A stretch of DNA of 64,000 bases from Conexibacter sp. SYSU D00693 (lineage in GTDB: Bacteria > Actinomycetota > Thermoleophilia > Solirubrobacterales > Solirubrobacteraceae), in NCBI RefSeq assembly GCF_017084525.1, contig NZ_CP070950.1, positions 1,054,001-1,118,000 of the forward strand, given 5' to 3'. The notes under the pieces were generated by a model that made no database searches, had not been told where the DNA came from, and saw nothing but the letters and a program-made list of their open reading frames with translations. The translations under genes and the position numbers were made by a program. This document shows, piece by piece, positions 1 through 64,000 of this stretch. Positions within the stretch are counted from its first letter, which is position 1; every line of letters begins with the position of its first letter.

Positions 1-387
1 TCGGTCACCGAGCTGGTCGACGAGGTCAGCGGCGTGGTCTCGACGCAGCTCACGAAGGTCCTCGCCATGGTCAAGGACCTCGTCGGCGGCCTGATCCCGT
101 CCTTCGGGAACATCGCCGGCGGCGGCGCGGGCTCGGACGACGAGGGCGACACCGCCTCCACCGTCCCGGGTCTGGGCTCGATCCTCGACCTGGTCGGCGG
201 CCTGATCCCGGGCGTCGGCTCGGGCAGCGGGTCGGGCGCGACCCTCCCGTCGCTGGGCTCGCTGCCGGGCGTCGGCGCCATCACCGGCGTCATCAAGGAC
301 GTCGTCGGCGGCCTGCCGATCGTCGGCGACCTCTTCGACGGCCTCCTCGGCAACCTCTTCGGCGGCTCGAAGGCCACGAAGTCCTAG
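1..387 (+). CDS. Gly/Ser-rich low-complexity protein, 3' end only
   Basis: The reading frame is open from the first base of the window, so the N-terminus lies outside. The visible 128 residues start with an acidic stretch (TELVDEV) and then become Gly, Val, Leu, Ile, Pro and Ser rich. The segment DLVGGLIP occurs twice about 40 residues apart, and a related variant (DVVGGLPIVG) follows, so this is a degenerate internal repeat. No catalytic motif or cysteine pair is visible. The alternation of hydrophobic and glycine residues suggests a secreted or wall-associated protein, but the signal peptide would be in the missing part. Function unknown. A GTG at 34 is in frame but is very probably internal. 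Confidence 0.6.
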   Translation, partial: SVTELVDEVSGVVSTQLTKVLAMVKDLVGGLIPSFGNIAGGGAGSDDEGDTASTVPGLGSILDLVGGLIPGVGSGSGSGATLPSLGSLPGVGAITGVIKDVVGGLPIVGDLFDGLLGNLFGGSKATKS

Positions 388-440
388 CCGACACCAGCTG
401 TCGGACCGCGCGGCGTCGCGTCCCCCCGGGGCGCGGCGCC
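388..440. terminator. Hairpins between convergent genes
   Basis: Two inverted repeats follow the stop at 387. The first has arms 388-393 (CCGACA) and 399-404 (TGTCGG) with a 5-nt loop. The second is longer and GC-rich, about 412-427 with 428-440, and is imperfect. They sit between convergent genes that stop at 387 (+) and 450 (-), so a bidirectional terminator is the simplest reading. Neither has a T-run. Confidence 0.5.
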
Positions 441-449
441 GTTGGCGTC

Positions 450-851
450 CTAGCGCTGCCCGTCCAGCGCCTCGTTGACCAGGCGGTCCGCGTGGGCGTT
501 GTCGGCGCGCGGCACGCTGCGCACCGACCACCGCGCGAAGGCCCCGAGCGCGTCGAGCGCCGCGGCGTGCAGCGGCTTCATCGCCGGGTGCTTGACGCGG
601 TACTCCCCCGCCACCTGCTTGGCCACGAGCTCCGCGTCGTTGACGACCTCGACCTCGGTGGCGCCCAGCGCCCGCGCGCGGGCCAGACCGAGCAGGAGGC
701 CGCGGTACTCCGCGACGTTGTTCGTCACCTCGCCGAGCAGCTCGGTGGCCTCGTCGAGGACCTCGCCCTCGGGGGTCGACACGACGGCCGCAGCGGCGGC
801 GGGCCCGGGGTTGCCGCGCGCGCCCCCGTCCACGTGGACGACGAGCCGCAC
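450..851 (-). CDS. Ribonuclease HI family protein (reverse transcriptase-like RNase H)
   Basis: A 133-residue single-domain protein with the RNase H fold. The acidic active-site set can be read in order: D8 in HVDGGARGNPG, E48 in NNVAEYRGLLLGL, D72 in VVNDAELV, and D122 in DNAHADRLVNEA. Proteins of this short subclass cleave the RNA strand of RNA-DNA hybrids or are annotated as RNase HI-like; the second aspartate here sits in NDAE rather than the classical TDS. GTG start. It is the last gene of a minus-strand run, 11 bp after the stop of the 74-residue gene. A separate RNase HII (rnhB) lies at 18.4-19.1 kb, so the cell would have two RNase H types. Confidence 0.85.
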   Translation of the reverse strand: MRLVVHVDGGARGNPGPAAAAAVVSTPEGEVLDEATELLGEVTNNVAEYRGLLLGLARARALGATEVEVVNDAELVAKQVAGEYRVKHPAMKPLHAAALDALGAFARWSVRSVPRADNAHADRLVNEALDGQR

Positions 852-862
852 GGCGCGGTGCG

Positions 863-1087
863 CTAGCCCTCGACCGGGTCGATCCGCGGGAAGTCGCCCG
901 GCACGGAGCGCCGGCGGCGGTCGCGCAGCTCGCGCGCCTGGCCGCCCTCCGCCGTCCCGCCGGCCTTGCGGCGCTCGGACTTGCGGCGGTCGACGATGAC
1001 CTTCACGCCGGGGTCGTCGGCGTAGTACTCGACGAGCTTGTCGTAGAGCTCGGGGGCGAGCTCCTCCGGGACCACCGCGTAGATCAT
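863..1087 (-). CDS. Small conserved-looking protein of unknown function
   Basis: A 74-residue protein with ATG start. The N-terminal half (YAVVPEELAPELYDKLVEYY) looks like a compact alpha/beta unit. The second half is highly basic (VDRRKSERRK, LRDRRRRS), which would suit binding to nucleic acid or an acidic surface. It lies 13 bp after the zinc-ribbon gene and 11 bp before the RNase H-like gene, so it is probably cotranscribed with both. I do not recognise a family. It could be mistaken for a spurious frame, but the tight packing in the run argues that it is real. Confidence 0.6.
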   Translation of the reverse strand: MIYAVVPEELAPELYDKLVEYYADDPGVKVIVDRRKSERRKAGGTAEGGQARELRDRRRRSVPGDFPRIDPVEG

Positions 1088-1100
1088 GCGGGCGGGGAGC

Positions 1101-1883
1101 CTAGGCGAGCGATGCCGCGGGGTGCAACTGACCCGCGTCGTCGGCCGCCGCGTTGGGCGTGTGGTCGGCCGGGTCGAGCTCCGCGAGCTCCGTGCCCTGG
1201 GCGACGACGCGCACGCCGGCCTCCTCGTTGCCGAGGTCGACCTCGAAGCGGTACCAGGACAGCTCCCAGGCGACGACGATCGTCACGACGCTGCCCTCGG
1301 TGGCCGACGGCCGGGCCGAGACGATCGGCGCCCCCAGCGACCGGGCGACGCCCGCGACGGTGCGCGGGTGGGCCGAGCCGTTGAACAGCTCGAGCGCCCG
1401 CTGGACCTTCAGCTCGGCGTTCGTCGGGACGCTGCGCACGGAGCGCTGCTCGTAGAGCGCGGGCTCGGCGGGCTGCGGGGCCGGCGGGGCGGCCTCGTGG
1501 TGGACCGAGGGCGCCTGCTCCACGGGCAGGGGCGGCGGCTCGGCGGGCACGACCTCGACGTAGGACGGCTCGGCGACCGGCGCGCTGTCGGGCGCATCGG
1601 GCGCGATCGCCAGCTCGTCGCCGCGGCGCTCGTCGCGGCGGCTGCGCAGCCGCCCGAGCAGCGAGCGCGAGCGGCCACGGTGGTCGCGGGAGCGGGCCTC
1701 GACGTCGTCGAGCCCCTCGCGGATCCAGCCCTCGTGGACCGCGCGCGCGGTGCACAGCTCGCAGACCATCCGCCGGGACCCTCCGTGGAGGAAGACGTCG
1801 GCGTTCTCGCCGCGCAGGAGGGTGCGGCCGCAGACGTCGCAGGCGACGACGGCGGCGTTCGTGGAGATGGACTTGCGGGTCAC
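1101..1883 (-). CDS. Zinc-ribbon protein of unknown function
   Basis: About 260 residues from a GTG at 1883. The frame is open further upstream, but those codons have no family character and run towards the EF-G2 gene. Near the N-terminus two cysteine pairs (ACDVCGRTLL and VCELCTA, about 27 residues apart) form a likely zinc ribbon. A Pro/Ala/Glu-rich linker occupies the middle. The C-terminal third is a folded domain (NAELKVQRALELFNGS, then a stretch rich in beta-strand residues ending in AWELSWYRFEVDLG). The combination suggests a regulatory or nucleic-acid-binding protein. It sits downstream of the EF-G2 gene in the same direction with a gap of about 96 bp. Function unknown. Confidence 0.65.
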   Translation of the reverse strand: MTRKSISTNAAVVACDVCGRTLLRGENADVFLHGGSRRMVCELCTARAVHEGWIREGLDDVEARSRDHRGRSRSLLGRLRSRRDERRGDELAIAPDAPDSAPVAEPSYVEVVPAEPPPLPVEQAPSVHHEAAPPAPQPAEPALYEQRSVRSVPTNAELKVQRALELFNGSAHPRTVAGVARSLGAPIVSARPSATEGSVVTIVVAWELSWYRFEVDLGNEEAGVRVVAQGTELAELDPADHTPNAAADDAGQLHPAASLA

Positions 1884-1979
1884 GGCGGGCGACCGAGCGT
1901 AGCAACGCAGGGCCGTCCCACCGCCCTCGGTGGACGCCTTGCAGCGGCCCCGCCGACGGGGCCGGGACACCCGCCCGCG

Positions 1980-4046
1980 CTACGCCGCGGCCGCCTCCGC
2001 CCGGGTGGCGTCGACGACCCGCTGGGCGAGGTGCGCGGGCACCTCCTCGTAGCGCAGCAGCTCCATCGTGTAGTCGCCCTGACCGCCGGTCAGCGCCCGC
2101 AGGTCCGGGGCGTAGGTGAGCATCTCGGCCATGGGCACCTCGGCCTTGACCTCGGTGGTGCCGCCCGGGCCGGGCTCCATCCCCTGCGGCCGCCCGCGCC
2201 GCGAGTTGAGGTCCCCGATGACGTCGCCCACCGACCCCTCGGGCACCGACAGGGTCACGAGCATCACCGGCTCGAGCAGCGCGGCCTTGGCCTGCTCCAT
2301 CGCGTCCTTCATCGCCAGCGAGCCGGCCATGCGAAACGCCTGCTCGGACGAGTCGACCGAGTGGTACTGGCCGTCGAAGAGGGTGACCTTGACGCCGCGC
2401 ACGGGGAAGCCGCCGACCGGGCCGTGCTGCAGCGCGTCGCGCACGCCCTTCTCCACCGCGGGGATGAAGCCGTTCGGGATCACGCCGCCCTTGATCGCGT
2501 CCACGAACTCGAAGTCGCCGTCGGGCAGGGGCTCCACCTCGATGTGGCAGTCGCCGAACTGGCCGCGGCCGCCCGACTGCTTCTTGTGGCGGCCGTGGGC
2601 CTTGGCGCTGCCGCGCAGCGTCTCGCGGTAGGGCACCCGCGGAGGCTTGAGCACGACCTCCGCGCCGAAGCGCGACCGCAGGCGGTCCACCACGACCTCG
2701 ACGTGGACCTGCGAGAGCCCGGCGACGATCTGCTCGCCGGTCTGCGGGTCGCGGTGCAGGTCGATCGTCGGGTCCTCCTCCTGCAGGCGGCGCAGCGCGC
2801 TGAAGACCTTGTCCTCGTCGCCCTTGGCCGCCGCCTCCATCGCGAACGCCATCACGGGCGCGGGGAGCTTGACCTGCGGCATGCGGATCGGCTCGTCGCG
2901 CATCGCCAGCCAGTCGCCCGCCCGCGTCTCCTTGAGCTTGGCCACCGCGCCGATGTCGCCCGGCCCGAACTCGTCGACGTGGACGGTGTCGCCGCCCTTG
3001 TACGAGAGCAGGTGGCCCAGGCGCTCCTTGCAGTGCGCGCGGGTGTTGAGCACCTGCGTGTCGCCGCGCATCGTCCCCTGGTAGACGCGGAAGAGGTTGA
3101 TCCGGCCGGCGAACTGGTCGGCGCGGGTCTTGAAGACGTAGGCGAAGAGCTCGGCGTCCTCGTCGGGCTCCAGAGTGACCTCCGGGAGCTCCATCGCGCC
3201 GTGCTTCACGGGCGAGGGGAGGTCCTCGACGATCGCGTCGAGCAGGCGGTTGGTCCCGAGGTTGCGCGTGGCGACGCCGCAGGTCACCGGGAAGACGTGG
3301 CCGTGGTTCGTGCCGTCCTTGAGCGCGGTGACGATCTCCTCGTGGGCGATCTCCTCGCCCTCGAGGTAGCGCTCCATGAGGCTGTCGGAGACCTCGCAGA
3401 CCTCGTCCATCAGCTTCTCGCGGTACTCCTCGGCCTGCGCCCGGAGCTCCTCGGGGATCGGGACCTCGCGGCAGGCGTCGCGCTCGGCCGTCGCGTACTC
3501 GTAGGCCTGCATGTCGACGAGGTCGATCACGCCACGCACCTCGTGCTCGGTGCCGATCGGGATCTCCGTCGCGACGACGTGCTGGCCGAAGGCGTCCTTG
3601 AGCTGGTCGAGGGTGCGGAAGAAGTCGGCGCGCTCGCGGTCGAGCATGTTCACGAAGACCAGCCGCGCGATGTCCAGCTCGGCGGCGCGCTCCCACAGCC
3701 GGGCGGTCGAGACCTCGACGCCCATGACCGCGTTGACGACGAAGACCGCGGACTCGCAGACCCGCAGCGACCCGAGGGCATCGGCCACGAAGCTCGGCTC
3801 GCCGGGCGTGTCGATGAGGTTGATCTTGCGGTCCTGCCACTCGAACGTGGAGAGGGCCGCGCCGATGGACATGCCCCGCGCCTGCTCGTCGGGGTCGACG
3901 TCGGAGACCGAGGTCCCGTCGGCGACGCTGCCGAGGCGCTGGGTGGCGCCGGCCTGGAACAGCAGGGCCTCGTACAGCGAGGTCTTGCCGCTTCCGCGGT
4001 GGCCGACGAGGGCGACGTTGCGGATCCGATCCGCCGCCTTGTGCAT
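1980..4046 (-). CDS. fusA2: Elongation factor G-like GTPase (EF-G2 type)
   Basis: A 688-residue translational GTPase with EF-G domain order: G domain, beta-barrel domain II, domains III and IV, and a C-terminal domain V. The P-loop GHRGSGKT is at residues 15-22 and DTPG at 79-82. The G4 motif reads NMLD (133-136), so the usual lysine of NKxD is replaced by methionine. The start is secure, because GAGGAG lies 6 nt upstream of the ATG. The divergence from canonical EF-G, the altered G4 motif and the isolation from the str operon (rpsL-rpsG-fusA-tuf) mark it as the EF-G2 paralogue common in actinobacteria, whose role in translation is not settled. It follows the sigma-factor gene with a gap of 66 bp. 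Confidence 0.9.
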   Translation of the reverse strand: MHKAADRIRNVALVGHRGSGKTSLYEALLFQAGATQRLGSVADGTSVSDVDPDEQARGMSIGAALSTFEWQDRKINLIDTPGEPSFVADALGSLRVCESAVFVVNAVMGVEVSTARLWERAAELDIARLVFVNMLDRERADFFRTLDQLKDAFGQHVVATEIPIGTEHEVRGVIDLVDMQAYEYATAERDACREVPIPEELRAQAEEYREKLMDEVCEVSDSLMERYLEGEEIAHEEIVTALKDGTNHGHVFPVTCGVATRNLGTNRLLDAIVEDLPSPVKHGAMELPEVTLEPDEDAELFAYVFKTRADQFAGRINLFRVYQGTMRGDTQVLNTRAHCKERLGHLLSYKGGDTVHVDEFGPGDIGAVAKLKETRAGDWLAMRDEPIRMPQVKLPAPVMAFAMEAAAKGDEDKVFSALRRLQEEDPTIDLHRDPQTGEQIVAGLSQVHVEVVVDRLRSRFGAEVVLKPPRVPYRETLRGSAKAHGRHKKQSGGRGQFGDCHIEVEPLPDGDFEFVDAIKGGVIPNGFIPAVEKGVRDALQHGPVGGFPVRGVKVTLFDGQYHSVDSSEQAFRMAGSLAMKDAMEQAKAALLEPVMLVTLSVPEGSVGDVIGDLNSRRGRPQGMEPGPGGTTEVKAEVPMAEMLTYAPDLRALTGGQGDYTMELLRYEEVPAHLAQRVVDATRAEAAAA

Positions 4047-4112
4047 GCCTGACTCCTCTCGGTGGGGCGCTTGTGCCGACCCTAACCAGGTCCGCGCCCT
4101 CCGCGGGAGAAC

Positions 4113-4892
4113 TCAGTCCGGGTCGCTGGTGAGGCGCGAGCGCAGCCGCAGCACCGCCTTGGTGTGCAGCTGGGAGATGCGCGACTCGGTGACCCCGAGG
4201 ACCTCACCGATCTCGCGGAGGGTGAGGTTCTCGTAGTAGTAGAGGGCGACCACGAGCTTCTCGCGCTCGGGCAGCCGCGCGATGGCGTCGGCGACCCGGT
4301 CCTTGAGCTCGGTCTGGTCCATGATCGCCGCGGGGTCGGGCGCGTTGTCGTCCGTGAGCGTGTCCAGCAGGGAGACCGAGTCCCCCGAGGAGTCGCTCAC
4401 CGACCACAGCTCGTCCAGGGCGGCGACGGTGGAGTTGGAGATCTGCAGCAGCGAGGCCTGGAAGTCGTCGACGCTGATGCCGAGCTCCGTGGCCATCTCC
4501 TCGTCGGTGGGCGCGCGCTGCAGCTGGTGCTCGAGCTTGGAGTTGGCGCGCTCGATCTCGCGGGCGCGGGCGCGCACGGAGCGCGGGACCCAGTCCAGCG
4601 AGCGCAGCTCGTCGATGATCGCGCCCTTGATGCGGGTGATCGCGTAGGTCTCGAACTTGATCTCGCGCTCGAGGTCGAAGCGCTCGATCGCGTTGATGAG
4701 CCCGACGAGGCCGTAGGAGATGAGGTCGGCCTCCTCGACGTGCGCGGGCAGGCCGGCGGCCATGCGGCCCGAGACGTACTTGACCAGCGGCGAGTACGCG
4801 ACGACCAGTCGCTCGCGCGCACGCTCGTCACCCGTGGTCTTGTACCTGCGCCACAGGTCCTTGAGCTCGATGGCCTTGACGTTCGTCTCCAT
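4113..4892 (-). CDS. RNA polymerase sigma factor, FliA/WhiG (sigma-28) family
   Basis: A 259-residue sigma-70 family protein with regions 2, 3 and 4. Region 2 contains LVKYVSGRMA, EEADLISYGLVGLINAIERFD and KFETYAITRIKGAIIDELRS, a FliA/WhiG signature. Region 4 has the helix-turn-helix LTLREIGEVLGVTESRISQ near the C-terminus. Family members drive flagellar genes (FliA) or developmental genes (WhiG). No flagellar gene is present in this window, so the regulon cannot be inferred. The ATG is preceded by GGGGGAT. It lies 29 bp downstream of the xerC/D-like gene and upstream of EF-G2, probably one transcript. No anti-sigma factor gene is adjacent. Confidence 0.93.
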   Translation of the reverse strand: METNVKAIELKDLWRRYKTTGDERARERLVVAYSPLVKYVSGRMAAGLPAHVEEADLISYGLVGLINAIERFDLEREIKFETYAITRIKGAIIDELRSLDWVPRSVRARAREIERANSKLEHQLQRAPTDEEMATELGISVDDFQASLLQISNSTVAALDELWSVSDSSGDSVSLLDTLTDDNAPDPAAIMDQTELKDRVADAIARLPEREKLVVALYYYENLTLREIGEVLGVTESRISQLHTKAVLRLRSRLTSDPD

Positions 4893-4921
4893 GATCCCCC
4901 GACAGCCTGAAGTCGCCCAGC

Positions 4922-5857
4922 CTACGCCCTGGGATGGGCATCCCGGTAGACGGCCTTCAGGCGCGCGGACTCTACACGGGTGTAGATCTGGGTCGTGGAG
5001 ATGGTCGCGTGGCCCAGCAGCTCCTGGATCGAGCGCAGGTCTGCCCCGCCGTCGAGCAGGTGCGTGGCGAACGAGTGGCGCAGGGCGTGCGGGTGCACGC
5101 CCTGCAGCGGCGGACCGCCCGCCGCGGCCGCCTTCTGGGCCCAGGCGCGCAACCGGCGACGCACGTCGGAGGTCGACAGCCGCTTGCCGGACTTCGTCAG
5201 GAACAGGGCGCGCTCGCCGTCGCCGGCGGCCAGCGCGGGGCGCCCGCGCGCGGTCCAGCGGCCGATCGCGGCCATCGCGTGCTCGCCGACCGGCACGACG
5301 CGCGTCTTGTCGCCCTTGCCCTCGACGCGCACCTCCTCGCTGTCGGGATCGACGCTGTCGAGGTCCAGCGAGCAGAGCTCCTCGGCGCGCAGGCCCGAGG
5401 CGTAGGCGAGCTCGAGCAGCGCGCGGTCACGGAGGTCCAGCGGCGTGGTGGCCGGGATGCGGTCCAGCAGCGCGGCGACCTCGTCGGCCTTGAGCACCCG
5501 CGGCAGGCGCTTGGGCTGCTTCGGGGCCGGGACGAGGTCGGCGGGGTTGGCCTCGAGGTGGCCGTGCTCGCGCAGGGACCGGAAGAGCTGGCGCAGCGCC
5601 GCGAGCTTGCGCGCGACGGTGGGCGGCTGGGCGCCGCGCTCGGACAGCACGGCGGCGTAGCGGCGCAGCTGCCGGGTCGTCACGCCGCCGGGCCCGATGC
5701 CGCTGTCGGCCGCCCAACGCGCGAACTGGCCGGCGTCGACGCCGTAGGCCCGGCGGGTGCGCTCCGCCGCTGCGCGCGTGCGCAGGTCGCGGTCGAAGAG
5801 GGTCAGGGCGTCGCGCCACGCCGGCGGCAGCGGCGGCGGCGTACCCTCGGGGTCCAT
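4922..5857 (-). CDS. xerD: Tyrosine recombinase, XerC/XerD family
   Basis: About 311 residues from the ATG at 5857; an upstream start at 5884 would add nine residues. The N-terminal SAM-like DNA-binding domain (RTRRAYGVDAGQFARWA) is followed by the catalytic domain. The catalytic arginine is in YASGLRAEELCSL, the second box is HALRHSFATHLL, and the nucleophile tyrosine is in TQIYTRV close to the C-terminus. In bacteria these enzymes resolve chromosome dimers at dif with FtsK. The length and the single-copy core-gene setting fit Xer rather than a phage integrase; no attachment-site repeats, excisionase or phage genes are nearby. Whether it is XerC or XerD cannot be decided here. Its start codon overlaps the divergent gene at 5856. 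Confidence 0.88.
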   Translation of the reverse strand: MDPEGTPPPLPPAWRDALTLFDRDLRTRAAAERTRRAYGVDAGQFARWAADSGIGPGGVTTRQLRRYAAVLSERGAQPPTVARKLAALRQLFRSLREHGHLEANPADLVPAPKQPKRLPRVLKADEVAALLDRIPATTPLDLRDRALLELAYASGLRAEELCSLDLDSVDPDSEEVRVEGKGDKTRVVPVGEHAMAAIGRWTARGRPALAAGDGERALFLTKSGKRLSTSDVRRRLRAWAQKAAAAGGPPLQGVHPHALRHSFATHLLDGGADLRSIQELLGHATISTTQIYTRVESARLKAVYRDAHPRA

Positions 5858-6173
5858 GGGTCGGTTCTTCATCCGGACGGACACCGGTCAGGTGGCGACG
5901 CAGCGCCAGCTCATCGAGACGGGCGTCGCGCCGCCCCACGACGAGCCGCCGCGGCCGTGGCACCCGGTGCGGGCGCCGGGCGACGCGTCGACGCTCTGGT
6001 ACGCGGTCCTGCGCCGCAAGGTCAAGGGCGTGTTCATCGGCACGATGACCTTTCGCCACGGCGACCACCACGCCTCCCTGCTGGCCGACGGCTGGGAGGA
6101 GGTCGCCCCCGAGGAGATCAAGCCCGACCCCGGGTCGCCGGCGCCCGAGATCGCGCCGGGGCCGATGTCGTAG
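5856..6173 (+). CDS. Conserved-looking hypothetical protein, 105 aa
   Basis: The protein starts MGRFFIRTDTGQ and continues through VLRRKVKGVFIGTMTFRHGD to an acidic, Pro-rich C-terminus. The core has beta-strand and turn character with a Trp/Tyr-containing middle (DASTLWYAVLRR). No signal peptide or membrane helix is seen. The ATG at 5856 is preceded by GGGG at about 5 nt. The start overlaps the start codon of the divergent recombinase gene within CCATGG, so promoters and ribosome sites of each gene lie inside the other. No family recognised. It ends at a strong hairpin shared with the convergent L,D-transpeptidase gene. Confidence 0.6.
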   Translation: MGRFFIRTDTGQVATQRQLIETGVAPPHDEPPRPWHPVRAPGDASTLWYAVLRRKVKGVFIGTMTFRHGDHHASLLADGWEEVAPEEIKPDPGSPAPEIAPGPMS

Positions 6174-6232
6174 AGGTGGTCCTTCGGGGCTGAGCTCCGT
6201 CCGGGCGCGTCGGCGGGTCCGGGCCCATCCGT

Positions 6233-6269
6233 TGGCGGATCGTCCGCCTGGAGAGCGGAGGATCCGCCA
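6233..6269. terminator. 15-bp stem between convergent genes
   Basis: Arms at 6233-6247 and 6255-6269 are complementary over 15 bp with one mismatch and a 7-nt loop. The element lies between the convergent stops at 6173 (+) and 6338 (-). It has no T-run, as is usual for terminators in GC-rich actinobacteria, so it could serve both strands. Confidence 0.65.
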
Positions 6270-6337
6270 CTCGATGCCCCGGCGGCGACCCACGTGGCCC
6301 CGACCGCCCACTCCCGCGCTCGCGGCTCGCCGAGCGC

Positions 6338-7378
6338 CTAGGCGATGTAGATCGGGGCGCCGACCGGCACGCGGTCGTACAGGTCGATCACGTCGGCCAC
6401 GCGCATGCGGATGCAGCCGTGCGAGGCGGCCGAGCCGATGGACCCCTCGTCGGAGGTCCCGTGGATGCCGGCACCGTCGTAGATCCCCATCCAGCGCGCC
6501 TTGAGCGGGTTGTTGGGCGCGCCGCCCGGGATGACCTGGCCGGCCAGGGAGCCCGCCCAGTCGGACATCGGCACGTTCCAGGCCGGGTTCACGGCCTTGT
6601 TCTGGATCTTGTAGAGGCCGGCCGGCGTGTCCATGCCGACCTGCCCGACGGCGATGCCGTAGGTCTTGACCGGCTTGAGGCGCTTGTAGAGGACGAGCTT
6701 GAAGGAGGAGCGGTTGGCGTACAGGACCGTCCCGTAGCGCTCCTCGAGCTCGTCGGTGCTGACCCGCGGGGCCACCTTGCGGGTGTGGGCCGACATGCGC
6801 CGCGGCGCGGTCGTCGAGACGAGCGCCTGGCGCAGCTGGCGGTGCAGCGCGGAGGCCTCGACCTCGAGGCCGGCCCGGCCCGGGACCTTCCGCGGCCCGG
6901 ACGCCGTGAACCTCACGGTGGCGTCCTGGCGCGGCCGGTCGACCTCCTTGCGGACCTTGTCCAGGAGCCGGACGACGGCGGCCTTCGAGTAGCGGACCTC
7001 GGGCTGGAGGTCGACGTCCTTGGAGCCGCCGGTCAGCCCGCGCCAGGAGCGGCTGAGGACGGTGCCCTCGCGGCTGACGTCCAGCGCGTGGTCGACCGAG
7101 GCGACGACGTTCGTGCTGAGCCGCGCCTCGCGCGGGCCCAGGATCCAGTGGAGGTTGCCGTGGTCGACGCGCACGGGCTGACGCAGGCGGTCGACCACCC
7201 GCTCCTGCAGGCGCCGGATGGCCTGCTCGCGGTCCAGGCCGCCCACGTCGACGCCCGCGACCTTGACCCCCTTGGCGAGGGTGTCGCGCCGGCTGTGGTC
7301 GTAGACGATGAGGGCCGCCGTGGCCGCCAGCACGAGTGCACCGACGACGGCGACGGAGAGCAGGGGTGATCGCCGCAT
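6338..7378 (-). CDS. L,D-transpeptidase (YkuD family) with N-terminal membrane anchor
   Basis: A 346-residue protein. Residues about 5-27 form a single hydrophobic helix, giving a membrane anchor or uncleaved signal. A peptidoglycan-binding-like region (GVDVGGLDREQAIRRLQE, then repeats of similar type) follows. The C-terminal YkuD domain ends with the catalytic motif SHGCIRM, with Cys at about 322 and His at about 320, preceded by IHGTS. These enzymes form 3-3 crosslinks in peptidoglycan or attach proteins to it, acting outside the membrane. The domain order matches actinobacterial L,D-transpeptidases with PG_binding_4-like regions. It lies 117 bp downstream of the epimerase gene in the same direction and may have its own promoter. 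Confidence 0.9.
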   Translation of the reverse strand: MRRSPLLSVAVVGALVLAATAALIVYDHSRRDTLAKGVKVAGVDVGGLDREQAIRRLQERVVDRLRQPVRVDHGNLHWILGPREARLSTNVVASVDHALDVSREGTVLSRSWRGLTGGSKDVDLQPEVRYSKAAVVRLLDKVRKEVDRPRQDATVRFTASGPRKVPGRAGLEVEASALHRQLRQALVSTTAPRRMSAHTRKVAPRVSTDELEERYGTVLYANRSSFKLVLYKRLKPVKTYGIAVGQVGMDTPAGLYKIQNKAVNPAWNVPMSDWAGSLAGQVIPGGAPNNPLKARWMGIYDGAGIHGTSDEGSIGSAASHGCIRMRVADVIDLYDRVPVGAPIYIA

Positions 7379-7495
7379 GGGTCCTGGAGGAGACGCCCAA
7401 GAGCGTACGGCGTCGCGCTTCAGGTGCCAAGTCCCTGCAAAGCCGCAGATCGCTGCACGCGATCTTGCAGGCCACGGGCGGTCGCCGAGCGCCGC

Positions 7496-8872
7496 TCAGC
7501 GCGACGTGGCGCCCTGCACCGCGAGCAGCCCGTCGATCGCCCGGACGACGCTCTCCCGGCCGGCGTGGGACTCCTCGTGCGCGCGCAGCGCCGGCAGGTC
7601 CGCCGGGTCCAGGGACGGCAGCAGGGCGATGACCTCCTCGGCGTCGAGGTCGTCGTAGCCTGCCGGCGCGCCGTTGCGGCGCCCGGTCCCCAGCTCGCCC
7701 GACGGCCGGCGGTCGCCCGGCGCGGTGTTCTGCGGAGCGCCCTCGCCCTCGAGCAGGTCGATCGCGCGGCGCAGCTCGGCGAGCTGGCGGGGCGAGACGC
7801 GCCCGAGGCCCGGCGAGACGTTGTCCTTGCGCACCGACGGGCTGAAGCGCAGGAACTCCTCCACGGCCGCCTCGTAGCGGTAGGGGCCCGTGCCCTGGCG
7901 CATGAGCGGGTGCAGCCGCTGGTGCTCGCGGAGCTTCAGGACGGTCTCGCGCGTCGTGTAGCGGTAGCGGTAGCCCGTGGCCTTGAAGCGGCGGTTGTCG
8001 AGCCCGCGCCCGAAGCGCAGCAGCCCGAGCATCTCGGACGAGACGCGCACGCCGGCGCGGCGCAGCTGGGCGGCGACGATCCCCGTGCCCAGCGGCGGCA
8101 GGACGGGCAGGTTGGCCTTGCCCAGCAGGCCGATGACCTCGCTGAGGGCGAGGACCCCGTCGGCGGCGCAGTTGAAGACGCCGGGCAGGTCGTGGTGGAC
8201 CGCGTGCTGCAGGCAGCCGGCGATGTCGTCCTCGTGGATGAACTGGTAGCGCGGGTCGAAGCCGAGGATCGTCGGGATCGCCGGCAGCCCGAGGTAGCGC
8301 GTGTGGGACGTGTTGACGTCCGGTCCCAGCCCGTTGGCGAAGCGCAGCGTCGTGACGATCGTGTCCGGGTGCTTCTCGGCGAACTCGCGGAGGTTGGCCT
8401 CGGCCTCGACGACGTCGCGCTCGATGGGGGTGCGCGGCGGGTGCGGCCGGCGCATCTCCTCGGTGAAGAACGCGGGGTCGTCCTGCTCGGCGCCGTAGTA
8501 GTGGGCGCTGGACTTGAAGACGACCTTGCGCACCGGCGAGTCGGCGCCGCCGCACGCCGCCAGGACGTTCATGGTCCCGATGACGTTGTTCTCGTGCGCG
8601 CGCCGGGGCGTCGTGACGATCGAGTCGACCACGAGGCGCGTGTCGACCACCGTGTCGATCTCCGCGGCGTCCACGATGCGGCGGATGAGCGAGTGCGAGT
8701 CGGAGACCTGGACGAACTCCGTGCGCTCCAGCGGGACCTTCGGTGGGCGGCGGTCGATCCCGATCACCGTCTCCACCGCGGGGTCCTGCTCGAGGGCCTG
8801 GGCCAGGCGCCCGCCCCAGTAGGTCGACAGGCCCGTGACCAGGACCCGGCGGCTCGTGCGCTCCTGGTCCAT
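7496..8872 (-). CDS. NAD(P)-dependent epimerase/dehydratase (extended SDR)
   Basis: About 458 residues from the ATG at 8872. The N-terminal Rossmann segment is VLVTGLSTYWGGRLAQAL followed by IGIDRRPP, so the usual GxxGxxG is modified to GLSTYWGG. A YYGAE segment provides the probable catalytic tyrosine region (KSSAHYYGAEQDD). The C-terminal 130 residues are an extension rich in Pro, Arg and acidic residues, ending in a small helical segment. The stop of the upstream acyltransferase and this ATG share one base (TGATG), which indicates translational coupling. The pairing of an SDR epimerase with a PlsC-type acyltransferase suggests a shared role in envelope lipid or glycolipid synthesis; the substrate is unknown. 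Confidence 0.82.
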   Translation of the reverse strand: MDQERTSRRVLVTGLSTYWGGRLAQALEQDPAVETVIGIDRRPPKVPLERTEFVQVSDSHSLIRRIVDAAEIDTVVDTRLVVDSIVTTPRRAHENNVIGTMNVLAACGGADSPVRKVVFKSSAHYYGAEQDDPAFFTEEMRRPHPPRTPIERDVVEAEANLREFAEKHPDTIVTTLRFANGLGPDVNTSHTRYLGLPAIPTILGFDPRYQFIHEDDIAGCLQHAVHHDLPGVFNCAADGVLALSEVIGLLGKANLPVLPPLGTGIVAAQLRRAGVRVSSEMLGLLRFGRGLDNRRFKATGYRYRYTTRETVLKLREHQRLHPLMRQGTGPYRYEAAVEEFLRFSPSVRKDNVSPGLGRVSPRQLAELRRAIDLLEGEGAPQNTAPGDRRPSGELGTGRRNGAPAGYDDLDAEEVIALLPSLDPADLPALRAHEESHAGRESVVRAIDGLLAVQGATSR

Positions 8873-9762
8873 CAGCCGAACCACACCGAGCGCCGGCGGC
8901 CGAGCATGTCCAGCAGCTCCTCCTGGATCTGGCCGCGGATGTCGTGCGCGACGGTCTGCACCAGCGCCTTGTCCTCCCAGGGCTCGTCGCCCATGTCGTC
9001 GGTGCGCACCGGCGCCAGGAACCGGATCTTGAACTTCGCCGGCAGGTACATCGCCAGCGCGAGCGGCCCGAAGTGCGGGAACGTCGGCGTGAGCGGCGTG
9101 TAGAGCAGGCCGGTGAGGCGCTGCAGCGGCTTGATGTGGGCGAAGATCGGCATCGCCTCCTCCGCGCCGACCAGCGCGACGGGGACGATCGGGGCCCGGG
9201 CGCGCATGGCCGCCTCGACGAAGCCGCCGCGACCGAAGCGCTGGAGCCGGTAGCGGTCCTTGTAGAGCTTCTCGGTGCCCTTGCGGCCCTCGGGGAAGAC
9301 CAGCACCAGGCGCTGCTCGTCGCACAGCAGCCGGTGGACGTTGGCCGGGTGGGCGGCGACCGCGCCGATCTTCGGCAGCAGCATGCTGAAGCCGGGGTAG
9401 CCCTTGAAGAAGTGCTCGACGGTGAGGTTGAGCTCGCGCGGGCGCGGGTGCTCCTCCTTGATCGCCTTGGCGATCATCATCGCGTCGGGTGGCAGGGCGC
9501 CGGAGTGGTTGGAGACCAGGAGCGCGCCGCCGTCGGCCGGGACGTGCTCGACGCCCTCGACCTCGCAGCGGAACCACAGCTGGTAGTAGAAGTCGACGAG
9601 CTTGTCGAACGCGGCTTCGACGCGCTCGGACCGACCCCAGTCGTCGACCTGGCGCTCGGGCTCGAGCGCCGGCAGGAGCTCGCGCAGGTGCGCCGGCTCG
9701 AGGTCCTGCCCGGGGTGGCTGCCGTCGTCGGTGGTGGCGAGGCTGCTGCGACGCGAGGCCAT
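8872..9762 (-). CDS. Lysophospholipid acyltransferase (PlsC/LPLAT family)
   Basis: A 296-residue protein with the glycerolipid acyltransferase motifs. Block I is SNHSGALPPDAMM, with the catalytic His and Asp separated by six residues as in the divergent actinobacterial subfamily; block III is VFPEGRKG. A further segment, APIVPVALVGAEEAMPIF, fits block IV. The family transfers acyl groups from acyl-ACP or acyl-CoA to lysophosphatidate or other lipids at the membrane. The C-terminal part (LDMLGRRRSVWFG) is basic and aromatic, suitable for peripheral membrane binding. It is coupled to the downstream epimerase gene. The acceptor lipid cannot be read from sequence. Confidence 0.85.
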   Translation of the reverse strand: MASRRSSLATTDDGSHPGQDLEPAHLRELLPALEPERQVDDWGRSERVEAAFDKLVDFYYQLWFRCEVEGVEHVPADGGALLVSNHSGALPPDAMMIAKAIKEEHPRPRELNLTVEHFFKGYPGFSMLLPKIGAVAAHPANVHRLLCDEQRLVLVFPEGRKGTEKLYKDRYRLQRFGRGGFVEAAMRARAPIVPVALVGAEEAMPIFAHIKPLQRLTGLLYTPLTPTFPHFGPLALAMYLPAKFKIRFLAPVRTDDMGDEPWEDKALVQTVAHDIRGQIQEELLDMLGRRRSVWFG

Positions 9763-9821
9763 CTGCGCCCGATGCTACGCGGCGGGCGGCGCGGAGGGCG
9801 TCGGCCCTCGGACCGGGAGGG

Positions 9822-10400
9822 TCAGGCCGCGGCGGCCCGGCGGCGCAGCGGCGGCAGCGCCGACTCGAGCTTGCGGGCCAGGTCGGCCCAGTCGGCGGCG
9901 GCGATGACGTCCTCCTCCTCGACGACGTCCCGGTTCCACGGGTGGATGATCGTCGCGGCGGTGATGCCGCGGTCGATCGCCCGCTGGATGTTCACCGGGC
10001 TGTCGTCGATGAGCAGGTCGATGTCCAGCTCGACGCAGCGCGCGACCTTGTCGAACGAGCAGTGCACGTCGTCGTGGCGCAGGCCGATGCGCTCGAGCCA
10101 CTGGGAGGTCGCCACCTGGCAGCCCTCCTTGCGATGGCTCGTGATGTGGATGAAGTGCCCCGCCTCGTGCCAGCGGTTGACCGTCTCGACGGCCCCCTCG
10201 TACGGGCGCCCGGCGAGGATCGCGTCGTCGCGGTGGGTCTCGTCGATGCAGCACTGCAGCTGCTCGGGGCGCAGGCGCGTGATGCCCCACGTGAACTGCT
10301 CCTCGTAGGGCAGGTCGATCCCGAAGCGCCGCCGGGCCGCGTCGCTCAGGACGTCCCAGTAGTGGTGGAGCGTGGAGTCGATGTCGATGGCGATGCGCAT
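9822..10400 (-). CDS. HAD-superfamily 5'-nucleotidase-like phosphatase
   Basis: A 192-residue protein. HAD motif I is AIDIDSTLHH with the nucleophile D6 and the acid D8. A Thr/Ser motif II lies in HITSHRK, and motif IV in LLIDDSPVNIQRA. The layout with a small helical cap between motifs I and II (WDVLSDAARRRFG to RWHEAGHF) resembles the 5'(3')-deoxyribonucleotidase-like NT5C family. The protein would hydrolyse a phosphate ester in the cytoplasm; the substrate is not determined. The gene starts 29 bp from the divergent alpha/beta hydrolase gene, so the two promoters must overlap. Confidence 0.78.
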   Translation of the reverse strand: MRIAIDIDSTLHHYWDVLSDAARRRFGIDLPYEEQFTWGITRLRPEQLQCCIDETHRDDAILAGRPYEGAVETVNRWHEAGHFIHITSHRKEGCQVATSQWLERIGLRHDDVHCSFDKVARCVELDIDLLIDDSPVNIQRAIDRGITAATIIHPWNRDVVEEEDVIAAADWADLARKLESALPPLRRRAAAA

Positions 10401-10429
10401 GGCTGGACGGCGGCCTATGGTAGACGCCC

Positions 10430-11389
10430 ATGGCCGAGCGTCCGAAGGTCCGACCGTCGAGCTACGGCGGGTCGCCGCACGCCGACTGGACGCGGGTCGA
10501 CTGGTCCGAGCACCGACGTTCCGTGGAGGTCCAGGGGCGGCGCGTCAACGTCGTCGACTGGCGTCCCGAGGACCCTGACGCGCCGACGATGGTCTTCCTG
10601 CACGGCCTGTCGGGCTGCTGGCAGAACTGGCTCGAGAACCTCCCGGCCTTCGCGCGCACCCACCGCGTCATCGCGCCGGACCTGCCGGGCTTCGGCGAGT
10701 CCGAGATGCCGGTCGAGGACATCACCATCTCGGGCTACGGGCGCTTCGTCGACGCGCTGCTGGACGTGCTGGAGGTCCGCGAGCCGATCGTCCTGGTGGG
10801 CAACTCGATGGGCGGCTTCGTCGGAGCGGAGGTGGCGATCCGCTTCCCCGCGCGCGTCGACCGGCTCGTCCTCGTGAGCGCCGCGGGCCTGTCGATCGAG
10901 CACATGCGCAACGACCGGCTGCTGGCGGGGCTGCAGCGCGCCGACGAGCTGCTCATCGCCTTCGGGGCGTGGTCGGCCGGGCACCTGGGCGGGCTCATCC
11001 GCCGCCCGCGCGGCAAGGCGCTCCTGCTCGGGCTGGTGGCCTACCGGCCCGACCGCCTCCCGGCGCCGCTGGTGGCCGAGCTCGTCAAGGGCCAGGGCAA
11101 GCGCGGCTTCGTCCCGGCGCTCGACGCGCTCACGAGCTACCCGATCCGCGACCGGCTCGGGGAGATCGGCTGCCCGACGCTCGTCGTGTGGGGCGACAAG
11201 GACCGCCTGGTCCCGGTCAAGGACGCGTGGCTCTTCGGCGAGCTGGTGTCCGACTCGCGCGTCGTCGTCTACGAGGGCGTCGGCCACGTGGCGATGGTCG
11301 AGGTCCCCGAGGACTTCAACGCGCTGGTCGGGGAGTTCGTCCGGGAGGACGCCGGCGAGCGCGTCGGCGCGAGCGACGCCCGCGCCTAG
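10430..11389 (+). CDS. Alpha/beta-fold hydrolase
   Basis: A 319-residue protein with the complete catalytic triad. The oxyanion region is FLHGLSGCWQNW, the nucleophile Ser126 is in the elbow GNSMGG, the acid is in GDKDRLVP, and the His is in GVGHVAMVE near the C-terminus. A cap region lies between about 150 and 225. The family includes esterases, epoxide hydrolases, haloperoxidases and lipases, so the substrate is open. No signal peptide; cytoplasmic. It is divergent from the HAD gene (29 bp) and overlaps the end of ilvD tail-to-tail by four bases. Confidence 0.88.
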   Translation: MAERPKVRPSSYGGSPHADWTRVDWSEHRRSVEVQGRRVNVVDWRPEDPDAPTMVFLHGLSGCWQNWLENLPAFARTHRVIAPDLPGFGESEMPVEDITISGYGRFVDALLDVLEVREPIVLVGNSMGGFVGAEVAIRFPARVDRLVLVSAAGLSIEHMRNDRLLAGLQRADELLIAFGAWSAGHLGGLIRRPRGKALLLGLVAYRPDRLPAPLVAELVKGQGKRGFVPALDALTSYPIRDRLGEIGCPTLVVWGDKDRLVPVKDAWLFGELVSDSRVVVYEGVGHVAMVEVPEDFNALVGEFVREDAGERVGASDARA

Positions 11390-13059
11390 GTCAGCGCGCC
11401 CTCGCTGGCGCTGCCCACGAGCTTGGCGTACTTGAGCAGGACGCCTGTGGCGTCGGGCGAGACCGGCGGGTCGTAGGCGGCGATGCGCTCGGCGATCGTC
11501 GCCTCGTCGAGCTCCACGTCCAGGCGCCGGGCGTCGACGTCGATGGTGATCGTGTCGCCGTCGCGCACGGCGGCGATGGGCCCGCCGCGCGCGGCCTCGG
11601 GGGCGACGTGGCCGGCCATGAAGCCGTGCGTCGCGCCGGAGAACCGCCCGTCGGTGAGCAGCGCGACGTGCTCGCCCAGCCCCGCGCCGTTGAGCGCGGC
11701 GGTGACGGCGAGCATCTCCCGCATGCCCGGGCCGCCGGCCGGCCCCTCGTTGCGGATGACGACGACCTCGCCGCGCTGGATCGTCCCCGCGGTGACCGCC
11801 GCCATCGCCTCCTCCTCGCCCTCGAAGACGCGGGCGGGGCCCTGGTGGTGGCGGCGCTCGTGGCCCGAGAGCTTCACGACGCAGCCGTCGGGCGCCAGGT
11901 TGCCGCGGAGGATCGCCAGGCCGCCCGTGGGCTTCAGGGGGTCGCTGAGCGGCCGCACGACCTGCTGGCCCTCGGCCTCGGTGGCGGCGTCGCCGACCTC
12001 GCCGATCGTCTGGCCCGAGACGGTGGGCGCGTCGCGGTGCAGGAGGCCCGCCTCGTCGAGGCGCCGGACGACGAGCGGGACGCCGCCGGCGTCGTAGAGG
12101 TCCTTGGCGACGTAGCGACCGCCGGGCTTGAGGTCGCACAGCAGCGGCGAGCGGTCGGCGATGCGGTCGAAGTCGTCGATGGAGAGCTCGACGCCCGCCT
12201 CGTTGGCGACGGCGAGGAGGTGCAGGACGGCGTTGGTCGAGCCGCCCGACATGGCGACGGCGGCGATCGCGTTCTCCAGCGAGTCGCGGGTGATGAGCTT
12301 GCGCGGGGTCAGGCCGCGCTCGAGGACCTCGACCGCGAGGCGGCCGGCCTCGACGGCGACGTCGGCCTTCTTGCCGTCCTCCGCCGGGACCATCGCCGAG
12401 CCGGCGGCGGAGATGCCGAGCACCTCGAAGGCCATCGCCATGGTGTTCGCCGTGAACTGGCCGCCGCAGGCGCCGGCCCCGGGCGAGGCGGCGGACTCGA
12501 GCTCGTTGAGCTCCTCGTCGGTCATCCGGCCCGCGGCGTGCGCGCCGACGGCCTCGAAGACCTCCTGGATCGTGACCTCGTGGCCCTGGAAGTGGCCCGG
12601 GAGGATCGAGCCGCCGTAGAGCATGACCCCGGGGATGTCGAGGCGGGCGAGGGCCATCACCGCGGCAGGGATCGTCTTGTCGCAGCCCGAGAGGACCACG
12701 AGGCCGTCGAAGCGGTGGCCGCGGGCGACGAGCTCGATCGAGTCGGCGATGACCTCGCGGGAGACGAGCGAGGTCTTCATCCCCGAGGTGCCCATCGTGA
12801 TGCCGTCGGAGATCGCGACGGTGTTGAGCTCCATCGGCGTGGCACCCGCCGCCGTGATGCCGTCCTTGACCTTCTTGGCCAGCACGCGGTGGTTGAAGTT
12901 GCACGGCATCGTCTCGATCCAGCAGTGGGCGACGCCGATGATCGGCTTGGCCAGCGCCTCGTCGTCGAAGCCGATGCCCTTGAGGTAGGACCGGGCCGCC
13001 GCGCGCGCGGGACCCTCGGTCAGGGCGCGGCTCTTGTGCTTGACGTCGAAGGCGCTCAT
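11386..13059 (-). CDS. ilvD: Dihydroxy-acid dehydratase
   Basis: A 557-residue enzyme of the IlvD/Edd family that removes water from 2,3-dihydroxy-isovalerate and -methylvalerate in branched-chain amino acid and pantothenate synthesis. The Fe-S cysteines are recognisable in VAHCWIETMPC near residue 50, SGCDKTIP near 120 and GACGGQFTANTM near 195. The C-terminal signature is also present (LLTDGRFSGATHG and GHVAPEAARGGP). Length is as expected. It stands alone here without ilvC, ilvB or leu genes. The next gene on this strand starts its own short run (13729 down to 13100). Confidence 0.96.
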   Translation of the reverse strand: MSAFDVKHKSRALTEGPARAAARSYLKGIGFDDEALAKPIIGVAHCWIETMPCNFNHRVLAKKVKDGITAAGATPMELNTVAISDGITMGTSGMKTSLVSREVIADSIELVARGHRFDGLVVLSGCDKTIPAAVMALARLDIPGVMLYGGSILPGHFQGHEVTIQEVFEAVGAHAAGRMTDEELNELESAASPGAGACGGQFTANTMAMAFEVLGISAAGSAMVPAEDGKKADVAVEAGRLAVEVLERGLTPRKLITRDSLENAIAAVAMSGGSTNAVLHLLAVANEAGVELSIDDFDRIADRSPLLCDLKPGGRYVAKDLYDAGGVPLVVRRLDEAGLLHRDAPTVSGQTIGEVGDAATEAEGQQVVRPLSDPLKPTGGLAILRGNLAPDGCVVKLSGHERRHHQGPARVFEGEEEAMAAVTAGTIQRGEVVVIRNEGPAGGPGMREMLAVTAALNGAGLGEHVALLTDGRFSGATHGFMAGHVAPEAARGGPIAAVRDGDTITIDVDARRLDVELDEATIAERIAAYDPPVSPDATGVLLKYAKLVGSASEGALT

Positions 13060-13099
13060 GGCGAGCGCGGACGCTAGCGGTCGGCGGCCGTGCGGCCGC

Positions 13100-13729
13100 T
13101 CAGGCGGTCTTCTGCTGGCGCGCGGCGCGCTCGGCGCGGCGCAGGCGGTCGCGCTCCCACTCGTGCAGGCGCCAGAGGTCCCGCCGGACCTTCGTGGGGT
13201 CGACCTGCCGGCCGGGGAGGTGCATGTTGGCCTCGGAGATCAACCGGCGCTCGTCGCCGGTCAGGGCCATCCACTTGGCCAGGACGTCGTCGGAGTCGGG
13301 CAGGCGCGCCGAGCCGTAGGGCCGCGTCTCGTCGGGGAACTCGACGCAGTACTCGCTCAGCAGCTCGCGCGTCTGCGGCAGGAAGGCGACGACTGGCTTG
13401 TGGGGGTAGACGAGGTAGGCGTAGGGCGCGCCGTCGCGGGTGGCGCCGTTGCCCCCGCGGCCGGGCCCGTCGGCCAGCCCGCCCCACACGCGCAGGAAGC
13501 CGAGGTCGCGGTACATCGCCCACTCCTCCTCGTTCACGCACGAGCGCAGGAGCTGGCGGGCGCGCTGCTCGGCGCGGCGCTCGCGGCCCGGGTCGTAGCC
13601 GACGGTCGGGTCGTCGACGCGTGCACGGGCGGTCTTGACGCGCTCGGTGAGCTGGACGAGGCGCGGCCAGGCGACCTCCCAGAGCAGCGCCACGATGACG
13701 ATGGCGGTGGCACTGAGGGCGAGCAGCAC
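13100..13729 (-). CDS. Membrane-anchored protein of unknown function
   Basis: A 209-residue protein from a GTG. The first 25 residues (LLALSATAIVIVALLWEV) form one transmembrane helix; the rest is soluble, rich in Arg and acidic residues, with aromatic clusters (YLVYPHKPVVAFLPQTRELL, ALTGDERRLIS). The family is not recognised. The C-terminal part resembles a helical domain (RRDLWRLHEWERDRLRRAERAARQQ) that could be coiled coil. It sits upstream of ilvD on the same strand with a gap of 40 bp, and may or may not be cotranscribed. Confidence 0.6.
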   Translation of the reverse strand: MLLALSATAIVIVALLWEVAWPRLVQLTERVKTARARVDDPTVGYDPGRERRAEQRARQLLRSCVNEEEWAMYRDLGFLRVWGGLADGPGRGGNGATRDGAPYAYLVYPHKPVVAFLPQTRELLSEYCVEFPDETRPYGSARLPDSDDVLAKWMALTGDERRLISEANMHLPGRQVDPTKVRRDLWRLHEWERDRLRRAERAARQQKTA

Positions 13730-13776
13730 GTCCGGGGTCCTGGGTCGTCGCGGGCGCTTGCCGGGCGGGCGGTGGT

Positions 13777-14025
13777 CTAGCGGCCGCCGGCGGCGCGCGG
13801 GAAGAAGATCACGCGGTCGGCATCACGCGGGATGTCCTCGAAGGCCTTGACCATCCGCGCCTCGCGCCGGCCGCCCTGCGCCGTCGTCGGCACGGCGGCC
13901 CACATGCCCTCGTCGAGCTGGCGCCGGAACTCCTGGACCAGCAGCTCCTCGTCCTCGCGCACGTCGACGTCGCCCTCGGCGAGCACCACCTCGCCGTGCC
14001 CCGGCTTCATGCGCAGGAACTTCAT
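13777..14025 (-). CDS. Small acidic/basic hypothetical protein, 82 aa
   Basis: The protein starts MKFLRMKPGHGEVVLAEGD and has alternating acidic and hydrophobic residues (DVREDEELLVQEFRRQLDEGMWAAVP), ending in VIFFPRAAGG. The pattern suggests a small beta-alpha fold. No transmembrane helix or signal is seen. It lies 47 bp upstream of the membrane-anchored gene on the same strand and is the first gene after the hairpin region at 14053-14112. Function unknown. It could belong to phage-derived or ribosome-associated small proteins, but nothing decides this. Confidence 0.55.
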   Translation of the reverse strand: MKFLRMKPGHGEVVLAEGDVDVREDEELLVQEFRRQLDEGMWAAVPTTAQGGRREARMVKAFEDIPRDADRVIFFPRAAGGR

Positions 14026-14052
14026 GAGAGGGCGATTATGACAAAGCGGTCA

Positions 14053-14112
14053 GGTCCCGAGGTGGGCGTCGACGCGCCGAGTCGGGACCGAACGACCGGC
14101 GCGGCATGCCGC
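14053..14112. terminator. Inverted repeats downstream of thiD
   Basis: Arms at 14053-14060 (GGTCCCGA) and 14082-14089 (TCGGGACC) form a perfect 8-bp stem around an inner palindrome GCGTCGACGC. A second perfect palindrome, GCGGCATGCCGC, is at 14101-14112. They lie between the thiD stop at 14140 and the start of the next minus-strand gene at 14025, so they may terminate thiD or act as an operator of the small gene. Confidence 0.45.
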
Positions 14113-14139
14113 AGGTCGGGCACCCGTCACCCGCGCGGG

Positions 14140-14985
14140 TCAGCCCACGCGGGCCACGCGGCGCAGGCCCAGCGCGTTGACCGGCCCGGCTCCCTGCCCC
14201 ACCTCGTGCAGCCCGTCGCGCACCGCGTCCCCCGCGATGGCCTTCGCCGCGCGGGCGGCGTCCTCGAGGTCGTGGCCGAGGGCGAGGTGCGCGGCGAGCG
14301 CCGACGAGTGCGTGCAGCCCGATCCGTGCGCAGCGCCGTCGGCGAAGCGCTCGCCGGGCAGCTCGACGACCGACCGGCCGCGGACGAGCAGCAGGTCGGT
14401 CGCCTGCTCGCGATGGCCGCCGGTCACGACGACGGCGTTGGCCCCGGCGTCGAGCACCGCCTGCGCGAGGGCCTCGCCGTCGAGGTCGGCCACCCGGGTC
14501 TCGGACATGCCGCCGGCCATCGCCAGGACGCGCGCCTCGGGGAGGTTCGGGGTGGCGACCGTCGCCCGTGGCAGCACGAGCTCGACCAGCGCCTGCTGGG
14601 CCTCGGGCTCGAGCAGCCGTGCCCCGGACTCCGCGACCATCACGGGGTCGAGCACCACCGGCGTCCCGGACGGCAGGCCGTCGAGCGCGGCGGCCACCGC
14701 CTCCGTCGTCGCGACGCTGCCGAGCATCCCGATCTTGACCGCGTCGACGCCCAGGTCCTCGGCGACCGCCTCGACCTGGGCGCGGATCATCTCGGGCGAC
14801 ACCGCCTCGACCCGGGTCACGGCCAGGGTGTTCTGGGCGGTCAGCGCCGTGATGGCGGTCGCGCCGTGGACGCCGCAGCGCGCGAAGGCCTTCAGGTCGG
14901 CCTGGATCCCCGCGCCGCCCCCCGAGTCCGAGCCGGCGATCGACAGGCAGACGGGCAGGCGGTCGACGCGGTCCTCGGCGGGCAT
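14140..14985 (-). CDS. thiD: Hydroxymethylpyrimidine/phosphomethylpyrimidine kinase
   Basis: About 281 residues. ThiD phosphorylates HMP and HMP-P for thiamine synthesis. Family motifs seen are [20 protein letters not shown] at the N-terminus, [27 protein letters not shown] and the ATP-site region [21 protein letters not shown]. The start at 14985 is chosen because GGAGG lies 4 nt upstream; an in-frame GTG at 15012 would overlap the dprA stop but has no such site. It is the last gene of the comM-dprA-thiD run. No TPP riboswitch was recognised upstream, and no other thiamine gene is in the window. Confidence 0.93.
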
Positions 14986-15008
14986 CGGCCTCCAGCTTGC
15001 CACGACCG

Positions 15009-16154
15009 TCACACCGGCACCCGCCGGTAGCGGCCCGCGGCGCCGCGCCGGACCAGCCCCAGCAGCTCGAGCTCGCCCAGCCCGTCGGCGACCGCACCCG
15101 CGTCATCGGGGGTCGCGGCGAGCGCGTCGATCGTGTCCCGGCCGTCGTCCAGCGCGCTCAGCAGCTCGGCCAGCCCGGGCGCCAGCCCCGCCGGCACGGG
15201 CGCCGGACCGCCAGGCCGGGTGGCGCGAGCCGCCTCCTCCACCCCGACGACGACGTCGAGCACGTCGCGGGCGTCGCGCACGAGGGTGGCGCCGTCGCGC
15301 AGCAGCGCGTTCGTCCCGCCCGAGCGCCACGAGCGCGGCGATCCGGGCACCGCCGCTACGTCGCGCCCAAGGTCGATCGCCATCTCCGCGGTGATGAGCG
15401 AGCCGGAGCGCTCGGCCGCCTCCACCACGACCACCACGTCGGCGAGCGCGGCGATGATCCGGTTGCGCGCCGGGAACGCCCAGCGACGGACGCCGGTGCC
15501 TGGCGGCAGCTCGGCGACGACGACGCCCGCCCGCGCGATGCGCCCGTGGAGCGCCACCTTCGTGCGCGGGTACGGGACGTCGGCACCGCCCGCGAGCACC
15601 GCGACCGTCCGGCCGCCGCCCTCGAGTGCGCCGTCGTGCGCGGCGCTGTCGATGCCCATCGCCATGCCGCTCACGACGGTGACACCCGCCGCCGCCAGCC
15701 CGCGCCCCAGCGCGCGTGCGACCTCGACCCCGTCCTGCGAGGCGCGGCGGGTCCCGACGATCGCCACCGACGGGGGCCGGTCCTCCCCCGCGCCCCCCAC
15801 GAGCCCGGCGAGCCGGTGCAGCGCGTCGGCCTGCGGTGCGCCCGCCGCGAGGACGTGCAGGGCGAGCGGTCCCGAGCGGTCGTCACGCAGCCGGGAGGGG
15901 AAGTGGTCGTCGTGGACGCACGTGGCGGCCAGCCCCGCCGCGGCGATCCGCGTCCGCGCCGCCGCGACGTCGAAGGACGGCATGGTCGACAGCGCCCGGC
16001 CGGCGAGCGCGAGGACGAGCGCCTCCTCGTCGAGGGCGAGCACGTCGCGCACCGGCCGCCGCCCCTTGTGGGCGATCTCGAGGTGGCCGGAGAGCTGCGC
16101 CAGCCGGGCCGAGCGCCGCAGGCACCGCTCGCAGGCGGTCGGGGCCGCGCTCAC
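15009..16154 (-). CDS. dprA: DNA processing protein DprA
   Basis: A 381-residue protein that loads RecA on incoming single-stranded DNA during natural transformation. The N-terminal part has a CERC pair and helices (SAM-like). The Rossmann core is clear: [50 protein letters not shown] and [22 protein letters not shown]-terminal winged-helix segment ([18 protein letters not shown]) completes the DprA layout. GTG start overlapping the comM stop as GTGA. The comM-dprA pair is conserved in actinobacteria even where competence has not been shown. No comEA/comEC genes are present in this window. Confidence 0.94.
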
Positions 16155-17689
16155 GACGCGGCCCCGGACAGGACGGCGTCCTCGCCCTCGTCGTCCTGGC
16201 GCAGCGAGATCGCCTCGCGCACGTGGGCCGGCTCGACCTGCGCGGCGCCGGCGAGGTCGGCGACCGTGCGGGCGACGCGCAGGACGCGGTCGTGCCCGCG
16301 CGGGCTGAGCGTCCCCTGCCCGTAGGCCCGGCGGAGGACCGCCTCGGAGGCGTCGGCCAGCGCGGCGTGGTCACCGAGGAGCTGGGCGTCGAGGTCGGCG
16401 TTGCAGGTCACGCCCGTGCCGCGGAGGCGGGCGGCCTGGCGCTGACGCGCGGCGAGGACCTCGGCGCGCACGTCCGCCGAGCGCGCCAGCGGTGGGCCGG
16501 CCAGCTCCTCCGGCGTCGGGCGCTGGACGTGGACGAGCAGGTCGATGCGGTCGAGCAGCGGGCCCGACAGGCGCTTGCGGTACCGGGCGAGGTCGAAGTC
16601 GGTGCAGCGGCAGCGCCGCGTCCCCGCATGGCCGCACGGGCAGGGGTTCGTCGAGGCGACGAGCATGAAGCGCGACGGGAAGATCGCCGTGCGCTGGCCG
16701 CGGACGATCGCGACGCGCCCGTCCTCCAGGGGCTGGCGCAGCGCCTCCAGCGCGGGGCGCGCGAACTCGGCGAGCTCGTCGAGGAACAGGACGCCGCGGT
16801 GGGCGAGCGAGACCTCGCCGGGCTGGGGCACCGAACCGCCGCCGACGAGCCCGGCCGAGGAGATGGAGTGGTGCGGCGCGCGGTACGGACGGTCGTCCAG
16901 CAGACCGCCGCCGATGCGCAGTCCGGCGACGCTGTGGATCCGGGTCGCCTCGATGGCCTCCTCGCGCGACAGCGGTGGCAGGATCGTCGGCAGGCGCTTG
17001 GCGAGCATCGTCTTGCCCGTGCCGGGCGGTCCGGACAGCAGGAGGTTGTGGCCGCCGGCCGCGGCGATCGTCAGCGCGCGGATCGCGCGCGCGTGGCCGC
17101 GGACGTCCGCGAGGTCGACGCGGGTCTGCACCGACGACGCGGCTGCGGCCGGCGGCGGGCCGTCGGCCTCGACCTCGCCGCGCAGGACGGCCGGCACGTC
17201 GCTGAGCGTCTCGATGCCCCACACCTGCAGCCCCTCGACGAGCGTCGCCTCCGCCACGAGCGACCGCGGCACGACCAAGCCACGGGCACCGTCGCGCAGC
17301 GCGCCCTCGGCGACGGCGAGCGCGCCGCGGCACGGGCGCAGCTCGCCGCCGAGCGACAGCTCGCCGAAGAACGCGACGTCCGAGGCCATGTCCGGATCGA
17401 CCTGGCCGGTCACGGCCAGCAGCCCGACGGCCATGGCGAGGTCGAAGCCCGGACCGGTCTTGCGCAGGTAGGCCGGGGCGAGGTTGACGGTGATCCGCTG
17501 CTTGGGGAACCGCAGGTCCGAGTTGGCGATGGCGACCCGCACGCGCTCGCGCGCCTCGCGGACCGCGCGGTCACCGAGCCCCACGATCGTGAAGGTCGGC
17601 AGGCCGGCGGCCTGGTGGTCGACCTCGACGGTCACCCGGCGGCTGTCGACGCCGTGCAGCGCGTAGGTGGTGAGACGAGCGAGGGGCAC
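16151..17689 (-). CDS. comM: ComM/YifB family Mg-chelatase-related AAA+ ATPase
   Basis: A 512-residue protein. The N-terminal Lon-protease-like S5 fold is visible (VDHQAAGLPTFTIVGLGDRA). The AAA+ core has Walker A GPPGTGKTMLAK and Walker B VLFLDELAEF. The sensor and C-terminal region follow with a CPCGH plus CRC zinc-binding segment (NPCPCGHAGTRRCRC). ComM is a branch-migration helicase that extends recombination during transformation. It heads the comM-dprA-thiD transcript and is divergent from yraN (146 bp between starts). The order yraN-comM-dprA is a common bacterial cluster, here with yraN flipped. Confidence 0.94.
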   Translation of the reverse strand: MPLARLTTYALHGVDSRRVTVEVDHQAAGLPTFTIVGLGDRAVREARERVRVAIANSDLRFPKQRITVNLAPAYLRKTGPGFDLAMAVGLLAVTGQVDPDMASDVAFFGELSLGGELRPCRGALAVAEGALRDGARGLVVPRSLVAEATLVEGLQVWGIETLSDVPAVLRGEVEADGPPPAAAASSVQTRVDLADVRGHARAIRALTIAAAGGHNLLLSGPPGTGKTMLAKRLPTILPPLSREEAIEATRIHSVAGLRIGGGLLDDRPYRAPHHSISSAGLVGGGSVPQPGEVSLAHRGVLFLDELAEFARPALEALRQPLEDGRVAIVRGQRTAIFPSRFMLVASTNPCPCGHAGTRRCRCTDFDLARYRKRLSGPLLDRIDLLVHVQRPTPEELAGPPLARSADVRAEVLAARQRQAARLRGTGVTCNADLDAQLLGDHAALADASEAVLRRAYGQGTLSPRGHDRVLRVARTVADLAGAAQVEPAHVREAISLRQDDEGEDAVLSGAAS

Positions 17690-17835
17690 GGGGCCGGATG
17701 CTCGATGGCGCCGTGTGACAGGACAGCACGCACCTGTGCCGGATCTGCGCCGTCGGGACCGCAGGGACCGCGGTCACGAAGGCCGCGCAGAGCTGTGACG
17801 AGCGCGTGGTGCACCGTGCGCGCGCGCCGCCCACC

Positions 17836-18273
17836 ATGGCCGCCGTGGCATCTCCATGCTCCTCCTCGAGCCCCGAGCCCGCCGGTGGGCCGGCGTCATC
17901 CCGTCCCCGGCGTGAGGACCCCCGGCGAACGCTCGGGCGGCTCGGGGAGGAGCTGGCAGCCGCACACCTCGAGCGTCTGGGCTACGCGATCGTGGCCCGC
18001 GGCTTCCGCACCCGCTATGGCGAGCTGGACGTCGTCGCCTGCGACGGGCACACGCTCGTGTTCGTCGAGGTGAAGACGCGGCGCGGTCGCGGCGAGCCGT
18101 GGGACGCGCTGCACCCGGCCAAGCGCGCGCAGGTGCGGCGGATGGCGCGGGAGTACCTCGCACATGCCGAGGACCGTCCGCGCGTGCCCGAGCTGCGCTT
18201 CGACGCGATCGGCGTGGTCGTCGACGGGCAGGGGCGCCTCGTGCGCCTCGACCACCTCGAGGCCGCGTTCTAG
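17836..18273 (+). CDS. yraN: YraN family (UPF0102) endonuclease-like protein
   Basis: About 145 residues from the ATG at 17836; a GTG 30 bp upstream is also in frame. The nuclease-like core has GEELAAAHLERLGYAIVARG and then YGELDVVACDGHTLVFVEVKT, the E-D-ExK pattern of the Holliday-junction-resolvase-like PD-(D/E)XK fold. The first 40 residues are a Pro/Ser-rich extension. The family occurs next to rnhB and comM in many bacteria and its physiological role is unknown. Here it stands on the plus strand between comM and rnhB, which run on the minus strand. Confidence 0.87.
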   Translation: MAAVASPCSSSSPEPAGGPASSRPRREDPRRTLGRLGEELAAAHLERLGYAIVARGFRTRYGELDVVACDGHTLVFVEVKTRRGRGEPWDALHPAKRAQVRRMAREYLAHAEDRPRVPELRFDAIGVVVDGQGRLVRLDHLEAAF

Positions 18274-18294
18274 TCGGGCCGGTGACGGCTCGAG

Positions 18295-18440
18295 CATGCA
18301 CGACATGCACGAGGCGTCATCCACGTCGCGCGCGGCGCTCGTCCGTCCCTCCCCCCGCACCGTCGCGCGCGGCGCTCCCCACCCGCCCCGCGCCCCCCGC
18401 ACCGTCGCGCCCCGCGCCCCGCGCCCCGCGCCGCGGCCGG
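18295..18440. repeat. Tandem 9-mer and C-rich simple repeats between convergent genes
   Basis: The sequence CATGCACGA is repeated exactly in tandem at 18295-18312. Further on, 18340-18440 is a C-rich stretch in which CCCCGCACCGTCGCGC-like units recur with GCGCCCC-type repeats. The strands are strongly asymmetric. The region separates the convergent genes yraN and rnhB and contains no open gene. It may be a terminator or slippage-prone simple-sequence DNA. Confidence 0.6.
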
Positions 18441-18446
18441 TGGCTC

Positions 18447-19127
18447 CTAGCCCAGCGCGAGCTGCTGGTAGGCCGTCGACTGGAAGCTCATCCGGTGCAG
18501 CGGCGAGACGCCGATGCGCTGGATGGCGTCGCGATGCTCGGGCGTGGAGTAGCCGACGTGGGTCGCGAAGTCCCAGCCGGGGTGCTGGCGGTCGGCGCGG
18601 TGCATGAAGCGGTCGCGGGTGACCTTGGCGATGATGGACGCCGCGGCGATCGCGGCGCTCGTCTCGTCGCCGCCGACGACGGCGCGGCCCTGGTGGCCCT
18701 GGAGGTCGCCGACCGCGAAGCCGTCCGAGAGGCAGATGCAGTCGGGCACCGCGACCTTGAGCAGCGCCTCGCGCAGGGCGGCGAGGTTCGTGCGGTGCAG
18801 GCCGCGGCTGTCGATGCCGCGGGCGCAGCGCGAGACGACCGCGACCCGGACGGCGTGGCGCATGACGACCGGGTAGAGCGCCTCGCGCGCCTCCTCGGTC
18901 TGCTGCTTTGAGTCGTTGAGCGCGCCGAGGGCCCGGACCTCGCGCGGCCCCAGCGCCTCCATGTCGAACAGCACCGCGGCCGCGACGAGCGGACCGGCGA
19001 GGCAGCCGCGGCCTGCCTCGTCGGCCCCCGCCACCCAGCGGACGCCGAGCCCGCGGTCGTGCTGGAAGAGCCGCCGCCCGGGCTTGCGCTTGCGCTTGGG
19101 CTTCGTCTTGGCCTTCGCGCCCGCCAC
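18447..19127 (-). CDS. rnhB: Ribonuclease HII
   Basis: About 226 residues from a GTG at 19127. The frame is open further upstream but would overlap lepB. RNase HII cuts RNA in RNA-DNA hybrids and single ribonucleotides. The active-site carboxylates are in GADEAGRG (Asp, Glu), CLSDGF (Asp) and the later TRDRFMHRAD (Asp). The N-terminal 25 residues are a Lys/Arg-rich extension (KAKTKPKRKRKPG) not found in short homologues, probably a nucleic-acid tail. It follows lepB closely and is the last gene of the ribosomal operon. Confidence 0.93.
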   Translation of the reverse strand: MAGAKAKTKPKRKRKPGRRLFQHDRGLGVRWVAGADEAGRGCLAGPLVAAAVLFDMEALGPREVRALGALNDSKQQTEEAREALYPVVMRHAVRVAVVSRCARGIDSRGLHRTNLAALREALLKVAVPDCICLSDGFAVGDLQGHQGRAVVGGDETSAAIAAASIIAKVTRDRFMHRADRQHPGWDFATHVGYSTPEHRDAIQRIGVSPLHRMSFQSTAYQQLALG

Positions 19128-19146
19128 GCCGTGGTGCGTCCTCGGG

Positions 19147-19767
19147 CTAGAGGAGGCCGATCTTGTCGATCGGCCAGTAGGTGGCGAAGGCGCCACCGAT
19201 GATCCACTTGCTGGGGACGGGACCCCAGAACCGGCTGTCGTCGGACTCCCCACGGTTGTCGCCCATCATGAAGAAGTGCCCGGCCGGCACCTTGATGGGA
19301 CGGGGGAAGTCGCAGCCGCTGCCGCCGCCGCACGCGCGGATGAAGGGCTCGTCGGTCGGCCGGCCGTTGCGGATGACGCGTCCACCGCGGATGGCGATCG
19401 TGTCGCCCGGGCCGCCCACCACGCGCTTGATGAAGTTCACGTCCGAGCGGTCGTTGGTCGGGCGCGGGCACGCCTGGTCCTCGGGGTGCGTGGGGTCGCC
19501 GCAGGTGTTCGTCTCCGAGCCCGCGGGCGGGTGGAAGACGACGATGTCCCCCACGCTCGGGTCGCCGCCGAGCTTCTTGGAGATCCGGTTGACGAGCACG
19601 CGCTGGCCGACGTCGAGCGTCGGGACCATCGACTCGCTCGGGATCCGGTAGGGCTTGACGAGAAACGCCTGGATGCCCAGGGCCAGGCCCAGGGCGACCA
19701 CGACGATGACGACGAGCTCGACGAGCGAGTTGCCCGTCGAACCCTCGCCGCCCTTCTTGCGGCTCAC
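19147..19767 (-). CDS. lepB: Signal peptidase I
   Basis: A 206-residue membrane protease that removes signal peptides of Sec substrates. One N-terminal helix ([21 protein letters not shown]) is followed by box B with the catalytic serine in [10 protein letters not shown], box D with the lysine in [11 protein letters not shown], and box E in [17 protein letters not shown] start overlapping the rplS stop as GTGA. It lies in the conserved order rplS-lepB-rnhB. The exported proteins of the island at 29-40 kb are expected substrates. An inserted segment with two cysteines ([19 protein letters not shown]) between boxes C and D may form a disulfide outside the membrane. Confidence 0.95.
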
Positions 19768-20390
19768 GCCTTGTCGGCGTCGGCGGCGTCCTCGCCGCCA
19801 CCGGCGGCGGGCTCGTCGCCCGCAGACGCCTCGGCCGCGGGGGCCTCGGCGTCGCCGGACTCGGCAGCCGGCGTCTCCTCTGCCGGCGCGTCAGCCGCCG
19901 GCGCCTCGGTGCCCGCCGCGTCGACGACGACCTCGTCGGCGGCGACGCCCTCCGCGTCGACGGCCTCGGTCTGCGCCGCGGCCTCGGCCTCGAGGGCGGC
20001 AGCCGGGTCGTTGACCAGGCCGCGCTCGACGGTCTCCTCCGGGCCGGTGTACCGGCGCTCGCGGACGCGGGCGGCCTTGCCGACGCGGTCGCGCAGGTAG
20101 TAGAGCTTCGCGCGCCGGACATCGCCGCGGGCGGAGACCTCGATCTTCTCGATCTTCGGCGAGTGCAGCGGGAACGTGCGCTCCACGCCGACGCCGAACG
20201 ACTGCTTGCGCACCGTGAAGGTCTCGCGGACGCCCGCGCCCTGGCGCTTGATCACCACGCCCTCGAAGACCTGCGTACGGCGACGCGAGCCCTCGATGAC
20301 CTGGAAGTGGACCTTGACGCGATCTCCGGGCTGGAACCGCGGGGCGCGGCGCAGCTGCGCGCGCTCGAGGCTGTCGATGACGGTGCTCAT
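19764..20390 (-). CDS. rplS: Ribosomal protein L19 with acidic C-terminal extension
   Basis: The first 113 residues are a normal bacterial L19 ([72 protein letters not shown]). L19 sits at the 30S-50S interface. From about residue 114 to 208 there is an extension of Ala, Glu, Asp, Pro and Val only, low-complexity and strongly acidic, nearly as long as the protein itself. Such acidic tails on ribosomal proteins occur in some actinobacteria. It belongs to the rpsP-khpA-rimM-trmD-rplS operon, 66 bp after trmD. Confidence 0.95.
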
Positions 20391-20456
20391 GGGCGAGGCG
20401 GCACGCGGGAGGACGGGAAGGCCCCGCGCGGCGGCCGTCGATGGTAGCGAAGGGCC

Positions 20457-21263
20457 CTAGGTGCCTGCGGCGTCGCCGAAGACGTCGGGCCCACCGGGGC
20501 GCCGCGCCTCGCCCTCGCCGTCCATCGGGCCGAACGGATCAGGCCCGCCGGGACGGGGCGCCAGCGGGTCGATCGGGTGCGCGGTCGGACCCACCACGCC
20601 GCGCTCGCGCGAGCGGTCGCGCCGCCAGCGCCGGATGTGGTCGTGGTGGCCCGAGAGCAGGACCTCCGGGACCTTCCAGCCGCGGTACTCCGCCGGGCGC
20701 GTGTAGTGCGGGTACTCCGGGTCGCCGCCCAACGCCTGCGAGAAGGACTCCTCGAGCGCGCTGTCGGCATGGCCCAGCGCGCCCGGCAGCTTGCGCAGGA
20801 TCGCGTCCATGACGACCATCGCCGCGAGCTCGCCGCCGCTGAGCACGAAGCGCCCGACCGACACCGCGTCCGATGCGAAGTGCTGGACGATCCGCTCGTC
20901 GAAGCCCTCGTAGCGCCCGCACAGCAGCGTGATGGCCGGCTCCTCGGCCAGCTCGTCGACTAGCGCGTCATCGAGCATCCGCCCGCCGGGCGTGAGCGCG
21001 ATGACCCGCCGCTGGGAGCGCAGCTCGACCGGGTCGGTCCCGTAGAAGCCGCGCAGCGCGGCGTCCATGACGTCGACGCGCAGGACCATCCCCGCCCCGC
21101 CGCCGAACGGCGTGTCGTCGACCTGGCCGCCGCTGAGCGGCGTGTGCTCGCGCGGGTTGAGCGCGCGCAGCTCGTGGCCGGCCTGCGCCGCGTTGCGCAC
21201 GTGGCGCTGCGTGCGGAACCAGTCGAACCACTCGGGGAACAGCGTGACGACGTCGAGCTGCAC
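20457..21263 (-). CDS. trmD: tRNA (guanine-N1-)-methyltransferase TrmD
   Basis: A 268-residue SPOUT methyltransferase that makes m1G37 in tRNA, using S-adenosylmethionine held in a trefoil knot. Visible blocks are DVVTLFPEWFDWF at the N-terminus, ITLLCGRYEGFDERI, and the knot region SVGRFVLSGGELAAMVVMDA. The usual length is about 240 residues; the last 30 residues here (MDGEGEARRPGGPDVFG) form a Gly/Pro tail. GTG start, 3 bp after the rimM stop. It lies in the order rimM-trmD-rplS. Confidence 0.95.
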   Translation of the reverse strand: MQLDVVTLFPEWFDWFRTQRHVRNAAQAGHELRALNPREHTPLSGGQVDDTPFGGGAGMVLRVDVMDAALRGFYGTDPVELRSQRRVIALTPGGRMLDDALVDELAEEPAITLLCGRYEGFDERIVQHFASDAVSVGRFVLSGGELAAMVVMDAILRKLPGALGHADSALEESFSQALGGDPEYPHYTRPAEYRGWKVPEVLLSGHHDHIRRWRRDRSRERGVVGPTAHPIDPLAPRPGGPDPFGPMDGEGEARRPGGPDVFGDAAGT

Positions 21264-21266
21264 GCC

Positions 21267-21770
21267 CTACTCCTCCCCGAGGAACGCCAGGTCGATGTCG
21301 ATCCGGCGCCCCGGGACGTCCAGCTCGCGCACCGCGTCGTCGATCAGCGGGACGAGCAGGTCTTCGCCCCCGCCGTCGCGGGCGACCTCCAGCACCTCGC
21401 ACGAGGGGTAGGCGAGCAGGCGCTTGACGGACCCGACCGCGCGGTCGCCGTCGACGACGGCGCAACCGACGAAGTCCTCGGCCCAGAACTCGCCCTCGTC
21501 GAGCGACGGGGCCTCCGCCCGGTCGACCCGCAGGTCCTGCCCGCGCAGCGCCTCGACGGCCTCGCGCGAGGACACGCCCTCGAGGCGCAGGATCGGCTTG
21601 TCGTCGGTCCCGGCGCGGCGGACGACCTCCCGCCGCCGGCCGTCGACCTCGACCGTCGCGCCGAGCACGAGCAGCCGCGTGCGCGGGCCGGTCACGTGGA
21701 AGGAGCCGTCGAGCCCGTGCGGCCGGCCCACGCGGCCGGCCACCAGCGCCTCCACGACGGCGCCGCTCAC
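21267..21770 (-). CDS. rimM: Ribosome maturation factor RimM
   Basis: A 167-residue protein with the N-terminal beta-barrel domain (VAGRVGRPHGLDGSFHVTG) and the C-terminal PRC-like barrel (FVGCAVVDGDRAVGSVKRLL). RimM helps 30S assembly by binding S19 and the head of 16S rRNA. The GTG start overlaps the stop of the khpA gene as GTGA. In bacteria the order rpsP-rimM-trmD-rplS is one of the most conserved operons; the KH gene is inserted in the actinobacterial and Gram-positive version as here. Confidence 0.93.
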   Translation of the reverse strand: MSGAVVEALVAGRVGRPHGLDGSFHVTGPRTRLLVLGATVEVDGRRREVVRRAGTDDKPILRLEGVSSREAVEALRGQDLRVDRAEAPSLDEGEFWAEDFVGCAVVDGDRAVGSVKRLLAYPSCEVLEVARDGGGEDLLVPLIDDAVRELDVPGRRIDIDLAFLGEE

Positions 21771-22000
21771 TCGACGATGTCGATGAGCACGCGGCGGTTC
21801 TCCTTGACCGCCGCGGCCTTGACCACGGTGCGCAGGGCGTTGGCCGTGCGGCCCCCGCGCCCGATCACGCGCCCGTAGTCCTCCGCGCCCACCGAGAGCT
21901 CGAGGACGACGGTGCCGTCCTCCTCCTCGAACTGCTCCACCTTCACCGCGTCGGGCTCGTCCACGAGCCGGCGCGCCAGGAACTCGAGCAGCTCGCGCAA
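21767..22000 (-). CDS. khpA: KH-domain RNA-binding protein KhpA
   Basis: A 77-residue single KH domain. The GxxG loop reads IGRGGRTANALR, followed by AAAVKENRRVLIDIVE. It starts at a TTG at 22000, the only in-frame start between the rpsP stop and the conserved domain. KhpA proteins bind RNA, often with KhpB, and affect cell length and rRNA handling. The rpsP stop is 10 bp upstream, and the stop overlaps the rimM start. The gene is too short and starts with too rare a codon to be called by a simple scan. Confidence 0.9.
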   Translation of the reverse strand: MRELLEFLARRLVDEPDAVKVEQFEEEDGTVVLELSVGAEDYGRVIGRGGRTANALRTVVKAAAVKENRRVLIDIVE

Positions 22001-22010
22001 GTCCGGTGCT

Positions 22011-22253
22011 CTAGGAGATGCCCTGCGTGCGCAGGAGCTTGCGGACCGTGTCGGTCGGCTGCGCGCCCTTGGACAGCCAGTCGCGGACGCGGTCCTCGTC
22101 GACCACGATGGTGGACGGCTCGGTCTGGGCGTTGTACTGGCCGAGGATCTCGAGCACGCGGCCGTCACGCGGCGAGCGCTGGTCGGCGGCGACGATACGC
22201 CACACGGGGTCCTTGCGGGCGCCCACACGGGTGAGCCTGAGTCGAACTGCCAC
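22011..22253 (-). CDS. rpsP: Ribosomal protein S16
   Basis: An 80-residue protein beginning MAVRLRLTRVGARKDPVWRI with the S16 signature and continuing SPRDGRVLEILGQYN. It is part of the 30S body. It is the first ribosomal gene downstream of ffh (43 bp gap) and 10 bp before khpA. Length is as expected for the family. Confidence 0.97.
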   Translation of the reverse strand: MAVRLRLTRVGARKDPVWRIVAADQRSPRDGRVLEILGQYNAQTEPSTIVVDEDRVRDWLSKGAQPTDTVRKLLRTQGIS

Positions 22254-22296
22254 TTGCGTTCAGAGGTCCTTGGTCGGAGAAGTGCGACCGGACAGG

Positions 22297-23631
22297 CTAG
22301 CGCGCCTGCCGCATCAGCGCGGCCATGTCGGGCATCTTGCCCTTGCCCAGCTGCTTCATGACCTTGCGCATCTGCGCGAACTGCTTGATGAGCTGGTTGA
22401 CCTGCTGGACGTTGGTGCCCGAGCCGCGGGCGATCCGCAGGCGCCGCGAGCCCTTGATGATCTCCGGCCGGCGGCGTTCCTCCGGGGTCATCGACAGGAT
22501 GATCGCCTGGATGCGGTCCAGCTCGCGCTCGTCGACCTTCAGGCCCTTCATCTGCTGGCCGGCGAAGCCCGGGATCATCCCCAGGATCGAGGTCAGCGGG
22601 CCCATGCGGCGGATCTGCTTGAGCTGGTTGAGGAAGTCCTCGAGGGTGAACTCGTCGCGGCGCAGCTTGCGCTCGAGGTCCTTGGCCTGGTCCTCGTCGA
22701 ACTGCTGCTCGGCCTTCTCGATCAACGAGAGGACATCGCCCATCCCGAGGATCCGCTGCGCCATGCGGTCGGGGTGGAAGCGCTCGAACTGGTCGAGCTT
22801 CTCGCCGGTGGAGGCGAAGAGGATCGGCTTGCCGGTGACGGCCTTGACCGACAGCGCGGCGCCGCCGCGGGCGTCGCCGTCGAGCTTGGACATGACGACG
22901 CCGTCGAAGGCGACCGCCTCGGCGAACTGCTCGGCGACGTTCACGGCGTCCTGGCCGGTCATCGCGTCGACGACGAGCAGGATCGCCGTCGGCTTGACCG
23001 CCGCGCGGATGTCCTTGAGCTCCTGCATGAGGCGCTCGTCGACGTGCAGGCGGCCCGAGGTGTCGACGATGAGGACGTCCTTGCCGTCCATCTTCGCCTT
23101 GTCCAGCGCCCAGCGGGCGATGTCGACCGGATCCTTGTCGGTCCCCTGCTCGTAGACCTCCGCGCCCGCCTGGGCGCCGACCTTCACGAGCTGGTCGACC
23201 GCGGCCGGGCGATAGACGTCGCACGCCGCGACGGCCACGGAGCTGCCGTGCTGCTCGCGCAGGTGGCGGGCGAGCTTCGCGGTGGCGGTCGTCTTGCCCG
23301 AGCCCTGCAGGCCGGCCATGAGGACGACGGTCGGCGGGCGCGGCGAGAACGTCAGGCCGGCGCTCGCGCCGCCCATGAGCGCCGTGAGCTCCTCGTCGAC
23401 GATCTTGACGACCTGCTGGCCGGGGTTGAGCTGGCCCAGGACGTCGGAGCCCAGGCAGCGCTCCTTGACCGTCGAGGTGAACCCCTTGACGACCTTGAAG
23501 TTGACGTCGGCCTCGAGGAGCGCGAGGCGGATCTCGCGCATCGCCTTGTTGACGTCGTCCTCGGTGAGCGTCCCCCGGCCGCGGACGTCGGACAGGGTCT
23601 GCTGGAGCTTCTCGGAGAGGGCGTCGAACAC
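22297..23631 (-). CDS. ffh: Signal recognition particle GTPase Ffh (SRP54)
   Basis: About 444 residues from a GTG at 23631 (FDALSEKLQQTLSDVRG), which matches the family N-terminus; upstream codons are not conserved. The G domain has GLQGSGKTTATAKLA, the DTSGRL motif and SKLDGDARGG, and the M domain occupies the C-terminal 140 residues with methionine-rich helices (MRKVMKQLGKGKMPDM). Ffh binds 4.5S RNA and signal sequences and docks with FtsY, encoded at 27.8 kb. No ffs RNA gene was found in the window. Confidence 0.96.
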   Translation of the reverse strand: MFDALSEKLQQTLSDVRGRGTLTEDDVNKAMREIRLALLEADVNFKVVKGFTSTVKERCLGSDVLGQLNPGQQVVKIVDEELTALMGGASAGLTFSPRPPTVVLMAGLQGSGKTTATAKLARHLREQHGSSVAVAACDVYRPAAVDQLVKVGAQAGAEVYEQGTDKDPVDIARWALDKAKMDGKDVLIVDTSGRLHVDERLMQELKDIRAAVKPTAILLVVDAMTGQDAVNVAEQFAEAVAFDGVVMSKLDGDARGGAALSVKAVTGKPILFASTGEKLDQFERFHPDRMAQRILGMGDVLSLIEKAEQQFDEDQAKDLERKLRRDEFTLEDFLNQLKQIRRMGPLTSILGMIPGFAGQQMKGLKVDERELDRIQAIILSMTPEERRRPEIIKGSRRLRIARGSGTNVQQVNQLIKQFAQMRKVMKQLGKGKMPDMAALMRQAR

Positions 23632-23672
23632 CGGTCGTCCGAGTGTATGGCGCGCGAGGCCGAGGCGGGGGC

Positions 23673-23758
23673 GCCGGACGGCCGGCGCAGGGCGTGCGCG
23701 GCCGTCCGGCTGAGGGGGTCTGCCCTCTATAGGGCTGGGGGCACCCGAGTTCGCCCCC
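23673..23758 (-). terminator. Hairpins between MFS gene and ffh
   Basis: Going down the minus strand from the MFS stop at 23759, a G5/C5 stem (23737-23741 with 23754-23758) comes first, then a short palindrome GCCCTCTATAGGGC at 23722-23735, and finally a perfect 12-bp stem with arms 23673-23684 and 23699-23710 and a 14-nt loop. These probably end the MFS transcript and separate it from ffh. The last hairpin is 42 bp upstream of the ffh start and could instead lie in its leader. Confidence 0.55.
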
Positions 23759-25150
23759 CTACGCGGGAGCGGGCGCGGCGGCAGGCGCGCGGCCCGCGGG
23801 CGCGGGACGCAGGAGCAGGGCCACCACGCCCGACGCGAGCGACGCCGCGACGGCGAAGGCGTACGCGTCGTCGGCATGGGCCAGCGCCTCGGCCAACGAC
23901 CTCGGGTCGCCGACGATCGCGACGAGGATCGCCGTCCCGAGCACCGCCCCGATCTGGCGGAAGGCCGACGCGACGGCGCTCGCGGCGCCGAAGCGGTCGG
24001 GCTCGACGTCGGCCACGGCCGCCGCCCCGAGGGTCGGGAAGGCCAGCCCGATGCCGACGCCCACGAGCAGCATGCCGGGCAGCCACGTCCCCACGTAGTC
24101 CGGCTCCGCGCCCGCCGAGCGCAGGACGAGCAGGCCCGCGGCGTAGGCGATCGTCCCGGGGACGATCACCGCCCGGTGGCCGACGCGGTCGGCGAGGCGC
24201 CCCGCGGGCCCCGCCACGATCGCCGACACCAGCGGCCCCGGCACGGTCGCCAGGCCGGCGTCCAGGACGCTGTAGCCCCAGACCGACGTGAGGAACAGGA
24301 TGTTGCCGAGGATCGTCGAGAAGAAGGCCGCGGCGAAGAGCAGCGTCCCGACGTTCGCAACGCGGAACGAGCGGATCGCCATGAGCGCCGGGTCCACGAC
24401 CGGCCGCGGGTGGGTCGTGCAGCGTCGGGCGACCGCGGCGAGGGCGACGAGCGCGCCGCCCAGGGAGCCCAGGACGCCCGCGCTCGTCCAGCCCCACGAC
24501 TCGCCCTCGACGATCCCGAGCGCCAGCAGCCCCAGGCCGAGGACCGACAGGCCGGCGCCGGCGAGGTCGGGCAGGCCGGCCATCGCCTCGTCCTTGGACT
24601 CGCGCAGCGCGCGGGCGCCCGCGAGGAGGACGAGCCCGCCGAGCGGCACGTTGACCAGGAAGATCCAGCGCCAGTCGGCCACCTCGACGACGAGTCCGCC
24701 CAGCGGCGGGCCGGTCGCGGCCGCGAACGCGGCGGCGGCGCCCCAGATGCCGACGGCGGTCGCGCGCTGCTCACGGGCGAACTCCGGGAGCACGAGCGCG
24801 AGCGAGACCGGGGCGATCACGGCCGCGGCGGCGCCCTGGAGCACGCGCGCGGCGACGAGCGTCTCCCACGACGGCGCCAGGCCGCAGGCGATGCTCGTCA
24901 GGACGAAGGCGCCCACGCCCCAGAGGAAGACGCGCTTGCGCCCGAGCCGGTCGGCCAGCGCGCCCGCGGGCACGAGCAGCGCGGCGAGGACGATGAAGTA
25001 CGCATCGAGCACCCAGCTCAGCTCCGCGCGCCCGGCGTCGTCGAAGGACGCCTGGACGTCCGGGAACGCCGTGTTGACGATCGACGTGTCGAGGAACGCG
25101 AGGTAGCCGCCGGCGCAGGCGACCACCAGGGCGGCGGTGCGTCGTTGCAT
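23759..25150 (-). CDS. MFS drug exporter, DHA2 (14-TM, EmrB/QacA-type) family
   Basis: A 463-residue integral membrane protein with about 14 hydrophobic helices. The N-terminal motif (LAFLDTSIVNTAFPDVQASF) is typical of DHA2 drug:H+ antiporters, and motif A is GALADRLGRKRVF. Substrates are usually hydrophobic drugs, dyes or quaternary amines; the actual substrate is unknown. The start codon at 25150 lies inside an inverted repeat that matches a second repeat upstream, so expression is probably controlled by the divergent HxlR regulator 74 bp away. The transcript ends at the hairpins near 23700. Confidence 0.92.
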   Translation of the reverse strand: MQRRTAALVVACAGGYLAFLDTSIVNTAFPDVQASFDDAGRAELSWVLDAYFIVLAALLVPAGALADRLGRKRVFLWGVGAFVLTSIACGLAPSWETLVAARVLQGAAAAVIAPVSLALVLPEFAREQRATAVGIWGAAAAFAAATGPPLGGLVVEVADWRWIFLVNVPLGGLVLLAGARALRESKDEAMAGLPDLAGAGLSVLGLGLLALGIVEGESWGWTSAGVLGSLGGALVALAAVARRCTTHPRPVVDPALMAIRSFRVANVGTLLFAAAFFSTILGNILFLTSVWGYSVLDAGLATVPGPLVSAIVAGPAGRLADRVGHRAVIVPGTIAYAAGLLVLRSAGAEPDYVGTWLPGMLLVGVGIGLAFPTLGAAAVADVEPDRFGAASAVASAFRQIGAVLGTAILVAIVGDPRSLAEALAHADDAYAFAVAASLASGVVALLLRPAPAGRAPAAAPAPA

Positions 25151-25159
25151 CTTGCAACG
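25143..25159. promoter_or_regulatory. Operator-like inverted repeat 1 (overlaps MFS start)
   Basis: Perfect palindrome CGTTGCA-TCT-TGCAACG. The MFS start codon (minus strand, 25150-25148) is inside it. It shares the pattern CGTTGCR-N3-YGCAACG with the repeat at 25175-25193. The centres are 33 bp apart, about three helical turns, so two dimers could bind on the same face. Confidence 0.75.
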
Positions 25160-25174
25160 GAACGCTAGTGAGGT

Positions 25175-25193
25175 TCGTTGCGATTCGCAACGA
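25175..25193. promoter_or_regulatory. Operator-like inverted repeat 2
   Basis: Palindrome TCGTTGCG-ATT-CGCAACGA with 8-bp arms. It lies 32 bp upstream of the hxlR-like start at 25225 and 25 bp upstream of the MFS start. Occupancy by the HxlR-family regulator would affect both promoters, as in autoregulated repressor and exporter pairs. Confidence 0.75.
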
Positions 25194-25224
25194 GCCCTGC
25201 ACGGGGAGCTAGACTGGCGGTCCG

Positions 25225-25764
25225 ATGCGCCACGACGAGCTCCTCGAGCAGACCTGCGCGATCGGTCGCGCGGGCGCCATCGTGGGCGAGCGCTGGGTCT
25301 TCGCGATCCTGCGCGCCGCCTTCTTCCGCGCCCGGACGTTCGAGGACTACCAGCGTGGCACGGGCGTGGCGCGCAACATCCTCGCCGAGCGCCTCGGCCG
25401 CCTCGTGGACTTCGGGATCCTCGAGCGGGTCCCCTACGCCGAGGGCGCACGGCGCACCCGCCACGAGTACCGCCTGACCGAGGCGGGGCGCGACCTGTAC
25501 CCCGTCGTCATCGCCCTGATGGAGTGGGGCAACAAGCACACGGGCCTCGTCGACGGGCCGCCCGTCGTCCTGCACCACAAGCGCTGCAACCACGTCTCGC
25601 ACCCCCAGGTCGTCTGCTCGGAGTGCGGCGAGCCGGTCGACGCGCGCGACTTCCAGCCGCTGCCGGGCCCGGGGGCGCCGCGCGAGACGCCGCCGTGGGC
25701 GGAGCCGGCGGTGCGCCACGCGCACCGCAAGGCCGCCGCGCCGACCGCGCCGCCTCGCGCGTAG
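25225..25764 (+). CDS. HxlR-family winged-helix regulator with C-terminal zinc-ribbon-like tail
   Basis: A 179-residue protein. Residues about 10-95 form the HxlR winged helix (GERWVFAILRAAFFRARTFE, NILAERLGRLVDFGILERVP, YRLTEAGRDLYPVV). After this comes a tail with HHKRCNH and VVCSECGEPV, giving a possible Cys/His metal site, then a Pro/Ala-rich end. HxlR proteins often sense quinones, aldehydes or other electrophiles through cysteines. C10 and the tail cysteines are candidates. It is divergent from the MFS exporter with two matching operators in the gap, so repression and self-control are likely. The ligand is unknown. Confidence 0.9.
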   Translation: MRHDELLEQTCAIGRAGAIVGERWVFAILRAAFFRARTFEDYQRGTGVARNILAERLGRLVDFGILERVPYAEGARRTRHEYRLTEAGRDLYPVVIALMEWGNKHTGLVDGPPVVLHHKRCNHVSHPQVVCSECGEPVDARDFQPLPGPGAPRETPPWAEPAVRHAHRKAAAPTAPPRA

Positions 25765-25769
25765 GGCGT

Positions 25770-26405
25770 TCAGGCGGGACGCACGAGCGTCACGCCGTCG
25801 CGCACCGTCAGCACCACGCCCACGACGCGCTCGTCGCTGGCGACGCGGTCGTTGAAGCGCGCCATCGCCTGGGTGCCCGGGTCGTCGGCCGGCGGGTCGA
25901 GCACGCGCCCGCCACGCAGGGTGTTGTCGGCGACGAGGAGCCCGCCGGGCGCCAGGCGAGGGACGAGCGCCTCGTAGTAGTCGGGGTAGCCGGTCTTGTC
26001 GGCGTCGACGAACGCGAGGTCGACGGGCTCGTCGAGGGCCCGGAGCGCCTCGAGCGCGGGGCCGACGCGGACCTCGACCCGATCGTCCATCCCGGCCTCC
26101 TCGATGTGGCGGCGGGCGAACGCCGCGCGCTCGGGGTCGAGCTCGAGGGTGACGATCCGGCCTTCGGGCGGGAGCGCCGCGGCCATCGCCAGCGCGCTCG
26201 CGCCCGAGTAGGTCCCCACCTCGACGACGAGCCGCGGCCGGCGCAGCCAGACCAGCAGCTCGAGCAGCCGGCCGACGACGGGGCCGCTGAGCATCTCCGG
26301 CGCGGTGAGCTGCTCGCGCGTGGCCTGCGCGAGGGCCTGGAGGTGGCGCGCCTGTGGCGTGGTGTGCGCCTCGGCGTAGGCCTCGACGTCCGGGTCGACG
26401 ATCAA
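25770..26405 (-). CDS. Class I SAM-dependent O-methyltransferase
   Basis: About 211 residues from a TTG at 26405, which overlaps the stop of the SPFH gene as TTGA. The SAM motif is VVEVGTYSGASALAMAAAL, followed by the acidic ribose-binding residue in VTLELDPERA and the metal-binding DLAFVDADKTGYPDYY and DNTLRGGRV. The layout matches caffeoyl-CoA/catechol O-methyltransferase-like enzymes (Methyltransf_3). Substrate unknown. Its end is 5 bp from the convergent hxlR stop, so no terminator hairpin fits between them. Confidence 0.88.
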   Translation of the reverse strand: MIVDPDVEAYAEAHTTPQARHLQALAQATREQLTAPEMLSGPVVGRLLELLVWLRRPRLVVEVGTYSGASALAMAAALPPEGRIVTLELDPERAAFARRHIEEAGMDDRVEVRVGPALEALRALDEPVDLAFVDADKTGYPDYYEALVPRLAPGGLLVADNTLRGGRVLDPPADDPGTQAMARFNDRVASDERVVGVVLTVRDGVTLVRPA

Positions 26406-27331
26406 GGCGCCCCGTCGACGGGCGGCGTGCTGGGCGCGGGCGCCGAGGGGCGCGCGCCGCCGCCGTTGCCGCCACCGAGCACGCCGCCGATGTTGCCGAG
26501 CGCCTGCGAGAACTCCGACGGGATCACCCAGATCTTGTTCGCCTCGCCCTGCGCGAGCTGCGGCAGCATCTGGAGGTACTGGTAGCTGAGCAGCCCCTGG
26601 TCGGGGTCGCCCTCGTGGATGGCGCGGAAGACCGTGTCGATCGCCTTCGCCTCGCCCTCGGCGCGGAGGATCGCCGCCTCCTTGGACCCCTGGGCGCGCA
26701 GGACGGCCGACGTCTTCTCGCCCTCGGCGGTGAGGATCTGCGACTGCTTGAGGCCCTCGGCGTTGAGGATCGCCGCGCGGCGGTCGCGCTCGGCGCGCAT
26801 CTGCTTCTCCATCGCCTCCTGGATGGAGGCCGGCGGGTCGACGGCCTTGAGCTCCACGCGGTTGATGCGGATGCCCCACTTGCCCGTGGCATCGTCGAGG
26901 ACCATGCGCAGCTGGGTGTTGATCTGGTCGCGCGAGGTCAGCGAGTCCTCCAGGGTGAGGCCGCCGATGACGTTGCGCAGCGTCGTGACGGTCAGCTGCT
27001 CGATGGCCTGCAGCGGGTTGGCGACCTCGTAGGTGACGGCCTTCGGGTCGGTGATCGTGAAGTACAGGACCGTGTCGATCCCGACCGTCACGTTGTCCGC
27101 GGTGATCACGCCGTTGGGCGGGAACGAGACGACCTGCTCACGGAGGTCAACCAGCGGCTTGACCTTGTCGATGAACGGGATGACGATCGTCAGGCCCGGG
27201 TCGAGCGTGCGGTGGTAGCGCCCGAGGCGCTCGACGACGCCGGCGCGGGCCTGCGGGATGATCCGGATCGTCCGCGCCGCCACGAAGAGGGCGAACAGGA
27301 CGACGACGGCTAGGGCGATCACGGCTCCCAT
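26402..27331 (-). CDS. SPFH/band 7 membrane protein (paraslipin type)
   Basis: A 309-residue protein with one N-terminal helix (IALAVVVLFALFVAARTI), the SPFH core (ARAGVVERLGRYHRTLDPGL to KWGIRINRVELKAVDPP) and a coiled-coil tail (QEAMEKQMRAERDRRAAIL, with the repeated EGE/KxxAILRA pattern). The C-terminus is Gly/Pro/Ser-rich. SPFH proteins oligomerise at the membrane and organise microdomains or protease control. It is paired with the upstream NfeD-like gene with a 25-bp gap, the usual partner, and coupled to the O-methyltransferase gene. Confidence 0.93.
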   Translation of the reverse strand: MGAVIALAVVVLFALFVAARTIRIIPQARAGVVERLGRYHRTLDPGLTIVIPFIDKVKPLVDLREQVVSFPPNGVITADNVTVGIDTVLYFTITDPKAVTYEVANPLQAIEQLTVTTLRNVIGGLTLEDSLTSRDQINTQLRMVLDDATGKWGIRINRVELKAVDPPASIQEAMEKQMRAERDRRAAILNAEGLKQSQILTAEGEKTSAVLRAQGSKEAAILRAEGEAKAIDTVFRAIHEGDPDQGLLSYQYLQMLPQLAQGEANKIWVIPSEFSQALGNIGGVLGGGNGGGARPSAPAPSTPPVDGAP

Positions 27332-27356
27332 GTCTGGGCCTCCAGTCTCAGGTCGG

Positions 27357-27782
27357 TCATGCGCTGACGAGGGCGGTGGCGCCCCGGATCTCGACGACGT
27401 GCACGCGGGCGCCGGGGTCGAGGACCTCGCCCTCCTCGTAGGGGCGCGCCGTCCAGACCTCGCCCTCGAGGCGGACGGTCCCGGCGTCGTCGGTCACCTG
27501 GTCGATGACGGTCGCGGTGCGGCCGACGAGCGCCGCCACGCCGGTGCGCGCCGAGGGCGGCTGGCGCAGATGGCGCCGGGCGACGGGCCGCAGGGCGAGG
27601 AAGCTCGTGGCGGTGACCGCCGCGAAGACCGCGAGGGCGACGACCGTGCCGCCGCCGGCGAGGTCGACGACCAGCGCGCCGGACGCGCCCAGCGCGAACG
27701 GCGCCAGGAAGAAGCCCAGCGTCAGCATCTCCCCCACCGCGGCGACGACCGCCGCGATCAGCCAGACCAGCCACCCCTCCAC
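27357..27782 (-). CDS. NfeD-like membrane protein
   Basis: A 141-residue protein with an N-terminal pair or trio of helices (VWLIAAVVAAVGEMLTLGFF, then FALGASGALVVDL and TVVALAVFAAVTATSFLAL) and a C-terminal OB-fold-like segment (ALVGRTATVIDQV, GTVRLEGEVWTARPYEEGE). The short NfeD1b type lacks the ClpP-like protease domain and occurs next to SPFH genes, as here. It probably forms a complex with the SPFH protein. GTG start. The preceding gene on this strand, ftsY, ends 34 bp upstream of it. Confidence 0.88.
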   Translation of the reverse strand: MEGWLVWLIAAVVAAVGEMLTLGFFLAPFALGASGALVVDLAGGGTVVALAVFAAVTATSFLALRPVARRHLRQPPSARTGVAALVGRTATVIDQVTDDAGTVRLEGEVWTARPYEEGEVLDPGARVHVVEIRGATALVSA

Positions 27783-27815
27783 GGGGCGGAGGCTAGCTGA
27801 GCGCCCGGAGCCGTT

Positions 27816-28808
27816 CTAGGGGGCGACGAGCGCCCGGGCGAAGTCGTCCGGGTCGAACGGCCGCAGGTCCTCGAGCTGCTCGCCGATCCCGATGAGCTTC
27901 ACGGGGATGCCGAGTTCGCCGGCGATGGCGAGGGCGATGCCGCCCTTGGCGGTGCCGTCGAGCTTGGTGAGGACGATGCCGTCGACGGGGACGGCCTCCG
28001 AGAAGAGCTTGGCCTGGCGCAGGCCGTTCTGGCCGGTGGTGGCGTCGACCGTGAGCAGCGTCTCGTGCGGCGCGTCGGGCATCTGCTTGCCGATCACGCG
28101 GCGGATCTTCGTCAGCTCGGCCATGAGGTCGTCCTGCGTGTGCAGGCGGCCCGCGGTGTCGACGATGACCACGTCCACCCCCCGCTCGCGGCCCTTGGCG
28201 ACGGCGTCGAAGGCGACCGACCCGGGGTCCGAGCCCTCCGGGCCGGTGACGATGTCGCAGCCGACGCGCTCGGCCCACTGCGTGAGCTGCTCGACGGCCG
28301 CGGCGCGGAACGTGTCGGCGGCGCCGAGCAGGACGGTGAGCCCGAGCTCGTGGTGCATGTGATGGGCGAGCTTGCCGATCGTCGTCGTCTTGCCGGTGCC
28401 GTTGACGCCGCAGGCCATGATCACCGTCGGCCCGTGGCGCAGGTCGATCTTGTCGTCGCCGGTGCGGGCTATGCCGGCCAGCAGCTCGACGAGACGCTCC
28501 TGCAGGGCCTCGCCGCCCTCGACGACGCCCGAGGTCGCCTCCTCCTCGAGGCGTCCGACGACGTCGGCGGTCGTGCGAGCCCCGACGTCGGCCATGATCA
28601 GCGCCTCCTCCAGGCGCTCCCAGGTCTCCTCGTCGAGCGTGTCGAAGAGCGTGGCCTGGATCTCGGTGGCCAGCGCCTCGCGCGTCTTGGCCATGTTCTC
28701 GCGCAGGCGGCGGAAGAACCCGCGGCGGCGCTCGGGCTGGGCCTCCTCCGCCGGGGCCGCCGCTGCAGCCGCGTCGAGGATGAAGAGGTCGCGCCAGTCC
28801 CGTGCCAT
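27816..28808 (-). CDS. ftsY: Signal recognition particle receptor FtsY
   Basis: About 330 residues from the ATG at 28808; a GTG 12 bp earlier is also possible. A short acidic/Ala N-terminal part is followed by the helical N domain (FRRLRENMAKTREALATEI) and the G domain with CGVNGTGKTTTIGKLA, DTAGRLHT and TKLDGTAKGG, ending in IGEQLEDLRPFDPDDFARAL. It is the membrane receptor for the Ffh-ribosome complex. In many bacteria smc-ftsY are adjacent; here they are 12 kb apart with the surface-protein island between them. Confidence 0.96.
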   Translation of the reverse strand: MARDWRDLFILDAAAAAAPAEEAQPERRRGFFRRLRENMAKTREALATEIQATLFDTLDEETWERLEEALIMADVGARTTADVVGRLEEEATSGVVEGGEALQERLVELLAGIARTGDDKIDLRHGPTVIMACGVNGTGKTTTIGKLAHHMHHELGLTVLLGAADTFRAAAVEQLTQWAERVGCDIVTGPEGSDPGSVAFDAVAKGRERGVDVVIVDTAGRLHTQDDLMAELTKIRRVIGKQMPDAPHETLLTVDATTGQNGLRQAKLFSEAVPVDGIVLTKLDGTAKGGIALAIAGELGIPVKLIGIGEQLEDLRPFDPDDFARALVAP

Positions 28809-28864
28809 CGAGCGCCGCACGGTATCGACCCGCGGTGCGGCGGCGGCGGTGGCAGGATCCCGGG

Positions 28865-29341
28865 GTGCCCGCGCCCGACCTCGTGTTCCGCCACGCCGAC
28901 CCCGAGGACGAGCCGGGAGCCGCGCTGCTGCGGGGGATGGCCGCCGAGATCGCCGAGCTCTACGAGGGGCTCGAGATCGACGCCCCGGACATGCCCGCCG
29001 CGGGGCCGGAGCTCCTGCGCCCTGAGGCTGGCGGCGCCTTCCTGCTGGGCTGGGAGGGCGAACAGGCGATCTGCTGCGGGGCCCTGAAGCGCCTCGACGA
29101 CGAGGCGTGCGAGGTCAAGCGGATGTTCGTGGCACCCGACGCGCGGGGCCGCGGCGTGGCGCGGGCGCTCCTCCGGGCGCTCGAGGACGCCGCGCGTGAC
29201 CTGGGCTACGCCGTCGCGCGGCTGGACACGGGTCCGCGCCAGCCCCACGCCCAGGGCCTCTACGAGGCCGAGGGCTACGTGGCCATCGCGAACTTCAACG
29301 CCAACCCGATGGCGACGTTCTTCGGCGAGAAGCGCCTCTAG
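28865..29341 (+). CDS. GNAT-family N-acetyltransferase
   Basis: About 158 residues from a GTG at 28865, with AGGA about 8 nt upstream. The acetyl-CoA pyrophosphate-binding motif A is FVAPDARGRGVARALLRALED, split here as RRG-type RGRGVA, followed by the ARLDTGP and LYEAEGY elements typical of the fold. The acceptor is unknown; homologues modify small amines, peptides or antibiotics. It is divergent from ftsY (56 bp between starts) and ends at a strong terminator. Confidence 0.87.
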   Translation: MPAPDLVFRHADPEDEPGAALLRGMAAEIAELYEGLEIDAPDMPAAGPELLRPEAGGAFLLGWEGEQAICCGALKRLDDEACEVKRMFVAPDARGRGVARALLRALEDAARDLGYAVARLDTGPRQPHAQGLYEAEGYVAIANFNANPMATFFGEKRL

Positions 29342-29389
29342 ACGCACGAACGGCCGTGAGCCTCTGGACCTGGCTCACGGCCGTTGCGT
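29342..29389 (+). terminator. Strong 14-bp stem-loop after the GNAT gene
   Basis: Perfect 14-bp arms at 29349-29362 and 29372-29385 with a 9-nt loop, and an outer ACGC/GCGT extension. It follows the GNAT stop directly and faces the convergent surface-protein gene. Confidence 0.8.
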
Positions 29390-29420
29390 GCCGCGGGGAG
29401 CATCCGGCGCCCCGCAACGA

Positions 29421-29448
29421 CGAGGGGCCCGCTCGCGCGGGCCCCTCG
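29421..29448 (-). terminator. 12-bp GC-rich stem-loop after the surface-protein gene
   Basis: Perfect 12-bp arms at 29421-29432 and 29437-29448 with a 4-nt loop (TCGC). It lies 20 bp beyond the stop of the surface-protein gene read on the minus strand. With the neighbouring stem it isolates the two convergent transcripts. Confidence 0.8.
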
Positions 29449-29468
29449 CGTGCTGCTGGTGCGGCTGG

Positions 29469-31274
29469 CTAGAGGACCTTGACGCGGACGCTCTTGACGG
29501 CCGAGTACTTCTTGATCAGGCCCTTGAGCTTGAGGACCTTGTTCGTCTTGACGGTCTTGGTGACCTTCTTGACGAGCTTGCCCTTCTTGCCCAGGAAGGT
29601 GACCTGGATCTTGGCGGTCTTCGCCTTGCCGGAGACCTTGGTGGTCACCGTGCCCTTCGAGAACTTCGCGTACAGGACGCGAGCCTTGCCGGCCTTGGTG
29701 CTACGGGCCGGGGAGACGCGGGCGGTCGGGTTGTTGCTGCCACCCGTGCCCAGCACGCCGCCGCCGCCGCCGCCGCCGTTGTTCGCGGCCGGGGGAGCGG
29801 GCGGGTTGCCCGGGCCCGGAGCGGGCGGGTTGACCGGCGTGCGGCCGACGATCTGCTGGATCGACAGGTCGCCCTGCGGACCCTCGACGGCGTCCTCAGC
29901 GATGTCGACGCCGTAGGTCGCAGCCACCTGGCCGCCGTCCGTGAACTGGAGGCGGACGGTGTTGCCGTCGACCGTCACGACCGTGGAGGCCGCGGCGATG
30001 ACGTTGCCGTTGATGCCGCGGGCCACGAAGGCGCCGGGGCCACCGGGGACGTCGTCGATGTCCTCGTCGAAGGACACCAGGATCGACGCGCTGTCCTGGT
30101 CGATCTCGTAGCCCGTCGCGTCAGGAGCGTCGGTGAAGCCCGCCGGGTTGCCGGTCAGGTTGCCGATGCCGATGGTGGCGGCGGTGTTCGGAGCGCCGAA
30201 GAAGGCAGCGCCGTTCGAGAGGACGGCACCCGGGAGGATGGCGGCCTGGACGACGGAGCCGTCGACGTCGGTGTCGGTCGGGAAGTAGACCCGCACGACG
30301 CGCTGGTTGCCGCTCAGCTGCAGGACGACGGCGTCGATGCCGGCGTACTCCACGCCCTCGCGGTCACGGACCTGGAACAGGGCCGGGGTCACGCCGACCT
30401 TGACGGGCTGGTTGGCGTCGAACTCGAAGTCGACCGAGTTCGGGCCGGAGATCTCAGCCCCGACCAGGTCGGGGCGGGACGTCTGGCCGTTGGAGGCGAC
30501 GTCGTCCCAGACCTCGTACTGGTTGGTGTTGCCGTTCTGGTCGGTGACCGCGGCATCGCCGACGAACAGCCGGACCGCGTGACGCACCGTGTCGGCGCCG
30601 CCGTTGGTCGGGAAGTTCGCACGCACGCGGCGACGATCGCCGTTGACGATCGACGCGCTCGTGGCGGCGAGGGTGTTGCCCTCGTCGTCGACGTAGATGA
30701 AGTCGCTCGGGTCGTTGATCGTCTGGATGGGACGGTCGAACGTGACCTCGATGCGGTTCGTGGTCGGGTCGACGGTGGTGCCGATGATGTTGGCCAGCGT
30801 CGTGTTGCCCGAGTCGGTGCCCTGCGTGGTGTTGATGAGGGCCGTGGCGTCAGCCAGGTTCTCGACCGAGCCGGTCACCGAGCGGACGTCGTCGCCGCCA
30901 GCCGGGCCGTCGACAGCACCGACGGTGAAGTTCGACGAGTCGGAGACGTTGTTGAAGCGGACGCGGACGCAGTTCTGGAGGCCGTCGCCGAGCTCCAGGG
31001 TCGCGGCGTCAGAGCGCTCCGAGTCCGTGTTGTTGTAGCCACGGAGGTAGAAGCCCTCGTCGTCGATCGGCGAGTTGCGGACGTCCTGGTCGAAGCAGAA
31101 ACGAACCTCGTCGTACGAGTTCGTGTTGTCCTCGAGGACGCGAGCCGAGATGAGGTCGGGACGGTCGTCGAACGCCGCAGTCGGCGCACCAGCAAGAGCG
31201 GCGTGAGCGGACGGCGCAGCAGCGACCGCCATGAGAACACCCAGGCCCGTAGAAGTGAGGCGCTTGCCTCGCAT
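29469..31274 (-). CDS. Exported repetitive surface protein with basic C-terminal domain
   Basis: About 601 residues from the ATG at 31274; upstream codons are not part of a signal. The signal peptide (MRGKRLTSTGLGVLMAVAAA, cut near SAHA-ALAG) is clear. The long middle part has repeated beta-sandwich-like units, each with VxVTFDxPI-, VxFEFDxNxP- or ILVSFDEDID-type strands, resembling SbsA/Big-type Ig-like surface repeats, and is Asn/Asp/Thr rich. A Pro/Gly linker (PPAPGPGNPPAPP, then a Gly run) leads to about 75 residues very rich in Lys (SKGTVTTKVSGKAKTAKIQV, KKVTKTVKTNKVLKLKG). The latter could bind wall polymers. Function unknown; a structural surface or S-layer-like role is plausible. Strong terminator and long upstream region suggest high expression. 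Confidence 0.78.
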   Translation of the reverse strand: MRGKRLTSTGLGVLMAVAAAPSAHAALAGAPTAAFDDRPDLISARVLEDNTNSYDEVRFCFDQDVRNSPIDDEGFYLRGYNNTDSERSDAATLELGDGLQNCVRVRFNNVSDSSNFTVGAVDGPAGGDDVRSVTGSVENLADATALINTTQGTDSGNTTLANIIGTTVDPTTNRIEVTFDRPIQTINDPSDFIYVDDEGNTLAATSASIVNGDRRRVRANFPTNGGADTVRHAVRLFVGDAAVTDQNGNTNQYEVWDDVASNGQTSRPDLVGAEISGPNSVDFEFDANQPVKVGVTPALFQVRDREGVEYAGIDAVVLQLSGNQRVVRVYFPTDTDVDGSVVQAAILPGAVLSNGAAFFGAPNTAATIGIGNLTGNPAGFTDAPDATGYEIDQDSASILVSFDEDIDDVPGGPGAFVARGINGNVIAAASTVVTVDGNTVRLQFTDGGQVAATYGVDIAEDAVEGPQGDLSIQQIVGRTPVNPPAPGPGNPPAPPAANNGGGGGGGVLGTGGSNNPTARVSPARSTKAGKARVLYAKFSKGTVTTKVSGKAKTAKIQVTFLGKKGKLVKKVTKTVKTNKVLKLKGLIKKYSAVKSVRVKVL

Positions 31275-31781
31275 AGGAGATACCCCCAGCCGTTGATGGA
31301 AACGAAGCCGGCGGGAGGAGGAACTTCGCCCTGCCACCTCCAACCGACGACCGGCAGCTTAGGGTGCGCTCGGGCCTGCCCACAATGGAGGAAAGGGCGG
31401 TCTTGGCCCTACCCGTTCGGGTAGTCCCATCGCCTCAAGCTTGCCGGAGCGGGAGGGCGTTGGGAGCGCCAGTGGGGCTACCCCCACTCTGGTGGTGCGA
31501 CCTCCCGCCGGGGCAGGGATCCGGCGGGGTCGGTCGCGGCTGGAGGTCGTGGGGGTGACCTGGTGCCCTCATCGGCGCCGGCGGGCCATGGCTTGAGGGG
31601 GTGGACGGGTGTTCGACCCCTGGTTCGCCGCGTGGCGGCAGTGTGAAACGTGCGATGTGGGCGCAGGGACGGACGCGCGGTCCCGAACGACGTGGACCCG
31701 CGGTCGAACCGGCCGCGGTGGACGCCCGCCACGAGCGTGATCGTCTCACGCGCGCGAGGCGCGCCTGCTCGAGGGCCCGGT
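31275..31781. promoter_or_regulatory. 507-bp region upstream of the surface-protein gene
   Basis: No gene was found. It holds the palindrome CTACCC-GTTC-GGGTAG at 31409-31424 followed by TCCCA, and a second one, AGTGGGG-CTAC-CCCCACT, at 31471-31488. The first resembles the site at 32598-32618 between the two LuxR-type genes. GC-rich inverted repeats near 31750-31770 may end the LuxR transcript that stops at 31782. No clear -35/-10 pair can be assigned. Confidence 0.55.
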
Positions 31782-32510
31782 CTAGCGCTCGCGCTCGAGG
31801 CGCGCGAGCACCTCAGCGGCCTCGGCGCGGTTGCGCACGCCGAGTCGGGAGAAGATCGCCCGCACGTGGAACTTCACCGTGTTGGGCGAGAGCAGCAGCT
31901 CGTTGGCGATCTCGTCGTTGCGCCGGCCCGACGCCAGGAGGTCGAGAACCTCCCGCTGGCGCTGGCTGAGCTCGGGCATCGCCGAGACGCGCGGGACGTG
32001 GACGGCCATGAGCTCCTGCCAGCCGTCGGGGAAGATCGCGTGGCCGCCGGCGATGTGGCGCAGCGCGGCGAGCACCTCCTGCGGCGGGTAGGTCGCCAGC
32101 AGGACGCCGTCGACCCGGTGCTCGAGCGCCAGGCCCACGAGGGCGGCGTCCAGCTCGGAGGCCATGAGCACGCGCCGAGGCACGTGCGGCGGCAGCGCGT
32201 CGCGCAGTGCGGCGAGGTCCGCCGCCGACGTCTCCCCGGCCTCGACGAGGATCACGTCGAAGCGCGAGGGCTCCCCGGCGGCGAGGAGGTCCATGGCGGT
32301 GGCGTGGACGACGAGCGGGGTGCGGTCGCCCTCGACCGCCATCGCGCCGGTGACCAGGTCGGCGACCGTGGCGCTGCGCGCCACCAGGGCGACCGTGAGC
32401 GGCTCGAGCTCCGGCGCGCTCCCGCCCAGCGGCCGCGACGGCGCGGCGGCGGTCACCGGCTGCAGCGGGCTGCCACCGGCGGCGGCGAGGTGGTCGATCG
32501 GGCGGTCCAT
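31782..32510 (-). CDS. LuxR/NarL-type regulator with degenerate receiver
   Basis: About 242 residues from the ATG at 32510; a TTG at 32573 would add 21 residues. The receiver-like domain has LTVALVARSATVADLV in place of the acidic pocket and ILVEAGE, where the phospho-accepting Asp is Glu, so phosphorylation is unlikely. The C-terminal LuxR helix-turn-helix is complete (LSQRQREVLDLLASGRRND, then NTVKFHVRAIFSRLGVRNRAE). It is a paralogue of the divergent gene at 32774, with the same layout and the shared IFPDGWQEL/VYPAGWQEL segment. Possibly it controls the surface-protein gene directly downstream. Ligand and partner unknown; no sensor kinase is nearby. Confidence 0.88.
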   Translation of the reverse strand: MDRPIDHLAAAGGSPLQPVTAAAPSRPLGGSAPELEPLTVALVARSATVADLVTGAMAVEGDRTPLVVHATAMDLLAAGEPSRFDVILVEAGETSAADLAALRDALPPHVPRRVLMASELDAALVGLALEHRVDGVLLATYPPQEVLAALRHIAGGHAIFPDGWQELMAVHVPRVSAMPELSQRQREVLDLLASGRRNDEIANELLLSPNTVKFHVRAIFSRLGVRNRAEAAEVLARLERER

Positions 32511-32773
32511 GACGTCCAGGCGCGGGGGTGCCGCGCCGACGAGGACATTAGGGAGGAGGAGGTCCCACCGCAACGGGTGCCTCGGGGAGTATGAAACCTA
32601 CCCCTTCGGGTGGTCCCACCCCTGGTCGCCCGCCAGGACCGACGGTGGTCCACCTGCCGTGAGCGGTGTCGTCGGACCGCCCGGCGGTGGCGAGATCGAC
32701 CACCTCCACTCGGTGGGCTACTCTTCCGCCCGAAGGGGCCGTGGGGGCCCCACTCGAACAGGCAGGGGTAGCC
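32511..32773. promoter_or_regulatory. Shared intergenic region of the divergent LuxR pair
   Basis: The palindrome-like element CTACCC-CTTC-GGGTGG-TCCCA lies at 32598-32618. A related half, with CCGAAGGGG and GGGCTAC, lies at about 32715-32740. Both resemble the 31409-31424 palindrome upstream of the surface-protein gene, sharing CTACCC-NTTC-GGGTRG-TCCCA. Binding by one or both LuxR-type proteins is an inference. Confidence 0.5.
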
Positions 32774-33457
32774 ATGACGGACATCGACGTCGCGGGGATG
32801 GGGATCGCCGCGAGGCAGGAGGAGACGGCCGCGGCCGCGACCCAGGTGCCCACGGTGGCCTTCGTCGGCGGCGGCACGCTGCTGCGCGAGGCGCTCGGCT
32901 GGTGGCTGCGGGCCAGCGGGGCCTTCGACGTCACCGCCTCCTGCGCCACCCTCGCCGACCTCGCCGTGCTCGACGTCGCGCCGGTGGACGTCACGCTCGT
33001 CGATGCGACGCAGCTTCCCGACCCTTCCGCGGTCGAGGCCCTCGAGCGCCTTCCGAGCGGCCGTCCCAAGCTCGTGCTCCTCGCCCCCACGCTCGACTCC
33101 GCCCTCGTGCGCGTCGCGGCGCTCTGCCGCGCCTCGGGCGTCGTCCTCGAGTCCGACAGCGCCCCTGACGTGCTCGACGCGCTGCGCCACGTGTGCAGCG
33201 GACGCGTCGTCTACCCCGCCGGCTGGCAGGAGCTCGCCGCGGAGACCGACGTCCGCAGCCCGGTCGCGCTGCTCAGCCAGCGCCAGCTCGAGGTCCTGCG
33301 CCTCGTCGCCGAGGGCCGTCGCAACGACGAGATCGCCGCTGAGCTCGTCGTCTCGCAGAACACCGTGAAGTTCCACATCCACGAGATCTACGCGAAGCTC
33401 GGCGTGCGCAACCGGGTGCAGGCTGCCCAGATGCTGCTCGCCGAGGACGGCAAGTGA
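32774..33457 (+). CDS. LuxR/NarL-type regulator, paralogue of the divergent gene
   Basis: About 227 residues from the ATG at 32774, with CAGGGG 5-10 nt upstream. The N-terminal receiver-like domain (VPTVAFVGGGTLLREALGWW, VTLVDATQLPD) keeps an Asp at the phosphorylation position but has Gly in the acidic pocket, so control by phosphorylation is doubtful. The LuxR helix-turn-helix (SQRQLEVLRLVAEGRRNDEI, QNTVKFHIHEIYAKLGVRNR) is intact. The stop overlaps the GTG of the CAP-domain gene as GTGA, so this regulator and that secreted protein are translationally coupled. Such coupling is unusual and suggests a joint function. Confidence 0.9.
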   Translation: MTDIDVAGMGIAARQEETAAAATQVPTVAFVGGGTLLREALGWWLRASGAFDVTASCATLADLAVLDVAPVDVTLVDATQLPDPSAVEALERLPSGRPKLVLLAPTLDSALVRVAALCRASGVVLESDSAPDVLDALRHVCSGRVVYPAGWQELAAETDVRSPVALLSQRQLEVLRLVAEGRRNDEIAAELVVSQNTVKFHIHEIYAKLGVRNRVQAAQMLLAEDGK

Positions 33458-34110
33458 GCGGGCGCGCCCGCCGCGCGGCCGCCGCCCTCGTCGTCGCGCT
33501 GACCGGCGTCGGCCTGGCGCCCCACGGTGCGCTCGCCAAGCCGGCGTTCGACCGCGGCGGGAAGGCGAAGGCCGCGGCCGCCAAGGCCAAGCCGAAGGCC
33601 AAGGCCGCCCAGGCGATGCCGCTGACGCCCGACGAGGCGCGGCTGCTGGAGCTCGTCAACGCCTACCGCAAGTCCTTCGGCCTCGCGACGCTGACCGTCT
33701 ACCCCACGCTGCTGACCGAGGCCCGCTGGTACGCCCAGGACATGGCGTTCAACGACGCCTTCACGGTCACGCACATCGACTCGCTGGGCCGCACCATCGA
33801 CCAGCGCTTCTCCGACTTCGGCTACCCGATCCTCCGCCCCCTCGGCCAGGCCACGGCCTCCGGCGGCCAGACCCCCGAGGAGACCTTCGAGCAGCTGCGC
33901 GTCTCGCGCCTGCACGACGAGATCATGCGCGACCCCCGCTTCCGCCTCGCGGGCATGGGCGTCGGCGTCAACGACCGGACCGACTCCAAGCGCTTCTGGG
34001 TCATGTCCTTCGCCCGCGACGACCCGCGCAAGACGGCGAAGCCGAAGACCTCGTCCCGGAAAGCCACGGCGGCGAGGATGACCGAGTCCCGAAGATCCGC
34101 CCAGCGTTAG
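33454..34110 (+). CDS. Secreted CAP-domain (SCP/PR-1-like) protein
   Basis: A 218-residue protein with a signal peptide (RARRAAAALVVALTGVGLAP, cut near ALAKP) and an Ala/Lys linker (KAKAAAAKAKPKAKAAQA). The CAP domain begins LTPDEARLLELVNAYRKSFG and includes TVYPTLLTEARWYAQDMAF and THIDSLGRTIDQRF, with His and Glu of the usual cavity partly recognisable. A basic tail follows (RKTAKPKTSSRKATAARM). Bacterial CAP proteins are secreted, bind lipids or metals, and are mostly of unknown role. It is coupled to the LuxR-type gene and ends near the small membrane gene on the other strand. Confidence 0.85.
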   Translation: MSGRARRAAAALVVALTGVGLAPHGALAKPAFDRGGKAKAAAAKAKPKAKAAQAMPLTPDEARLLELVNAYRKSFGLATLTVYPTLLTEARWYAQDMAFNDAFTVTHIDSLGRTIDQRFSDFGYPILRPLGQATASGGQTPEETFEQLRVSRLHDEIMRDPRFRLAGMGVGVNDRTDSKRFWVMSFARDDPRKTAKPKTSSRKATAARMTESRRSAQR

Positions 34111-34179
34111 CCCGCGGGGGGAACCGGCCGCGGCTCTCACTGCAGGAAACCCGTGCGCCACCTAGTCGGGCGGGCACCG

Positions 34180-34365
34180 TCATTTTGTTCTCTCCCCGAA
34201 AAGCCTTCGAAGCACGTAGGCGGCCGTAAGACCGACGTCGATGACGAATCCGACCGTCACCAACATCCATCCCGGCACATCAGTCCACAAACCGCCGGGC
34301 ACACCAAACACAAGGACCAGACCGGCGGCAAGGATCCCAGCGCCTGTCCATTCAATCGCCCTCAT
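34180..34365 (-). CDS. Small two-helix membrane protein next to Rhs tail (candidate immunity protein)
   Basis: A 61-residue protein with two hydrophobic helices (GAGILAAGLVLVFGVPGGLW and GWMLVTVGFVIDVGLTAAYV) joined by a short loop (TDVP), then a basic end (RRLFGERTK). ATG start. It lies 15 bp downstream of the Rhs stop on the same strand, exactly where immunity genes of Rhs toxins occur, and has the same AT-richer composition as the Rhs 3' end. No family is recognised. Membrane immunity proteins usually counter toxins that act on or cross the membrane. The assignment is by position and would need experimental proof. Confidence 0.6.
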   Translation of the reverse strand: MRAIEWTGAGILAAGLVLVFGVPGGLWTDVPGWMLVTVGFVIDVGLTAAYVLRRLFGERTK

Positions 34366-34380
34366 GGATCGCCGCCCGAC

Positions 34381-37300
34381 TTAGCAGTAGTACTCGTCCT
34401 CGGCAACGTGGCAGGCATAGCCGCGGCCGAGCTTTTTGAGCGAGTTGACGATAGAGCCACCGATGGTGCGCTTCCGGGCGAGTCCGTACCCGCACCCCAC
34501 GGCCCCAAAAGGCAGCAGCTTGGTGCGTGCCGCGGCGAATGCTGCGCCTCGCGCGCACGAACTGACCCGCTGCGAGACCTGCTGAGCCCCTTCATCCACA
34601 CCGCAGATGGAACCAAGGATCTGGTGACAGCTGATGGTGCCGCTCGGATCTACCTTGTTAATTGGGTCACCCGCAGCGTAGGAGTACTTGTTGCCCTCGA
34701 GCAGGTCCCCCGTCTGGTCCAGAGGATCCGGCTGCGTCCACCGCCGCATCCTCGGGCTGTAGTACCGCGCGCCGAAGTGGTACAGGTCCGCGCTGCTGAG
34801 GTAGTGCCCGCCGAGCCACCCCAGATGAGACACAGGGGCCGTGCCGCCAGTCAGACCGGTACTCTCGCCGTACGGACCGTAGCTGATGCTTCGCAGGACA
34901 TTGCCTGACTGGTCGAGCAGCGCGATGACCGAGCCGAGCCGATCCGTGACGTAGTACTGGGTCACGCCACCGACCGTGCGCTGTGCGATCGGGTCGCCCT
35001 TGTCGGTGCGCGTGAAGTAGGTGCTGCCCTTGCGGCTCAGCCCGAGGAAGTTGTACTGCAGCGCGGTCGTCCCCTCGGTGATGAGCTCGTCGTTCGAGGC
35101 TCCGAGGTGCGTGAGCGCCGTGCCGTTGACGGAGGCGATCTGGTCTCGCTGGTTGTACGTGAGAGTCAGCGCATCCAGAGCTGGGCCCGCCGTCCCGGCC
35201 CGCGTGACGGTGCGCAGGTTGCCGTTGGCGTCGTACGTCAGCGAGTTGGTCGAGCCGTTGAAGCTCGTCATTTGGTTCGCCTCGTTGAAGCCCGCGGTTG
35301 CACCGGCCGGATGGACGTTGCCCACGGGAGTGATGCCGATCGCCGTGTTGTCTGCTTCCGTGAGTTGCCCCAAGCCGTTCTCGTAGAAGTAGTAGATGCC
35401 GGTGTCCTGCAGCAGCTTGTCGCCGCTGTACTGATAGGTCCGGGTCAGCAGACGTCCAGAGGACTTGTCGGCCGCGATCTCCTCTGGGCGACCGAGCTGG
35501 TCGAACTTCCGCGTGACCGTCACGCCGTTGGGCATGACCACCTTGTTCTGGTTGCCGGCCGTGTCGTAGTCGAAGGTGACGCCTCCGGTCATCGACTCCG
35601 TCGGCTGCGACACGCGAGCGATCTGGTTGTCGGGCTTGTACTGGTACCGGCTGGCTCCGCTGCCGTCGGACAGCGTCAGGAGGTTGCCGACCTCGTCGTA
35701 GGTGTAGTCCGTCTGGCGCCCGTCCGGTTGCCTTTCGGAGGTGGCCCGGTTCTGGCGGTCGTAGGCGTAGGTGCTCGAGCCCACCGGATCGGTACGCGAC
35801 GTGATGTTGTCGTTCGCGTCGTAGACGAAGTTGACCGACCGGCCGTCGGCGTAGAGCAGCTTCTTCAGGCGGTCCAGCTTGTCGAGCGTGTAGGTCGTGA
35901 GCTCCTGGCGACCGTTGCGGTAGGACGCGAGCCGCGCATAGGCGTCGTACCCCATGGCGACGGTAACCGGCCCTCCGCCAGCAGCGACACTCGGCGGCGC
36001 GACGGACGTGAGGTTCCCGTCGCTGTCGTAGCCGTAGGACGTCTGGCGACCGCTGAAGTCCTTGATGAGGTCCAGTCGACCGCCCTTGCCGTCCGCTGTG
36101 CTCCCGTACGTCGCCGACGCGCTGGAGTACTCATTCCCCGAGCAACGACTGGAAGGCGCGCGGGCGCTGACGTTCGTCGGGTTCCCGTTCCCGTCGTACG
36201 AGTACGCCGTGCCGCGGTTCGCGCTGTCGGTCTGACACACCATGCGGTACTTCGCGGCCGGGTCGGTCGGTGCGCCGTAGTACATGCGGCTGCTGAACTG
36301 CACCCCAGATGCGGGCCTGCTCGTGATCGTGGCCGGGTTCCCGCTCACGTCATCGAAGGCGATGCTCTGGGCGGGGCTGGCTCCCGTGGCAGCCCCGGCC
36401 GGCGTGTACGACTCGATGAAGAGCTTCTCGGTGTACCCCTGCTTCCGGGTCCTTCCGGCCGGGTCCTTCGCCTCCACCAGCTCGCCGCTGGCGCCGAGCT
36501 TGAACTCCGTCGTGAGGTTGCGGGCGTCGATCACCTGCGTGATGCGCTTCCGCGGCTTTGCCTGGCCGTTCGCGTCAGGCGGCCCAAGCGGTTCGTAGAC
36601 GTAGGTCGTCGTGTTCCCGGTGCTCGCGGTGGGACGGATGATCTTCTCGACGCGACCCGAGCTGTCGTAGGCGAACGTCGTGCTGTAGGTCCGGGGATCA
36701 CGCCAGGAGCTGAGCCTCCCGCTCGCGTCGTAGGAGTAGAGGTAGACGCCGTTCTCTGGATCCGTGTACTGGTTCAGCCGACCGCTGGTGTCGTAGCCGA
36801 ACTGCCATTGGCGGAAAATCGGGTTGGAGGTCGAGGGCGCGGCCTTTGGGTTCTGGTGCTGCGCGACCTTGGTCAGCTTCGACCCCGACCATGTGAGCTG
36901 CAGGAGACGGCCCGCCGTGTCGCGGATCGTCGTGACCTTGCCAGCGGAGTCTCGGAGGTACACGACGCTACGGCCGTTGTTGTCCTCGAGCGACGTGAGC
37001 TGACCGGACGAGTCGAAGCGCTGCTTCGACTGGCTGTTGTTCGCCGTGAGGGTGTACTGGCCCCCGCTGAAGGTGAGCTGCGCTCCCATCCACTCCGGCT
37101 CGATGTACTGGGCCTCACCAGCGGTTCCCGCGACCCCAGGCTCGATGGTCACGCGCGTGCCGGTGGCGCCACGGACCGTGACCTTGCCGTCCGGTGAGAG
37201 GTCGAGACCCAGGTCGGGCGCGGCGTCGAGCTGCCAGCCCGGCCCCAGAGCCCCCGTGGAGCTCGACTGCGAGTTGTACGTGTGCCCAATCAGGACATCA

Positions 37301-38718
37301 GGACCCAGACCACCGGAGAGCTGACCGTCAGCCTGGGAGACGATGAGGTTGCCGTTGGACAGGTTGACGGACGCCGACGACCTCGCGTTCAGCCGCGTGC
37401 CGCTCGTGGCGTAGTGCGGTCGAAGCCCGAGGCGCGGATCGTCCCAGGTCACCTCCATGGAGATCCCCCAACCGCCCCACGCCGAGACCAAGGCGCCCGC
37501 GCCGGCGAAGGACTCCTCCGTCGCGCGGAAGAGGACACCGAAGTTCGGCTGCTGCTCGTCGAGCCAGTCCTGAGCCGCACGAGTCAGGTCCCAGAAGGGC
37601 GTCGGATCTGCCCCACCGAACTTGCGCGTCGAAAGGCGCTTGGTGGTGTCGTAGGTCCCTCCGGGCACCTGCCAGCCGTCGGTCCAGGTCGCCGACTGGC
37701 CCCAAGCCTGCGTCAGCGGATACGCATCGATCGTCCCGGCCCGGTGCACCGTCGCGCCAGCGGTGACCTTCGCCGAGGCGATGTATCGAACGCCGCTTGG
37801 CAGCTCCGGCATCGCAAAGACCGCAACCGCGCGGTTCCGGTAGTTGCCGTTCAAGCCGATCGTCGACGAGGAGCCGCACACCGTGGGCCCAGCCTCGTTG
37901 AGCCAGCAGAAGCCCCAGAGGCGGAGGTTCGCCGTCGGGTCGACCGTGACCGGGAACGCACGGTGCTCATCGCGCAGCCAGTTCGGCGTCAGGACGACCT
38001 CGACGCGCCAGCCTGGACCAGCCGGACGCAGGACGTAGTGCGCGGCCTCGTCCTGAGCGCCCTTCGCATCGCTGGCCCACGGCTTGGGGAGGTTGGCGAA
38101 GTCGCCCTCCGGCCCTCGCAGGACGATCGCGCCGTCCTGGAGCTTGGGGGTGAGTCCCTTGGAGAGCCGCAGCTCGTAGGCGAAGGTCGACGGGGCGTCC
38201 GCCGAGCTGAGCGTCAGGAGCTCCTTGACGCCGGTGGGCGTCGAGGACAGATCCATGCGGGTCGCCGGGAAGGCGTCCTCGTAGCGACCGGTGTCGCCGC
38301 GGAAGTCGCTCTTCGCGGGACGAGCTCCGAGGGAACGCATCTCGAGCCACATGCCGCCCTTCTCGAGGCGGACCGGGTCGCTGAGCGAACGGGGGAGGCG
38401 CAGGTCGAACTCCGCGGCCGTGTTGTCCACATACCTCGGATCGTCGGACGGCTTCAGCGTGGGATCGATGGCCTTCCACTTGCCGTCGACCTTGAAGTTG
38501 CGCGGGCCGGTGGAGACGGTCGTGACGCGCTGGCCGTCCTCACGGACCCACGTCTCGGACGTTCGGGTCCGCTCGTCCACGAGTTCGCGTGGCTTCTCGG
38601 CCAACGCCGCTGCGGCCGGGGCGAGCAGCACAGCGATCGTCGCCGTGGAGATGGCCAGGAACCGCCTCCGGGCACGCGTGAGCACTGCCGTCCCAGCCGA
38701 CACAGACCGTCCGCGCAT
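34381..38718 (-). CDS. Exported Rhs/YD-repeat protein with DNRLRE domain and variable C-terminal tail
   Basis: A 1445-residue protein. Signal peptide at the N-terminus (RARRRFLAISTATIAVLLAP, cut near ALAEKP). A region around residues 265-430 looks like a DNRLRE carbohydrate/adhesion module (WLNEAGPTVCGSSSTIGLNG, FAMPELPSGVRYIASAKV). Then about 25 YD/RHS repeats follow (e.g. YDTSGRLNQYTDPENGVYLY, YDASGRLSSWRDP, YDKLDR). The conserved RHS core ends RYYSPRMRRWTQPDPLD to DPINKVDPSG, after which only 85 residues remain. Rhs shells enclose a C-terminal toxin. The stop is TAA, uncommon here, and codon use is visibly more A/T-rich than in neighbours. Its nearest downstream gene is the two-helix membrane protein. 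No T6SS genes are seen, so export by Sec is likely. Confidence 0.85.
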   Translation of the reverse strand: MRGRSVSAGTAVLTRARRRFLAISTATIAVLLAPAAAALAEKPRELVDERTRTSETWVREDGQRVTTVSTGPRNFKVDGKWKAIDPTLKPSDDPRYVDNTAAEFDLRLPRSLSDPVRLEKGGMWLEMRSLGARPAKSDFRGDTGRYEDAFPATRMDLSSTPTGVKELLTLSSADAPSTFAYELRLSKGLTPKLQDGAIVLRGPEGDFANLPKPWASDAKGAQDEAAHYVLRPAGPGWRVEVVLTPNWLRDEHRAFPVTVDPTANLRLWGFCWLNEAGPTVCGSSSTIGLNGNYRNRAVAVFAMPELPSGVRYIASAKVTAGATVHRAGTIDAYPLTQAWGQSATWTDGWQVPGGTYDTTKRLSTRKFGGADPTPFWDLTRAAQDWLDEQQPNFGVLFRATEESFAGAGALVSAWGGWGISMEVTWDDPRLGLRPHYATSGTRLNARSSASVNLSNGNLIVSQADGQLSGGLGPDVLIGHTYNSQSSSTGALGPGWQLDAAPDLGLDLSPDGKVTVRGATGTRVTIEPGVAGTAGEAQYIEPEWMGAQLTFSGGQYTLTANNSQSKQRFDSSGQLTSLEDNNGRSVVYLRDSAGKVTTIRDTAGRLLQLTWSGSKLTKVAQHQNPKAAPSTSNPIFRQWQFGYDTSGRLNQYTDPENGVYLYSYDASGRLSSWRDPRTYSTTFAYDSSGRVEKIIRPTASTGNTTTYVYEPLGPPDANGQAKPRKRITQVIDARNLTTEFKLGASGELVEAKDPAGRTRKQGYTEKLFIESYTPAGAATGASPAQSIAFDDVSGNPATITSRPASGVQFSSRMYYGAPTDPAAKYRMVCQTDSANRGTAYSYDGNGNPTNVSARAPSSRCSGNEYSSASATYGSTADGKGGRLDLIKDFSGRQTSYGYDSDGNLTSVAPPSVAAGGGPVTVAMGYDAYARLASYRNGRQELTTYTLDKLDRLKKLLYADGRSVNFVYDANDNITSRTDPVGSSTYAYDRQNRATSERQPDGRQTDYTYDEVGNLLTLSDGSGASRYQYKPDNQIARVSQPTESMTGGVTFDYDTAGNQNKVVMPNGVTVTRKFDQLGRPEEIAADKSSGRLLTRTYQYSGDKLLQDTGIYYFYENGLGQLTEADNTAIGITPVGNVHPAGATAGFNEANQMTSFNGSTNSLTYDANGNLRTVTRAGTAGPALDALTLTYNQRDQIASVNGTALTHLGASNDELITEGTTALQYNFLGLSRKGSTYFTRTDKGDPIAQRTVGGVTQYYVTDRLGSVIALLDQSGNVLRSISYGPYGESTGLTGGTAPVSHLGWLGGHYLSSADLYHFGARYYSPRMRRWTQPDPLDQTGDLLEGNKYSYAAGDPINKVDPSGTISCHQILGSICGVDEGAQQVSQRVSSCARGAAFAAARTKLLPFGAVGCGYGLARKRTIGGSIVNSLKKLGRGYACHVAEDEYYC
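34384..34638 (-). other. Rhs C-terminal tail (putative toxin region)
   Basis: The 85 residues after the core end (DPSG) are predicted as the variable toxin: ISCHQILGSICGVDEGAQQ at the start, LPFGAVGCGYGLARKRTIGG in the middle, and GRGYACHVAEDEYYC at the end. Six cysteines are spaced over it, and it is basic in the middle and acidic at the end. It matches no toxin motif I know (no HNH, no PD-(D/E)XK, no ADP-ribosyl-transferase signature). Whether it is active is unknown. Confidence 0.45.
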
Positions 38719-38835
38719 GACGCGCCCCCTGCCCTCTCGGGCGTTCTGGAGCCCCTGCCGAGCTCTCGTGGTCCACCCTTCCTGAGCGAAGCACGACAGG
38801 TGCGTCAGCTAGTCAGAGTGCCGACAAACCGCGAT

Positions 38836-38857
38836 CCTGCTCATTGGTCAGAGCAGG
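38836..38857 (-). terminator. Hairpin after the FG-GAP gene
   Basis: Arms CCTGCTC (38836-38842) and GAGCAGG (38851-38857) with an 8-nt loop. It lies 21-42 bp beyond the FG-GAP stop on the minus strand, upstream of the Rhs start at 38718. No T-run. Confidence 0.45.
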
Positions 38858-38877
38858 CTGTTCATGTGTGGTGAACC

Positions 38878-40614
38878 TCAGCAGCCGTCCGGCACCCGGA
38901 CGGTGCGGGTGACGGTCTGGCCGTCGGAGCCGCGGGCGCGGACGCGGAGGGTGGCGCGGGCGCCGGAGCCGCCGGGCCAGCGCAGGGAGAAGGTCTGGGC
39001 GCCCGGCCGGGCGCGGACGTTGGAGGTGCGCGAGCGGCGGCCCGCGGCGACGCGGAGGCCGAGGGAGGCGGCGCCCGTCACGCGGATGCCGACGTCGAGG
39101 CGGCCGACGTCGCACCACCCGCCCTCGGGCTCGAGGACGCTGAGGCGGACGGGGTACGGGTTGCGGACGAGGTAGACGCCGCCGCGCAGGGACCTGCCGC
39201 CGGAGCCGGGGGCGCTGACGGCGAGGTCGGGGCGGCCGTCGCCGTCGAGGTCGGCGTCGCCGGCGAGGGCGTCGCCGAAGCGGCTCTGCTGCACGGAGCC
39301 GGCGATGAGGAGGCGCTCCTCCGGGATGGCGAGGTCGACCTCCTGCTCCTTCGTGCCGCGCACGACGGCGGCGGCGCCGGCGAAGGCGACGTCGCCGACG
39401 TCCGCGGCGCTCGAGCCGACGAGGAGGTCGCGGCGCCCGTCGCCGTCCATGTCGCCCGCGGCGGCGACGGCGCGCCCGGCGCGGTCGCGGTCGGTGGCGC
39501 CGAAGACCGTCGGGCGCAGCAGGGCGCCGTTGCGCGGCAGGACGTAGACCTGGCCGGCCTGCTTGCGCTGGCGCGGCGAGGAGCCCCAGGCCCCCGCGGC
39601 GATGTCGGCGAGCCGGTCGCCGGTCACGTCGCCCACGTCGGCCAGGGAGAAGCCCAGGAGGGAGCCGGGGCGGGGGCCGACGACGCCCTGGATGCCGGGC
39701 CCGCCGAGCAGGAGGTCGGTGCTGCCGGGCCGCCAGCCGCCCTTGACGAGCCAGACGCGGCCCGAGCGGGTGACGTCCTCGGGCGCCGCGATCGCGTAGT
39801 CGGCGAGGCCGTCGCCGTCGCGGTCGCCGCCGCCCGCGACCGACCAGCCGGCCGTGGCACCCTCCGACGGGCCGGCGAAGGCGAAGGCCTGGTCGCCCGG
39901 CGCGGCGAGGTCGACGATGCGCTCGGGCGTCGGATCGCCCCGCACGACGAACGCGGCCCCGGCGCGGACGCGGCCGCCCGGGTCGGCGCCCGGAGCGCCG
40001 AGGAGCAGGTCGGGCCGCCCGTCGCCGTCCTGGTCGCCGACCGACGCCAGCGAGCGTCCGAGGTTGTCGGCCGGCATCGCGCCCCAGATCTTCTGGCCGT
40101 CGGGGCCGAGGTTCGCGAGGTCGAGCTCGCCCTCCCCACGGCCGAAGACGACGTACACCCGGCCCGCGGCCGGGCGGTCGACCGGCGAGGCCTGGTAGGC
40201 GCCGATGGCCAGGTCGTCCGCGCCGTCGCCGTCGACGTCGCCGGCGTTGGCCAGCGCGGTGCCCGCCCGCTCGTGGGCCTCGGCGCCGTAGACCATGAGC
40301 CGGCCCGCGGCGCGGCGGCCGGTGATGGGGCCGAACAGGACCTCCACCCCGCCGGCCTCGTCGCGGCCCAGCGGTGACAGGCCGCGCGCGCCGACGGCGA
40401 GGTCGTCGTTGCCGTCGCCGTCGAAGTCGCCCGTGGCCAGCGCGCTGCCGGCGACGGCGTCGGGCACGCGCGAGCGCAGCTCGAGCTGGCGCAGCTCGGC
40501 CGTGTCGATGTAGTCCGGCAGCTCCTGGGCGCCCGCCGGCGCGGCACAGACGAGCGCCGCGAGCAGTGCGGCAGCGGGCAGCAGACGGCGCATGGAGCCG
40601 GTGAGGATAGGCAT
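38878..40614 (-). CDS. Exported FG-GAP/integrin alpha-like beta-propeller protein
   Basis: About 578 residues from the ATG at 40614; a second ATG at 40593 would remove seven residues. Signal peptide SMRRLLPAAALLAALVCAAP cut near AGAQEL. At least six repeats contain the calcium-binding FG-GAP signature, for example ATGDFDGDGNDDLAVGARGL, NAGDVDGDGADDLAIGAYQ, SVGDQDGDGRPDLLLGAPG and AGDMDGDGRRDLLVG. Together they fit a seven-bladed integrin alpha-type propeller on the cell surface, probably adhesive. A C-terminal domain of about 110 residues (MSV-type beta sandwich with DVGIRVTGAASLGLRVA) follows. No catalytic residues are seen. It stands between smc and the Rhs gene. Confidence 0.88.
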   Translation of the reverse strand: MPILTGSMRRLLPAAALLAALVCAAPAGAQELPDYIDTAELRQLELRSRVPDAVAGSALATGDFDGDGNDDLAVGARGLSPLGRDEAGGVEVLFGPITGRRAAGRLMVYGAEAHERAGTALANAGDVDGDGADDLAIGAYQASPVDRPAAGRVYVVFGRGEGELDLANLGPDGQKIWGAMPADNLGRSLASVGDQDGDGRPDLLLGAPGADPGGRVRAGAAFVVRGDPTPERIVDLAAPGDQAFAFAGPSEGATAGWSVAGGGDRDGDGLADYAIAAPEDVTRSGRVWLVKGGWRPGSTDLLLGGPGIQGVVGPRPGSLLGFSLADVGDVTGDRLADIAAGAWGSSPRQRKQAGQVYVLPRNGALLRPTVFGATDRDRAGRAVAAAGDMDGDGRRDLLVGSSAADVGDVAFAGAAAVVRGTKEQEVDLAIPEERLLIAGSVQQSRFGDALAGDADLDGDGRPDLAVSAPGSGGRSLRGGVYLVRNPYPVRLSVLEPEGGWCDVGRLDVGIRVTGAASLGLRVAAGRRSRTSNVRARPGAQTFSLRWPGGSGARATLRVRARGSDGQTVTRTVRVPDGC

Positions 40615-40703
40615 CGCCCCGCCCCCGGGCGTCGGCAGGGCCAGTCCACTCGGGGAGGGCACGACCGCTCCAACCCACCAGGCCGGCGAACGACGCGGTA
40701 CGG

Positions 40704-43700
40704 CTAGGCGGCGGCGCCCTCTTGGGCGGCCAGGTAGTCCCGCGGCAGCTTGCGCGAGACGACCTTCGAGACGCCGTCGCCGCCCATGGAGACGCCGTAC
40801 AGCGTGTCGGCCGCCTCCATCGTGCGCTTCTGGTGGGTGACGACGATGAACTGCGCGTGGTCGCGGTACTCGCGCAGCAGGTCGAGGAAGCGCGAGATGT
40901 TGAGGTCGTCCAGCGCCGCCTCGACCTCGTCGAGGATGTAGAACGGGCACGGCTTCGCGAGGAAGACGCTGAAGAGGAAGGCGATGGCGGTCATCGACTT
41001 CTCGCCGCCCGAGAGCAGCGTCAGGCGCTTCATCGCCTTGCCGGCGGGCGTGATCTCGATCTCGACGCCGACGTCGTCGTCGGGGTCGAAGCCCGAGGCG
41101 CCCTCCGCGGCCTCGGCGTCGGCCGCGGCCTCCGCCGCCGCCTCGGCGGCGACCTCCGCCGTCCCGTCGCCGCTGTCGGCCTCCTGGCCGCCCAGCACCG
41201 GCTTGGGCCCGGACTCCTCCCGCACGAGGCGCAGCCGCCCGCGGCCGCCCGGGAAGCAGTGCGCGGCGAGCTCCTCGAAGTTCTTGGCCGCCGCCGCGAA
41301 GGTCTCCTCGAAGGTCTCGCGGATCTGGCGGTCGGTGTCCTTGATGAACGTGCGCAGCTCGCGCAGCGCCGTCTCGAGGTCGGTGCGCTGGCGCTCGAGC
41401 TCCTCGACGTGGGCCATGGCCTCGTCGTACTCCTGCTTGGCCAGCGGGTTGACCGGCCCCAGCTGCTCACGGCGCTTGACCAGCCGCTCCACGCGGACGC
41501 GCAGCGCCTGGCGCTGCTCCTCGTCCAGCGGCTCGGTGGCCGGCTCCGGCGCCAGCCCGAGCTTCTCGCCCAGGCCCTCGAGCTCGTGCGTGGCCTCCGC
41601 AGCCTGGTCGCGGACCTGCTGGGCGCGGACCTCGGCGCGGGTGACGGCCTCGCCGCGCTCGCGCAGCATCGCCTGGATGCGCGCCTCCTCGGCGGCGCAG
41701 CTGCGCAGCTCCTGGGCGACGCCCTCGCCCTCGGCCCGGTCGGCGGCCAGCTCGGCCTCGACGGCCTCGACGCGGTTGCGCACGGCGTCGAGGGCCAGCT
41801 CCAGGACGACGGCGAGCTTCTCGGCCTGCGGCACGAGCGCCTCGTCGCGGGCCAGCGCGGCCTGCAGGCCGGCGATCCGCCGCCGGCGCTCCTCGCGCTC
41901 CTTGGCGGCCCGCTCCGCGACGCGCTTCTCGGCCGCCAGCTCGCCCTGCAGCTGCGCGCGGCGCACGGCCGCCTCGCCCTGCTCGGGGGCCTTGCGGCGC
42001 TGTTCGATGAGCCACGACGCCTGGCGCTCGGACTCGCGCGCCTCGGCGTGTGCGCGCTCAGCCTCGCGGCGCTCGCGCTCGGCCTCCTCGCGCGACGCGT
42101 CGGCCGCGGCGACCGCCTGGCGGGCGGCGTCGACGGCGCCCAGCGCCTCCTGCTCGGCGCGCACCGCCGTCTCGCTGTCGGCGATGAGCGCATCGCGCCG
42201 GTTGCGCTCGGCGAGCACGCGCTCCACGCCGCCCTCGGCGGCCTGGCGCAGCTCACCCGTCGCGCCGACCCATGCGCGGCCCGCGGTGGTCACCGCGGTG
42301 CCGCGGAACGACGCCGGCACGACCCCGAGGTCCTCGACGACCCAGGTGTCGGCCAGCAGCCGGCGGGCCAGGGACGCCGCCGGGTCGGGCCCGCGGACGA
42401 GCTCGGCCAGGCAGCGCGCCCCGTCGACCGGGGCGCCGCCGCCGGCGACCGCCTCGATGGACGACGAGACGAGCGCGCGGCCGCCGTCGGCGCCGGCACC
42501 GTCCAGCAGCGCGCCGCCGGCGGTCCGGTCCTCGACGATCGCCGCCGCGAGCCGCCCGTCGAGCGCCGCCGACAGCGCGAGCTCGAAGCCCGGCTCGACC
42601 TCCAGCTCGTCGGACAGCGACGCCGCGCCGCCCGTCGCCGACCTAGCGTGCGAGCGCAGGAACTGGTTGGCCCGCGCGAGCTCGGCACCGACGCGCGCGG
42701 CCTCCCGGCGCGCGCCCTCGGCCGAGGACTCCGACGCCCGCCGCGCCTGGCGCGCGACCTCGCACGCCGCCTCGGCCTCGGCGAGCTTCGACCGCCGCTC
42801 CTCGACCGCCGCCTGCGCCTCCTGCGCCCGGGCGGCCGCCGCCACGCGCTGCTCCTCCAGCGCCGCGAGCTCGCGCTCGAGCGTCGCGGCACGGTCCTCG
42901 TCGAGCTGGACGAGCGCCGCCTCCAGCGCCTCGATGCGCTCGCGGCCCTGCTCGTCGGGCTGGTCCTCGGCCTCGGCGGCCTGCAGCGCGCGCAGCTGCT
43001 CGCCGCGGCGCACGACGCGCTCGCGGACCGTCTGCGCGGTCTCCTGCGTGCGCTCGAGGCGCAGCTCGATCCGGTCCGCCGAGCCGCGGGCGCGCTCGAC
43101 GCGCCGCGCCAGCCCCTCGCGCTGCTCGGTGCGCTTGGCCATCGCCTGCTCGGCGGCCTCGCGGCGCACCGCGACCTCGCGCAGCGCGACCTCGGCCTCG
43201 TCGCGGGCCGCCCGTGCGGCCGTCGCGGCCGTCTCGGCGGTCCCCAGCTCCTCGCGGCGCGCCCGGACGGCGTCGCGCGCGAGCTCCCAGCGGGCCTCGA
43301 GCGTCTGGCGCTCCAGGCGCGCGTGCAGCTCGGCGGCCTCCGCCTGGCGCTTGAGCGGGCGCAGCCGCGAGCGCGCCTCGCGCTCGACGTCCAGCGCGCG
43401 GTCCAGGTTGTCCTGCGTGCGCTCGAGCTTGAGCTGCGCCCGGCGGCGGCGCTTGCGGTGCTTGCCCAGGCCCGCGGCTTCCTCGATGAGCAGCCGGCGG
43501 TCCTTGGGCTTGGAGGTGACGATCGCCTCGACGCGCCCCTGGGAGACCACGGAGTGCATCTCCTTGCCCAGGCCCGTGTCGGACAGGACCTCGAGCACGT
43601 CGGCCAGGCGGCAGCGCGCGCCGTTGAGCCGGTACTCGCCGTCGCCGTTGCGGTCCAGGCGCCGGACGATGGAGATCTCGCCCATCGGCAGGTCCACCGA

Positions 43701-43967
43701 GGCGTCGGCGTTGTCGAGGACGATCTCGACCTCCGCGCTCGAGCGCGCCTGCACGCCGCGCCCGCCGCCGAAGATGACGTCCTGCATCGACTGGCCGCGG
43801 ACGGCCAGGGGCGACTGCTCGCCCATCGCCCACAGCACCGCGTCGGTGACGTTGGACTTGCCCGACCCGTTCGGGCCGACGATGACCGAGACGCCCGGGG
43901 CGAACTCGAGCTTCGTGCGGTCGGGGAAGGACTTGAAGCCCTTCAGGGCGATGGACTTGAGGTGCAT
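40704..43967 (-). CDS. smc: Chromosome segregation protein SMC
   Basis: About 1087 residues from the ATG at 43967. Walker A GPNGSGKSN is at residues 31-38. Long coiled coils with Ala, Glu, Arg and Gln follow, then a hinge near residues 460-600 with a conserved Gly-rich region. The C-terminal head has the signature LLSGGEKSM and Walker B YILDEVEAALDDLN. It is shorter than typical SMC (about 1150-1190). Between the C-terminal coil and the signature there is an acidic insertion (SGDGTAEVAAEAAAEAAADA and following, about residues 922-970). It organises and segregates chromosomes with ScpA/ScpB, which are not in this window. The start codon shares one base with the rnc stop. Confidence 0.95.
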   Translation of the reverse strand: MHLKSIALKGFKSFPDRTKLEFAPGVSVIVGPNGSGKSNVTDAVLWAMGEQSPLAVRGQSMQDVIFGGGRGVQARSSAEVEIVLDNADASVDLPMGEISIVRRLDRNGDGEYRLNGARCRLADVLEVLSDTGLGKEMHSVVSQGRVEAIVTSKPKDRRLLIEEAAGLGKHRKRRRRAQLKLERTQDNLDRALDVEREARSRLRPLKRQAEAAELHARLERQTLEARWELARDAVRARREELGTAETAATAARAARDEAEVALREVAVRREAAEQAMAKRTEQREGLARRVERARGSADRIELRLERTQETAQTVRERVVRRGEQLRALQAAEAEDQPDEQGRERIEALEAALVQLDEDRAATLERELAALEEQRVAAAARAQEAQAAVEERRSKLAEAEAACEVARQARRASESSAEGARREAARVGAELARANQFLRSHARSATGGAASLSDELEVEPGFELALSAALDGRLAAAIVEDRTAGGALLDGAGADGGRALVSSSIEAVAGGGAPVDGARCLAELVRGPDPAASLARRLLADTWVVEDLGVVPASFRGTAVTTAGRAWVGATGELRQAAEGGVERVLAERNRRDALIADSETAVRAEQEALGAVDAARQAVAAADASREEAERERREAERAHAEARESERQASWLIEQRRKAPEQGEAAVRRAQLQGELAAEKRVAERAAKEREERRRRIAGLQAALARDEALVPQAEKLAVVLELALDAVRNRVEAVEAELAADRAEGEGVAQELRSCAAEEARIQAMLRERGEAVTRAEVRAQQVRDQAAEATHELEGLGEKLGLAPEPATEPLDEEQRQALRVRVERLVKRREQLGPVNPLAKQEYDEAMAHVEELERQRTDLETALRELRTFIKDTDRQIRETFEETFAAAAKNFEELAAHCFPGGRGRLRLVREESGPKPVLGGQEADSGDGTAEVAAEAAAEAAADAEAAEGASGFDPDDDVGVEIEITPAGKAMKRLTLLSGGEKSMTAIAFLFSVFLAKPCPFYILDEVEAALDDLNISRFLDLLREYRDHAQFIVVTHQKRTMEAADTLYGVSMGGDGVSKVVSRKLPRDYLAAQEGAAA

Positions 43968-44647
43968 CAGGCCAGGGCCTCCTCGTCGATGGCCTCGAGC
44001 GCGACCCGGGCGGCCTCCTGCTCGGCGTGCTTCTTGGAGCGCCCGCTGCCGCGGCCGACCTCCTCCCCGTCGACCCGGGCCGCCACGTCGAACGTCCGGT
44101 CGTGCGGGGGCCCGTGCTCCTCCACCACCTCGTACTCCACCACGGCCCCGCGCTGGGCGAGCCGCTCCTGGAGCGTCGACTTGAAGTCCACGGGGAACTG
44201 CAGCGCCTGCTCGATCTCCGGCGCGAAGCACTCGACGACCGCCTCGGCGACCGTCTCGTAGCCCGACTGGAGGTAGCACGCCCCGATGACCGCCTCGGTG
44301 ACGGACGCCAGGACGCGCTCGGTCTCCACGAGCGACGCCGCGTGCTCGGCGCCCTCGGGCGCCGTCTCGCGCATGCGCCGCGGGACCTCGAGGCGCTCGG
44401 CGACGCCCCGGCAGGACGAGCCCGAGACGACCTGGGCGCGGATCTTCGTCAGGCGGCCGGCGCCGTAGCGCTCGGCCTCCAGGCGCGGGTACAGGTGCGA
44501 GGTGATCGCGAGTCCCAGCACGCTGTCACCGAGGAAGGCCAGACGGGCGTAGGAGTCCGCGCGACGCGGGCTCCACGACGCGTGGGTGAAGACCTGGCGG
44601 TAGAGGTCCTCGGGCAGCGCGTCGAGCAGGGCGGTCAGCCGCTCCAC
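43967..44647 (-). CDS. rnc: Ribonuclease III homologue with two catalytic acidic residues replaced
   Basis: A 226-residue protein with the N-terminal RNase III domain and C-terminal dsRBD (FKSTLQERLAQRGAVVEYEV, SGRSKKHAEQEAARVALEAI). GTG start. The signature reads ARLAFLGDSVLGL instead of ERLEFLGD: Ala34 and Ala37 stand where family members have Glu, the second being catalytic (E40 of Aquifex). D41 is kept. In the second half, LASVTEAVIGA gives Ser115 where the catalytic Asp (D107 of Aquifex) is expected, and Glu118 is kept. So two of four metal-binding acidic residues appear lost. It could be catalytically weak or a dsRNA-binding remnant. It sits in the core cluster acpP-rnc-smc. Confidence 0.9.
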   Translation of the reverse strand: MERLTALLDALPEDLYRQVFTHASWSPRRADSYARLAFLGDSVLGLAITSHLYPRLEAERYGAGRLTKIRAQVVSGSSCRGVAERLEVPRRMRETAPEGAEHAASLVETERVLASVTEAVIGACYLQSGYETVAEAVVECFAPEIEQALQFPVDFKSTLQERLAQRGAVVEYEVVEEHGPPHDRTFDVAARVDGEEVGRGSGRSKKHAEQEAARVALEAIDEEALA

Positions 44648-44654
44648 CGCCCAC

Positions 44655-44900
44655 CTACGCCGGCGTGCGCTCGAGCACGAAGTCGATCGCCTGGCCGACG
44701 GTGAGGATCCTCGCCGCCTCCTCGTCGCTCATCCGGACCCCGTAGGAGTCCTCGAGCTCCTGGACCAGCGTGTAGAGGTCCAGGGAGTCGGCCTCCAGGT
44801 CCTCCTTGAACCGCGTCGTCTCGTCGATCCGCGCGGGATCGACGTCGAGCTCGTCGGCCAGGTGGCCCTGGATGAGGGTGAAGACCTCGTCGCGGGTCAT
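44655..44900 (-). CDS. acpP: Acyl carrier protein
   Basis: An 81-residue carrier that holds the growing fatty acid on phosphopantetheine attached to Ser39 in EADSLDLYTLVQ. The protein is acidic and all-helical as expected. ATG start. It lies 3 bp after plsX and 7 bp before rnc. The order plsX-acpP-rnc-smc agrees with many Gram-positive genomes, where fabD and fabG often lie between. Confidence 0.95.
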   Translation of the reverse strand: MTRDEVFTLIQGHLADELDVDPARIDETTRFKEDLEADSLDLYTLVQELEDSYGVRMSDEEAARILTVGQAIDFVLERTPA

Positions 44901-44903
44901 GGG

Positions 44904-45947
44904 TCAGGAGACCGTAGAGGCGGGTTCGGACGCTCCCGAACGACGTAGGGCGCCGGCGGCCTCGAGCGCCTCGTGCGTGCGCCCGACGACGTCCTCGCGC
45001 ACCCCGCGGGCGGCGAGCTGGATCGCCTGGGAGAAGCCGGCGCGGGTGAAGCGCCCGTGCGGGACGACGCCGAGCGAGCGCAGGCCCAGGAGGTAGGCGC
45101 CGCCCACCGCCTCGGGATCGAGGTCGGCCCGCAGGTCGCCCAGGGCGCCACGCAGCAGCAGGCCACCGGCCTTCGCGCGCGCCGACGACGTCGCCGCCCC
45201 GCGGATCGCCTCGAGCAGGACCTTCGACGTCCCCTCCATCGTCTTCAGCGCGACGTTGCCCGTGAAGCCGTCGGCGACGACGACGTCCGCCGCCCCGGTC
45301 ATGAGGCTCGTGCCCTCGACGTTGCCGACGAACTCGAGCGCCACGGAGTCCTTGGCCCGCGCGGCGAGCGCCTCGTGCGCCTCGACGACCGTCGGCGTCC
45401 CCTTCGTGGGCTCCTCGCCGTTGGAGAGCAGCGCCACCCGCGGCCGCTCGACGCCGAGCACCGCGGAGGCCAGCGCCGCGCCCATGAAGGCGAACTGGAC
45501 GAGCTGCTCGGCGCGCACCTCGGTGTTGGCCCCGACGTCGACGAGCGTCACCGGGTTGGCCGGGACCGGGACGGGCAGCGCGAGCGCCGGGCGGGAGATG
45601 CCCCTGGCGCGGCGGATGCCGAAGAGCCCCGCGGCGAGCGCGGCCCCGGTGGAGCCGCCGCTGACGACCGTCTGCGCCTCCCCGTCCTTGACCGCCGCCC
45701 ACGCACGGACGATCGACGACTCGGGATGCCCGCGCACCGCCGCGGCGGGGTCGGGGGCCTTGGCGATCGAGACCGGGGCGTCGACGACCCTGATGGCGTC
45801 CTCGCCGGCGACGACCGGCGCGAGCTCCGCGGCGGGGCCGAAGAGCACGACGCGCACGCCCGTGCGCGCCGCCAGCACCGCGCCGTGGGCGACCTCCGCG
45901 GGGCCGAGGTCAGCGCCGTTGGCGTCGACCGCGACCGTGACCGTCAT
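44904..45947 (-). CDS. plsX: Phosphate acyltransferase PlsX
   Basis: About 347 residues from the ATG at 45947. PlsX makes acyl-phosphate from acyl-ACP for phospholipid synthesis. Recognisable segments are TVAVDANGADLGPAEVAHG, SGGSTGAALAAGLFGIRRA, TLVDVGANTEVRAEQLVQFA and ADVVVADGFTGNVALKTMEG. The usual MGGD in the first motif is replaced by NGAD, which is seen in some actinobacterial members. It follows rpmF with a gap of 32 bp and precedes acpP, its substrate carrier. Confidence 0.94.
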   Translation of the reverse strand: MTVTVAVDANGADLGPAEVAHGAVLAARTGVRVVLFGPAAELAPVVAGEDAIRVVDAPVSIAKAPDPAAAVRGHPESSIVRAWAAVKDGEAQTVVSGGSTGAALAAGLFGIRRARGISRPALALPVPVPANPVTLVDVGANTEVRAEQLVQFAFMGAALASAVLGVERPRVALLSNGEEPTKGTPTVVEAHEALAARAKDSVALEFVGNVEGTSLMTGAADVVVADGFTGNVALKTMEGTSKVLLEAIRGAATSSARAKAGGLLLRGALGDLRADLDPEAVGGAYLLGLRSLGVVPHGRFTRAGFSQAIQLAARGVREDVVGRTHEALEAAGALRRSGASEPASTVS

Positions 45948-45979
45948 CTCGAGGACCGACCGCCGCTCAGGCGGCCGGG

Positions 45980-46180
45980 CTAGCCGTGGTCGTGGCCGGC
46001 GTGCGGATCGGCCGCGACGACCGAGCGGCCGGCGTACGTGCCGCAGTTCGGGCAGACCCGGTGGGGCAGCCGCGGCTCGTGGCACTGCGGGCACGCGTTG
46101 TAGGTCGGCGCGCTGATCTTGTGCTGCGCGCGACGCTTCGTGGTGCGGCTGTGCGACTGCTTCTGCTTCGGGACGGCCAT
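45980..46180 (-). CDS. rpmF: Ribosomal protein L32
   Basis: A 66-residue protein from the ATG at 46180 (MAVPKQKQSHSRTTKRRAQH). The zinc-binding cysteines are in ACPQCHEPRL and VCPNCGTY, so this is the metal-dependent form. The tail ends with three histidines in PHAGHDHG, an extra possible metal site. It lies upstream of plsX as in most bacteria. Its start is only 20 bp from the divergent GNAT gene, and the usual upstream partner yceD is 1.4 kb away. Confidence 0.93.
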   Translation of the reverse strand: MAVPKQKQSHSRTTKRRAQHKISAPTYNACPQCHEPRLPHRVCPNCGTYAGRSVVAADPHAGHDHG

Positions 46181-46200
46181 GGGCGACGGCGAAGGGTAGC

Positions 46201-47085
46201 GTGCCCTGGATGGCTGCGCCGTCCGACCTGGTCGTCCGTCCACTGGCCGAGGAGGACGTCCCGGCCGCCGAGCGGGTCGGCTGGGAGGCGCTGCGGGCCC
46301 TCTGGCCGCCGGAGTTCGTCCCGCCCGACGACGAGCTGCGGGCCTCCCGCGGCCAGCTGCGCATGCGCCACCTGCGCGCCACGGACCCGGACGGCTGCTT
46401 CGTCGCCGAGGTCGAGGGGCGCATCGCCGGCGTCGCGCTCTCCCTGCTGCGCGAGGACGTCTGGGGCCTGTCGCTGCTGGGGGTGCACCCGGACTTCCAG
46501 GGCCGCGGCGTGGGCGCCGCCGTCCTCGCCCCCGCCCTGGACCACGGCGCCGGCGCGCGCGGCGGCATCATCGCCGCCTCGACCGACGCCCGTGCGCTCA
46601 AGCGCTACGTGCGCGCCGGCTTCGACGCCCTGCCCTGCCTGAGCGCCGCCGGGGCCCTCAACGCCTCGCGCATCCCGGACGGCCTGCGCGCCCGCCCCGG
46701 CGACGTGGAGGCCGACCGCGCCACCCTCGACGCCGCCTCGCGCCAGGCCCGCGGCGCGTCGCACGCCGTCGACCTGCCGGCGATCATCGCGATGGGCGGG
46801 CGCCTGCTCGTCCACGAGGACCGCGGCTTCGCGGTGGAGCGCGACGGTGCGCCGGTCCTGCTGGCCGCGCTGGACGACGAGGCCGCCACGGACCTCCTGT
46901 GGTCCTGCTTCGCCCAGGCCGCCCCGGGCCAGAGCGTCCACGTCGACTTCATCCCCCACGCCAACGACTGGGCCCTGCGCACCGCGCTGGACGCCGGCCT
47001 CTCGCTGGGCCACGAGGGCCCGATCTTCGTGCGCGGTTCGACCGGCACGTTCCGGTCCTACCTGCTGTCGGGCGCCTTCCTGTGA
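46201..47085 (+). CDS. GNAT-family acetyltransferase with C-terminal extension
   Basis: A 294-residue protein. The start is taken at GTG 46201, with GAAGGG 5 nt upstream; an ATG at 46210 is the alternative. The N-terminal half is a GNAT domain (VVRPLAEEDVPAAERVGWEA, GVALSLLREDVWGLSLLGVH, DFQGRGVGAAVLAPAL). The C-terminal half has a second, degenerate GNAT-like or beta-rich domain (HAVDLPAIIAMGGRLLVHED, FIPHANDWALRTALDAGLSL). Acceptor unknown. It is coupled to the next GNAT gene by a GTGA overlap. Confidence 0.82.
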   Translation: MPWMAAPSDLVVRPLAEEDVPAAERVGWEALRALWPPEFVPPDDELRASRGQLRMRHLRATDPDGCFVAEVEGRIAGVALSLLREDVWGLSLLGVHPDFQGRGVGAAVLAPALDHGAGARGGIIAASTDARALKRYVRAGFDALPCLSAAGALNASRIPDGLRARPGDVEADRATLDAASRQARGASHAVDLPAIIAMGGRLLVHEDRGFAVERDGAPVLLAALDDEAATDLLWSCFAQAAPGQSVHVDFIPHANDWALRTALDAGLSLGHEGPIFVRGSTGTFRSYLLSGAFL

Positions 47086-47591
47086 GGCTGCGCGACGTCA
47101 CGCCCCGGGACGTCCCCGCCGTGGCGGCGCTCGTGCGCCGCGCCGACGCCACCCACCTCGAGGCCCATCCGCAGATGGCGCTGCCGACCGTCCTGCAGGA
47201 GGAGACCGACTGGCACGTGCGCCTCGCCCGTCACGGCGCCTGGGCCCAGCTGGCCGAGGACGAGGACGGGACGCTCGTCGGCGCCGTGGCGTTCTCCTCG
47301 GCCCGCGAGCAGCACCACGACGGTGCGGTCGTCCCCGGCCTCGCCCACCTCAGCGCCTGCTTCGTCGAGCCCGCGCGCTTCGGCCAGGGCATCGGGGGCC
47401 GGCTGCTGGTCGCCGCGCACGTCGCGATGCGCGAGCGGGGCTTCGAGCGCGCGCGGCTGTGGACGATCGAGGGCTCGCCGGCCGAGCGCCTCTACGCCCG
47501 CCACGGGTGGGTGCGCACGGACGCCCGCGACCGCCACCCCGTGATGGGCGTGGACCTCGTCCAGTACGTGCTCGAGCTGCCGGTGCGCTAG
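47082..47591 (+). CDS. GNAT-family acetyltransferase
   Basis: A 169-residue single-domain GNAT protein from the GTG at 47082, which overlaps the stop of the preceding gene. Motif A is PARFGQGIGGRLLVAAHVAM and motif B is LYARHGWVRTD, with an N-terminal beta strand RLRDVTPRDVPAVAAL. The acceptor is unknown. The pair of GNAT genes lies on the plus strand between yceD and rpmF. Its last four bases overlap the yceD stop tail-to-tail. Confidence 0.85.
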   Translation: MRLRDVTPRDVPAVAALVRRADATHLEAHPQMALPTVLQEETDWHVRLARHGAWAQLAEDEDGTLVGAVAFSSAREQHHDGAVVPGLAHLSACFVEPARFGQGIGGRLLVAAHVAMRERGFERARLWTIEGSPAERLYARHGWVRTDARDRHPVMGVDLVQYVLELPVR

Positions 47592-48106
47592 CCGTCGAGC
47601 TTGAGCTCGCGCAGCGCCGCCCAGCGAGGGTCCGGCGCGCGCTCGTGCGCGTGGTCGGGGTCCGCGTTGAGGTCGGCCCCGCACTCCGGGCACAGCCCGG
47701 CGCAGTCGGGCCGGCAGAGCACCTGCTGGGGCAGGGTCAGCGCGAAGGCGTCGTGCGCCCACGCGTGGAGGTCGAGCAGCTCGCCCTCGACGTACGGGCT
47801 GGACAGCTCGTCGCCGCCGCCGGGCTGGTCGACCTCGCGGGCGTCGACCTCGAAGCGCGGCGCCGCCGGCGTGAGGCAGCGCATGCACGGGCCGTCGACC
47901 GCCGCGGCGAAGCGCAGGCGCAGCGAGTAGCCGCCGCCGACCATCCGCGAGACGTCGAGCACGGCCGTCACCGGCGAGGGCTCGACGATGTAGGTCTCGG
48001 TGCCGAAGGTCAGCGGCTCGAGGACGACCTCGAGCTCCAGGCGCCGCCCCTCCCCCGCGCGCAGCTGGAGACGAGCGAGGTCGAAGGTGTCCGTGCGCGA
48101 GGCCAT
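47588..48106 (-). CDS. yceD: YceD family (DUF177) protein
   Basis: A 172-residue protein with the family core VDGPCMRCLTPAAPRFEV and a second cysteine cluster VLCRPDCAGLCPECGAD near the C-terminus, probably binding zinc. The family usually stands directly before rpmF (L32) and has a proposed role in 23S rRNA or ribosome assembly. Here the two genes are on the same strand but parted by two plus-strand GNAT genes. Its start is 31 bp from the acyl-CoA synthetase stop. Confidence 0.9.
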   Translation of the reverse strand: MASRTDTFDLARLQLRAGEGRRLELEVVLEPLTFGTETYIVEPSPVTAVLDVSRMVGGGYSLRLRFAAAVDGPCMRCLTPAAPRFEVDAREVDQPGGGDELSSPYVEGELLDLHAWAHDAFALTLPQQVLCRPDCAGLCPECGADLNADPDHAHERAPDPRWAALRELKLDG

Positions 48107-48137
48107 GGATCCAGCGTAGCCCGCGCCCCGGTCAGCG

Positions 48138-49781
48138 CTAGGACGTGCCGACCTCGTGCTCGCGCAGCTCGCGCTTGAGGACCTTGCCGGTCGCGTTGCG
48201 CGGCAGCTCGTCGAGGAAGACGACCTCCCGCGGCACCTTGTAGGAGGCGAGGTTCTGCCTCGTGTAGCCCTTGAGGTCGTCGGCGGTGACCGACCCCTCC
48301 TCGCGCAGCACGACGAACGCGCGCAGGCGCTGGCCCCACTGCTCGTCGGGGACGCCGATGACCGCCGCCTCCTCCACCGCCTCGTGGTCGGCGAGCAGGT
48401 CCTCGACCTCCCGGGGGAAGACGTTCTCGCCCCCCGAGACGATCATCTCGTCGTCGCGGCCGTCGACGAAGAGCCGCCCGGCCTGGTCGAAGTGGCCGAC
48501 GTCGCCCGTCGACATCAGCCCGTCGATGACGTCCTTGCCGCCGCCGCCGGTGTAGCCGTCGAAGAGCATCTCGTTGCCCACGAAGATCCGCCCGGTCTCC
48601 CCCGGGCCGACCGGCTTGCCCTCGGTGTCGTAGAGCCGGACGACGGTGCCGCGCGGCGGCGAGCCGGCCGTGCCCGGGGCGGCGCGCAGATCGGCGGGCG
48701 TGGCGATCGTCGCCCAGGCCACCTCCGTCGAGCCGTAGAGGTTGTAGAGGACGTCGCCGAAGCGGTCCATCGCCCGGATCGCCAGCTCGCCCGGCAGCGC
48801 CGAGCCGGAGAGCGCGATGACGCGCAGGCACCGCACGTCGTAGCGGTCGATCGTCTCTGGCGGCAGCTCCATGATCCGCTGGAGCATCACGGGGACGACG
48901 ACGAGCGCCGTGCAGCGGTGCTGGGCGATCGCGCTGAGCGTCCCCTCCTCGTCGAAGCGCCGGCGCAGCACGATCGTCGAGCTGAGGCTCATGGCCAGGA
49001 CGAAGTGCGCGAAGCCCCACGAGTGGAACATGGGCGCGGCGATCATCGTGCGCTGGCGGGCGCGCAGGGGGATCTTCGAGAACAGCGCCGCCGCGGGCTC
49101 CAGCGAGTCGGGCTGGCGGCGCTGGGCGCCCTTGGGCGTGCCGGTCGTGCCGCTGGTGAGGATGACGACGCGGCCCTTGTCCGAGGGCGCTGTGCGGTCG
49201 GCCGGGCTGCCGCGCGCGATGAGGTCCTCGAGCAGCGGGTCCTCCGACGGCCCGCCCGACGCGCCGTCGAACCAGGCGACGTAGCGCCGGCGGTCCTTGG
49301 CGGCGTCGGCGACGAGGTCGGCGAACTCCTCGTCGAAGACGATCGCCTTGGGCTGCTCGCGCGCGCAGACGTCGGTCACCTGCGGCTTGGCGAACATCGT
49401 GTTGAGGAACAGCGCGTGGCAGCCGAGCTTGGACAGCGCGATGACCGCCTCGACGAAGCCGCGGTGGTTGCGGCAGAGGATCGCCACGTTGTCGCCCTCG
49501 CGCAGCCCGTCCTTCGCCCACGCGTCGGCCAGCGCGTTCGAGCGGCGGTGGACCTCGTCGAACGTCAGCTGGCCCAGCTCGTCGACGATCGCGACGTCGT
49601 CGGGGTAGCGCGCGGCGCTCGCCGCGTACCCGGCGGCGGGGGTGGGCCCGAAGGCGTGCAGCGCCTTGGCGACCTTCACCAGGCGGTCCGGCCGGACGGG
49701 CGCGATGATGCCCGCCTCCGCGAGCGTCTTGACGAGGTGCGCCTTCGCGGAGAGCTGACCCAGGACGTTCACAGGGCCCAT
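48138..49781 (-). CDS. Acyl-CoA synthetase (AMP-forming), FadD-like
   Basis: A 547-residue adenylate-forming ligase. The phosphate-binding motif is ILTSGTTGTPKGAQRRQ, the nucleotide motif NLYGSTEVAW, the hinge LMSTGDVGHFDQAGRLFVDG-type, and the C-terminal catalytic lysine lies in RNATGKVLKREL. These enzymes make acyl-AMP and then acyl-CoA. The substrate range (medium or long chain) cannot be fixed. The start codon lies 3 bp from a 25-bp palindrome whose arm contains the ribosome-binding site. It is read after sepIVA on the minus strand with a gap of 49 bp. No other fatty-acid degradation gene is adjacent. Confidence 0.9.
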   Translation of the reverse strand: MGPVNVLGQLSAKAHLVKTLAEAGIIAPVRPDRLVKVAKALHAFGPTPAAGYAASAARYPDDVAIVDELGQLTFDEVHRRSNALADAWAKDGLREGDNVAILCRNHRGFVEAVIALSKLGCHALFLNTMFAKPQVTDVCAREQPKAIVFDEEFADLVADAAKDRRRYVAWFDGASGGPSEDPLLEDLIARGSPADRTAPSDKGRVVILTSGTTGTPKGAQRRQPDSLEPAAALFSKIPLRARQRTMIAAPMFHSWGFAHFVLAMSLSSTIVLRRRFDEEGTLSAIAQHRCTALVVVPVMLQRIMELPPETIDRYDVRCLRVIALSGSALPGELAIRAMDRFGDVLYNLYGSTEVAWATIATPADLRAAPGTAGSPPRGTVVRLYDTEGKPVGPGETGRIFVGNEMLFDGYTGGGGKDVIDGLMSTGDVGHFDQAGRLFVDGRDDEMIVSGGENVFPREVEDLLADHEAVEEAAVIGVPDEQWGQRLRAFVVLREEGSVTADDLKGYTRQNLASYKVPREVVFLDELPRNATGKVLKRELREHEVGTS

Positions 49782-49783
49782 CC

Positions 49784-49808
49784 AACCACCTCGCGGTACG
49801 AGGTGGTT
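49784..49808. promoter_or_regulatory. 25-bp palindrome overlapping the RBS of the acyl-CoA synthetase gene
   Basis: Arms AACCACCTCG (49784-49793) and CGAGGTGGTT (49799-49808) are perfectly complementary with a 5-nt loop. It lies 3-27 bp upstream of the ATG, and on the minus strand the arm nearest the start contains GAGG, so ribosome access could be blocked. A TetR-type operator, an RNA hairpin and a sepIVA terminator are all possible. It is too close to the start for an ordinary promoter. Confidence 0.6.
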
Positions 49809-49830
49809 CCTGACGCCCTGTCAGCGGCCG

Positions 49831-50295
49831 CTAGGCGACTTCGGCGGGCTCGTCCTTGCCCGCCAGGCGCTCGCGACCGCGCTGCACGGCCGCGATGAAC
49901 TTCGAGAGGTTGACCTCGAGCGTGTTGAGGATCTCGTCGGCGTAGTCCTCGGCGCCGAGGCGGATCTCGCGCTCGCGGGCGCGGGCGTCCTCGATGATCT
50001 CCTCGGCCGCGCGCTCGGCCTGCCGCGTGACCTCCTGCTCGGAGATCAGCTGGTCCTGCTTGTCGCGCGCCTCCTTGACGATGCGCTCGGCCTCACGCTT
50101 GGCCTCCGCGAGCATCTCCTGGCGCTCCTTGACGATCCAGCGTGCCTGCTTGATCTCGTCAGGGATCGTGGCGCGCATCTGATCCAGGATGTCGTAGATC
50201 TCCTCCTTGTCGACGCGCACGTCCTCCGTGAGGGGGATGCGCTTCGCGTTGTGAACGAGATCGTCGAGCTTGTCGATCAGGACCAGGACGTCCAT
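49831..50295 (-). CDS. sepIVA: SepIVA/DivIVA-like coiled-coil cell-division protein
   Basis: A 154-residue protein that is almost entirely helical. The N-terminus (MDVLVLIDKLDDLVHNAKR) is the region conserved in SepIVA; the rest is coiled coil rich in Glu, Ala, Arg and Ile (QEMLAEAKREAERIVKEARD, EVTRQAERAAEEIIEDARAR). SepIVA is an essential divisome-linked protein in mycobacteria and is encoded next to coaD in many actinobacteria, as here (16 bp downstream of coaD). Similar proteins are sometimes called ATP synthase F0 subunit B-like because of the helix pattern. No membrane helix is seen. Confidence 0.82.
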   Translation of the reverse strand: MDVLVLIDKLDDLVHNAKRIPLTEDVRVDKEEIYDILDQMRATIPDEIKQARWIVKERQEMLAEAKREAERIVKEARDKQDQLISEQEVTRQAERAAEEIIEDARAREREIRLGAEDYADEILNTLEVNLSKFIAAVQRGRERLAGKDEPAEVA

Positions 50296-50311
50296 GGCTC
50301 TCCCTTGTTCG

Positions 50312-50809
50312 TCACCGCGCGAGCTCCTCCTTCAGGCGCTTCGCGACGGACGGCGGCACGAGCTCGTCGATCGCCCCTCCGAAGGTGGCGAGCTCCTTGA
50401 CGCCGCTCGAGCTGAGGAAAGAGTACTGCGGCGAGGCCATGAGGTAGAGCGTGTCCACGTCAGGGGCCTGCATCCGGTTGAGCTGGTTCATCTCGAACTC
50501 GTACTCGAAGTCCGAGATGGCGCGCAGGCCCTTGACGATCGTCGTGGCCCCGATGCGCCGCGCGAAGTCGACGACCAGGACGTTGAACGGCTCGGCGCGC
50601 ACGTTGCCCAGGTGCTCGGTGGCCTCGGTGATGAACCCGAGCCGCTCCTCGATGCCGAAGAGCGAGCGGCTCTTGCGCACGGAGAGGTTCACGACGGCGA
50701 CGACGACCTCGTCGAACTGCTGCGAGGCGCGGCTGATGACGTCGAGGTGGCCGTTGGTGATCGGGTCGTAGGACCCGGGGCAGACGGCGATGCGGGGGCG
50801 GTCGGTCAT
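50312..50809 (-). CDS. coaD: Phosphopantetheine adenylyltransferase
   Basis: A 165-residue nucleotidyltransferase in coenzyme A synthesis. The HxGH-like motif is [15 protein letters not shown] with the second ATP motif [13 protein letters not shown]. The segment [20 protein letters not shown] matches the family closely. ATG start overlapping the rsmD stop as ATGA. The order rsmD-coaD is conserved in most bacteria. Confidence 0.96.
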
Positions 50810-51345
50810 GCGTGGTGGATGCGAAGGCGCGTGTCGCCGTACCGGCGGTCGAGGACGACCGGCAGCCGCAGCTCGAGCGGGGCGCGCCGATCGCTCTCGC
50901 AGACGACGCGGGCGCCGGGAGCCAGGAGGTCCGGCAGCGTCTCCGAGAGCTCGGGCCCCAGCCCGGGTGCGTCCCGGTACGGGGGGTCGAGGAGGACCAG
51001 ATCGTATGTGTCGCCACGCGCGAGTGCGTCCCGGAGGGCGGCGCGCGCGTCGCCGGGGCGCACCGCCGCCTCCGGCGGGCCGAGGCCGAGGGCGTTGAGG
51101 TTGGCCCGCAGGACGCTGAGGGCGCGGCGGTCGCGCTCGACGAACAGGGCGCTGGCGGCGCCGCGGCTCAGCGCCTCGATGCCCAGCGCTCCGGAGCCGG
51201 CGAAGAGGTCCAGGACGGCGTCGCCGTCGAGCGGGCCGAGCGAGCTGAACAGCGCCTCCCGGACGCGGTCGGCGGTCGGGCGCGTCGCCGTCCCCGGTGG
51301 GGCCTGCAGGCGGCGGCCGCCGAAGCGCCCGGCGACGACCCTCAT
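50806..51345 (-). CDS. rsmD: 16S rRNA (guanine966-N2)-methyltransferase RsmD
   Basis: About 179 residues from the ATG at 51345. SAM-binding motif I is [20 protein letters not shown], and motif IV is LLDPPY. The N-terminal segment [18 protein letters not shown] is family-typical. The start overlaps the recG stop (ATGA), so recG-rsmD-coaD-sepIVA form one transcript. It methylates the 30S subunit precursor. Confidence 0.95.
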
Positions 51346-53465
51346 GCCGCGACCGGCTCGGCCTCGAGCAGCGCGAGCGCGTCGGCGAGGAGGGCGTGCT
51401 CGGGGTGCTCCAGCGCCGGGTCGGCCTGCAACAGCGCTTGCGCGCGGGCGTGGGCGCGGGCCAGGACCTCGGCGTCCTCGGGCAGCCGGGCGACCCGGAA
51501 GCGCGCGAGCCCCGACTGCCGGGTGCCGGTCAGCTCGCCCTCGCCGCGCAGCTCGAGGTCGATCTCGGCCAGGCGGAAGCCGTCCCGGTGCTCGGCGAGC
51601 GCCTTGAGGCGCACGGACTCGGCGGGCCCGAAGAGCAGGCAGAGCGACGGGTGCTCGCCGCGGCCGACGCGCCCGCGCAGCTGGTGCAGCTGGGAGATGC
51701 CGTAGCGCTCGGCGTCCTCGACGAGCATGACCGTGGCGTTGGGGACGTCGATGCCGACCTCGATGACCGTGGTGGCGACGAGGACGTCGGCCTCGCCGGC
51801 GGCGAAGCGCGCCATCGTCGCCGCCTTCTCGGCGGGCTTGAGCTGGCCGTGCAGGAGCACGACCTCGAAGTCGCGCAGCTCGCCCTCGCGCAGGCGCTCG
51901 AACTCCTCGGTCGCGGCACGGGCCTGCAACGCCTCGGACTCCGACACGAGCGGGCAGACGACGTAGGCCTGGCGGCCGGCCTCGAGCTCCTCGCGGATGC
52001 GCTCGTAGGCGCGGGAGCGCTCGCGCTCGGTGGAGCAGACGTGGGTGGCGATGGGCTGGCGGCCACGGGGCAGCTCGCGCAGCGTCGTCACGTCCAGCGC
52101 GCCGAAGGAGGCCAGGCGCAGCGTGCGCGGGATCGGCGTGGCGGTCATGTGCAAGACGTGCGGGGTGCGGCCGGCGGGCGCCTTGGTGTCCAGGGCGGCG
52201 CGCTGGCGCACGCCGAAGCGGTGCTGCTCGTCGACGACGACCACGGCGAGGTGGTCGAAGGCGACGGGGTCCTCGATCAGCGCGTGGGTCCCCACGACGA
52301 CGCCGAGCTCGCCCGAGGCCAGGCCGGCGAGGACCTCGCGGCGGCGGGCAGCGCTCGTGGAGCCCGTGAGCAGCGCGGCGCGCACGCCGGCCGATTCGGC
52401 CAGCAGGCCGGTCTGCGCGCTGCCGGGCAGCAGCTTCTGCACGGTGGCGAAGTGCTGCTCGGCCAGCGTCTCGGTCGGCGCCATGAGCGCCGCCTGGCCG
52501 CCGTGCTCGACCGCGCGCAGCATCGCGTGGAGGGCGACCACGGTCTTGCCCGACCCGACCTCGCCCATGAGCAGGCGCTGCATCGGCCGGTCGCGGGCCA
52601 GGTCGGCGTCGACCTCGGCCATCGCGTTGACCTGGTCGCCGGTGGGCGCGAAGGGCAGCAGCTCGTCGCGCCAGCGGGCCGAGAGCGACGGCGGGTCGGC
52701 CAGCGGCGTGGCGCGCAGGCCGGCGCGGCGGGCCTCGCGCAGGCGCAGCTGGACGACCTGGTCGAGCAGGAGCTCGTCGAAGGCCAGCCGGCGCCGTCCC
52801 TCCTCGGGCTCGTCGCCGTGGGCGGCCAGCAGCGCGCCGGCGACGTCCGGGAGCTCCTCGTCGCGGCGCAGCGCGGCCGGCAGCGGCTCGGGGGCGTCGA
52901 AGGCGGCGTGGCGGTGCTCGCGCACGAGGGCGAGCAGCTGGGGCGAGGTGATGCCCTTCGTCGCGGGGTACTGCGCCACGGCCTCGCCCTCGGCGCCGAC
53001 CGCCTCGTCGGTGCGCGCGTGGGTGTTGACCCGGAAGCGGTTGCGGGCCTGGAACTTGCCGTGCAGGACCAGCCGGGTCCCGGCCGGGTACTGGCGCGCG
53101 AGCCACGGCTGGTTGAAGAACGTCGCCTTCATCACGCCGGTGGCGTCGGCGACGGTCGCCTCGACCAGGGGCTTCATGCCGCGCCGGCGGACCGGGCGGC
53201 TCGTGATGGAGCGGACCTCGACGACGACGGTCGCGACCTCGTCGACGACGAGCTCGTCGATGGTGCGGGCCTCGCTCGTGGCCCGCGGCAGGTGCAGCAG
53301 GAGGTCGCCGACGGTGTGGAGGCCGAGGGTGGCCGCGGCCTCGGCGGCGGTGGGCGGCGTGACGGTGAGCGGCGCGCGCCACGCGGACGGGCGCGGCCAG
53401 CGGACGGGCGCGGCGAGGAGCTCGTCGTGGTCGAGCTCGCGGGTCTCGCCGAACGCCAGCGGCAC
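51342..53465 (-). CDS. recG: ATP-dependent DNA helicase RecG
   Basis: About 707 residues from a GTG at 53465. Further upstream starts would overlap the DAK2 gene. N-terminal wedge (OB-fold) domain with [20 protein letters not shown], then the helicase motifs: Walker [17 protein letters not shown], Walker [26 protein letters not shown], and the C-terminal motif [19 protein letters not shown], followed by [18 protein letters not shown]. RecG remodels stalled replication forks and D-loops. A slightly modified TATPIPR motif is normal in the family. Confidence 0.96.
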
Positions 53466-53500
53466 GGGCTGATGATGCAAGGCGGGCCGGTCGGCTGGGC

Positions 53501-55165
53501 CTACTGGGCCGAGAGCAGCCACCACCAGGCGGGCTGCCCGCCGGGCTCGACCTCGACCTTCTCGGCGTCGGGCGCGAGGGCCAGCACGCCGTCGTCGTCG
53601 AGGGGCGCGTCGGCGCCGGCGATGCAGGTCACCAGCTCGGCGCCGTCGTCGAGGCGGGCCAGGACGTCGGCGAGGGTCTTCTGCGGGTCGCCCCAGGCCA
53701 CGAGCTCGTCGTCGACGTAGCCGACGGCGTCCCCGGTGCGGAAGCGCCCGTCGGCGTCGTCGCGGGCGGCGGGGGCGACGCCGCCGGTGCGCACGTGCGC
53801 GAGCTCGCGCTCCATGGCGGCGGCGTTCTCGGCGGCGTCGCGGTCGGGGTGGAGCGCGATGGCGGCGGCGAGGCCGGCCTGCATGGAGCGCGTCGGCACC
53901 ACGGCGACCGCCTTCTCGCTCAGCTCCGCGGCGCGCTCGGCGGCCATCCGGACGTTCGGGCTGTTCGTGAGGACGACGACCTGCTCGGCGGGCACCTGGT
54001 GGATGCCGGCCAGCAGCTCCATCGTCGAGGGGTTCATCGTCGGGCCGCCGTCCAGGACGTGGACGCCGAGGTCCTCGAAGAGGCGCTGGAGGCCCTCGCC
54101 GGTGGCGACGGCCAGGGCGCCGCAGCAGGCGGTCGGCGCCGCGGCGCCGTTCGTCGTCGCCGCGGCCAGGCGCTCCTCGCGCTCCACGACCTGGGCGTGC
54201 ATGTCCGCCACGTCGAGGTGCGAGACCTCCCCCACGCCGGCGAAGAGGCCCGTGGCGCGCTCGGGCTCGTCGGTGTGGACGTGGACCTTGAGCGTGCGGT
54301 CGTCGCCGACCACCAGGACGCTGTCGCCCAGTGCCTCGAGCTTCGCGATCCAGCCCGTCGGGTCGAGCTCGCGGCCGCTGACCGCGAAGTTCGTGCAGAA
54401 GCGGAACGTCGAGGACTCGTGCTGGGGGTGGGTGACCTTCGCGGGGGCGACGTGGCGCTCGACCTCGGGCGCCTGCGTGCCGCGCAGGGCGGCCACGACG
54501 CCGGCGAAGAGGATCGTCACCGCGTAGCCGCCGGCGTCGACGACGCCCGCCTCGCGCAGGGCGGGCAGGAGCTCCGGGCCCCGGCGCACGGAGGCCTCGC
54601 CGGCCGCGATCGCCTTCTCGAGGACCGTCGCGATGAGCTCGTTCTGGCGCGGGTCGTCCTCGCTGCCCAGGCGGGTCGCGCCGGGCGGGAGGTGGGCGAG
54701 CTCGTGGGAGACGGCGAGCGCCATCTCGCGCATGACGGTGAGGATCGTGCCCTCGGCCGGCTCGCGGACGGACTTGTAGGCGCGGTCGGCGGCCTTGGCC
54801 ATGGCGGCGCCGATGAGGACCGGGTCGACGAGCTCGCCGGGACGGGAGATGAGCTCCTCGGCGGCGCCGCGGATGAGCTGCGACAGGATGACGCCGCTGT
54901 TGCCGCGGGCGCCGAGGAGCGCGGCGCGGGCCACGGAGTCGACGATCTCGTCGCGGCCGATGTCGTCCAGCGCGCGACCGGAGTCGGCCAGGCGGTCGAG
55001 CTCCTCCAGCACGGCGCTCAGCGTCAGCGCCATGTTGTCGCCCGTGTCGCCGTCGGCGACCGGGAAGACGTTCAGGTCGTTGATCTCGGTCCGGCGGGAC
55101 TCGAGGTGCACGAGCGCACCGTCGACGACGGCGCGGAACCGGACGAGACTGGGGTCGGCGGACAC
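53501..55165 (-). CDS. DAK2-domain fatty acid kinase-like protein (FakA/YloV type)
   Basis: About 554 residues from a GTG at 55165. The N-terminal DAK2 (DhaL) domain has [20 protein letters not shown], the metal and ATP motif, and [20 protein letters not shown]. The middle ([34 protein letters not shown]) and a C-terminal DegV/EDD-like region ([18 protein letters not shown]) complete the FakA-type architecture. In Firmicutes FakA phosphorylates FakB-bound fatty acids; in actinobacteria the role is less clear. It lies between rpmB and recG, the usual context for this gene. Confidence 0.88.
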
Positions 55166-55184
55166 CGCGCGGGCGGTGTCCTGC

Positions 55185-55376
55185 CTAGACGGCCTTGGTG
55201 ACCTTGCCGGCCTTGAGGCAGCGCGTGCAGACGTACACGCGACGCGGCGCGGCGCCGACGAGGACGCGGACCTTCTGGAGGTTCGGGTCGAACCGCCGCT
55301 TGGTCGCGACCATCGAGTGGCTGCGGGAGTTCCCGAAGGCGGGACCCTTCCCGCAGCTGTGGCAGACCTTGGCCAT
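55185..55376 (-). CDS. rpmB: Ribosomal protein L28
   Basis: A 63-residue protein from the ATG at 55376 ([20 protein letters not shown]). The two cysteine pairs in VCHSCGKG and VCTRCLKAG mark the zinc-binding C+ form of L28. It is part of the 50S subunit. Located upstream of the DAK2 gene as in many bacteria; about 100 bp separate it from the divergent kinase gene. Confidence 0.95.
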
Positions 55377-55477
55377 GGGCGGGGCAGTGTAGCGAGCGGG
55401 CGCCGTTGGTCGCATCGTGGCCCCAGCGTCCGTCGAGGACGTTCCCCCTTCGGGGGGCCCTGGGTAGAGGCCACAGG

Positions 55478-57148
55478 ATGCCGCCGGCCGCGCCGTCCGT
55501 CTCGCTCCCCGATCGCTACCGGGTCGTCCGGCACATCGCCAACGGGGGGATGGCGACCGTCTGGGCGGCCGAGGACGAGCTGCTGGGCCGCCTCGTGGCG
55601 GTCAAGGTCCTCGGCCCCGGCTACGCCGCCGACCCCGACGCCCGGCGGCGCTTCACCCGCGAGGCCCGGGCCGCCGCGCGGGTCTCCGACCACCCGCACG
55701 TCGTGACGATCTACGACATCGGCGAGCACGAGGGCGAGGCGTTCATCGTCATGGAGCACCTCGCCGGGGGGACGGTGGGCCAGCGCCTGCGCGCGCCCCA
55801 GCCCGTGCCGGTGCCGATGGCGCTGCAGTGGCTCGAGGAGGCCGCGAGCGCCCTGGACGCCGCGCACGCGGCCGAGATCGTCCACCGCGACGTCAAGCCC
55901 GGCAACCTCCTGCTCGACGAGCGCGGCCGCCTGGCGGTCGGCGACTTCGGGATCGCGTCGATCCAGGGCGAGAGCGCGCTGACGATGGCCGGCCAGGTCG
56001 TCGGCACCGCGGCGTACCTGTCCCCGGAGCAGGGGCGCGGCGAGCCTGCGACGCCCGCCTCGGACCGCTACGCGCTGGCCGTCGTCGCCTACGAGCTGCT
56101 CTGCGGCCGCCGGCCGTTCGAGGGCGACACGCCGGTCGCCCAGGTCCACCAGCACGTCCACGCCGAGCCGCCCGAGCCCGAGGGCGTCTGCGCGTCCGCC
56201 GCCGACGCGCTGCGCCACGGCCTGGCCAAGGACCCCCGCGACCGCCCGCACAGCGCCGCCGCGTTCGTGGCCGAGCTGCGCCGGTCGATCGGCGACGCGG
56301 CCGAGGCCCCGACCGCGGTCACCGCCATCTCGCCCCTGCCCGTCGAGGTCCGCGAGCCGCGCACGCCCACCCCGCGCCCGCCGCGGCGCCCGCCGGCGCC
56401 CGTCCCGGCGCCCGCCGGCCATGCGACGGGGTCTGACCCCGTCGCACCGCGGCATGCGACGGGGTCTGACCCCGAGCGGGCCGGTGGTGGGCGGCGGCTG
56501 CCGGTCCTGCTGGCCACGGCGCTGGCGCTGGGCGCCGTCGTGGCGATCGTCGCCGCGGCGCTCGGCGGAGGCGGCGGGGACGACGGCGCGACGCGGGCCG
56601 GCGACGGCGACCGGACCGCCGCGCGGACGTCGTCCTCCGAGCGCCCGCGGACCTCCTCGCGCGCCACCCAGACCCAGTCCTCCCCCGCTCCTGCCGCGGA
56701 GCCGAAGGCCGAGACCCAGGCGCAGGAGCCCGACCGCACGGCGTCGGACGGCCGCTCGCCGGCCGAGCTCAACGACGCGGGCTTCGCGCTCCTGCCCGGC
56801 GACCCGAACGCCGCCATCCCGCTGCTGCAGCGCTCCGTCACCGGCTTCCGCGAGGACGGGCGGACCTCCGAGCAGCCCTACGCCTTCGCGCTCTACAACC
56901 TGGGCTGGGCCCTGCGCCTGGCGGGGCGCCCCGACGAGGCGATCCCGTACCTCGAGGAGCGCCTCAACTACCCGGACAACACCGGCGACGCCAAGCGCGA
57001 GCTCGACCGGGCGCGCGCCGAGGCCGGCGGCGGGACGGGCGACGGCGGGGACGAGGGCGGTGCGACCGCGAACGGCACCCGGGCCGGCAAGCCCGGCAAG
57101 GGCCGCGGCCTCGCCAAGGGCTTCCGGGTCCAGGTCAAGGAGGGCTGA
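55478..57148 (+). CDS. Ser/Thr protein kinase (PknB/Hanks type) with TM helix and C-terminal TPR-like region
   Basis: About 556 residues from the ATG at 55478, with GAGG 7 nt upstream. The kinase domain covers residues about 13-275: [11 protein letters not shown] loop, lysine in VAVKVLG, catalytic [17 protein letters not shown], and APE-like SPEQGRG. A Pro-rich linker follows, containing an unusual HATGSDP repeat encoded by a palindromic DNA repeat. The TM helix is at about 340-362 ([20 protein letters not shown]). Outside is a Ser/Thr/Pro-rich stretch and then a TPR-like segment ([20 protein letters not shown]) and a Lys-rich end. No PASTA repeats are seen. The external part may sense or bind a partner. 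Role unknown. Confidence 0.93.
56420..56474. repeat. Palindromic repeat inside the kinase gene
   Basis: A perfect 25-bp palindrome with 12-bp arms is at 56422-56446. The 22-bp core (56420-56441) recurs at 56453-56474, 33 bp later, so the reading frame is kept and codes HATGSDP twice. The repeat resembles an intergenic REP-type element placed within a coding linker. Confidence 0.75.
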
Positions 57149-57228
57149 GGCCCCGCCCGCGGCGGCGACCCTGTCGTCCGGTCGCTGGTGGAGCCCCGAC
57201 TGCAGGCTCGCCCCCGGAGCGAGCGTGC

Positions 57229-57579
57229 CTAGACCGTCTCGCGCTCGGCCGGCTCGCGCTCGGGCGCCGGCGCCGGCACGTGGGCCGGCCGGCGGACCGG
57301 GCGGGCCTTGCGGTCGGCGAGGCGGCCGGGCTCCCGGAAGCGCTCGGCCGACTGGTCGGCGTCGTCCAGCGGGATCGGCAGCCCGCCGGGCGACAGCGGG
57401 CCCTGCGGGTCGCGCGCCTTGCGCTTGGCGCCGCCGCCCCCGTCGCCGTCGGGGTTGAGGAAGCCGCGCCAGTCGACCCGCTCGCCGTCGAGCAGGTTCC
57501 AGACGAGGATGCCCGCCCCGAGGACGTGCACGACGAACGTCAGCACGAGGGCGATCACCTCGAGGGTCACGCGGTCCAT
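57229..57579 (-). CDS. Small membrane protein with Pro/Arg-rich tail
   Basis: A 116-residue protein. One transmembrane helix (EVIALVLTFVVHVLGAGILVW) is followed by DGERVDWRGFLNPDGDGGGG and a low-complexity tail rich in Pro, Arg and Glu. ATG start. The N-terminal helix outside and the tail inside or outside cannot be decided. No family recognised. It is convergent with the kinase gene (80 bp gap) and follows the riboflavin operon on the minus strand. Confidence 0.65.
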   Translation of the reverse strand: MDRVTLEVIALVLTFVVHVLGAGILVWNLLDGERVDWRGFLNPDGDGGGGAKRKARDPQGPLSPGGLPIPLDDADQSAERFREPGRLADRKARPVRRPAHVPAPAPEREPAERETV

Positions 57580-57646
57580 GAGCGCGAGCCTAGCCGTCGC
57601 TGCGGGATCGTCGAGGTACCGCCGTGCGCGACCGGACGCGCCGGCG

Positions 57647-58078
57647 TCAGACCGTGGCGCCGAGGCGCTGCTTGATGGCCAGGAGGGCCAGGACGGCCTC
57701 GGCCGCGTGGCGCCCGGAGTCGCGCTTGCCCTCGCCCGAGCGGGCCAGCGCCTGCTCGTAGGTGTCGACCGTCAGCACGCCGAACGCGCACGGCACGCCC
57801 GTGGCGAGCTGCACGTCCTTGATGCCCTGGGCACAGGCGCCGCAGACCCAGTCGTAGTGGTCGGTCTCCCCGCGGATGACCGCCCCGAGGCAGACCACCG
57901 CGTCGGCCCGGCCGCTGTCGGCCACGAGCTTGGCGGCCATCGGCAGCTCGTAGGCGCCGGGGACGTCCACGACCTCCACGACCTCCGCGCCGCCCTCCTC
58001 GAGCGCGACGCGCGCGCCCGCGACGAGCCGCTCGGCGAGCTCGTCGTAGAAGCGGGCGACGGCGAGCGCGACCCTCAC
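57647..58078 (-). CDS. ribH: 6,7-dimethyl-8-ribityllumazine synthase
   Basis: A 143-residue protein from a GTG that overlaps the ribBA stop (GTGA). Conserved segments are [35 protein letters not shown] and [21 protein letters not shown], with the catalytic His in this last one. It condenses ArP and DHBP to lumazine and forms a 60-subunit or pentameric shell. It is the last gene of the riboflavin operon. Confidence 0.96.
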
Positions 58079-59355
58079 TCGTCGATCCCCGCGTCGCGGC
58101 GGGCCTCCTCGGCGAGCATCTCGCCGTCGAGGTTCAGGCCCTGGTGGTGGTAGGTGTGGCCCATCCGCTCGGCCTTCGTGCGCAGGTAGGCCTCGTTGTG
58201 CGGGTTGGGGATCGGGTCGATCGGCACCTGCGCCGAGACGCTCAGCCCGTAGCCCTGCAGGCCGTGGATCTTCTTGGGGTTGTTCGTGAGGATCCGGATC
58301 GACGTCAGCCCGAGGTCCACGAGGATCTGGGCGCCGATGCCGTAGTCGCGCAGGTCGGCCGGCAGGCCGAGCTTGAGGTTGGCGTCGACGGTGTCGTAGC
58401 CCTCCTCCTGCAGCTTGTAGGCCTTGAGCTTGTTGAGCAGGCCGATGCCGCGGCCCTCCTGGGCGAGGTAGAGCAGCACGCCCTCGCCCTCGGTCTCGAT
58501 CATCGCCAGCGCGTTCTCGAGCTGCTGGCCGCAGTCGCAGCGCAGCGAGTGGAAGACGTCGCCCGTCAGGCACTCGGAGTGCACGCGCACGAGCACGTCC
58601 TCCTTGCCGGCGACGTCGCCCTTGACCAGCGCGACGTGGTGCTTGTCGTCGACCAGCGACCGGTAGCCGACCGCGGTGAACTCGCCGAACGCCGTGGGCA
58701 TGCGCGCCTCGGCGACCCGCTCCACCAGCCGGTCGTGCTGCCGGCGGTAGGCGATGAGGTCGGCGATGGTGATCATCTTCAGGCCGTGCTTGGCGCAGTA
58801 GGCCTGGAGGTCGTCGACCCGGGCCATCGACCCGTCCTCGTTCTGGATCTCGCAGATCACGCCGGCGGGGATGCAGCCCGCCAGGCGCGCGAGGTCGACC
58901 GACGCCTCGGTGTGGCCCGTGCGCTCGAGCACGCCGCCGGCCTTGGCCTTGAGCGGGTGCACGTGGCCGGGGACCACGATGTCGTCCGGGCCCTTGGCCG
59001 GGTCGACGGCGGTGAGCATCGTCGTGGCCTGGTCGGCGGTCGAGATGCCCGTGGTGACGCCCTCGCGGGCCTCGATCGTGACGGTGAACGGCGTCTCGTG
59101 GGCCGACTCGTTCTTCAGCGTCATGAGCTCGAGGCCGAGCTCCTCGCAGCGCTCCGGGGTCAGGGCGAGGCAGATCCAGCCGCCCGCCTGGCGCGTCATG
59201 AAGTTGATCGCGTCGGGCGTGACGAACTCGGCCGCCATGACGAGGTCGCCCTCGTTCTCGCGGTCCTCGTCGTCGACGACGACGACCATCCTGCCCGCGG
59301 CGATGTCCTCCAGCGCCTCCTCGACGGTGGCGAAGGTCCGGGTCGGTGCGCTCAT
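58075..59355 (-). CDS. ribBA: Bifunctional DHBP synthase / GTP cyclohydrolase II
   Basis: A 426-residue fusion. The DHBP synthase half (about 1-205) has [32 protein letters not shown] and [12 protein letters not shown]. The GTP cyclohydrolase II half has [20 protein letters not shown] (zinc cysteines) and [20 protein letters not shown]. It supplies both precursors for riboflavin. The start overlaps the ribE stop (ATGA). Confidence 0.97.
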
Positions 59356-59945
59356 CGGACGTGCGCTCCGACGAGCTTCTCGACGTACTTGGCCACGATG
59401 TCGACCTCCAGGTTCACGATGCGATCGGGCGCTGCCGCGCCCAGGGTGGTGCGCTCGAGCGTCTCGGGGATCAGCGAGACGTCGAAGCCGTCGTCGTCGA
59501 CGCGGGCGACGGTGAGCGAGACGCCGTCGACGCAGACCGAGCCCTTCTCGACGACGTAGCGCAGCAGCTCGGGCGCCGCCGCGACCGTCACGACGCGGGC
59601 GAAGCCGTCCTCGCGGACCGCCGCGACGGTCCCCGTGCCGTCGACGTGGCCCTGGACGAGGTGGCCGCCGAGGCGCGCGCCGGCCTTCATGGCCAGCTCG
59701 AGGTTCACCGTCCCGCCCACCTCCACCGCGCCCAGCGACGTGCGCCGCAGCGTCTCGTGCATGGCGTCGGCGGTGAAGACGTCGCCGTCGATCGTCGTCG
59801 CCGTCAGGCAGCAGCCATTGACGGCGATCGAGTCGCCCAGCCCGAGCTCCGCGGTCAGGCGGGTGCGGACGGTGAGGCGGGCGCCGTCGTCCGTGGCGTC
59901 GCGGGCGACGACCGTGCCCAGGTCTTCGACGAGGCCGGTGAACAC
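59352..59945 (-). CDS. ribE: Riboflavin synthase, alpha subunit
   Basis: A 197-residue protein from a GTG, beginning [10 protein letters not shown], with two lumazine-binding repeats ([29 protein letters not shown] and [20 protein letters not shown]). It turns two lumazines into riboflavin. Its stop overlaps the ribBA start, and it lies 4 bp after ribD. Confidence 0.96.
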
Positions 59946-59949
59946 CTGC

Positions 59950-61068
59950 TCACCACTCCCGCAGCCGGGCGCGGATGAGGACGTCCTCGTCCGAGCGCTC
60001 GCACTCGAGGGTCAGGGCCCGCAGCGCGTCGCCGATGCGCTCGACGCCCTCGCCCTCGAGCGGGTCGCGCGCGGCGGCCCCGCCGAGCAGCAGCGGCGCG
60101 AGGAAGAGGCGGACCTCGTCGATCTCGCCGGCGTCGAGGAAGGCGCCCGCCAGGTGCGGGCCGCCCTCGAGCAGCAGCGACGTGACGCCGGCCTCGCCGA
60201 GCTGGTCGAGCGCCGAGCGCACGCGCGCAGGCTCGTTCTCGCCGGCGGCGACGATGAGGTCGGCCCCGGCGGACTCCAGCGCGTCCGTCGCGCTGCGCGG
60301 CGCGGCACGCGAGACGACGACGGTGAGCGGGAGCTCCGGGGCCTCGGAGACGAGCTTGGAGTCCAGCGGCAGGCGGCCCGTGGCGTCGAACACGACGCGC
60401 CGCGGCTGGCGGTGGACGTCCGGGATGCGCGCGGTGAGCTGCGGGTCGTCGGCCAGCGCCGTGCCGATGCCCACCACGACCGCGTCGACGGTGGAGCGCC
60501 AGCGGTGCGAGACGGCGCGCGAGCCCTCGCCGGAGATCCACTTCGAGTCGCCCGTGCGGGTCGCGACCTTGCCGTCGAGCGTCATCGCCGACTTGAAGAG
60601 CACCCACGGGCGCCCGGTGCGCGCGTGCTTGCGGAAGGCCTGGTTCTGCAGCCGCGCCTTGGCGGCGAGCTCCCCGCCCGCCACGTCGACGGTGATGCCC
60701 TCGTCGCGCAGGATCCCGAGGCCGCGGCCCGAGGCCTTCTCCGTCGGGTCGTCCGCCGCGACGACGACGCGCTTGATGCCGGCCTCGACGATCGCGTCGG
60801 TGCACGGCGGCGTCTTGCCGTGGTGGCAGCAGGGCTCGAGCGAGACGTAGATCGTCGCGCCAGCCAGGTCGCGGTCGCCGCACGCGCCGATGGCGGCGCG
60901 CTCGGCGTGCGGGCCGCCGAAGCGCTCGTGCCAGCCCTCCCCCACGACCTCGCCGTCCTGGACCACGACGGCCCCGACGACGGGGTTCGGCGTGACGCGG
61001 CCGAGCCCACGCTCGGCGAGCTCGATGGCGCGCGCGAGGTGGAGGTGGTCGGTCTCGGTCCGGAGCAC
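59950..61068 (-). CDS. ribD: Bifunctional deaminase/reductase RibD
   Basis: About 372 residues from a GTG at 61068. The N-terminal deaminase has PNPVVGAVVVQDGEVVGEGW, HAERAAIG and EPCCHHGKTPPC (zinc). The C-terminal reductase has LFKSAMTLDGKVATRTGDSK and LLEGGPHLAGAFL. It carries out two steps of riboflavin synthesis. It is the first gene of the operon ribD-ribE-ribBA-ribH. The upstream region holds a 104-bp tandem repeat and no recognisable FMN riboswitch. Confidence 0.96.
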   Translation of the reverse strand: MLRTETDHLHLARAIELAERGLGRVTPNPVVGAVVVQDGEVVGEGWHERFGGPHAERAAIGACGDRDLAGATIYVSLEPCCHHGKTPPCTDAIVEAGIKRVVVAADDPTEKASGRGLGILRDEGITVDVAGGELAAKARLQNQAFRKHARTGRPWVLFKSAMTLDGKVATRTGDSKWISGEGSRAVSHRWRSTVDAVVVGIGTALADDPQLTARIPDVHRQPRRVVFDATGRLPLDSKLVSEAPELPLTVVVSRAAPRSATDALESAGADLIVAAGENEPARVRSALDQLGEAGVTSLLLEGGPHLAGAFLDAGEIDEVRLFLAPLLLGGAAARDPLEGEGVERIGDALRALTLECERSDEDVLIRARLREW

Positions 61069-61125
61069 GGGCGAGGACCGGATTCTAGGGACGGGCAGCC
61101 TGAGGGCCCGCGCGGCTGCGGCTGC

Positions 61126-61408
61126 GGGCCGCATCGTCATCCCCGTGCAGGAAGAGGGGCAGGCACACTGCGCCAGCACCGGCCTGGCCCGGTGACGCTG
61201 CGAAGGGCGCGAGGCGCGACTGCGCCTGAGGGCCGGATCGTCGTCCCCGTGCAGGAAGAGGGGCAGGCACAGTGCGCCAGCACGGGCCTGGCCCGGTGAC
61301 GCTGCGAAGGGCGCGAGGCGCGACTGCGCCTGAGGGCCGGATCGTCGTCCCTGGCGAGGAAGAGGGGCAGGCACAGTGCGCCAGCACGGGCCTGGCCCGA
61401 TGACGCTG
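61126..61408. repeat. 104-bp tandem repeat, about 2.7 copies
   Basis: Copies start at 61126, 61230 and 61334. The first two are complete and nearly identical, and the third degenerates after about 75 bp. Each carries AGGAAGAGGGGCAGGCAC and the palindrome CGGGCC-T-GGCCCG. It fills the 361-bp gap between the GT39-like gene stop and ribD start and contains no convincing gene. Confidence 0.85.
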
Positions 61409-61410
61409 CC

Positions 61411-61430
61411 AGGGGCGGCGAGGCGCCCCT
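61411..61430 (-). terminator. Hairpin at the end of the GT39-like gene
   Basis: Arms AGGGGCG (61411-61417) and CGCCCCT (61424-61430) with a 6-nt loop. The stem begins at the last base of the stop codon on the minus strand. No T-run. Confidence 0.55.
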
Positions 61431-63220
61431 CAGGCGCAGTCGCGCAGGTGGTAGACCCACATGGTCGGCCCCGGCCGGTGGTAGTCGAGCGGGTAGAAGT
61501 CGAAGGACCAGTCGAAGTTGAACTCGACGGGGCCCTTGCCCTTCTTGTACGGCGAGGCCTTGTAGGCGACGTCGGCGCGGCGCTCGAGCTCGCGGTAGTA
61601 GGCCAGCGCCCGCGGGACGACCTCGGGCTCGACCTCCGCGCGCCCGCGCTGGGTGGAGCCGACGACGACCCAGCAGTAGCCCTGCTCGACGTACTCGTCC
61701 ACGAGCTCCGGGAACAGCGTGCGCTCGTAGTCCTCGATGTTCACGATGCGCCCGGGCGGCGGCAGCTCGGTGCCGTCGTTGGCGAGCAGCGAGCGGCTCG
61801 TGGGGTACTTGACCCAGCGGTTGCCGTTGGCCGTCAGCGGCGACGGGTCGCCGACGTCCTGCGCCCAGCCGTCGGGCACCACCGGCTCGACCACGACCTT
61901 GGTCTTGACCGGGACGTTGGCGACGAACCACTCCCGGGTCATGTTGCGCGTGTCCTCGCGGGAGAGGACCTGCGCGATGTGCACCGAGGCGACGGCCGCC
62001 TGGCCACAGAGCAGGACCGCCGCGATGGCGTAGAACGTCGGGCGGAACATCGGCGCGCGGCGTGCCGCCCAGCGCACCGCCTCGACCGCGAAGTACGCGC
62101 CGAGCAGGCAGACGATCGGGAAGACCGGCATGAGCCAGCGCCCGAAGAAGCGCTCCTGCGAGCCCATGAACAGCACGAAGAGCAGCGGCGCCGGGGCCAG
62201 GACGTAGACCAGGCGGCGCTCGTCGCGGAACAGGGCCACGACGCCGGCGACCGCCGCGATCAGCGGCACGTAGCCCAGGCCCCACGTGAAGGTCCACAGG
62301 TAGTAGCGGACGCCGTTCTCCTCGGTCAGGCCGAGCTTGCCCAGCGCGTCGTCGGCCACCGTCGTCTGGTGGTTGAGGCCGTCCATGAACGCGTCCCAGT
62401 CCAGGACGGCGTACGGGTTGGCCACGACGAAGGCCAGGACGGAGCACGCGCCCGCGACGACCAGGCCGCGCAGCGCCGGGCGGTGGCCCTCCGGCGCGAG
62501 GAACTGCGCGAGCGTCGCGCCCAGCAGCGGCAGCAGGACGATGCCGCCCGTGTACTTCGTCGCGCAGGCCAGGCCGATGCCGAGGCCGGCCACGGCGTAG
62601 TCGCCGAGGCGCCCCATCCGCAGCACCCCGGCGACGCCCCACAGCGCCAGGGAGATCGGCGCGAGCGTCGGGACGTCGTTGAGCGCGAGGTGCGAGTAGA
62701 AGGTCGGCAGGAACGCGACGCCCAGCAGCGCCGCCCCGAGCAGGCCGACCCGGCGGTCGAAGAGCCGTGCGCCGGCGAGGTACAGCAGCCACACCGCGAG
62801 CGTCCCGCACGCTGCCGCCGCCACGCGCGCGACGACGAAGACCTCGGTGGGGTCCGAGGCGTACTGGGCCGAGACGCCCTCACGGCCGCCGAACCACACG
62901 TCGAAGACGATGTGCAGCAGGTACGTGTAGGCGGGCGGGTTGACGAAGTAGTCCGGGTTCCACCCGTGCCCGAAGAGCCCGATCGCCTTCGGGACGAAGT
63001 GCGCGTTCTCGTCGGCGTTGAACGCGTAGGGCATGCCGTGGTCGGCGCCCCAGACGCGCAGGACGAACGTCCCGACGAGCAGGACCCCGACCGCGAGGCC
63101 CCAGCGCCAGCTCCAGCCGGCGGCGGCCCGGCGCACGGCCGCGGCGGCGCGGTTGGGCGCCGGCGGCTGCGCGCGCGCCGGTGCGGCCTCGTCGCGCAGC
63201 GAACGGACGTCAACCGCCAC
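61430..63220 (-). CDS. GT39/ArnT-like membrane glycosyltransferase
   Basis: About 596 residues from a GTG at 63220, with GAGGGA 6 nt upstream; a GTG at 63238 is less likely. After a short cytoplasmic, Pro/Arg-rich part, about ten to twelve hydrophobic helices follow. The first periplasmic loop has FNADENAHFVPK, with the Asp-Glu pair typical of GT39/PMT-like (GT-C) enzymes that use lipid-linked sugar donors. A soluble C-terminal domain of about 180 residues (FVANVPVKTKVVVEPVVPDG, LDYHRPGPTMWVYHL) is outside. The target may be a cell-wall glycan or protein. It overlaps the preceding membrane gene by 11 bp. Confidence 0.85.
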   Translation of the reverse strand: MAVDVRSLRDEAAPARAQPPAPNRAAAAVRRAAAGWSWRWGLAVGVLLVGTFVLRVWGADHGMPYAFNADENAHFVPKAIGLFGHGWNPDYFVNPPAYTYLLHIVFDVWFGGREGVSAQYASDPTEVFVVARVAAAACGTLAVWLLYLAGARLFDRRVGLLGAALLGVAFLPTFYSHLALNDVPTLAPISLALWGVAGVLRMGRLGDYAVAGLGIGLACATKYTGGIVLLPLLGATLAQFLAPEGHRPALRGLVVAGACSVLAFVVANPYAVLDWDAFMDGLNHQTTVADDALGKLGLTEENGVRYYLWTFTWGLGYVPLIAAVAGVVALFRDERRLVYVLAPAPLLFVLFMGSQERFFGRWLMPVFPIVCLLGAYFAVEAVRWAARRAPMFRPTFYAIAAVLLCGQAAVASVHIAQVLSREDTRNMTREWFVANVPVKTKVVVEPVVPDGWAQDVGDPSPLTANGNRWVKYPTSRSLLANDGTELPPPGRIVNIEDYERTLFPELVDEYVEQGYCWVVVGSTQRGRAEVEPEVVPRALAYYRELERRADVAYKASPYKKGKGPVEFNFDWSFDFYPLDYHRPGPTMWVYHLRDCA

Positions 63221-64000
63221 CCGCGGTCCCTCCCCCACAGGCGACGTAGGCCCCGTAGTGGCGGGAAGCGCCCACGAACCGGAATCCTGCCATGGGGATG
63301 TTGTCGAAGACGTCGTCCGACCGCTCGACGAGCGCCTGGCGCAGCAGGGCGCTGCGCTCGGTGACGTAGAGGGCCACGCCGCGACGCTCCGTGCGGTCCT
63401 GCTCGGGGTCGCTGCGGGCGATGACGCCGGACTCGGGCGCGTCGAGGACCCAGCGGACCTCGGGCACGAGCTTGTGGTTGGGCACGGAGACCGGCCCGCA
63501 CGCCCGGCCGTCCTGCACCGCCGGGCGGTCCAGCAGCGCGACGAGCGAGCTGTGGGTGGCGCCGCGCAGGTCCAGCTCGCGGTCGAAGGAGCCGAACTGC
63601 ACGTGGGTCGCGGTGAAGATCGCCCCGTAGGCCACGACGACGACCGACAGCCCCATCCACGCCCGCCGCACCAGGCCGGCTCGACCGTCGCTGCGCAGCA
63701 TCGTCCACCCCGCCAGCGCGACCGCCGCGAAGAGCATCGTCATGAGCGCGGGGACCAGCAGGTAGCGGTCGATGACCGACAGCCCCGCGACGCCGACCAT
63801 GACGAACGTCAGGGTCCCGATGAGCCACAGCGCCAGCGGCATCGCCAGCCGCCGTGGGGCGAACCACAGCGCCAGCCCGAAGCCCACGATCCCGCCGTAG
63901 ACCACCGGGGCCTTGGCGAGGTTGAAGAAGAAGTCCTGCATCGCGCCGGGGACCTCGGAGAGGCCCTTCGTGCGCCCGAGCTCCTCGGCCAGGCCGGTGG
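63210..64000 (-). CDS. Membrane glycosyltransferase-like protein, C-terminal part
   Basis: The frame continues to the window edge (TGLAEELGRTKGLSEVPGAM before the first internal Met), so the N-terminus is cut off. About 263 residues are visible: at least three hydrophobic helices (PVVYGGIVGFGLALWFAP, AMPLALWLIGTLTFVMVGVA, LLVPALMTMLFAAVALAGW) and a C-terminal soluble domain with GVALYVTERSALLRQALV. The helix pattern and the C-terminal outside domain match the neighbouring GT39-like protein, so it may be a paralogue. It overlaps that gene by 11 bp. Confidence 0.75.
   Translation of the reverse strand, partial: TGLAEELGRTKGLSEVPGAMQDFFFNLAKAPVVYGGIVGFGLALWFAPRRLAMPLALWLIGTLTFVMVGVAGLSVIDRYLLVPALMTMLFAAVALAGWTMLRSDGRAGLVRRAWMGLSVVVVAYGAIFTATHVQFGSFDRELDLRGATHSSLVALLDRPAVQDGRACGPVSVPNHKLVPEVRWVLDAPESGVIARSDPEQDRTERRGVALYVTERSALLRQALVERSDDVFDNIPMAGFRFVGASRHYGAYVACGGGTAGGG

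Follow-up and report, generated by a model that had tools for sequence, protein, structure and literature searches.

The closest described systems are regulators of the HxlR/DUF24 family from Bacillus subtilis, and it is against these that we set an exporter/regulator locus of Conexibacter sp. SYSU D00693, analysed here within a window of 64,000 nucleotides (the whole stretch of DNA under study). The YodB operator is reported to be a palindrome, TACT-N7-AGTA (PMC8063818), which has the same 15-bp span as the GTTGC-N5-GCAAC dyad of our locus but a different half-site sequence. YodB also has the fold of the window regulator (Foldseek 5hs7/5hs8) and an N-terminal cysteine, Cys6 there and, as we infer, C11 here; however, its 112 residues leave no room for the C-terminal tail of the window protein, and it senses quinones and diamide. 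CatR is reported as a repressor of the family for which a single promoter, that of catDE, carries two boxes (PMC6212828); this resembles the arrangement proposed for the window pair, but differs in that catDE is bound by YodB and Fur too. B. subtilis HxlR (7bzd, 7bze, 7bzg) has family, fold and N-terminal cysteine in common with the window regulator, and is described as an activator whose response to formaldehyde runs through a crosslink between Cys11 and Lys13 (PMC7835342). The window protein, in contrast, carries isoleucine at residue 13 and has its sites at a repressor position, and the formaldehyde mechanism was rejected for it because Lys13 is absent. The closest solved structures, PA1607 (2f2e) and PA1374 (4gcv) of Pseudomonas aeruginosa, also have a C-terminal extension, but one that in the alignments lacks the conserved tail cysteines. 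The HxlR/DUF24 family, the 15-bp span (YodB) and the use of two boxes at one promoter (CatR) are already known. Comparative genomics has also correlated operator motifs with regulator residues in the GntR and IclR families (PMC4494728, PMC8222616), following the same logic in other families; HxlR has 0 occurrences in those studies as indexed. Within the open-licence full-text literature, we recognised no earlier account of the half-site, residue code, promoter-framing layout or thioesterase link set out below; a description of the operator or the code elsewhere in the literature is possible.

Between the exporter gene and hxlR (Table 1), the preliminary description of this DNA had placed two matching palindromes, CGTTGCR-N3-YGCAACG, with centres 33 bp apart. 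Both match exactly, with 0 mismatches and centres at 25151 and 25184, a spacing that agrees with the approximately three helical turns it gave. One had been said to overlap the MFS start codon and the other to lie 32 bp before hxlR, and this is where they stand: the ATG (minus strand, 25150-25148) falls inside site 1, and site 2 ends at 25192, ahead of the hxlR ATG at 25225. From the sequence evidence that follows, we consider it very likely that the palindromes serve the adjacent HxlR as operators, through which it would repress the exporter, hxlR and, in trans, a thioesterase gene until an inducer releases it.

Table 1. Features of the exporter/regulator locus, in window coordinates.
Feature	Position	Strand	Basis or remark
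MFS exporter, DHA2/EmrB type	23759..25150	-	TIGR00711 249.6 bits, cut-off 230.2; Pfam MFS_1
Operator site 1 (candidate), CGTTGCATCTTGCAACG	25143..25159	.	0 mismatches; spans MFS start codon; paired counterparts in relatives
Predicted -10, MFS promoter, TAGCGT	25162..25167	-	17 nt from -35; 3 nt before site 1 core
Operator site 2 (candidate), CGTTGCGATTCGCAACG	25176..25192	.	0 mismatches; hxlR-proximal
Predicted -35, MFS promoter, TTGCGA, within site 2	25185..25190	-	offset to TANNNT
Possible hxlR -10, TAGACT, weak	25210..25215	+	offset 33 from site 2 core, usual 24/25
HxlR regulator, 179 aa	25225..25764	+	Pfam HxlR PF01638 62.5 bits, cut-off 20.8
Codons A49-R50-N51, co-varying with half-site	25369..25377	+	R50 opens predicted recognition helix 50-62
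Codons 118-134, H118/C121/C131/C134 tail	25576..25626	+	residue conservation

The AlphaFold2 model of the regulator (mean pLDDT 81, with the recognition helix at residues 50-62) gives Foldseek matches to HypR, YodB, HxlR and QsrR. The C-terminal Cys/His tail reported in the preliminary description is borne out by 21 aligned sequences, in which H118, C121 and C131 are invariant and C134 nearly so, and the pattern HxxC-x(6-14)-Cxx[CGDH] recurs in 160 of 176 homologues. These four residues possibly form a metal-binding ribbon, and the Foldseek list for the model held no ribbon match for the tail. C11, likewise invariant in the 21 sequences, would correspond to the N-terminal cysteine of both YodB and B. 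subtilis HxlR; some members of the HxlR/DUF24 family are known to respond to thiol-reactive or carbonyl compounds. HxlR regulators are common in prokaryotes, as matches in 14 of 14 control genomes attest; the Conexibacter genome itself has eight Pfam HxlR matches.

Exact copies of GTTGC-N5-GCAAC occur at five places in the 4.43 Mb genome (one contig), against 0 for a reversed control, and two of the five are the window pair, 33 bp apart. The search of the genome for further sites that had been suggested as a check thus returns three beyond the pair, one of which heads a hotdog-fold thioesterase gene. The remaining two were rejected as operators and are probably chance occurrences: by eye, 1278674 lies within a coding frame, and 2005054 has no clear adjacent gene start. 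Looser searches are another matter. With 3 mismatches, the window yields 25 matches against a shuffle mean of 24.2, which is chance level, so that loose matches carry no meaning, and the genome search at the same setting (1780 matches per strand, 1116 for the reversed control) is uninformative.

Whether such a dyad belongs to HxlR genes at large can be judged from their upstream regions. Our first set comprised 199 loci with an HxlR gene, encoding 176 distinct proteins: 30 from a 61-genome search, 80 named loci (the best 80 of 577), 29 from a 299-genome search and 60 more from places that the same search had matched. Loci were chosen by protein match, and the first 30 upstream regions were inspected before the remainder were collected. 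In an unbiased census of every 5-mer dyad with gaps of 0-11 in the region -160..+10 of the 176 genes, GTTGC-N5-GCAAC was the commonest, being exact in 40; the next gap-5 words were CTTGC (11), GTTCA (9), GTTCC (6) and GTTTC (5), with a single register throughout. The best match to GTTGC-N5-GCAAC in -80..-15 (n=175) had 0 mismatches at 40 loci, 1 at 23, 2 at 37, 3 at 23, 4 at 42 and 5 at 10. Among the best 80 of 577 named loci, 13 had it exactly (shuffle mean 0.02) and 23 with at most one mismatch (shuffle mean 0.62). For the held-out set, 84 further HxlR proteins were collected at phylum level after the rules had been fixed; this set comes from the same phylum as the first, its independence is incomplete, and it contributed 40 loci with dyads. 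Taking one best dyad per locus, chosen by position as well as palindromy, gap-5 dyads precede 132 of 260 distinct HxlR genes (92/176 in the first set, 40/84 held out), with no confident dyad found at 84/176 and 44/84 loci, respectively. Perfect [GC]TTNN dyads fall at gap 5 in 95 of 260 loci and at any other gap from 0 to 11 in at most 2; mono-shuffling of the same 260 loci gave a mean of 0.43 perfect gap-5 dyads and a maximum of 2.

Nearer relatives preserve the pair itself. Absence of the sites from close homologous loci had been named beforehand as evidence against the prediction; instead, paired sites were found at locus L002, whose HxlR is 63% identical and whose sites lie 34 bp apart, and at L203, where they are separated by 32 bp. 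Both loci have an MFS neighbour, and both HxlR proteins group with that of the window. The 15-base core of site 2 recurs unchanged before homologue L004 and as a one-base variant before L002. Other homologues differ: six Mycobacterium HxlR genes (L068, L076, L081, L082, L085 and L086) follow GTTCA-N5-TGAAC dyads, another specificity with the geometry kept, and the divergent neighbour at L068 is, by eye, acyl-CoA dehydrogenase-like. Upstream of a clade of 17 homologues, mostly from Halieaceae/Luminiphilus (L071, L073-L075, L093, L101, L103-L105, L109-L114, L123 and L126), no GTTGC-N5-GCAAC was found at up to one mismatch.

One reason for assigning the palindromes to the adjacent HxlR, as the preliminary description had done, is that residues 50 and 51 of HxlR change in step with the half-site, which ties the sites to the neighbouring regulator and not to another. 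Across the 92 confident dyads of the 176 loci, excess mutual information is highest at R50 for base 1 and at N51, followed by A49, for bases 4-5. The code itself is given here for 95 perfect dyads (69 from the first set, 26 held out), defined with TT and AA fixed and ends G or C, a definition that restricts base 1 and to which the code as stated is confined. In the first set of these, the top-ranked column is 50 for base 1, 51 for base 4 and again 51 for bases 4-5 together, with column 49 above 51 for base 5 alone; in the 26 held-out dyads, column 51 leads the tested columns for base 4, for base 5 and for the two together, and column 50 is second for base 1, where one C-type only was present. 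Over all 95, R50 accompanies G1 in 75/75 and T50 C1 in 7/7, while S50 divides into 5 G and 5 C; N51 goes with G4 in 60/64 and C5 in 63/64, and C4 goes with P51 (14/14) and K51 (8/8), together 22/22.

Rules set beforehand fared unevenly in the held-out set. R50 kept G1 in 30/30, N51 was accompanied by GC or GT in 13/19 half-site entries, P51 had C at base 4 in 8/8 half-sites with the predicted CA in only 2/8, and K51 gave CC in 1/2; the rule that T or S at 50 gives C1 failed (0/3, all S50). Unforeseen were E or D at 50 with C1 (5/5) and A51 with C4 (12/12 entries). Three held-out proteins with D51 (L300, L302 and L339) stand before GTTGG dyads, with a perfect CCAAC partner in L302 and L339, which suggests a further letter of the code. 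Kinship was allowed for with a tree built without columns 46-54, counting independent pairs on supported branches only. For residue 50 and base 1, an average of 2.9 of 6 pairs ran in the expected direction and 0.0 (rounded) in the opposite one; for residue 51 and base 4 the averages were 3.7 of 4 and 0.0 (rounded, with one opposite pair in some pairings), and neither result is significant because the pairs are too few. Crossed residue-base pairings on the tree gave no trend (1.0 vs 0.9; 0.1 vs 0.2).

Within the Conexibacter genome, the other tail-type HxlR proteins read APN, SRK and PRD at 49-51, and the remaining four SQK, STE, SPR and STS; only the window HxlR carries ARN, which makes it the best candidate regulator of the GTTGC sites. 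More broadly, we think it probable that a short code operates in the tail-bearing HxlR branch, base 1 of a fixed 15-bp dyad being read by residue 50 and bases 4-5 by residue 51 (with 49), such that operator and regulon could be predicted from the protein across Actinomycetota and beyond, with a standard layout in which the proximal operator provides the -35 and a second lies at the start point. A testable residue-to-base code of this sort would allow operators and regulons to be assigned for many uncharacterised HxlR genes.

The promoter evidence behind that layout is as follows. In 36 of 42 site pairs, a few loci contributing two pairs, TANNNT stands toward the divergent gene at offset 24 (26 rows) or 25 (10 rows), counted from where the hxlR-proximal site begins; shuffled spacers gave a mean of 1.3 and a maximum of 5. 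The shared layout, as predicted from sequence, is TTGC as -35, a spacer of 17-18 nt and a -10. At our locus the MFS ATG follows only 11 nt after the predicted -10, which makes a leaderless or almost leaderless exporter transcript probable. The composite of operator, 9-10 nt and TANNNT occurs twice in the whole genome, at the MFS and the thioesterase promoters (control 0). Toward hxlR, offsets 24/25 lead to TANNNT in 25 of 51 sites; the window has its sole TANNNT in this direction at offset 33, and L002 has, by eye, TACGAT at the same offset. Around 63 primary sites (at most one mismatch) we counted 44 second sites with no more than two mismatches, 25 of them 31-35 bp away, 13 at 40-44 bp and 6 elsewhere, and spacings of 17-18 and 22-23 bp also occur. 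The 31-35/40-44 bp spacing accounts for 48/77 in the first set and, more weakly, 10/27 in the held-out set (Rayleigh p 0.16); equal helical phasing as a general law, clear in the former but not in the latter, was rejected. The 33-bp spacing in the window may be set by the promoter, site 2 containing the -35 and site 1 lying at the start point, which is predicted at about 25156-25154.

This coincidence of operator and promoter raises the question of whether a regulator is needed at all, the repeat being no more than a TTGC -35 on both strands of a divergent promoter, read by RNA polymerase alone. The half-site does coincide with the -35, and the -10 is in register; yet all 10 bases of the dyad pair perfectly and at one gap only, a further copy stands close to where transcription of the target gene is predicted to begin, and the half-site shifts to CTTGC, GTTCC or GTTCA with changes in the recognition helix, and we regard a promoter-only origin as extremely improbable. 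Palindromes of such a kind are used by many families, and another regulator of the intergenic region, for example of TetR or MarR type, might be proposed as their owner; this we judge very improbable, given the co-variation with HxlR residues 50 and 51 and the dyads of the same geometry before 132/260 HxlR genes.

A different question is the sign of the effect, as HxlR might bind and activate, or repress one gene and activate the other. Activators usually sit upstream of the -35. The window sites, however, coincide with the predicted -35, spacer and start point of the exporter and with its start codon, and a protein bound there would stand in the way of polymerase. Activation has its precedent in B. 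subtilis HxlR, which is reported to raise transcription once activated by formaldehyde (PMC7835342), but the placing of the sites makes it unlikely here.

Repression by the adjacent HxlR is therefore the reading we develop. The sites, their conservation, the promoter geometry, the co-variation and the trans site are computed observations; from them we infer binding by HxlR, repression rather than activation, cooperativity and release by an inducer. We predict one HxlR dimer per 15-bp dyad, with R50 matched to base 1 and N51 to bases 4-5 in either half-site. At site 2, a dimer would cover the MFS -35 and spacer as well as the DNA immediately before hxlR; a second dimer at site 1, three helical turns off, would cover the MFS start point and start codon. 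Since this coverage takes in both the MFS promoter and the region upstream of hxlR, exporter and regulator would be repressed together, and the same operator would allow repression in trans of the hotdog-fold thioesterase 0.44 Mb away. Most likely, then, HxlR represses the exporter, the thioesterase and itself, and an inducer would release it from DNA; quinones or aldehydes as inducers are a guess.

The thioesterase gene (4HBT; TIGR00369) lies at 1,517,061, with the third genomic GTTGC-N5-GCAAC site before it at G000:C1:1517024-1517038 (L062:1501-1515); the window pair is 0.44 Mb away. The thioesterase promoter has the sequence GTTGCGTTTCGCAAC-9-TAGCGT-7-ATG, no HxlR gene is nearby, and the gene is likely a trans target of the window HxlR. 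In a survey of 30 homologue loci from 81 genomes, our own gene included, 12 thioesterase loci lay within 3 kb of an HxlR place found in the 61- and 299-genome searches. Of the 18 others, without a listed HxlR within 3 kb, 5 had an operator with no more than two mismatches in the nearest 150 bp, and 13 had no site in that distance; the site-less thioesterases of G001 and G006 lie ~1.4-1.5 kb below an operator fronting an MFS gene. In a post hoc comparison, each of the 5 remote operators is similar to an operator that precedes an HxlR gene in its own genome: the likeness is close in our own genome, in G223 (CTTGC in both) and in G035 (an ACAAC arm in both), and weaker in G254 and G017, where the GTAGC arm of the HxlR operator is missing from the thioesterase operator and there are several HxlR genes each.

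By a mechanical rule, a divergent ORF of 100 codons or more accompanies 155 of 176 HxlR genes, and the largest neighbour clusters are 32 MFS genes, 23 with a site (at most one mismatch), and a 14-member thioesterase-like cluster, identified from two members read and from genomic linkages, with 11. An MFS neighbour is associated with the site (23/32 vs 40/143; Fisher p 8e-6). Across 121 family genomes, we counted 35 strand matches to the composite of operator, 9-10 nt and TANNNT, spread over 26 places, whereas the reversed pattern had 3; the 30 matches inspected (25 places) stood 14 before MFS, 10 before HxlR, 2 before thioesterase and 4 before other genes, among them two oxidoreductases. Taken as targets, the exporter, the thioesterase and the SDR and FAD oxidoreductases may reflect a common response to chemical stress, and should this hold, its signal could be sought. 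The two oxidoreductases are an SDR enzyme and an FAD-dependent one (L370:840-1493 and L352:3-905, minus strand), which start 7 and 6 nt, respectively, after a perfect composite.

What the first reader, a model, noticed from the sequence alone, without database searches (positions are those of the whole stretch)
43967..44647. RNase III homologue lacking two catalytic carboxylates
The canonical ERLEFLGD is ARLAFLGD here and the second carboxylate position (LADxxE) is LASVTE. Relative to Aquifex RNase III, E40 is Ala37 and D107 is Ser115, while D44 and E110 remain as D41 and E118. The dsRBD is intact. A dsRNA-binding remnant, a weak enzyme or use of other ligands is possible.
Basis: partly seen in the sequence, partly recalled or inferred. 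Interest (0 to 1): 0.6.

Follow-up and report, generated by a model that had tools for sequence, protein, structure and literature searches.

The report
Solirubrobacterales RNase III, half-lost catalytic site
The only RNase III (the enzyme that cuts double-stranded RNA) of this bacterium, and of its whole order, has lost half of the four acidic residues that normally hold the catalytic metals, yet the other two never change, and an arginine has appeared where Dicer-type enzymes keep a catalytic lysine, so it is probably a still-working enzyme with a rebuilt active site rather than a dead relic.

Summary
Confirmed and extended. The gene at 43967-44647(-) is the single, syntenic (acpP-rnc-smc) RNase III of this genome. 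E40 and D107 (Aquifex numbering) are Ala37 and Ser115; D44 and E110 remain. E37 and E64 are also gone (Ala34, Ala63), so 4 of the 6 acidic residues lining the catalytic valley are lost. It is not an error: E40A is fixed in 104/104 distinct Solirubrobacterales sequences (one change on the tree, no reversal) and absent from the 147 other rnc aligned. D44 and E110 never change (0 changes, 126-row tree). In 96/96 Solirubrobacterales sequences with Ser115, position 111 is basic (94 Arg, 2 Lys), exactly the place of the eukaryotic catalytic lysine (D minus 4). D44+E110 are the two protein ligands of MgB in E. coli RNase III; the loss hits the MgA side. The 16S and 23S processing stems, the classical RNase III substrates, persist with compensatory changes. 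Best reading: a working dsRNA endonuclease with a MgB-centred site helped by Arg111. Alternatives: weak enzyme with ordinary metal use (high Mg or Mn), or dsRNA-binding protein. No cleavage assay was possible. New variant of a known kind.

The parts
43967..44647 (-). rnc, RNase III, 226 aa, GTG start; its TGA stop overlaps the ATG of smc by one base
   Evidence: Pfam PF14622/PF00636/PF00035 above gathering; TIGR02191 164 bits, just under cut-off 166.25
44225..44611 (-). RNase III nuclease domain (residues 13-141)
   Evidence: Pfam; AF2 model pLDDT 89; VIA Z 18.8 to M. tuberculosis RNase III nuclease domain, 18.2 to E. coli 7r97
44546..44548 (-). Ala34, position of Aquifex E37 / E. coli E38 (RNA-contacting valley)
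44537..44539 (-). Ala37, position of Aquifex E40 / E. coli E41 (direct ligand of MgA)
   Evidence: one change on tree
44525..44527 (-). Asp41 = Aquifex D44 / E. coli D45, retained (ligand of MgB)
   Evidence: 0 changes
44459..44461 (-). Ala63, position of Aquifex E64 / E. coli E65 (RNA-contacting valley)
44315..44317 (-). Arg111, gained basic residue at the place of the eukaryotic catalytic lysine (four before the D107 position)
   Evidence: (aligned to Lys of Drosha RIIIDb, His of RIIIDa)
44303..44305 (-). Ser115, position of Aquifex D107 / E. coli D114
44294..44296 (-). Glu118 = Aquifex E110 / E. coli E117, retained (shared ligand of MgA and MgB)
   Evidence: 0 changes
43994..44182 (-). dsRNA-binding domain (residues 156-218), intact
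   Evidence: Pfam dsrm 63 bits
44655..44900 (-). acyl carrier protein gene (acpP) immediately upstream; places this rnc at the usual bacterial acpP-rnc-smc site
   Evidence: ORF list; named from sequence
40704..43967 (-). smc (chromosome segregation ATPase) immediately downstream, starting inside the rnc stop codon
   Evidence: ORF list and sequence; named from sequence

Best explanation
This is the orthologous housekeeping RNase III of the order Solirubrobacterales, still a dsRNA endonuclease for pre-rRNA, but with a rebuilt active site. The lost carboxylate E40 is the ligand that defines the MgA site, and D107 beside it no longer needs to be acidic; the retained pair D44+E110 are the two protein ligands of MgB, the ion that holds the 3'-O leaving group. 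Arg111, one helical turn before position 115 on the same face as E118, sits where eukaryotic RNase IIIs keep a catalytic lysine that contacts the nucleophilic water or scissile phosphate, and probably takes over part of MgA's charge role. Loss of E37 and E64 (the positions mutated in the engineered E. coli E38A and E38A/E65A/Q165A 'bacterial Dicer' enzymes) should tighten RNA binding and favour cooperative, about 22-nt cutting of long dsRNA. SHOWN: residues, their fixation, association of 111 with 115, invariance of D44/E110, conserved rRNA stems, RNase III fold of the model. INFERRED: catalysis, metal count, role of Arg111, product size.
For: D44 and E110: 0 changes in a 126-row tree and in its 56-row Solirubrobacterales part (23.7 substitutions per site in total; median position 9 changes); of the nuclease-domain acidic positions of the window protein these two are the only invariant ones. 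E40A: one origin, 104/104, no reversal; a phylum-wide DNA pattern scan of 396 genomes finds it in 21 Solirubrobacterales genomes plus one match in another actinobacterial genome with a different motif, RLAFFGD. Basic residue at 111: 98/104 in the E40A order, 96/96 when 115 is Ser, 2/7 when 115 is acidic; elsewhere 6/147, never with D at 115. HMMER alignment puts R111 on the Lys of Drosha RIIIDb and the His of RIIIDa, the known eukaryotic position, D-4 (K112/D116 in Entamoeba RNase III, PMC5357909; K1806/D1810 in Dicer, PMC13334501). MgA ligands are E41+E117, MgB ligands D45+E117, and D114 is not a direct ligand in the E. coli post-cleavage structure (PMC9291653). Single E. coli E41A and D114A mutants keep weak activity in excess Mg while D45A and E117A are inactive in vivo (PMC8708148 Table 1). 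16S and 23S processing stems in 15 and 14 genomes: 22-26 of 27 and 16-21 of 21 pairs, with compensatory changes at 9 and 7 columns. dN/dS 0.14-0.17 between most same-genus pairs, 0.35-0.41 for pairs with the more divergent window gene. Only one RNase III domain in the genome.
Against: No cleavage data. E. coli E41A and D114A are each weak, and no E41A+D114A double mutant was found in the papers read. Simulations of Dicer favour two directly bound Mg ions (PMC13334501). The tree-based test of the 111/115 association has only 3 independent contrasts and cannot reach significance. Invariant D44 and E110 could be structural. The rRNA stems also contain a conserved CTTTGAAAAC-type motif that may be kept for another reason, and stems could be cut by another RNase.
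Confidence: 0.5

Rival explanations
1. Weak but ordinary RNase III: still two (or three) metal ions, with waters or backbone in place of the lost ligands, working at high Mg or with Mn; Arg111 is neutral or only helps RNA binding.
For: E. coli single mutants E41A and D114A act in excess Mg; Mn rescues D44A and E116D of C. jejuni RNase III; D107 is N, A, G or E in many other Thermoleophilia and N in some other Actinomycetota families, so that site is soft by itself.
Against: E40 is otherwise invariant (147/147 outside the order) and was lost once, on the same stem as most of the E64 loss and the gain of Arg111, which looks like a package rather than simple weakening.
Confidence: 0.25
2. Pseudo-enzyme: nuclease activity lost; the dimer now binds dsRNA, for example as a pre-rRNA chaperone or a regulator, like mitoribosomal mL44 or chloroplast RNC1.
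For: At most two of four metal carboxylates remain; valley charge per dimer falls from -12 to -2 in the window protein, which suits RNA binding without metal; the dsRBD is conserved; mL44 and RNC1 show that RNase III folds can lose catalysis (mL44 from own knowledge).
Against: D44 and E110, the two residues E. coli needs most, never vary while other former catalytic sites do (34: 14 changes, 63: 7, 115: 5, against 0 for 41 and 118). No replacement RNase III in the genome, although the processing stems are kept.
Confidence: 0.22
3. Sequencing or assembly error, or pseudogene.
For: None found.
Against: Open frame, purifying selection, same changes in 104 distinct sequences from independent assemblies including complete genomes.
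Confidence: 0.01

Closest known systems
Canonical bacterial RNase III (E. coli, Aquifex aeolicus, M. tuberculosis; TIGR02191)
   Same: Same fold, domain order, nuclease domain plus dsRBD, acpP-rnc-smc place, D44 and E110, and the D154/K156/Q160/E161 linker and dsRBD residues
   Different: E37, E40, E64 and D107 lost; Arg gained at D107-4; two-residue insert before the E64 loop in about three quarters of the order
Engineered E. coli RNase III E38A and E38A/E65A/Q165A ('bacterial Dicer', PDB 7R97)
   Same: The window protein has Ala at all three equivalent positions (34, 63, 164)
   Different: The engineered enzyme keeps E41, D45, D114 and E117; Ala at the Q165 place is common in Actinomycetota and not special
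Eukaryotic RNase III (Dicer, Drosha, Rnt1p, Dcr1) with catalytic Lys
   Same: Basic residue at the same alignment column, four before the D107 position
   Different: Arg instead of Lys; eukaryotes keep all four carboxylates (D to N in some RIIIDa) and a further Asn that is absent here (Gly76)
Catalytically dead RNase III folds (mitoribosomal mL44, chloroplast RNC1)
   Same: RNase III fold with missing catalytic residues; mL44 chains match the model at Z about 15
   Different: Here D44 and E110 are strictly kept and it is the only, orthologous RNase III of the cell
RNase III of other Thermoleophilia (Gaiellaceae and related families)
   Same: D107 already replaced by A, N, G or E in most; Cys79 and Tyr33 shared
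   Different: E37, E40 and E64 intact; basic residue at 111 rare (5/77)

Membership tests
Bacterial RNase III (rnc orthologue, RIIID + dsRBD) | RIIID followed by one dsRBD | tested here: met
   Pfam PF14622, PF00636, PF00035 above gathering
Bacterial RNase III (rnc orthologue, RIIID + dsRBD) | RNase III fold | tested here: met
   AF2 model pLDDT 89; Foldseek and VIA top hits all RNase III
Bacterial RNase III (rnc orthologue, RIIID + dsRBD) | Orthology: single copy, acpP-rnc-smc neighbourhood, vertical tree | tested here: met
   (f1-f9 each one side of a branch; only the small f10 is split)
Bacterial RNase III (rnc orthologue, RIIID + dsRBD) | NCBIfam TIGR02191 equivalog cut-off (166.25 bits) | tested here: not met
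   164 bits, marginally below
Canonical two-metal RNase III active site | Four carboxylates E40, D44, D107, E110 | tested here: not met
   A37, D41, S115, E118
Canonical two-metal RNase III active site | Metal-dependent staggered dsRNA cleavage | not testable with these tools
   needs purified protein
Eukaryotic-type RNase III with catalytic Lys and Asn | Basic residue at D107-4 | tested here: met
   R111, aligned to Drosha RIIIDb Lys; 98/104 basic in the order
Eukaryotic-type RNase III with catalytic Lys and Asn | Conserved Asn (Dicer N1742; residue 76 by my count) | tested here: not met
   Gly in 87/104, never Asn
Pseudo-RNase III (mL44/RNC1 type) | No cleavage activity | not testable with these tools
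   needs assay
Pseudo-RNase III (mL44/RNC1 type) | Relaxed constraint on all catalytic residues | tested here: not met
   D41 and E118 have 0 changes over 23.7 substitutions per site

The most novel reading that the evidence does not exclude
A whole bacterial order has converted RNase III from two-metal to essentially one-metal catalysis: MgB on D44+E110, with an arginine that arose at the eukaryotic catalytic-lysine position replacing MgA, and with the valley charge removed so that it dices long dsRNA into about 22-nt pieces, a natural counterpart of the engineered bacterial Dicer.
Probability: 0.25. Interest if true: 0.75.

Novelty: new variant of a known kind. Interest (0 to 1): 0.6.

Why it matters
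RNase III is the textbook two-metal dsRNA nuclease and the same fold family as Dicer and Drosha. A lineage in which evolution removed E40, E64 and D107 but froze D44 and E110 is a natural experiment on which ligands are really needed, and the associated gain of Arg at the eukaryotic lysine site makes the question of metal versus cationic side chain directly testable with a few point mutants. It also warns that the annotation 'RNase III' does not guarantee the classical active site, and offers natural variants that may be useful as siRNA-type reagents.

Tried and rejected
(1) Sequencing error or isolated mutation: rejected by relatives. (2) Second, canonical RNase III in the genome: none with PF14622 or PF00636. 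(3) A new acidic ligand elsewhere: the scan of lineage-specific conserved polar residues gave T67, Q72, R111, S115 and S157, no new Asp or Glu. (4) Simple duplex folding of whole leader and spacer was no better than shuffled sequence because of high GC, and the gapped helix search was likewise uninformative for the own 16S stem; the ungapped, motif-anchored comparison across genomes was decisive. (5) Tree-based independent contrasts for the 111/115 association: too few events. (7) Literature searches for RNase III with Thermoleophilia or Solirubrobacter returned nothing.

Full report
WHAT IS THERE. The minus-strand ORF 43967-44647 encodes a 226-aa protein with an RNase III domain and a dsRBD. 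It lies directly after acpP and its stop codon overlaps the start of smc, the usual bacterial neighbourhood. The genome (one contig, 4.43 Mb) has no other RNase III domain. Two further acidic valley residues are also gone: A34 (E37; E. coli E38) and A63 (E64; E. coli E65).

HOW GENERAL IT IS. I collected rnc from 60 relatives, 150 genomes of the class, 60 of the phylum and 80 named public contigs and aligned 251 distinct sequences, not every genome of each set being fetched. E40 is Ala in 104/104 Solirubrobacterales (families f1-f4; named contigs include Conexibacter, Paraconexibacter, Patulibacter and Thermoleophilaceae) and Glu in all 147 others. E64 is lost in nearly all of the order (a few keep Glu) and is Glu everywhere else. 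D107 is Ser in most of the order and Glu or Asp in seven; in the rest of the class it is mostly Ala (f5, f7, f9), Asn (f8) or Asp (f6), and in other Actinomycetota it is Asp or, in several families, Asn. E37 varies widely only within the order (elsewhere only Gly in one distant family, f22, and one Asp in f10). D44 and E110 never vary.

HISTORY. On a 126-row protein tree built without these columns, f1 to f9 each form one side of a branch, so descent is vertical; E40A is a single change, D107 changes 16 times, E37 16, E64 8, D44 0 and E110 0. Within the order the tree length is 23.7 substitutions per site and the median position changes 9 times, yet D41 and E118 do not change; of the 34 acidic residues scored in the window protein only these two and D154 and E161 (linker and dsRBD start) are invariant. 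dN/dS is about 0.14-0.17 between most same-genus pairs and higher (0.35-0.41) for comparisons with the more divergent window gene.

AN ASSOCIATED GAIN. Position 111, four residues before the D107 site on the same helix (model helix 110-128), is basic in 98/104 of the order: 94 Arg and 2 Lys among the 96 with Ser115, but only 2 of the 7 with Asp or Glu at 115. Outside the order it is basic in 6 of 147, never together with Asp at 115. These counts are not phylogenetically independent: only 3 supported contrasts exist, all in the expected direction or neutral, which is not significant. HMMER aligns R111 with the Lys of Drosha RIIIDb and the His of RIIIDa. Eukaryotic RNase IIIs have a conserved catalytic Lys there (K112 with D116/E119 in Entamoeba; K1806 with D1810/E1813 in Dicer), described as not conserved in bacteria, which touches the nucleophilic water or the phosphate and whose mutation reduces cleavage (PMC5357909; PMC13334501).

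WHY THESE RESIDUES. In the E. coli post-cleavage structure MgA is held by E41 and E117, MgB by D45 and E117, and D114 makes no direct contact; E38 and E65 are RNA-facing, and the valley has 12 acidic side chains per dimer and no others (PMC9291653). The window protein therefore keeps the full MgB ligand pair and loses the MgA-specific one; its valley charge drops from -12 to -2 counting Arg111. Single E. coli mutants agree: E41A and D114A are weak but active in excess Mg, D45A and E117A are not active in vivo (PMC8708148). Mn rescues some C. jejuni mutants (PMC3839596).

SUBSTRATES ARE KEPT. The genome has one rRNA operon. In 15 genomes the 16S leader pairs with the spacer (22-26 of 27 positions), and in 14 the spacer pairs with the 23S trailer (16-21 of 21), with compensatory changes at 9 and 7 columns; for example CTCAACAG/CTGTTGAG in f1 against CTCGGCAG/CTGCCGAG in f2. 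The own stems pair at 25/27 and 20/21. These are the classical RNase III targets, so a dsRNA-cutting activity is probably still wanted, though another nuclease could act there.

INTERPRETATION. Best: an active, orthologous RNase III with a MgB-centred site assisted by Arg111 (about 0.5). Rivals: weak enzyme with ordinary metal use (0.25), pseudo-enzyme that binds dsRNA (0.22). The most novel reading, one-metal catalysis with Dicer-like product size, is about 0.25 and overlaps the best reading. Whether catalysis occurs is untested; everything rests on comparative sequence evidence and published work on other RNase IIIs.

MEMBERSHIP. By homology, fold, domains, synteny and tree it is the rnc orthologue. 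It fails the canonical four-carboxylate active site and sits just under the TIGR02191 cut-off (164 against 166.25), so it should be called a variant RNase III, not a canonical one. By inference it works partly like eukaryotic RNase III at position 111, but it is not a member of that group (no Asn).

Noticed in passing
L204 (own genome C1:890000-899500) 2751-7914, minus strand: Single rRNA operon with a 435-base 16S-23S spacer and no tRNA gene in it.
   Followed up: partly
L204-L216 and L218, 16S and 23S processing stems: Both stems share the motif CTTTGAAAAC (or CCTTGAAAAC) with a conserved G.G mismatch at the same place in f1, f7 and f5 genomes, but a G-C pair in family f2 (and in one f1 23S stem): possibly a cleavage-site or antitermination signature.
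   Followed up: partly
L209 (G030) and L217 (G133), 23S rRNA: 23S spans about 3.7 kb and 4.5 kb instead of 3.0 kb by end mapping, suggesting insertions or intervening sequences, or mis-mapped ends.
   Followed up: no
Loci of families f5, f7, f8, f9 and several other Actinomycetota (e.g. L226, L240, L262, L266): D107 of RNase III is replaced by Ala or Asn in many lineages that keep E40; I found no report of this softness for bacteria in the papers held.
   Followed up: partly
L252 and L253 (genome G224): One actinobacterial genome carries two RNase III genes, both with a canonical active site.
   Followed up: no
L268-L271 (family f22): A distant, long-branched actinobacterial RNase III group with Gly at E37 but otherwise canonical residues.
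   Followed up: no
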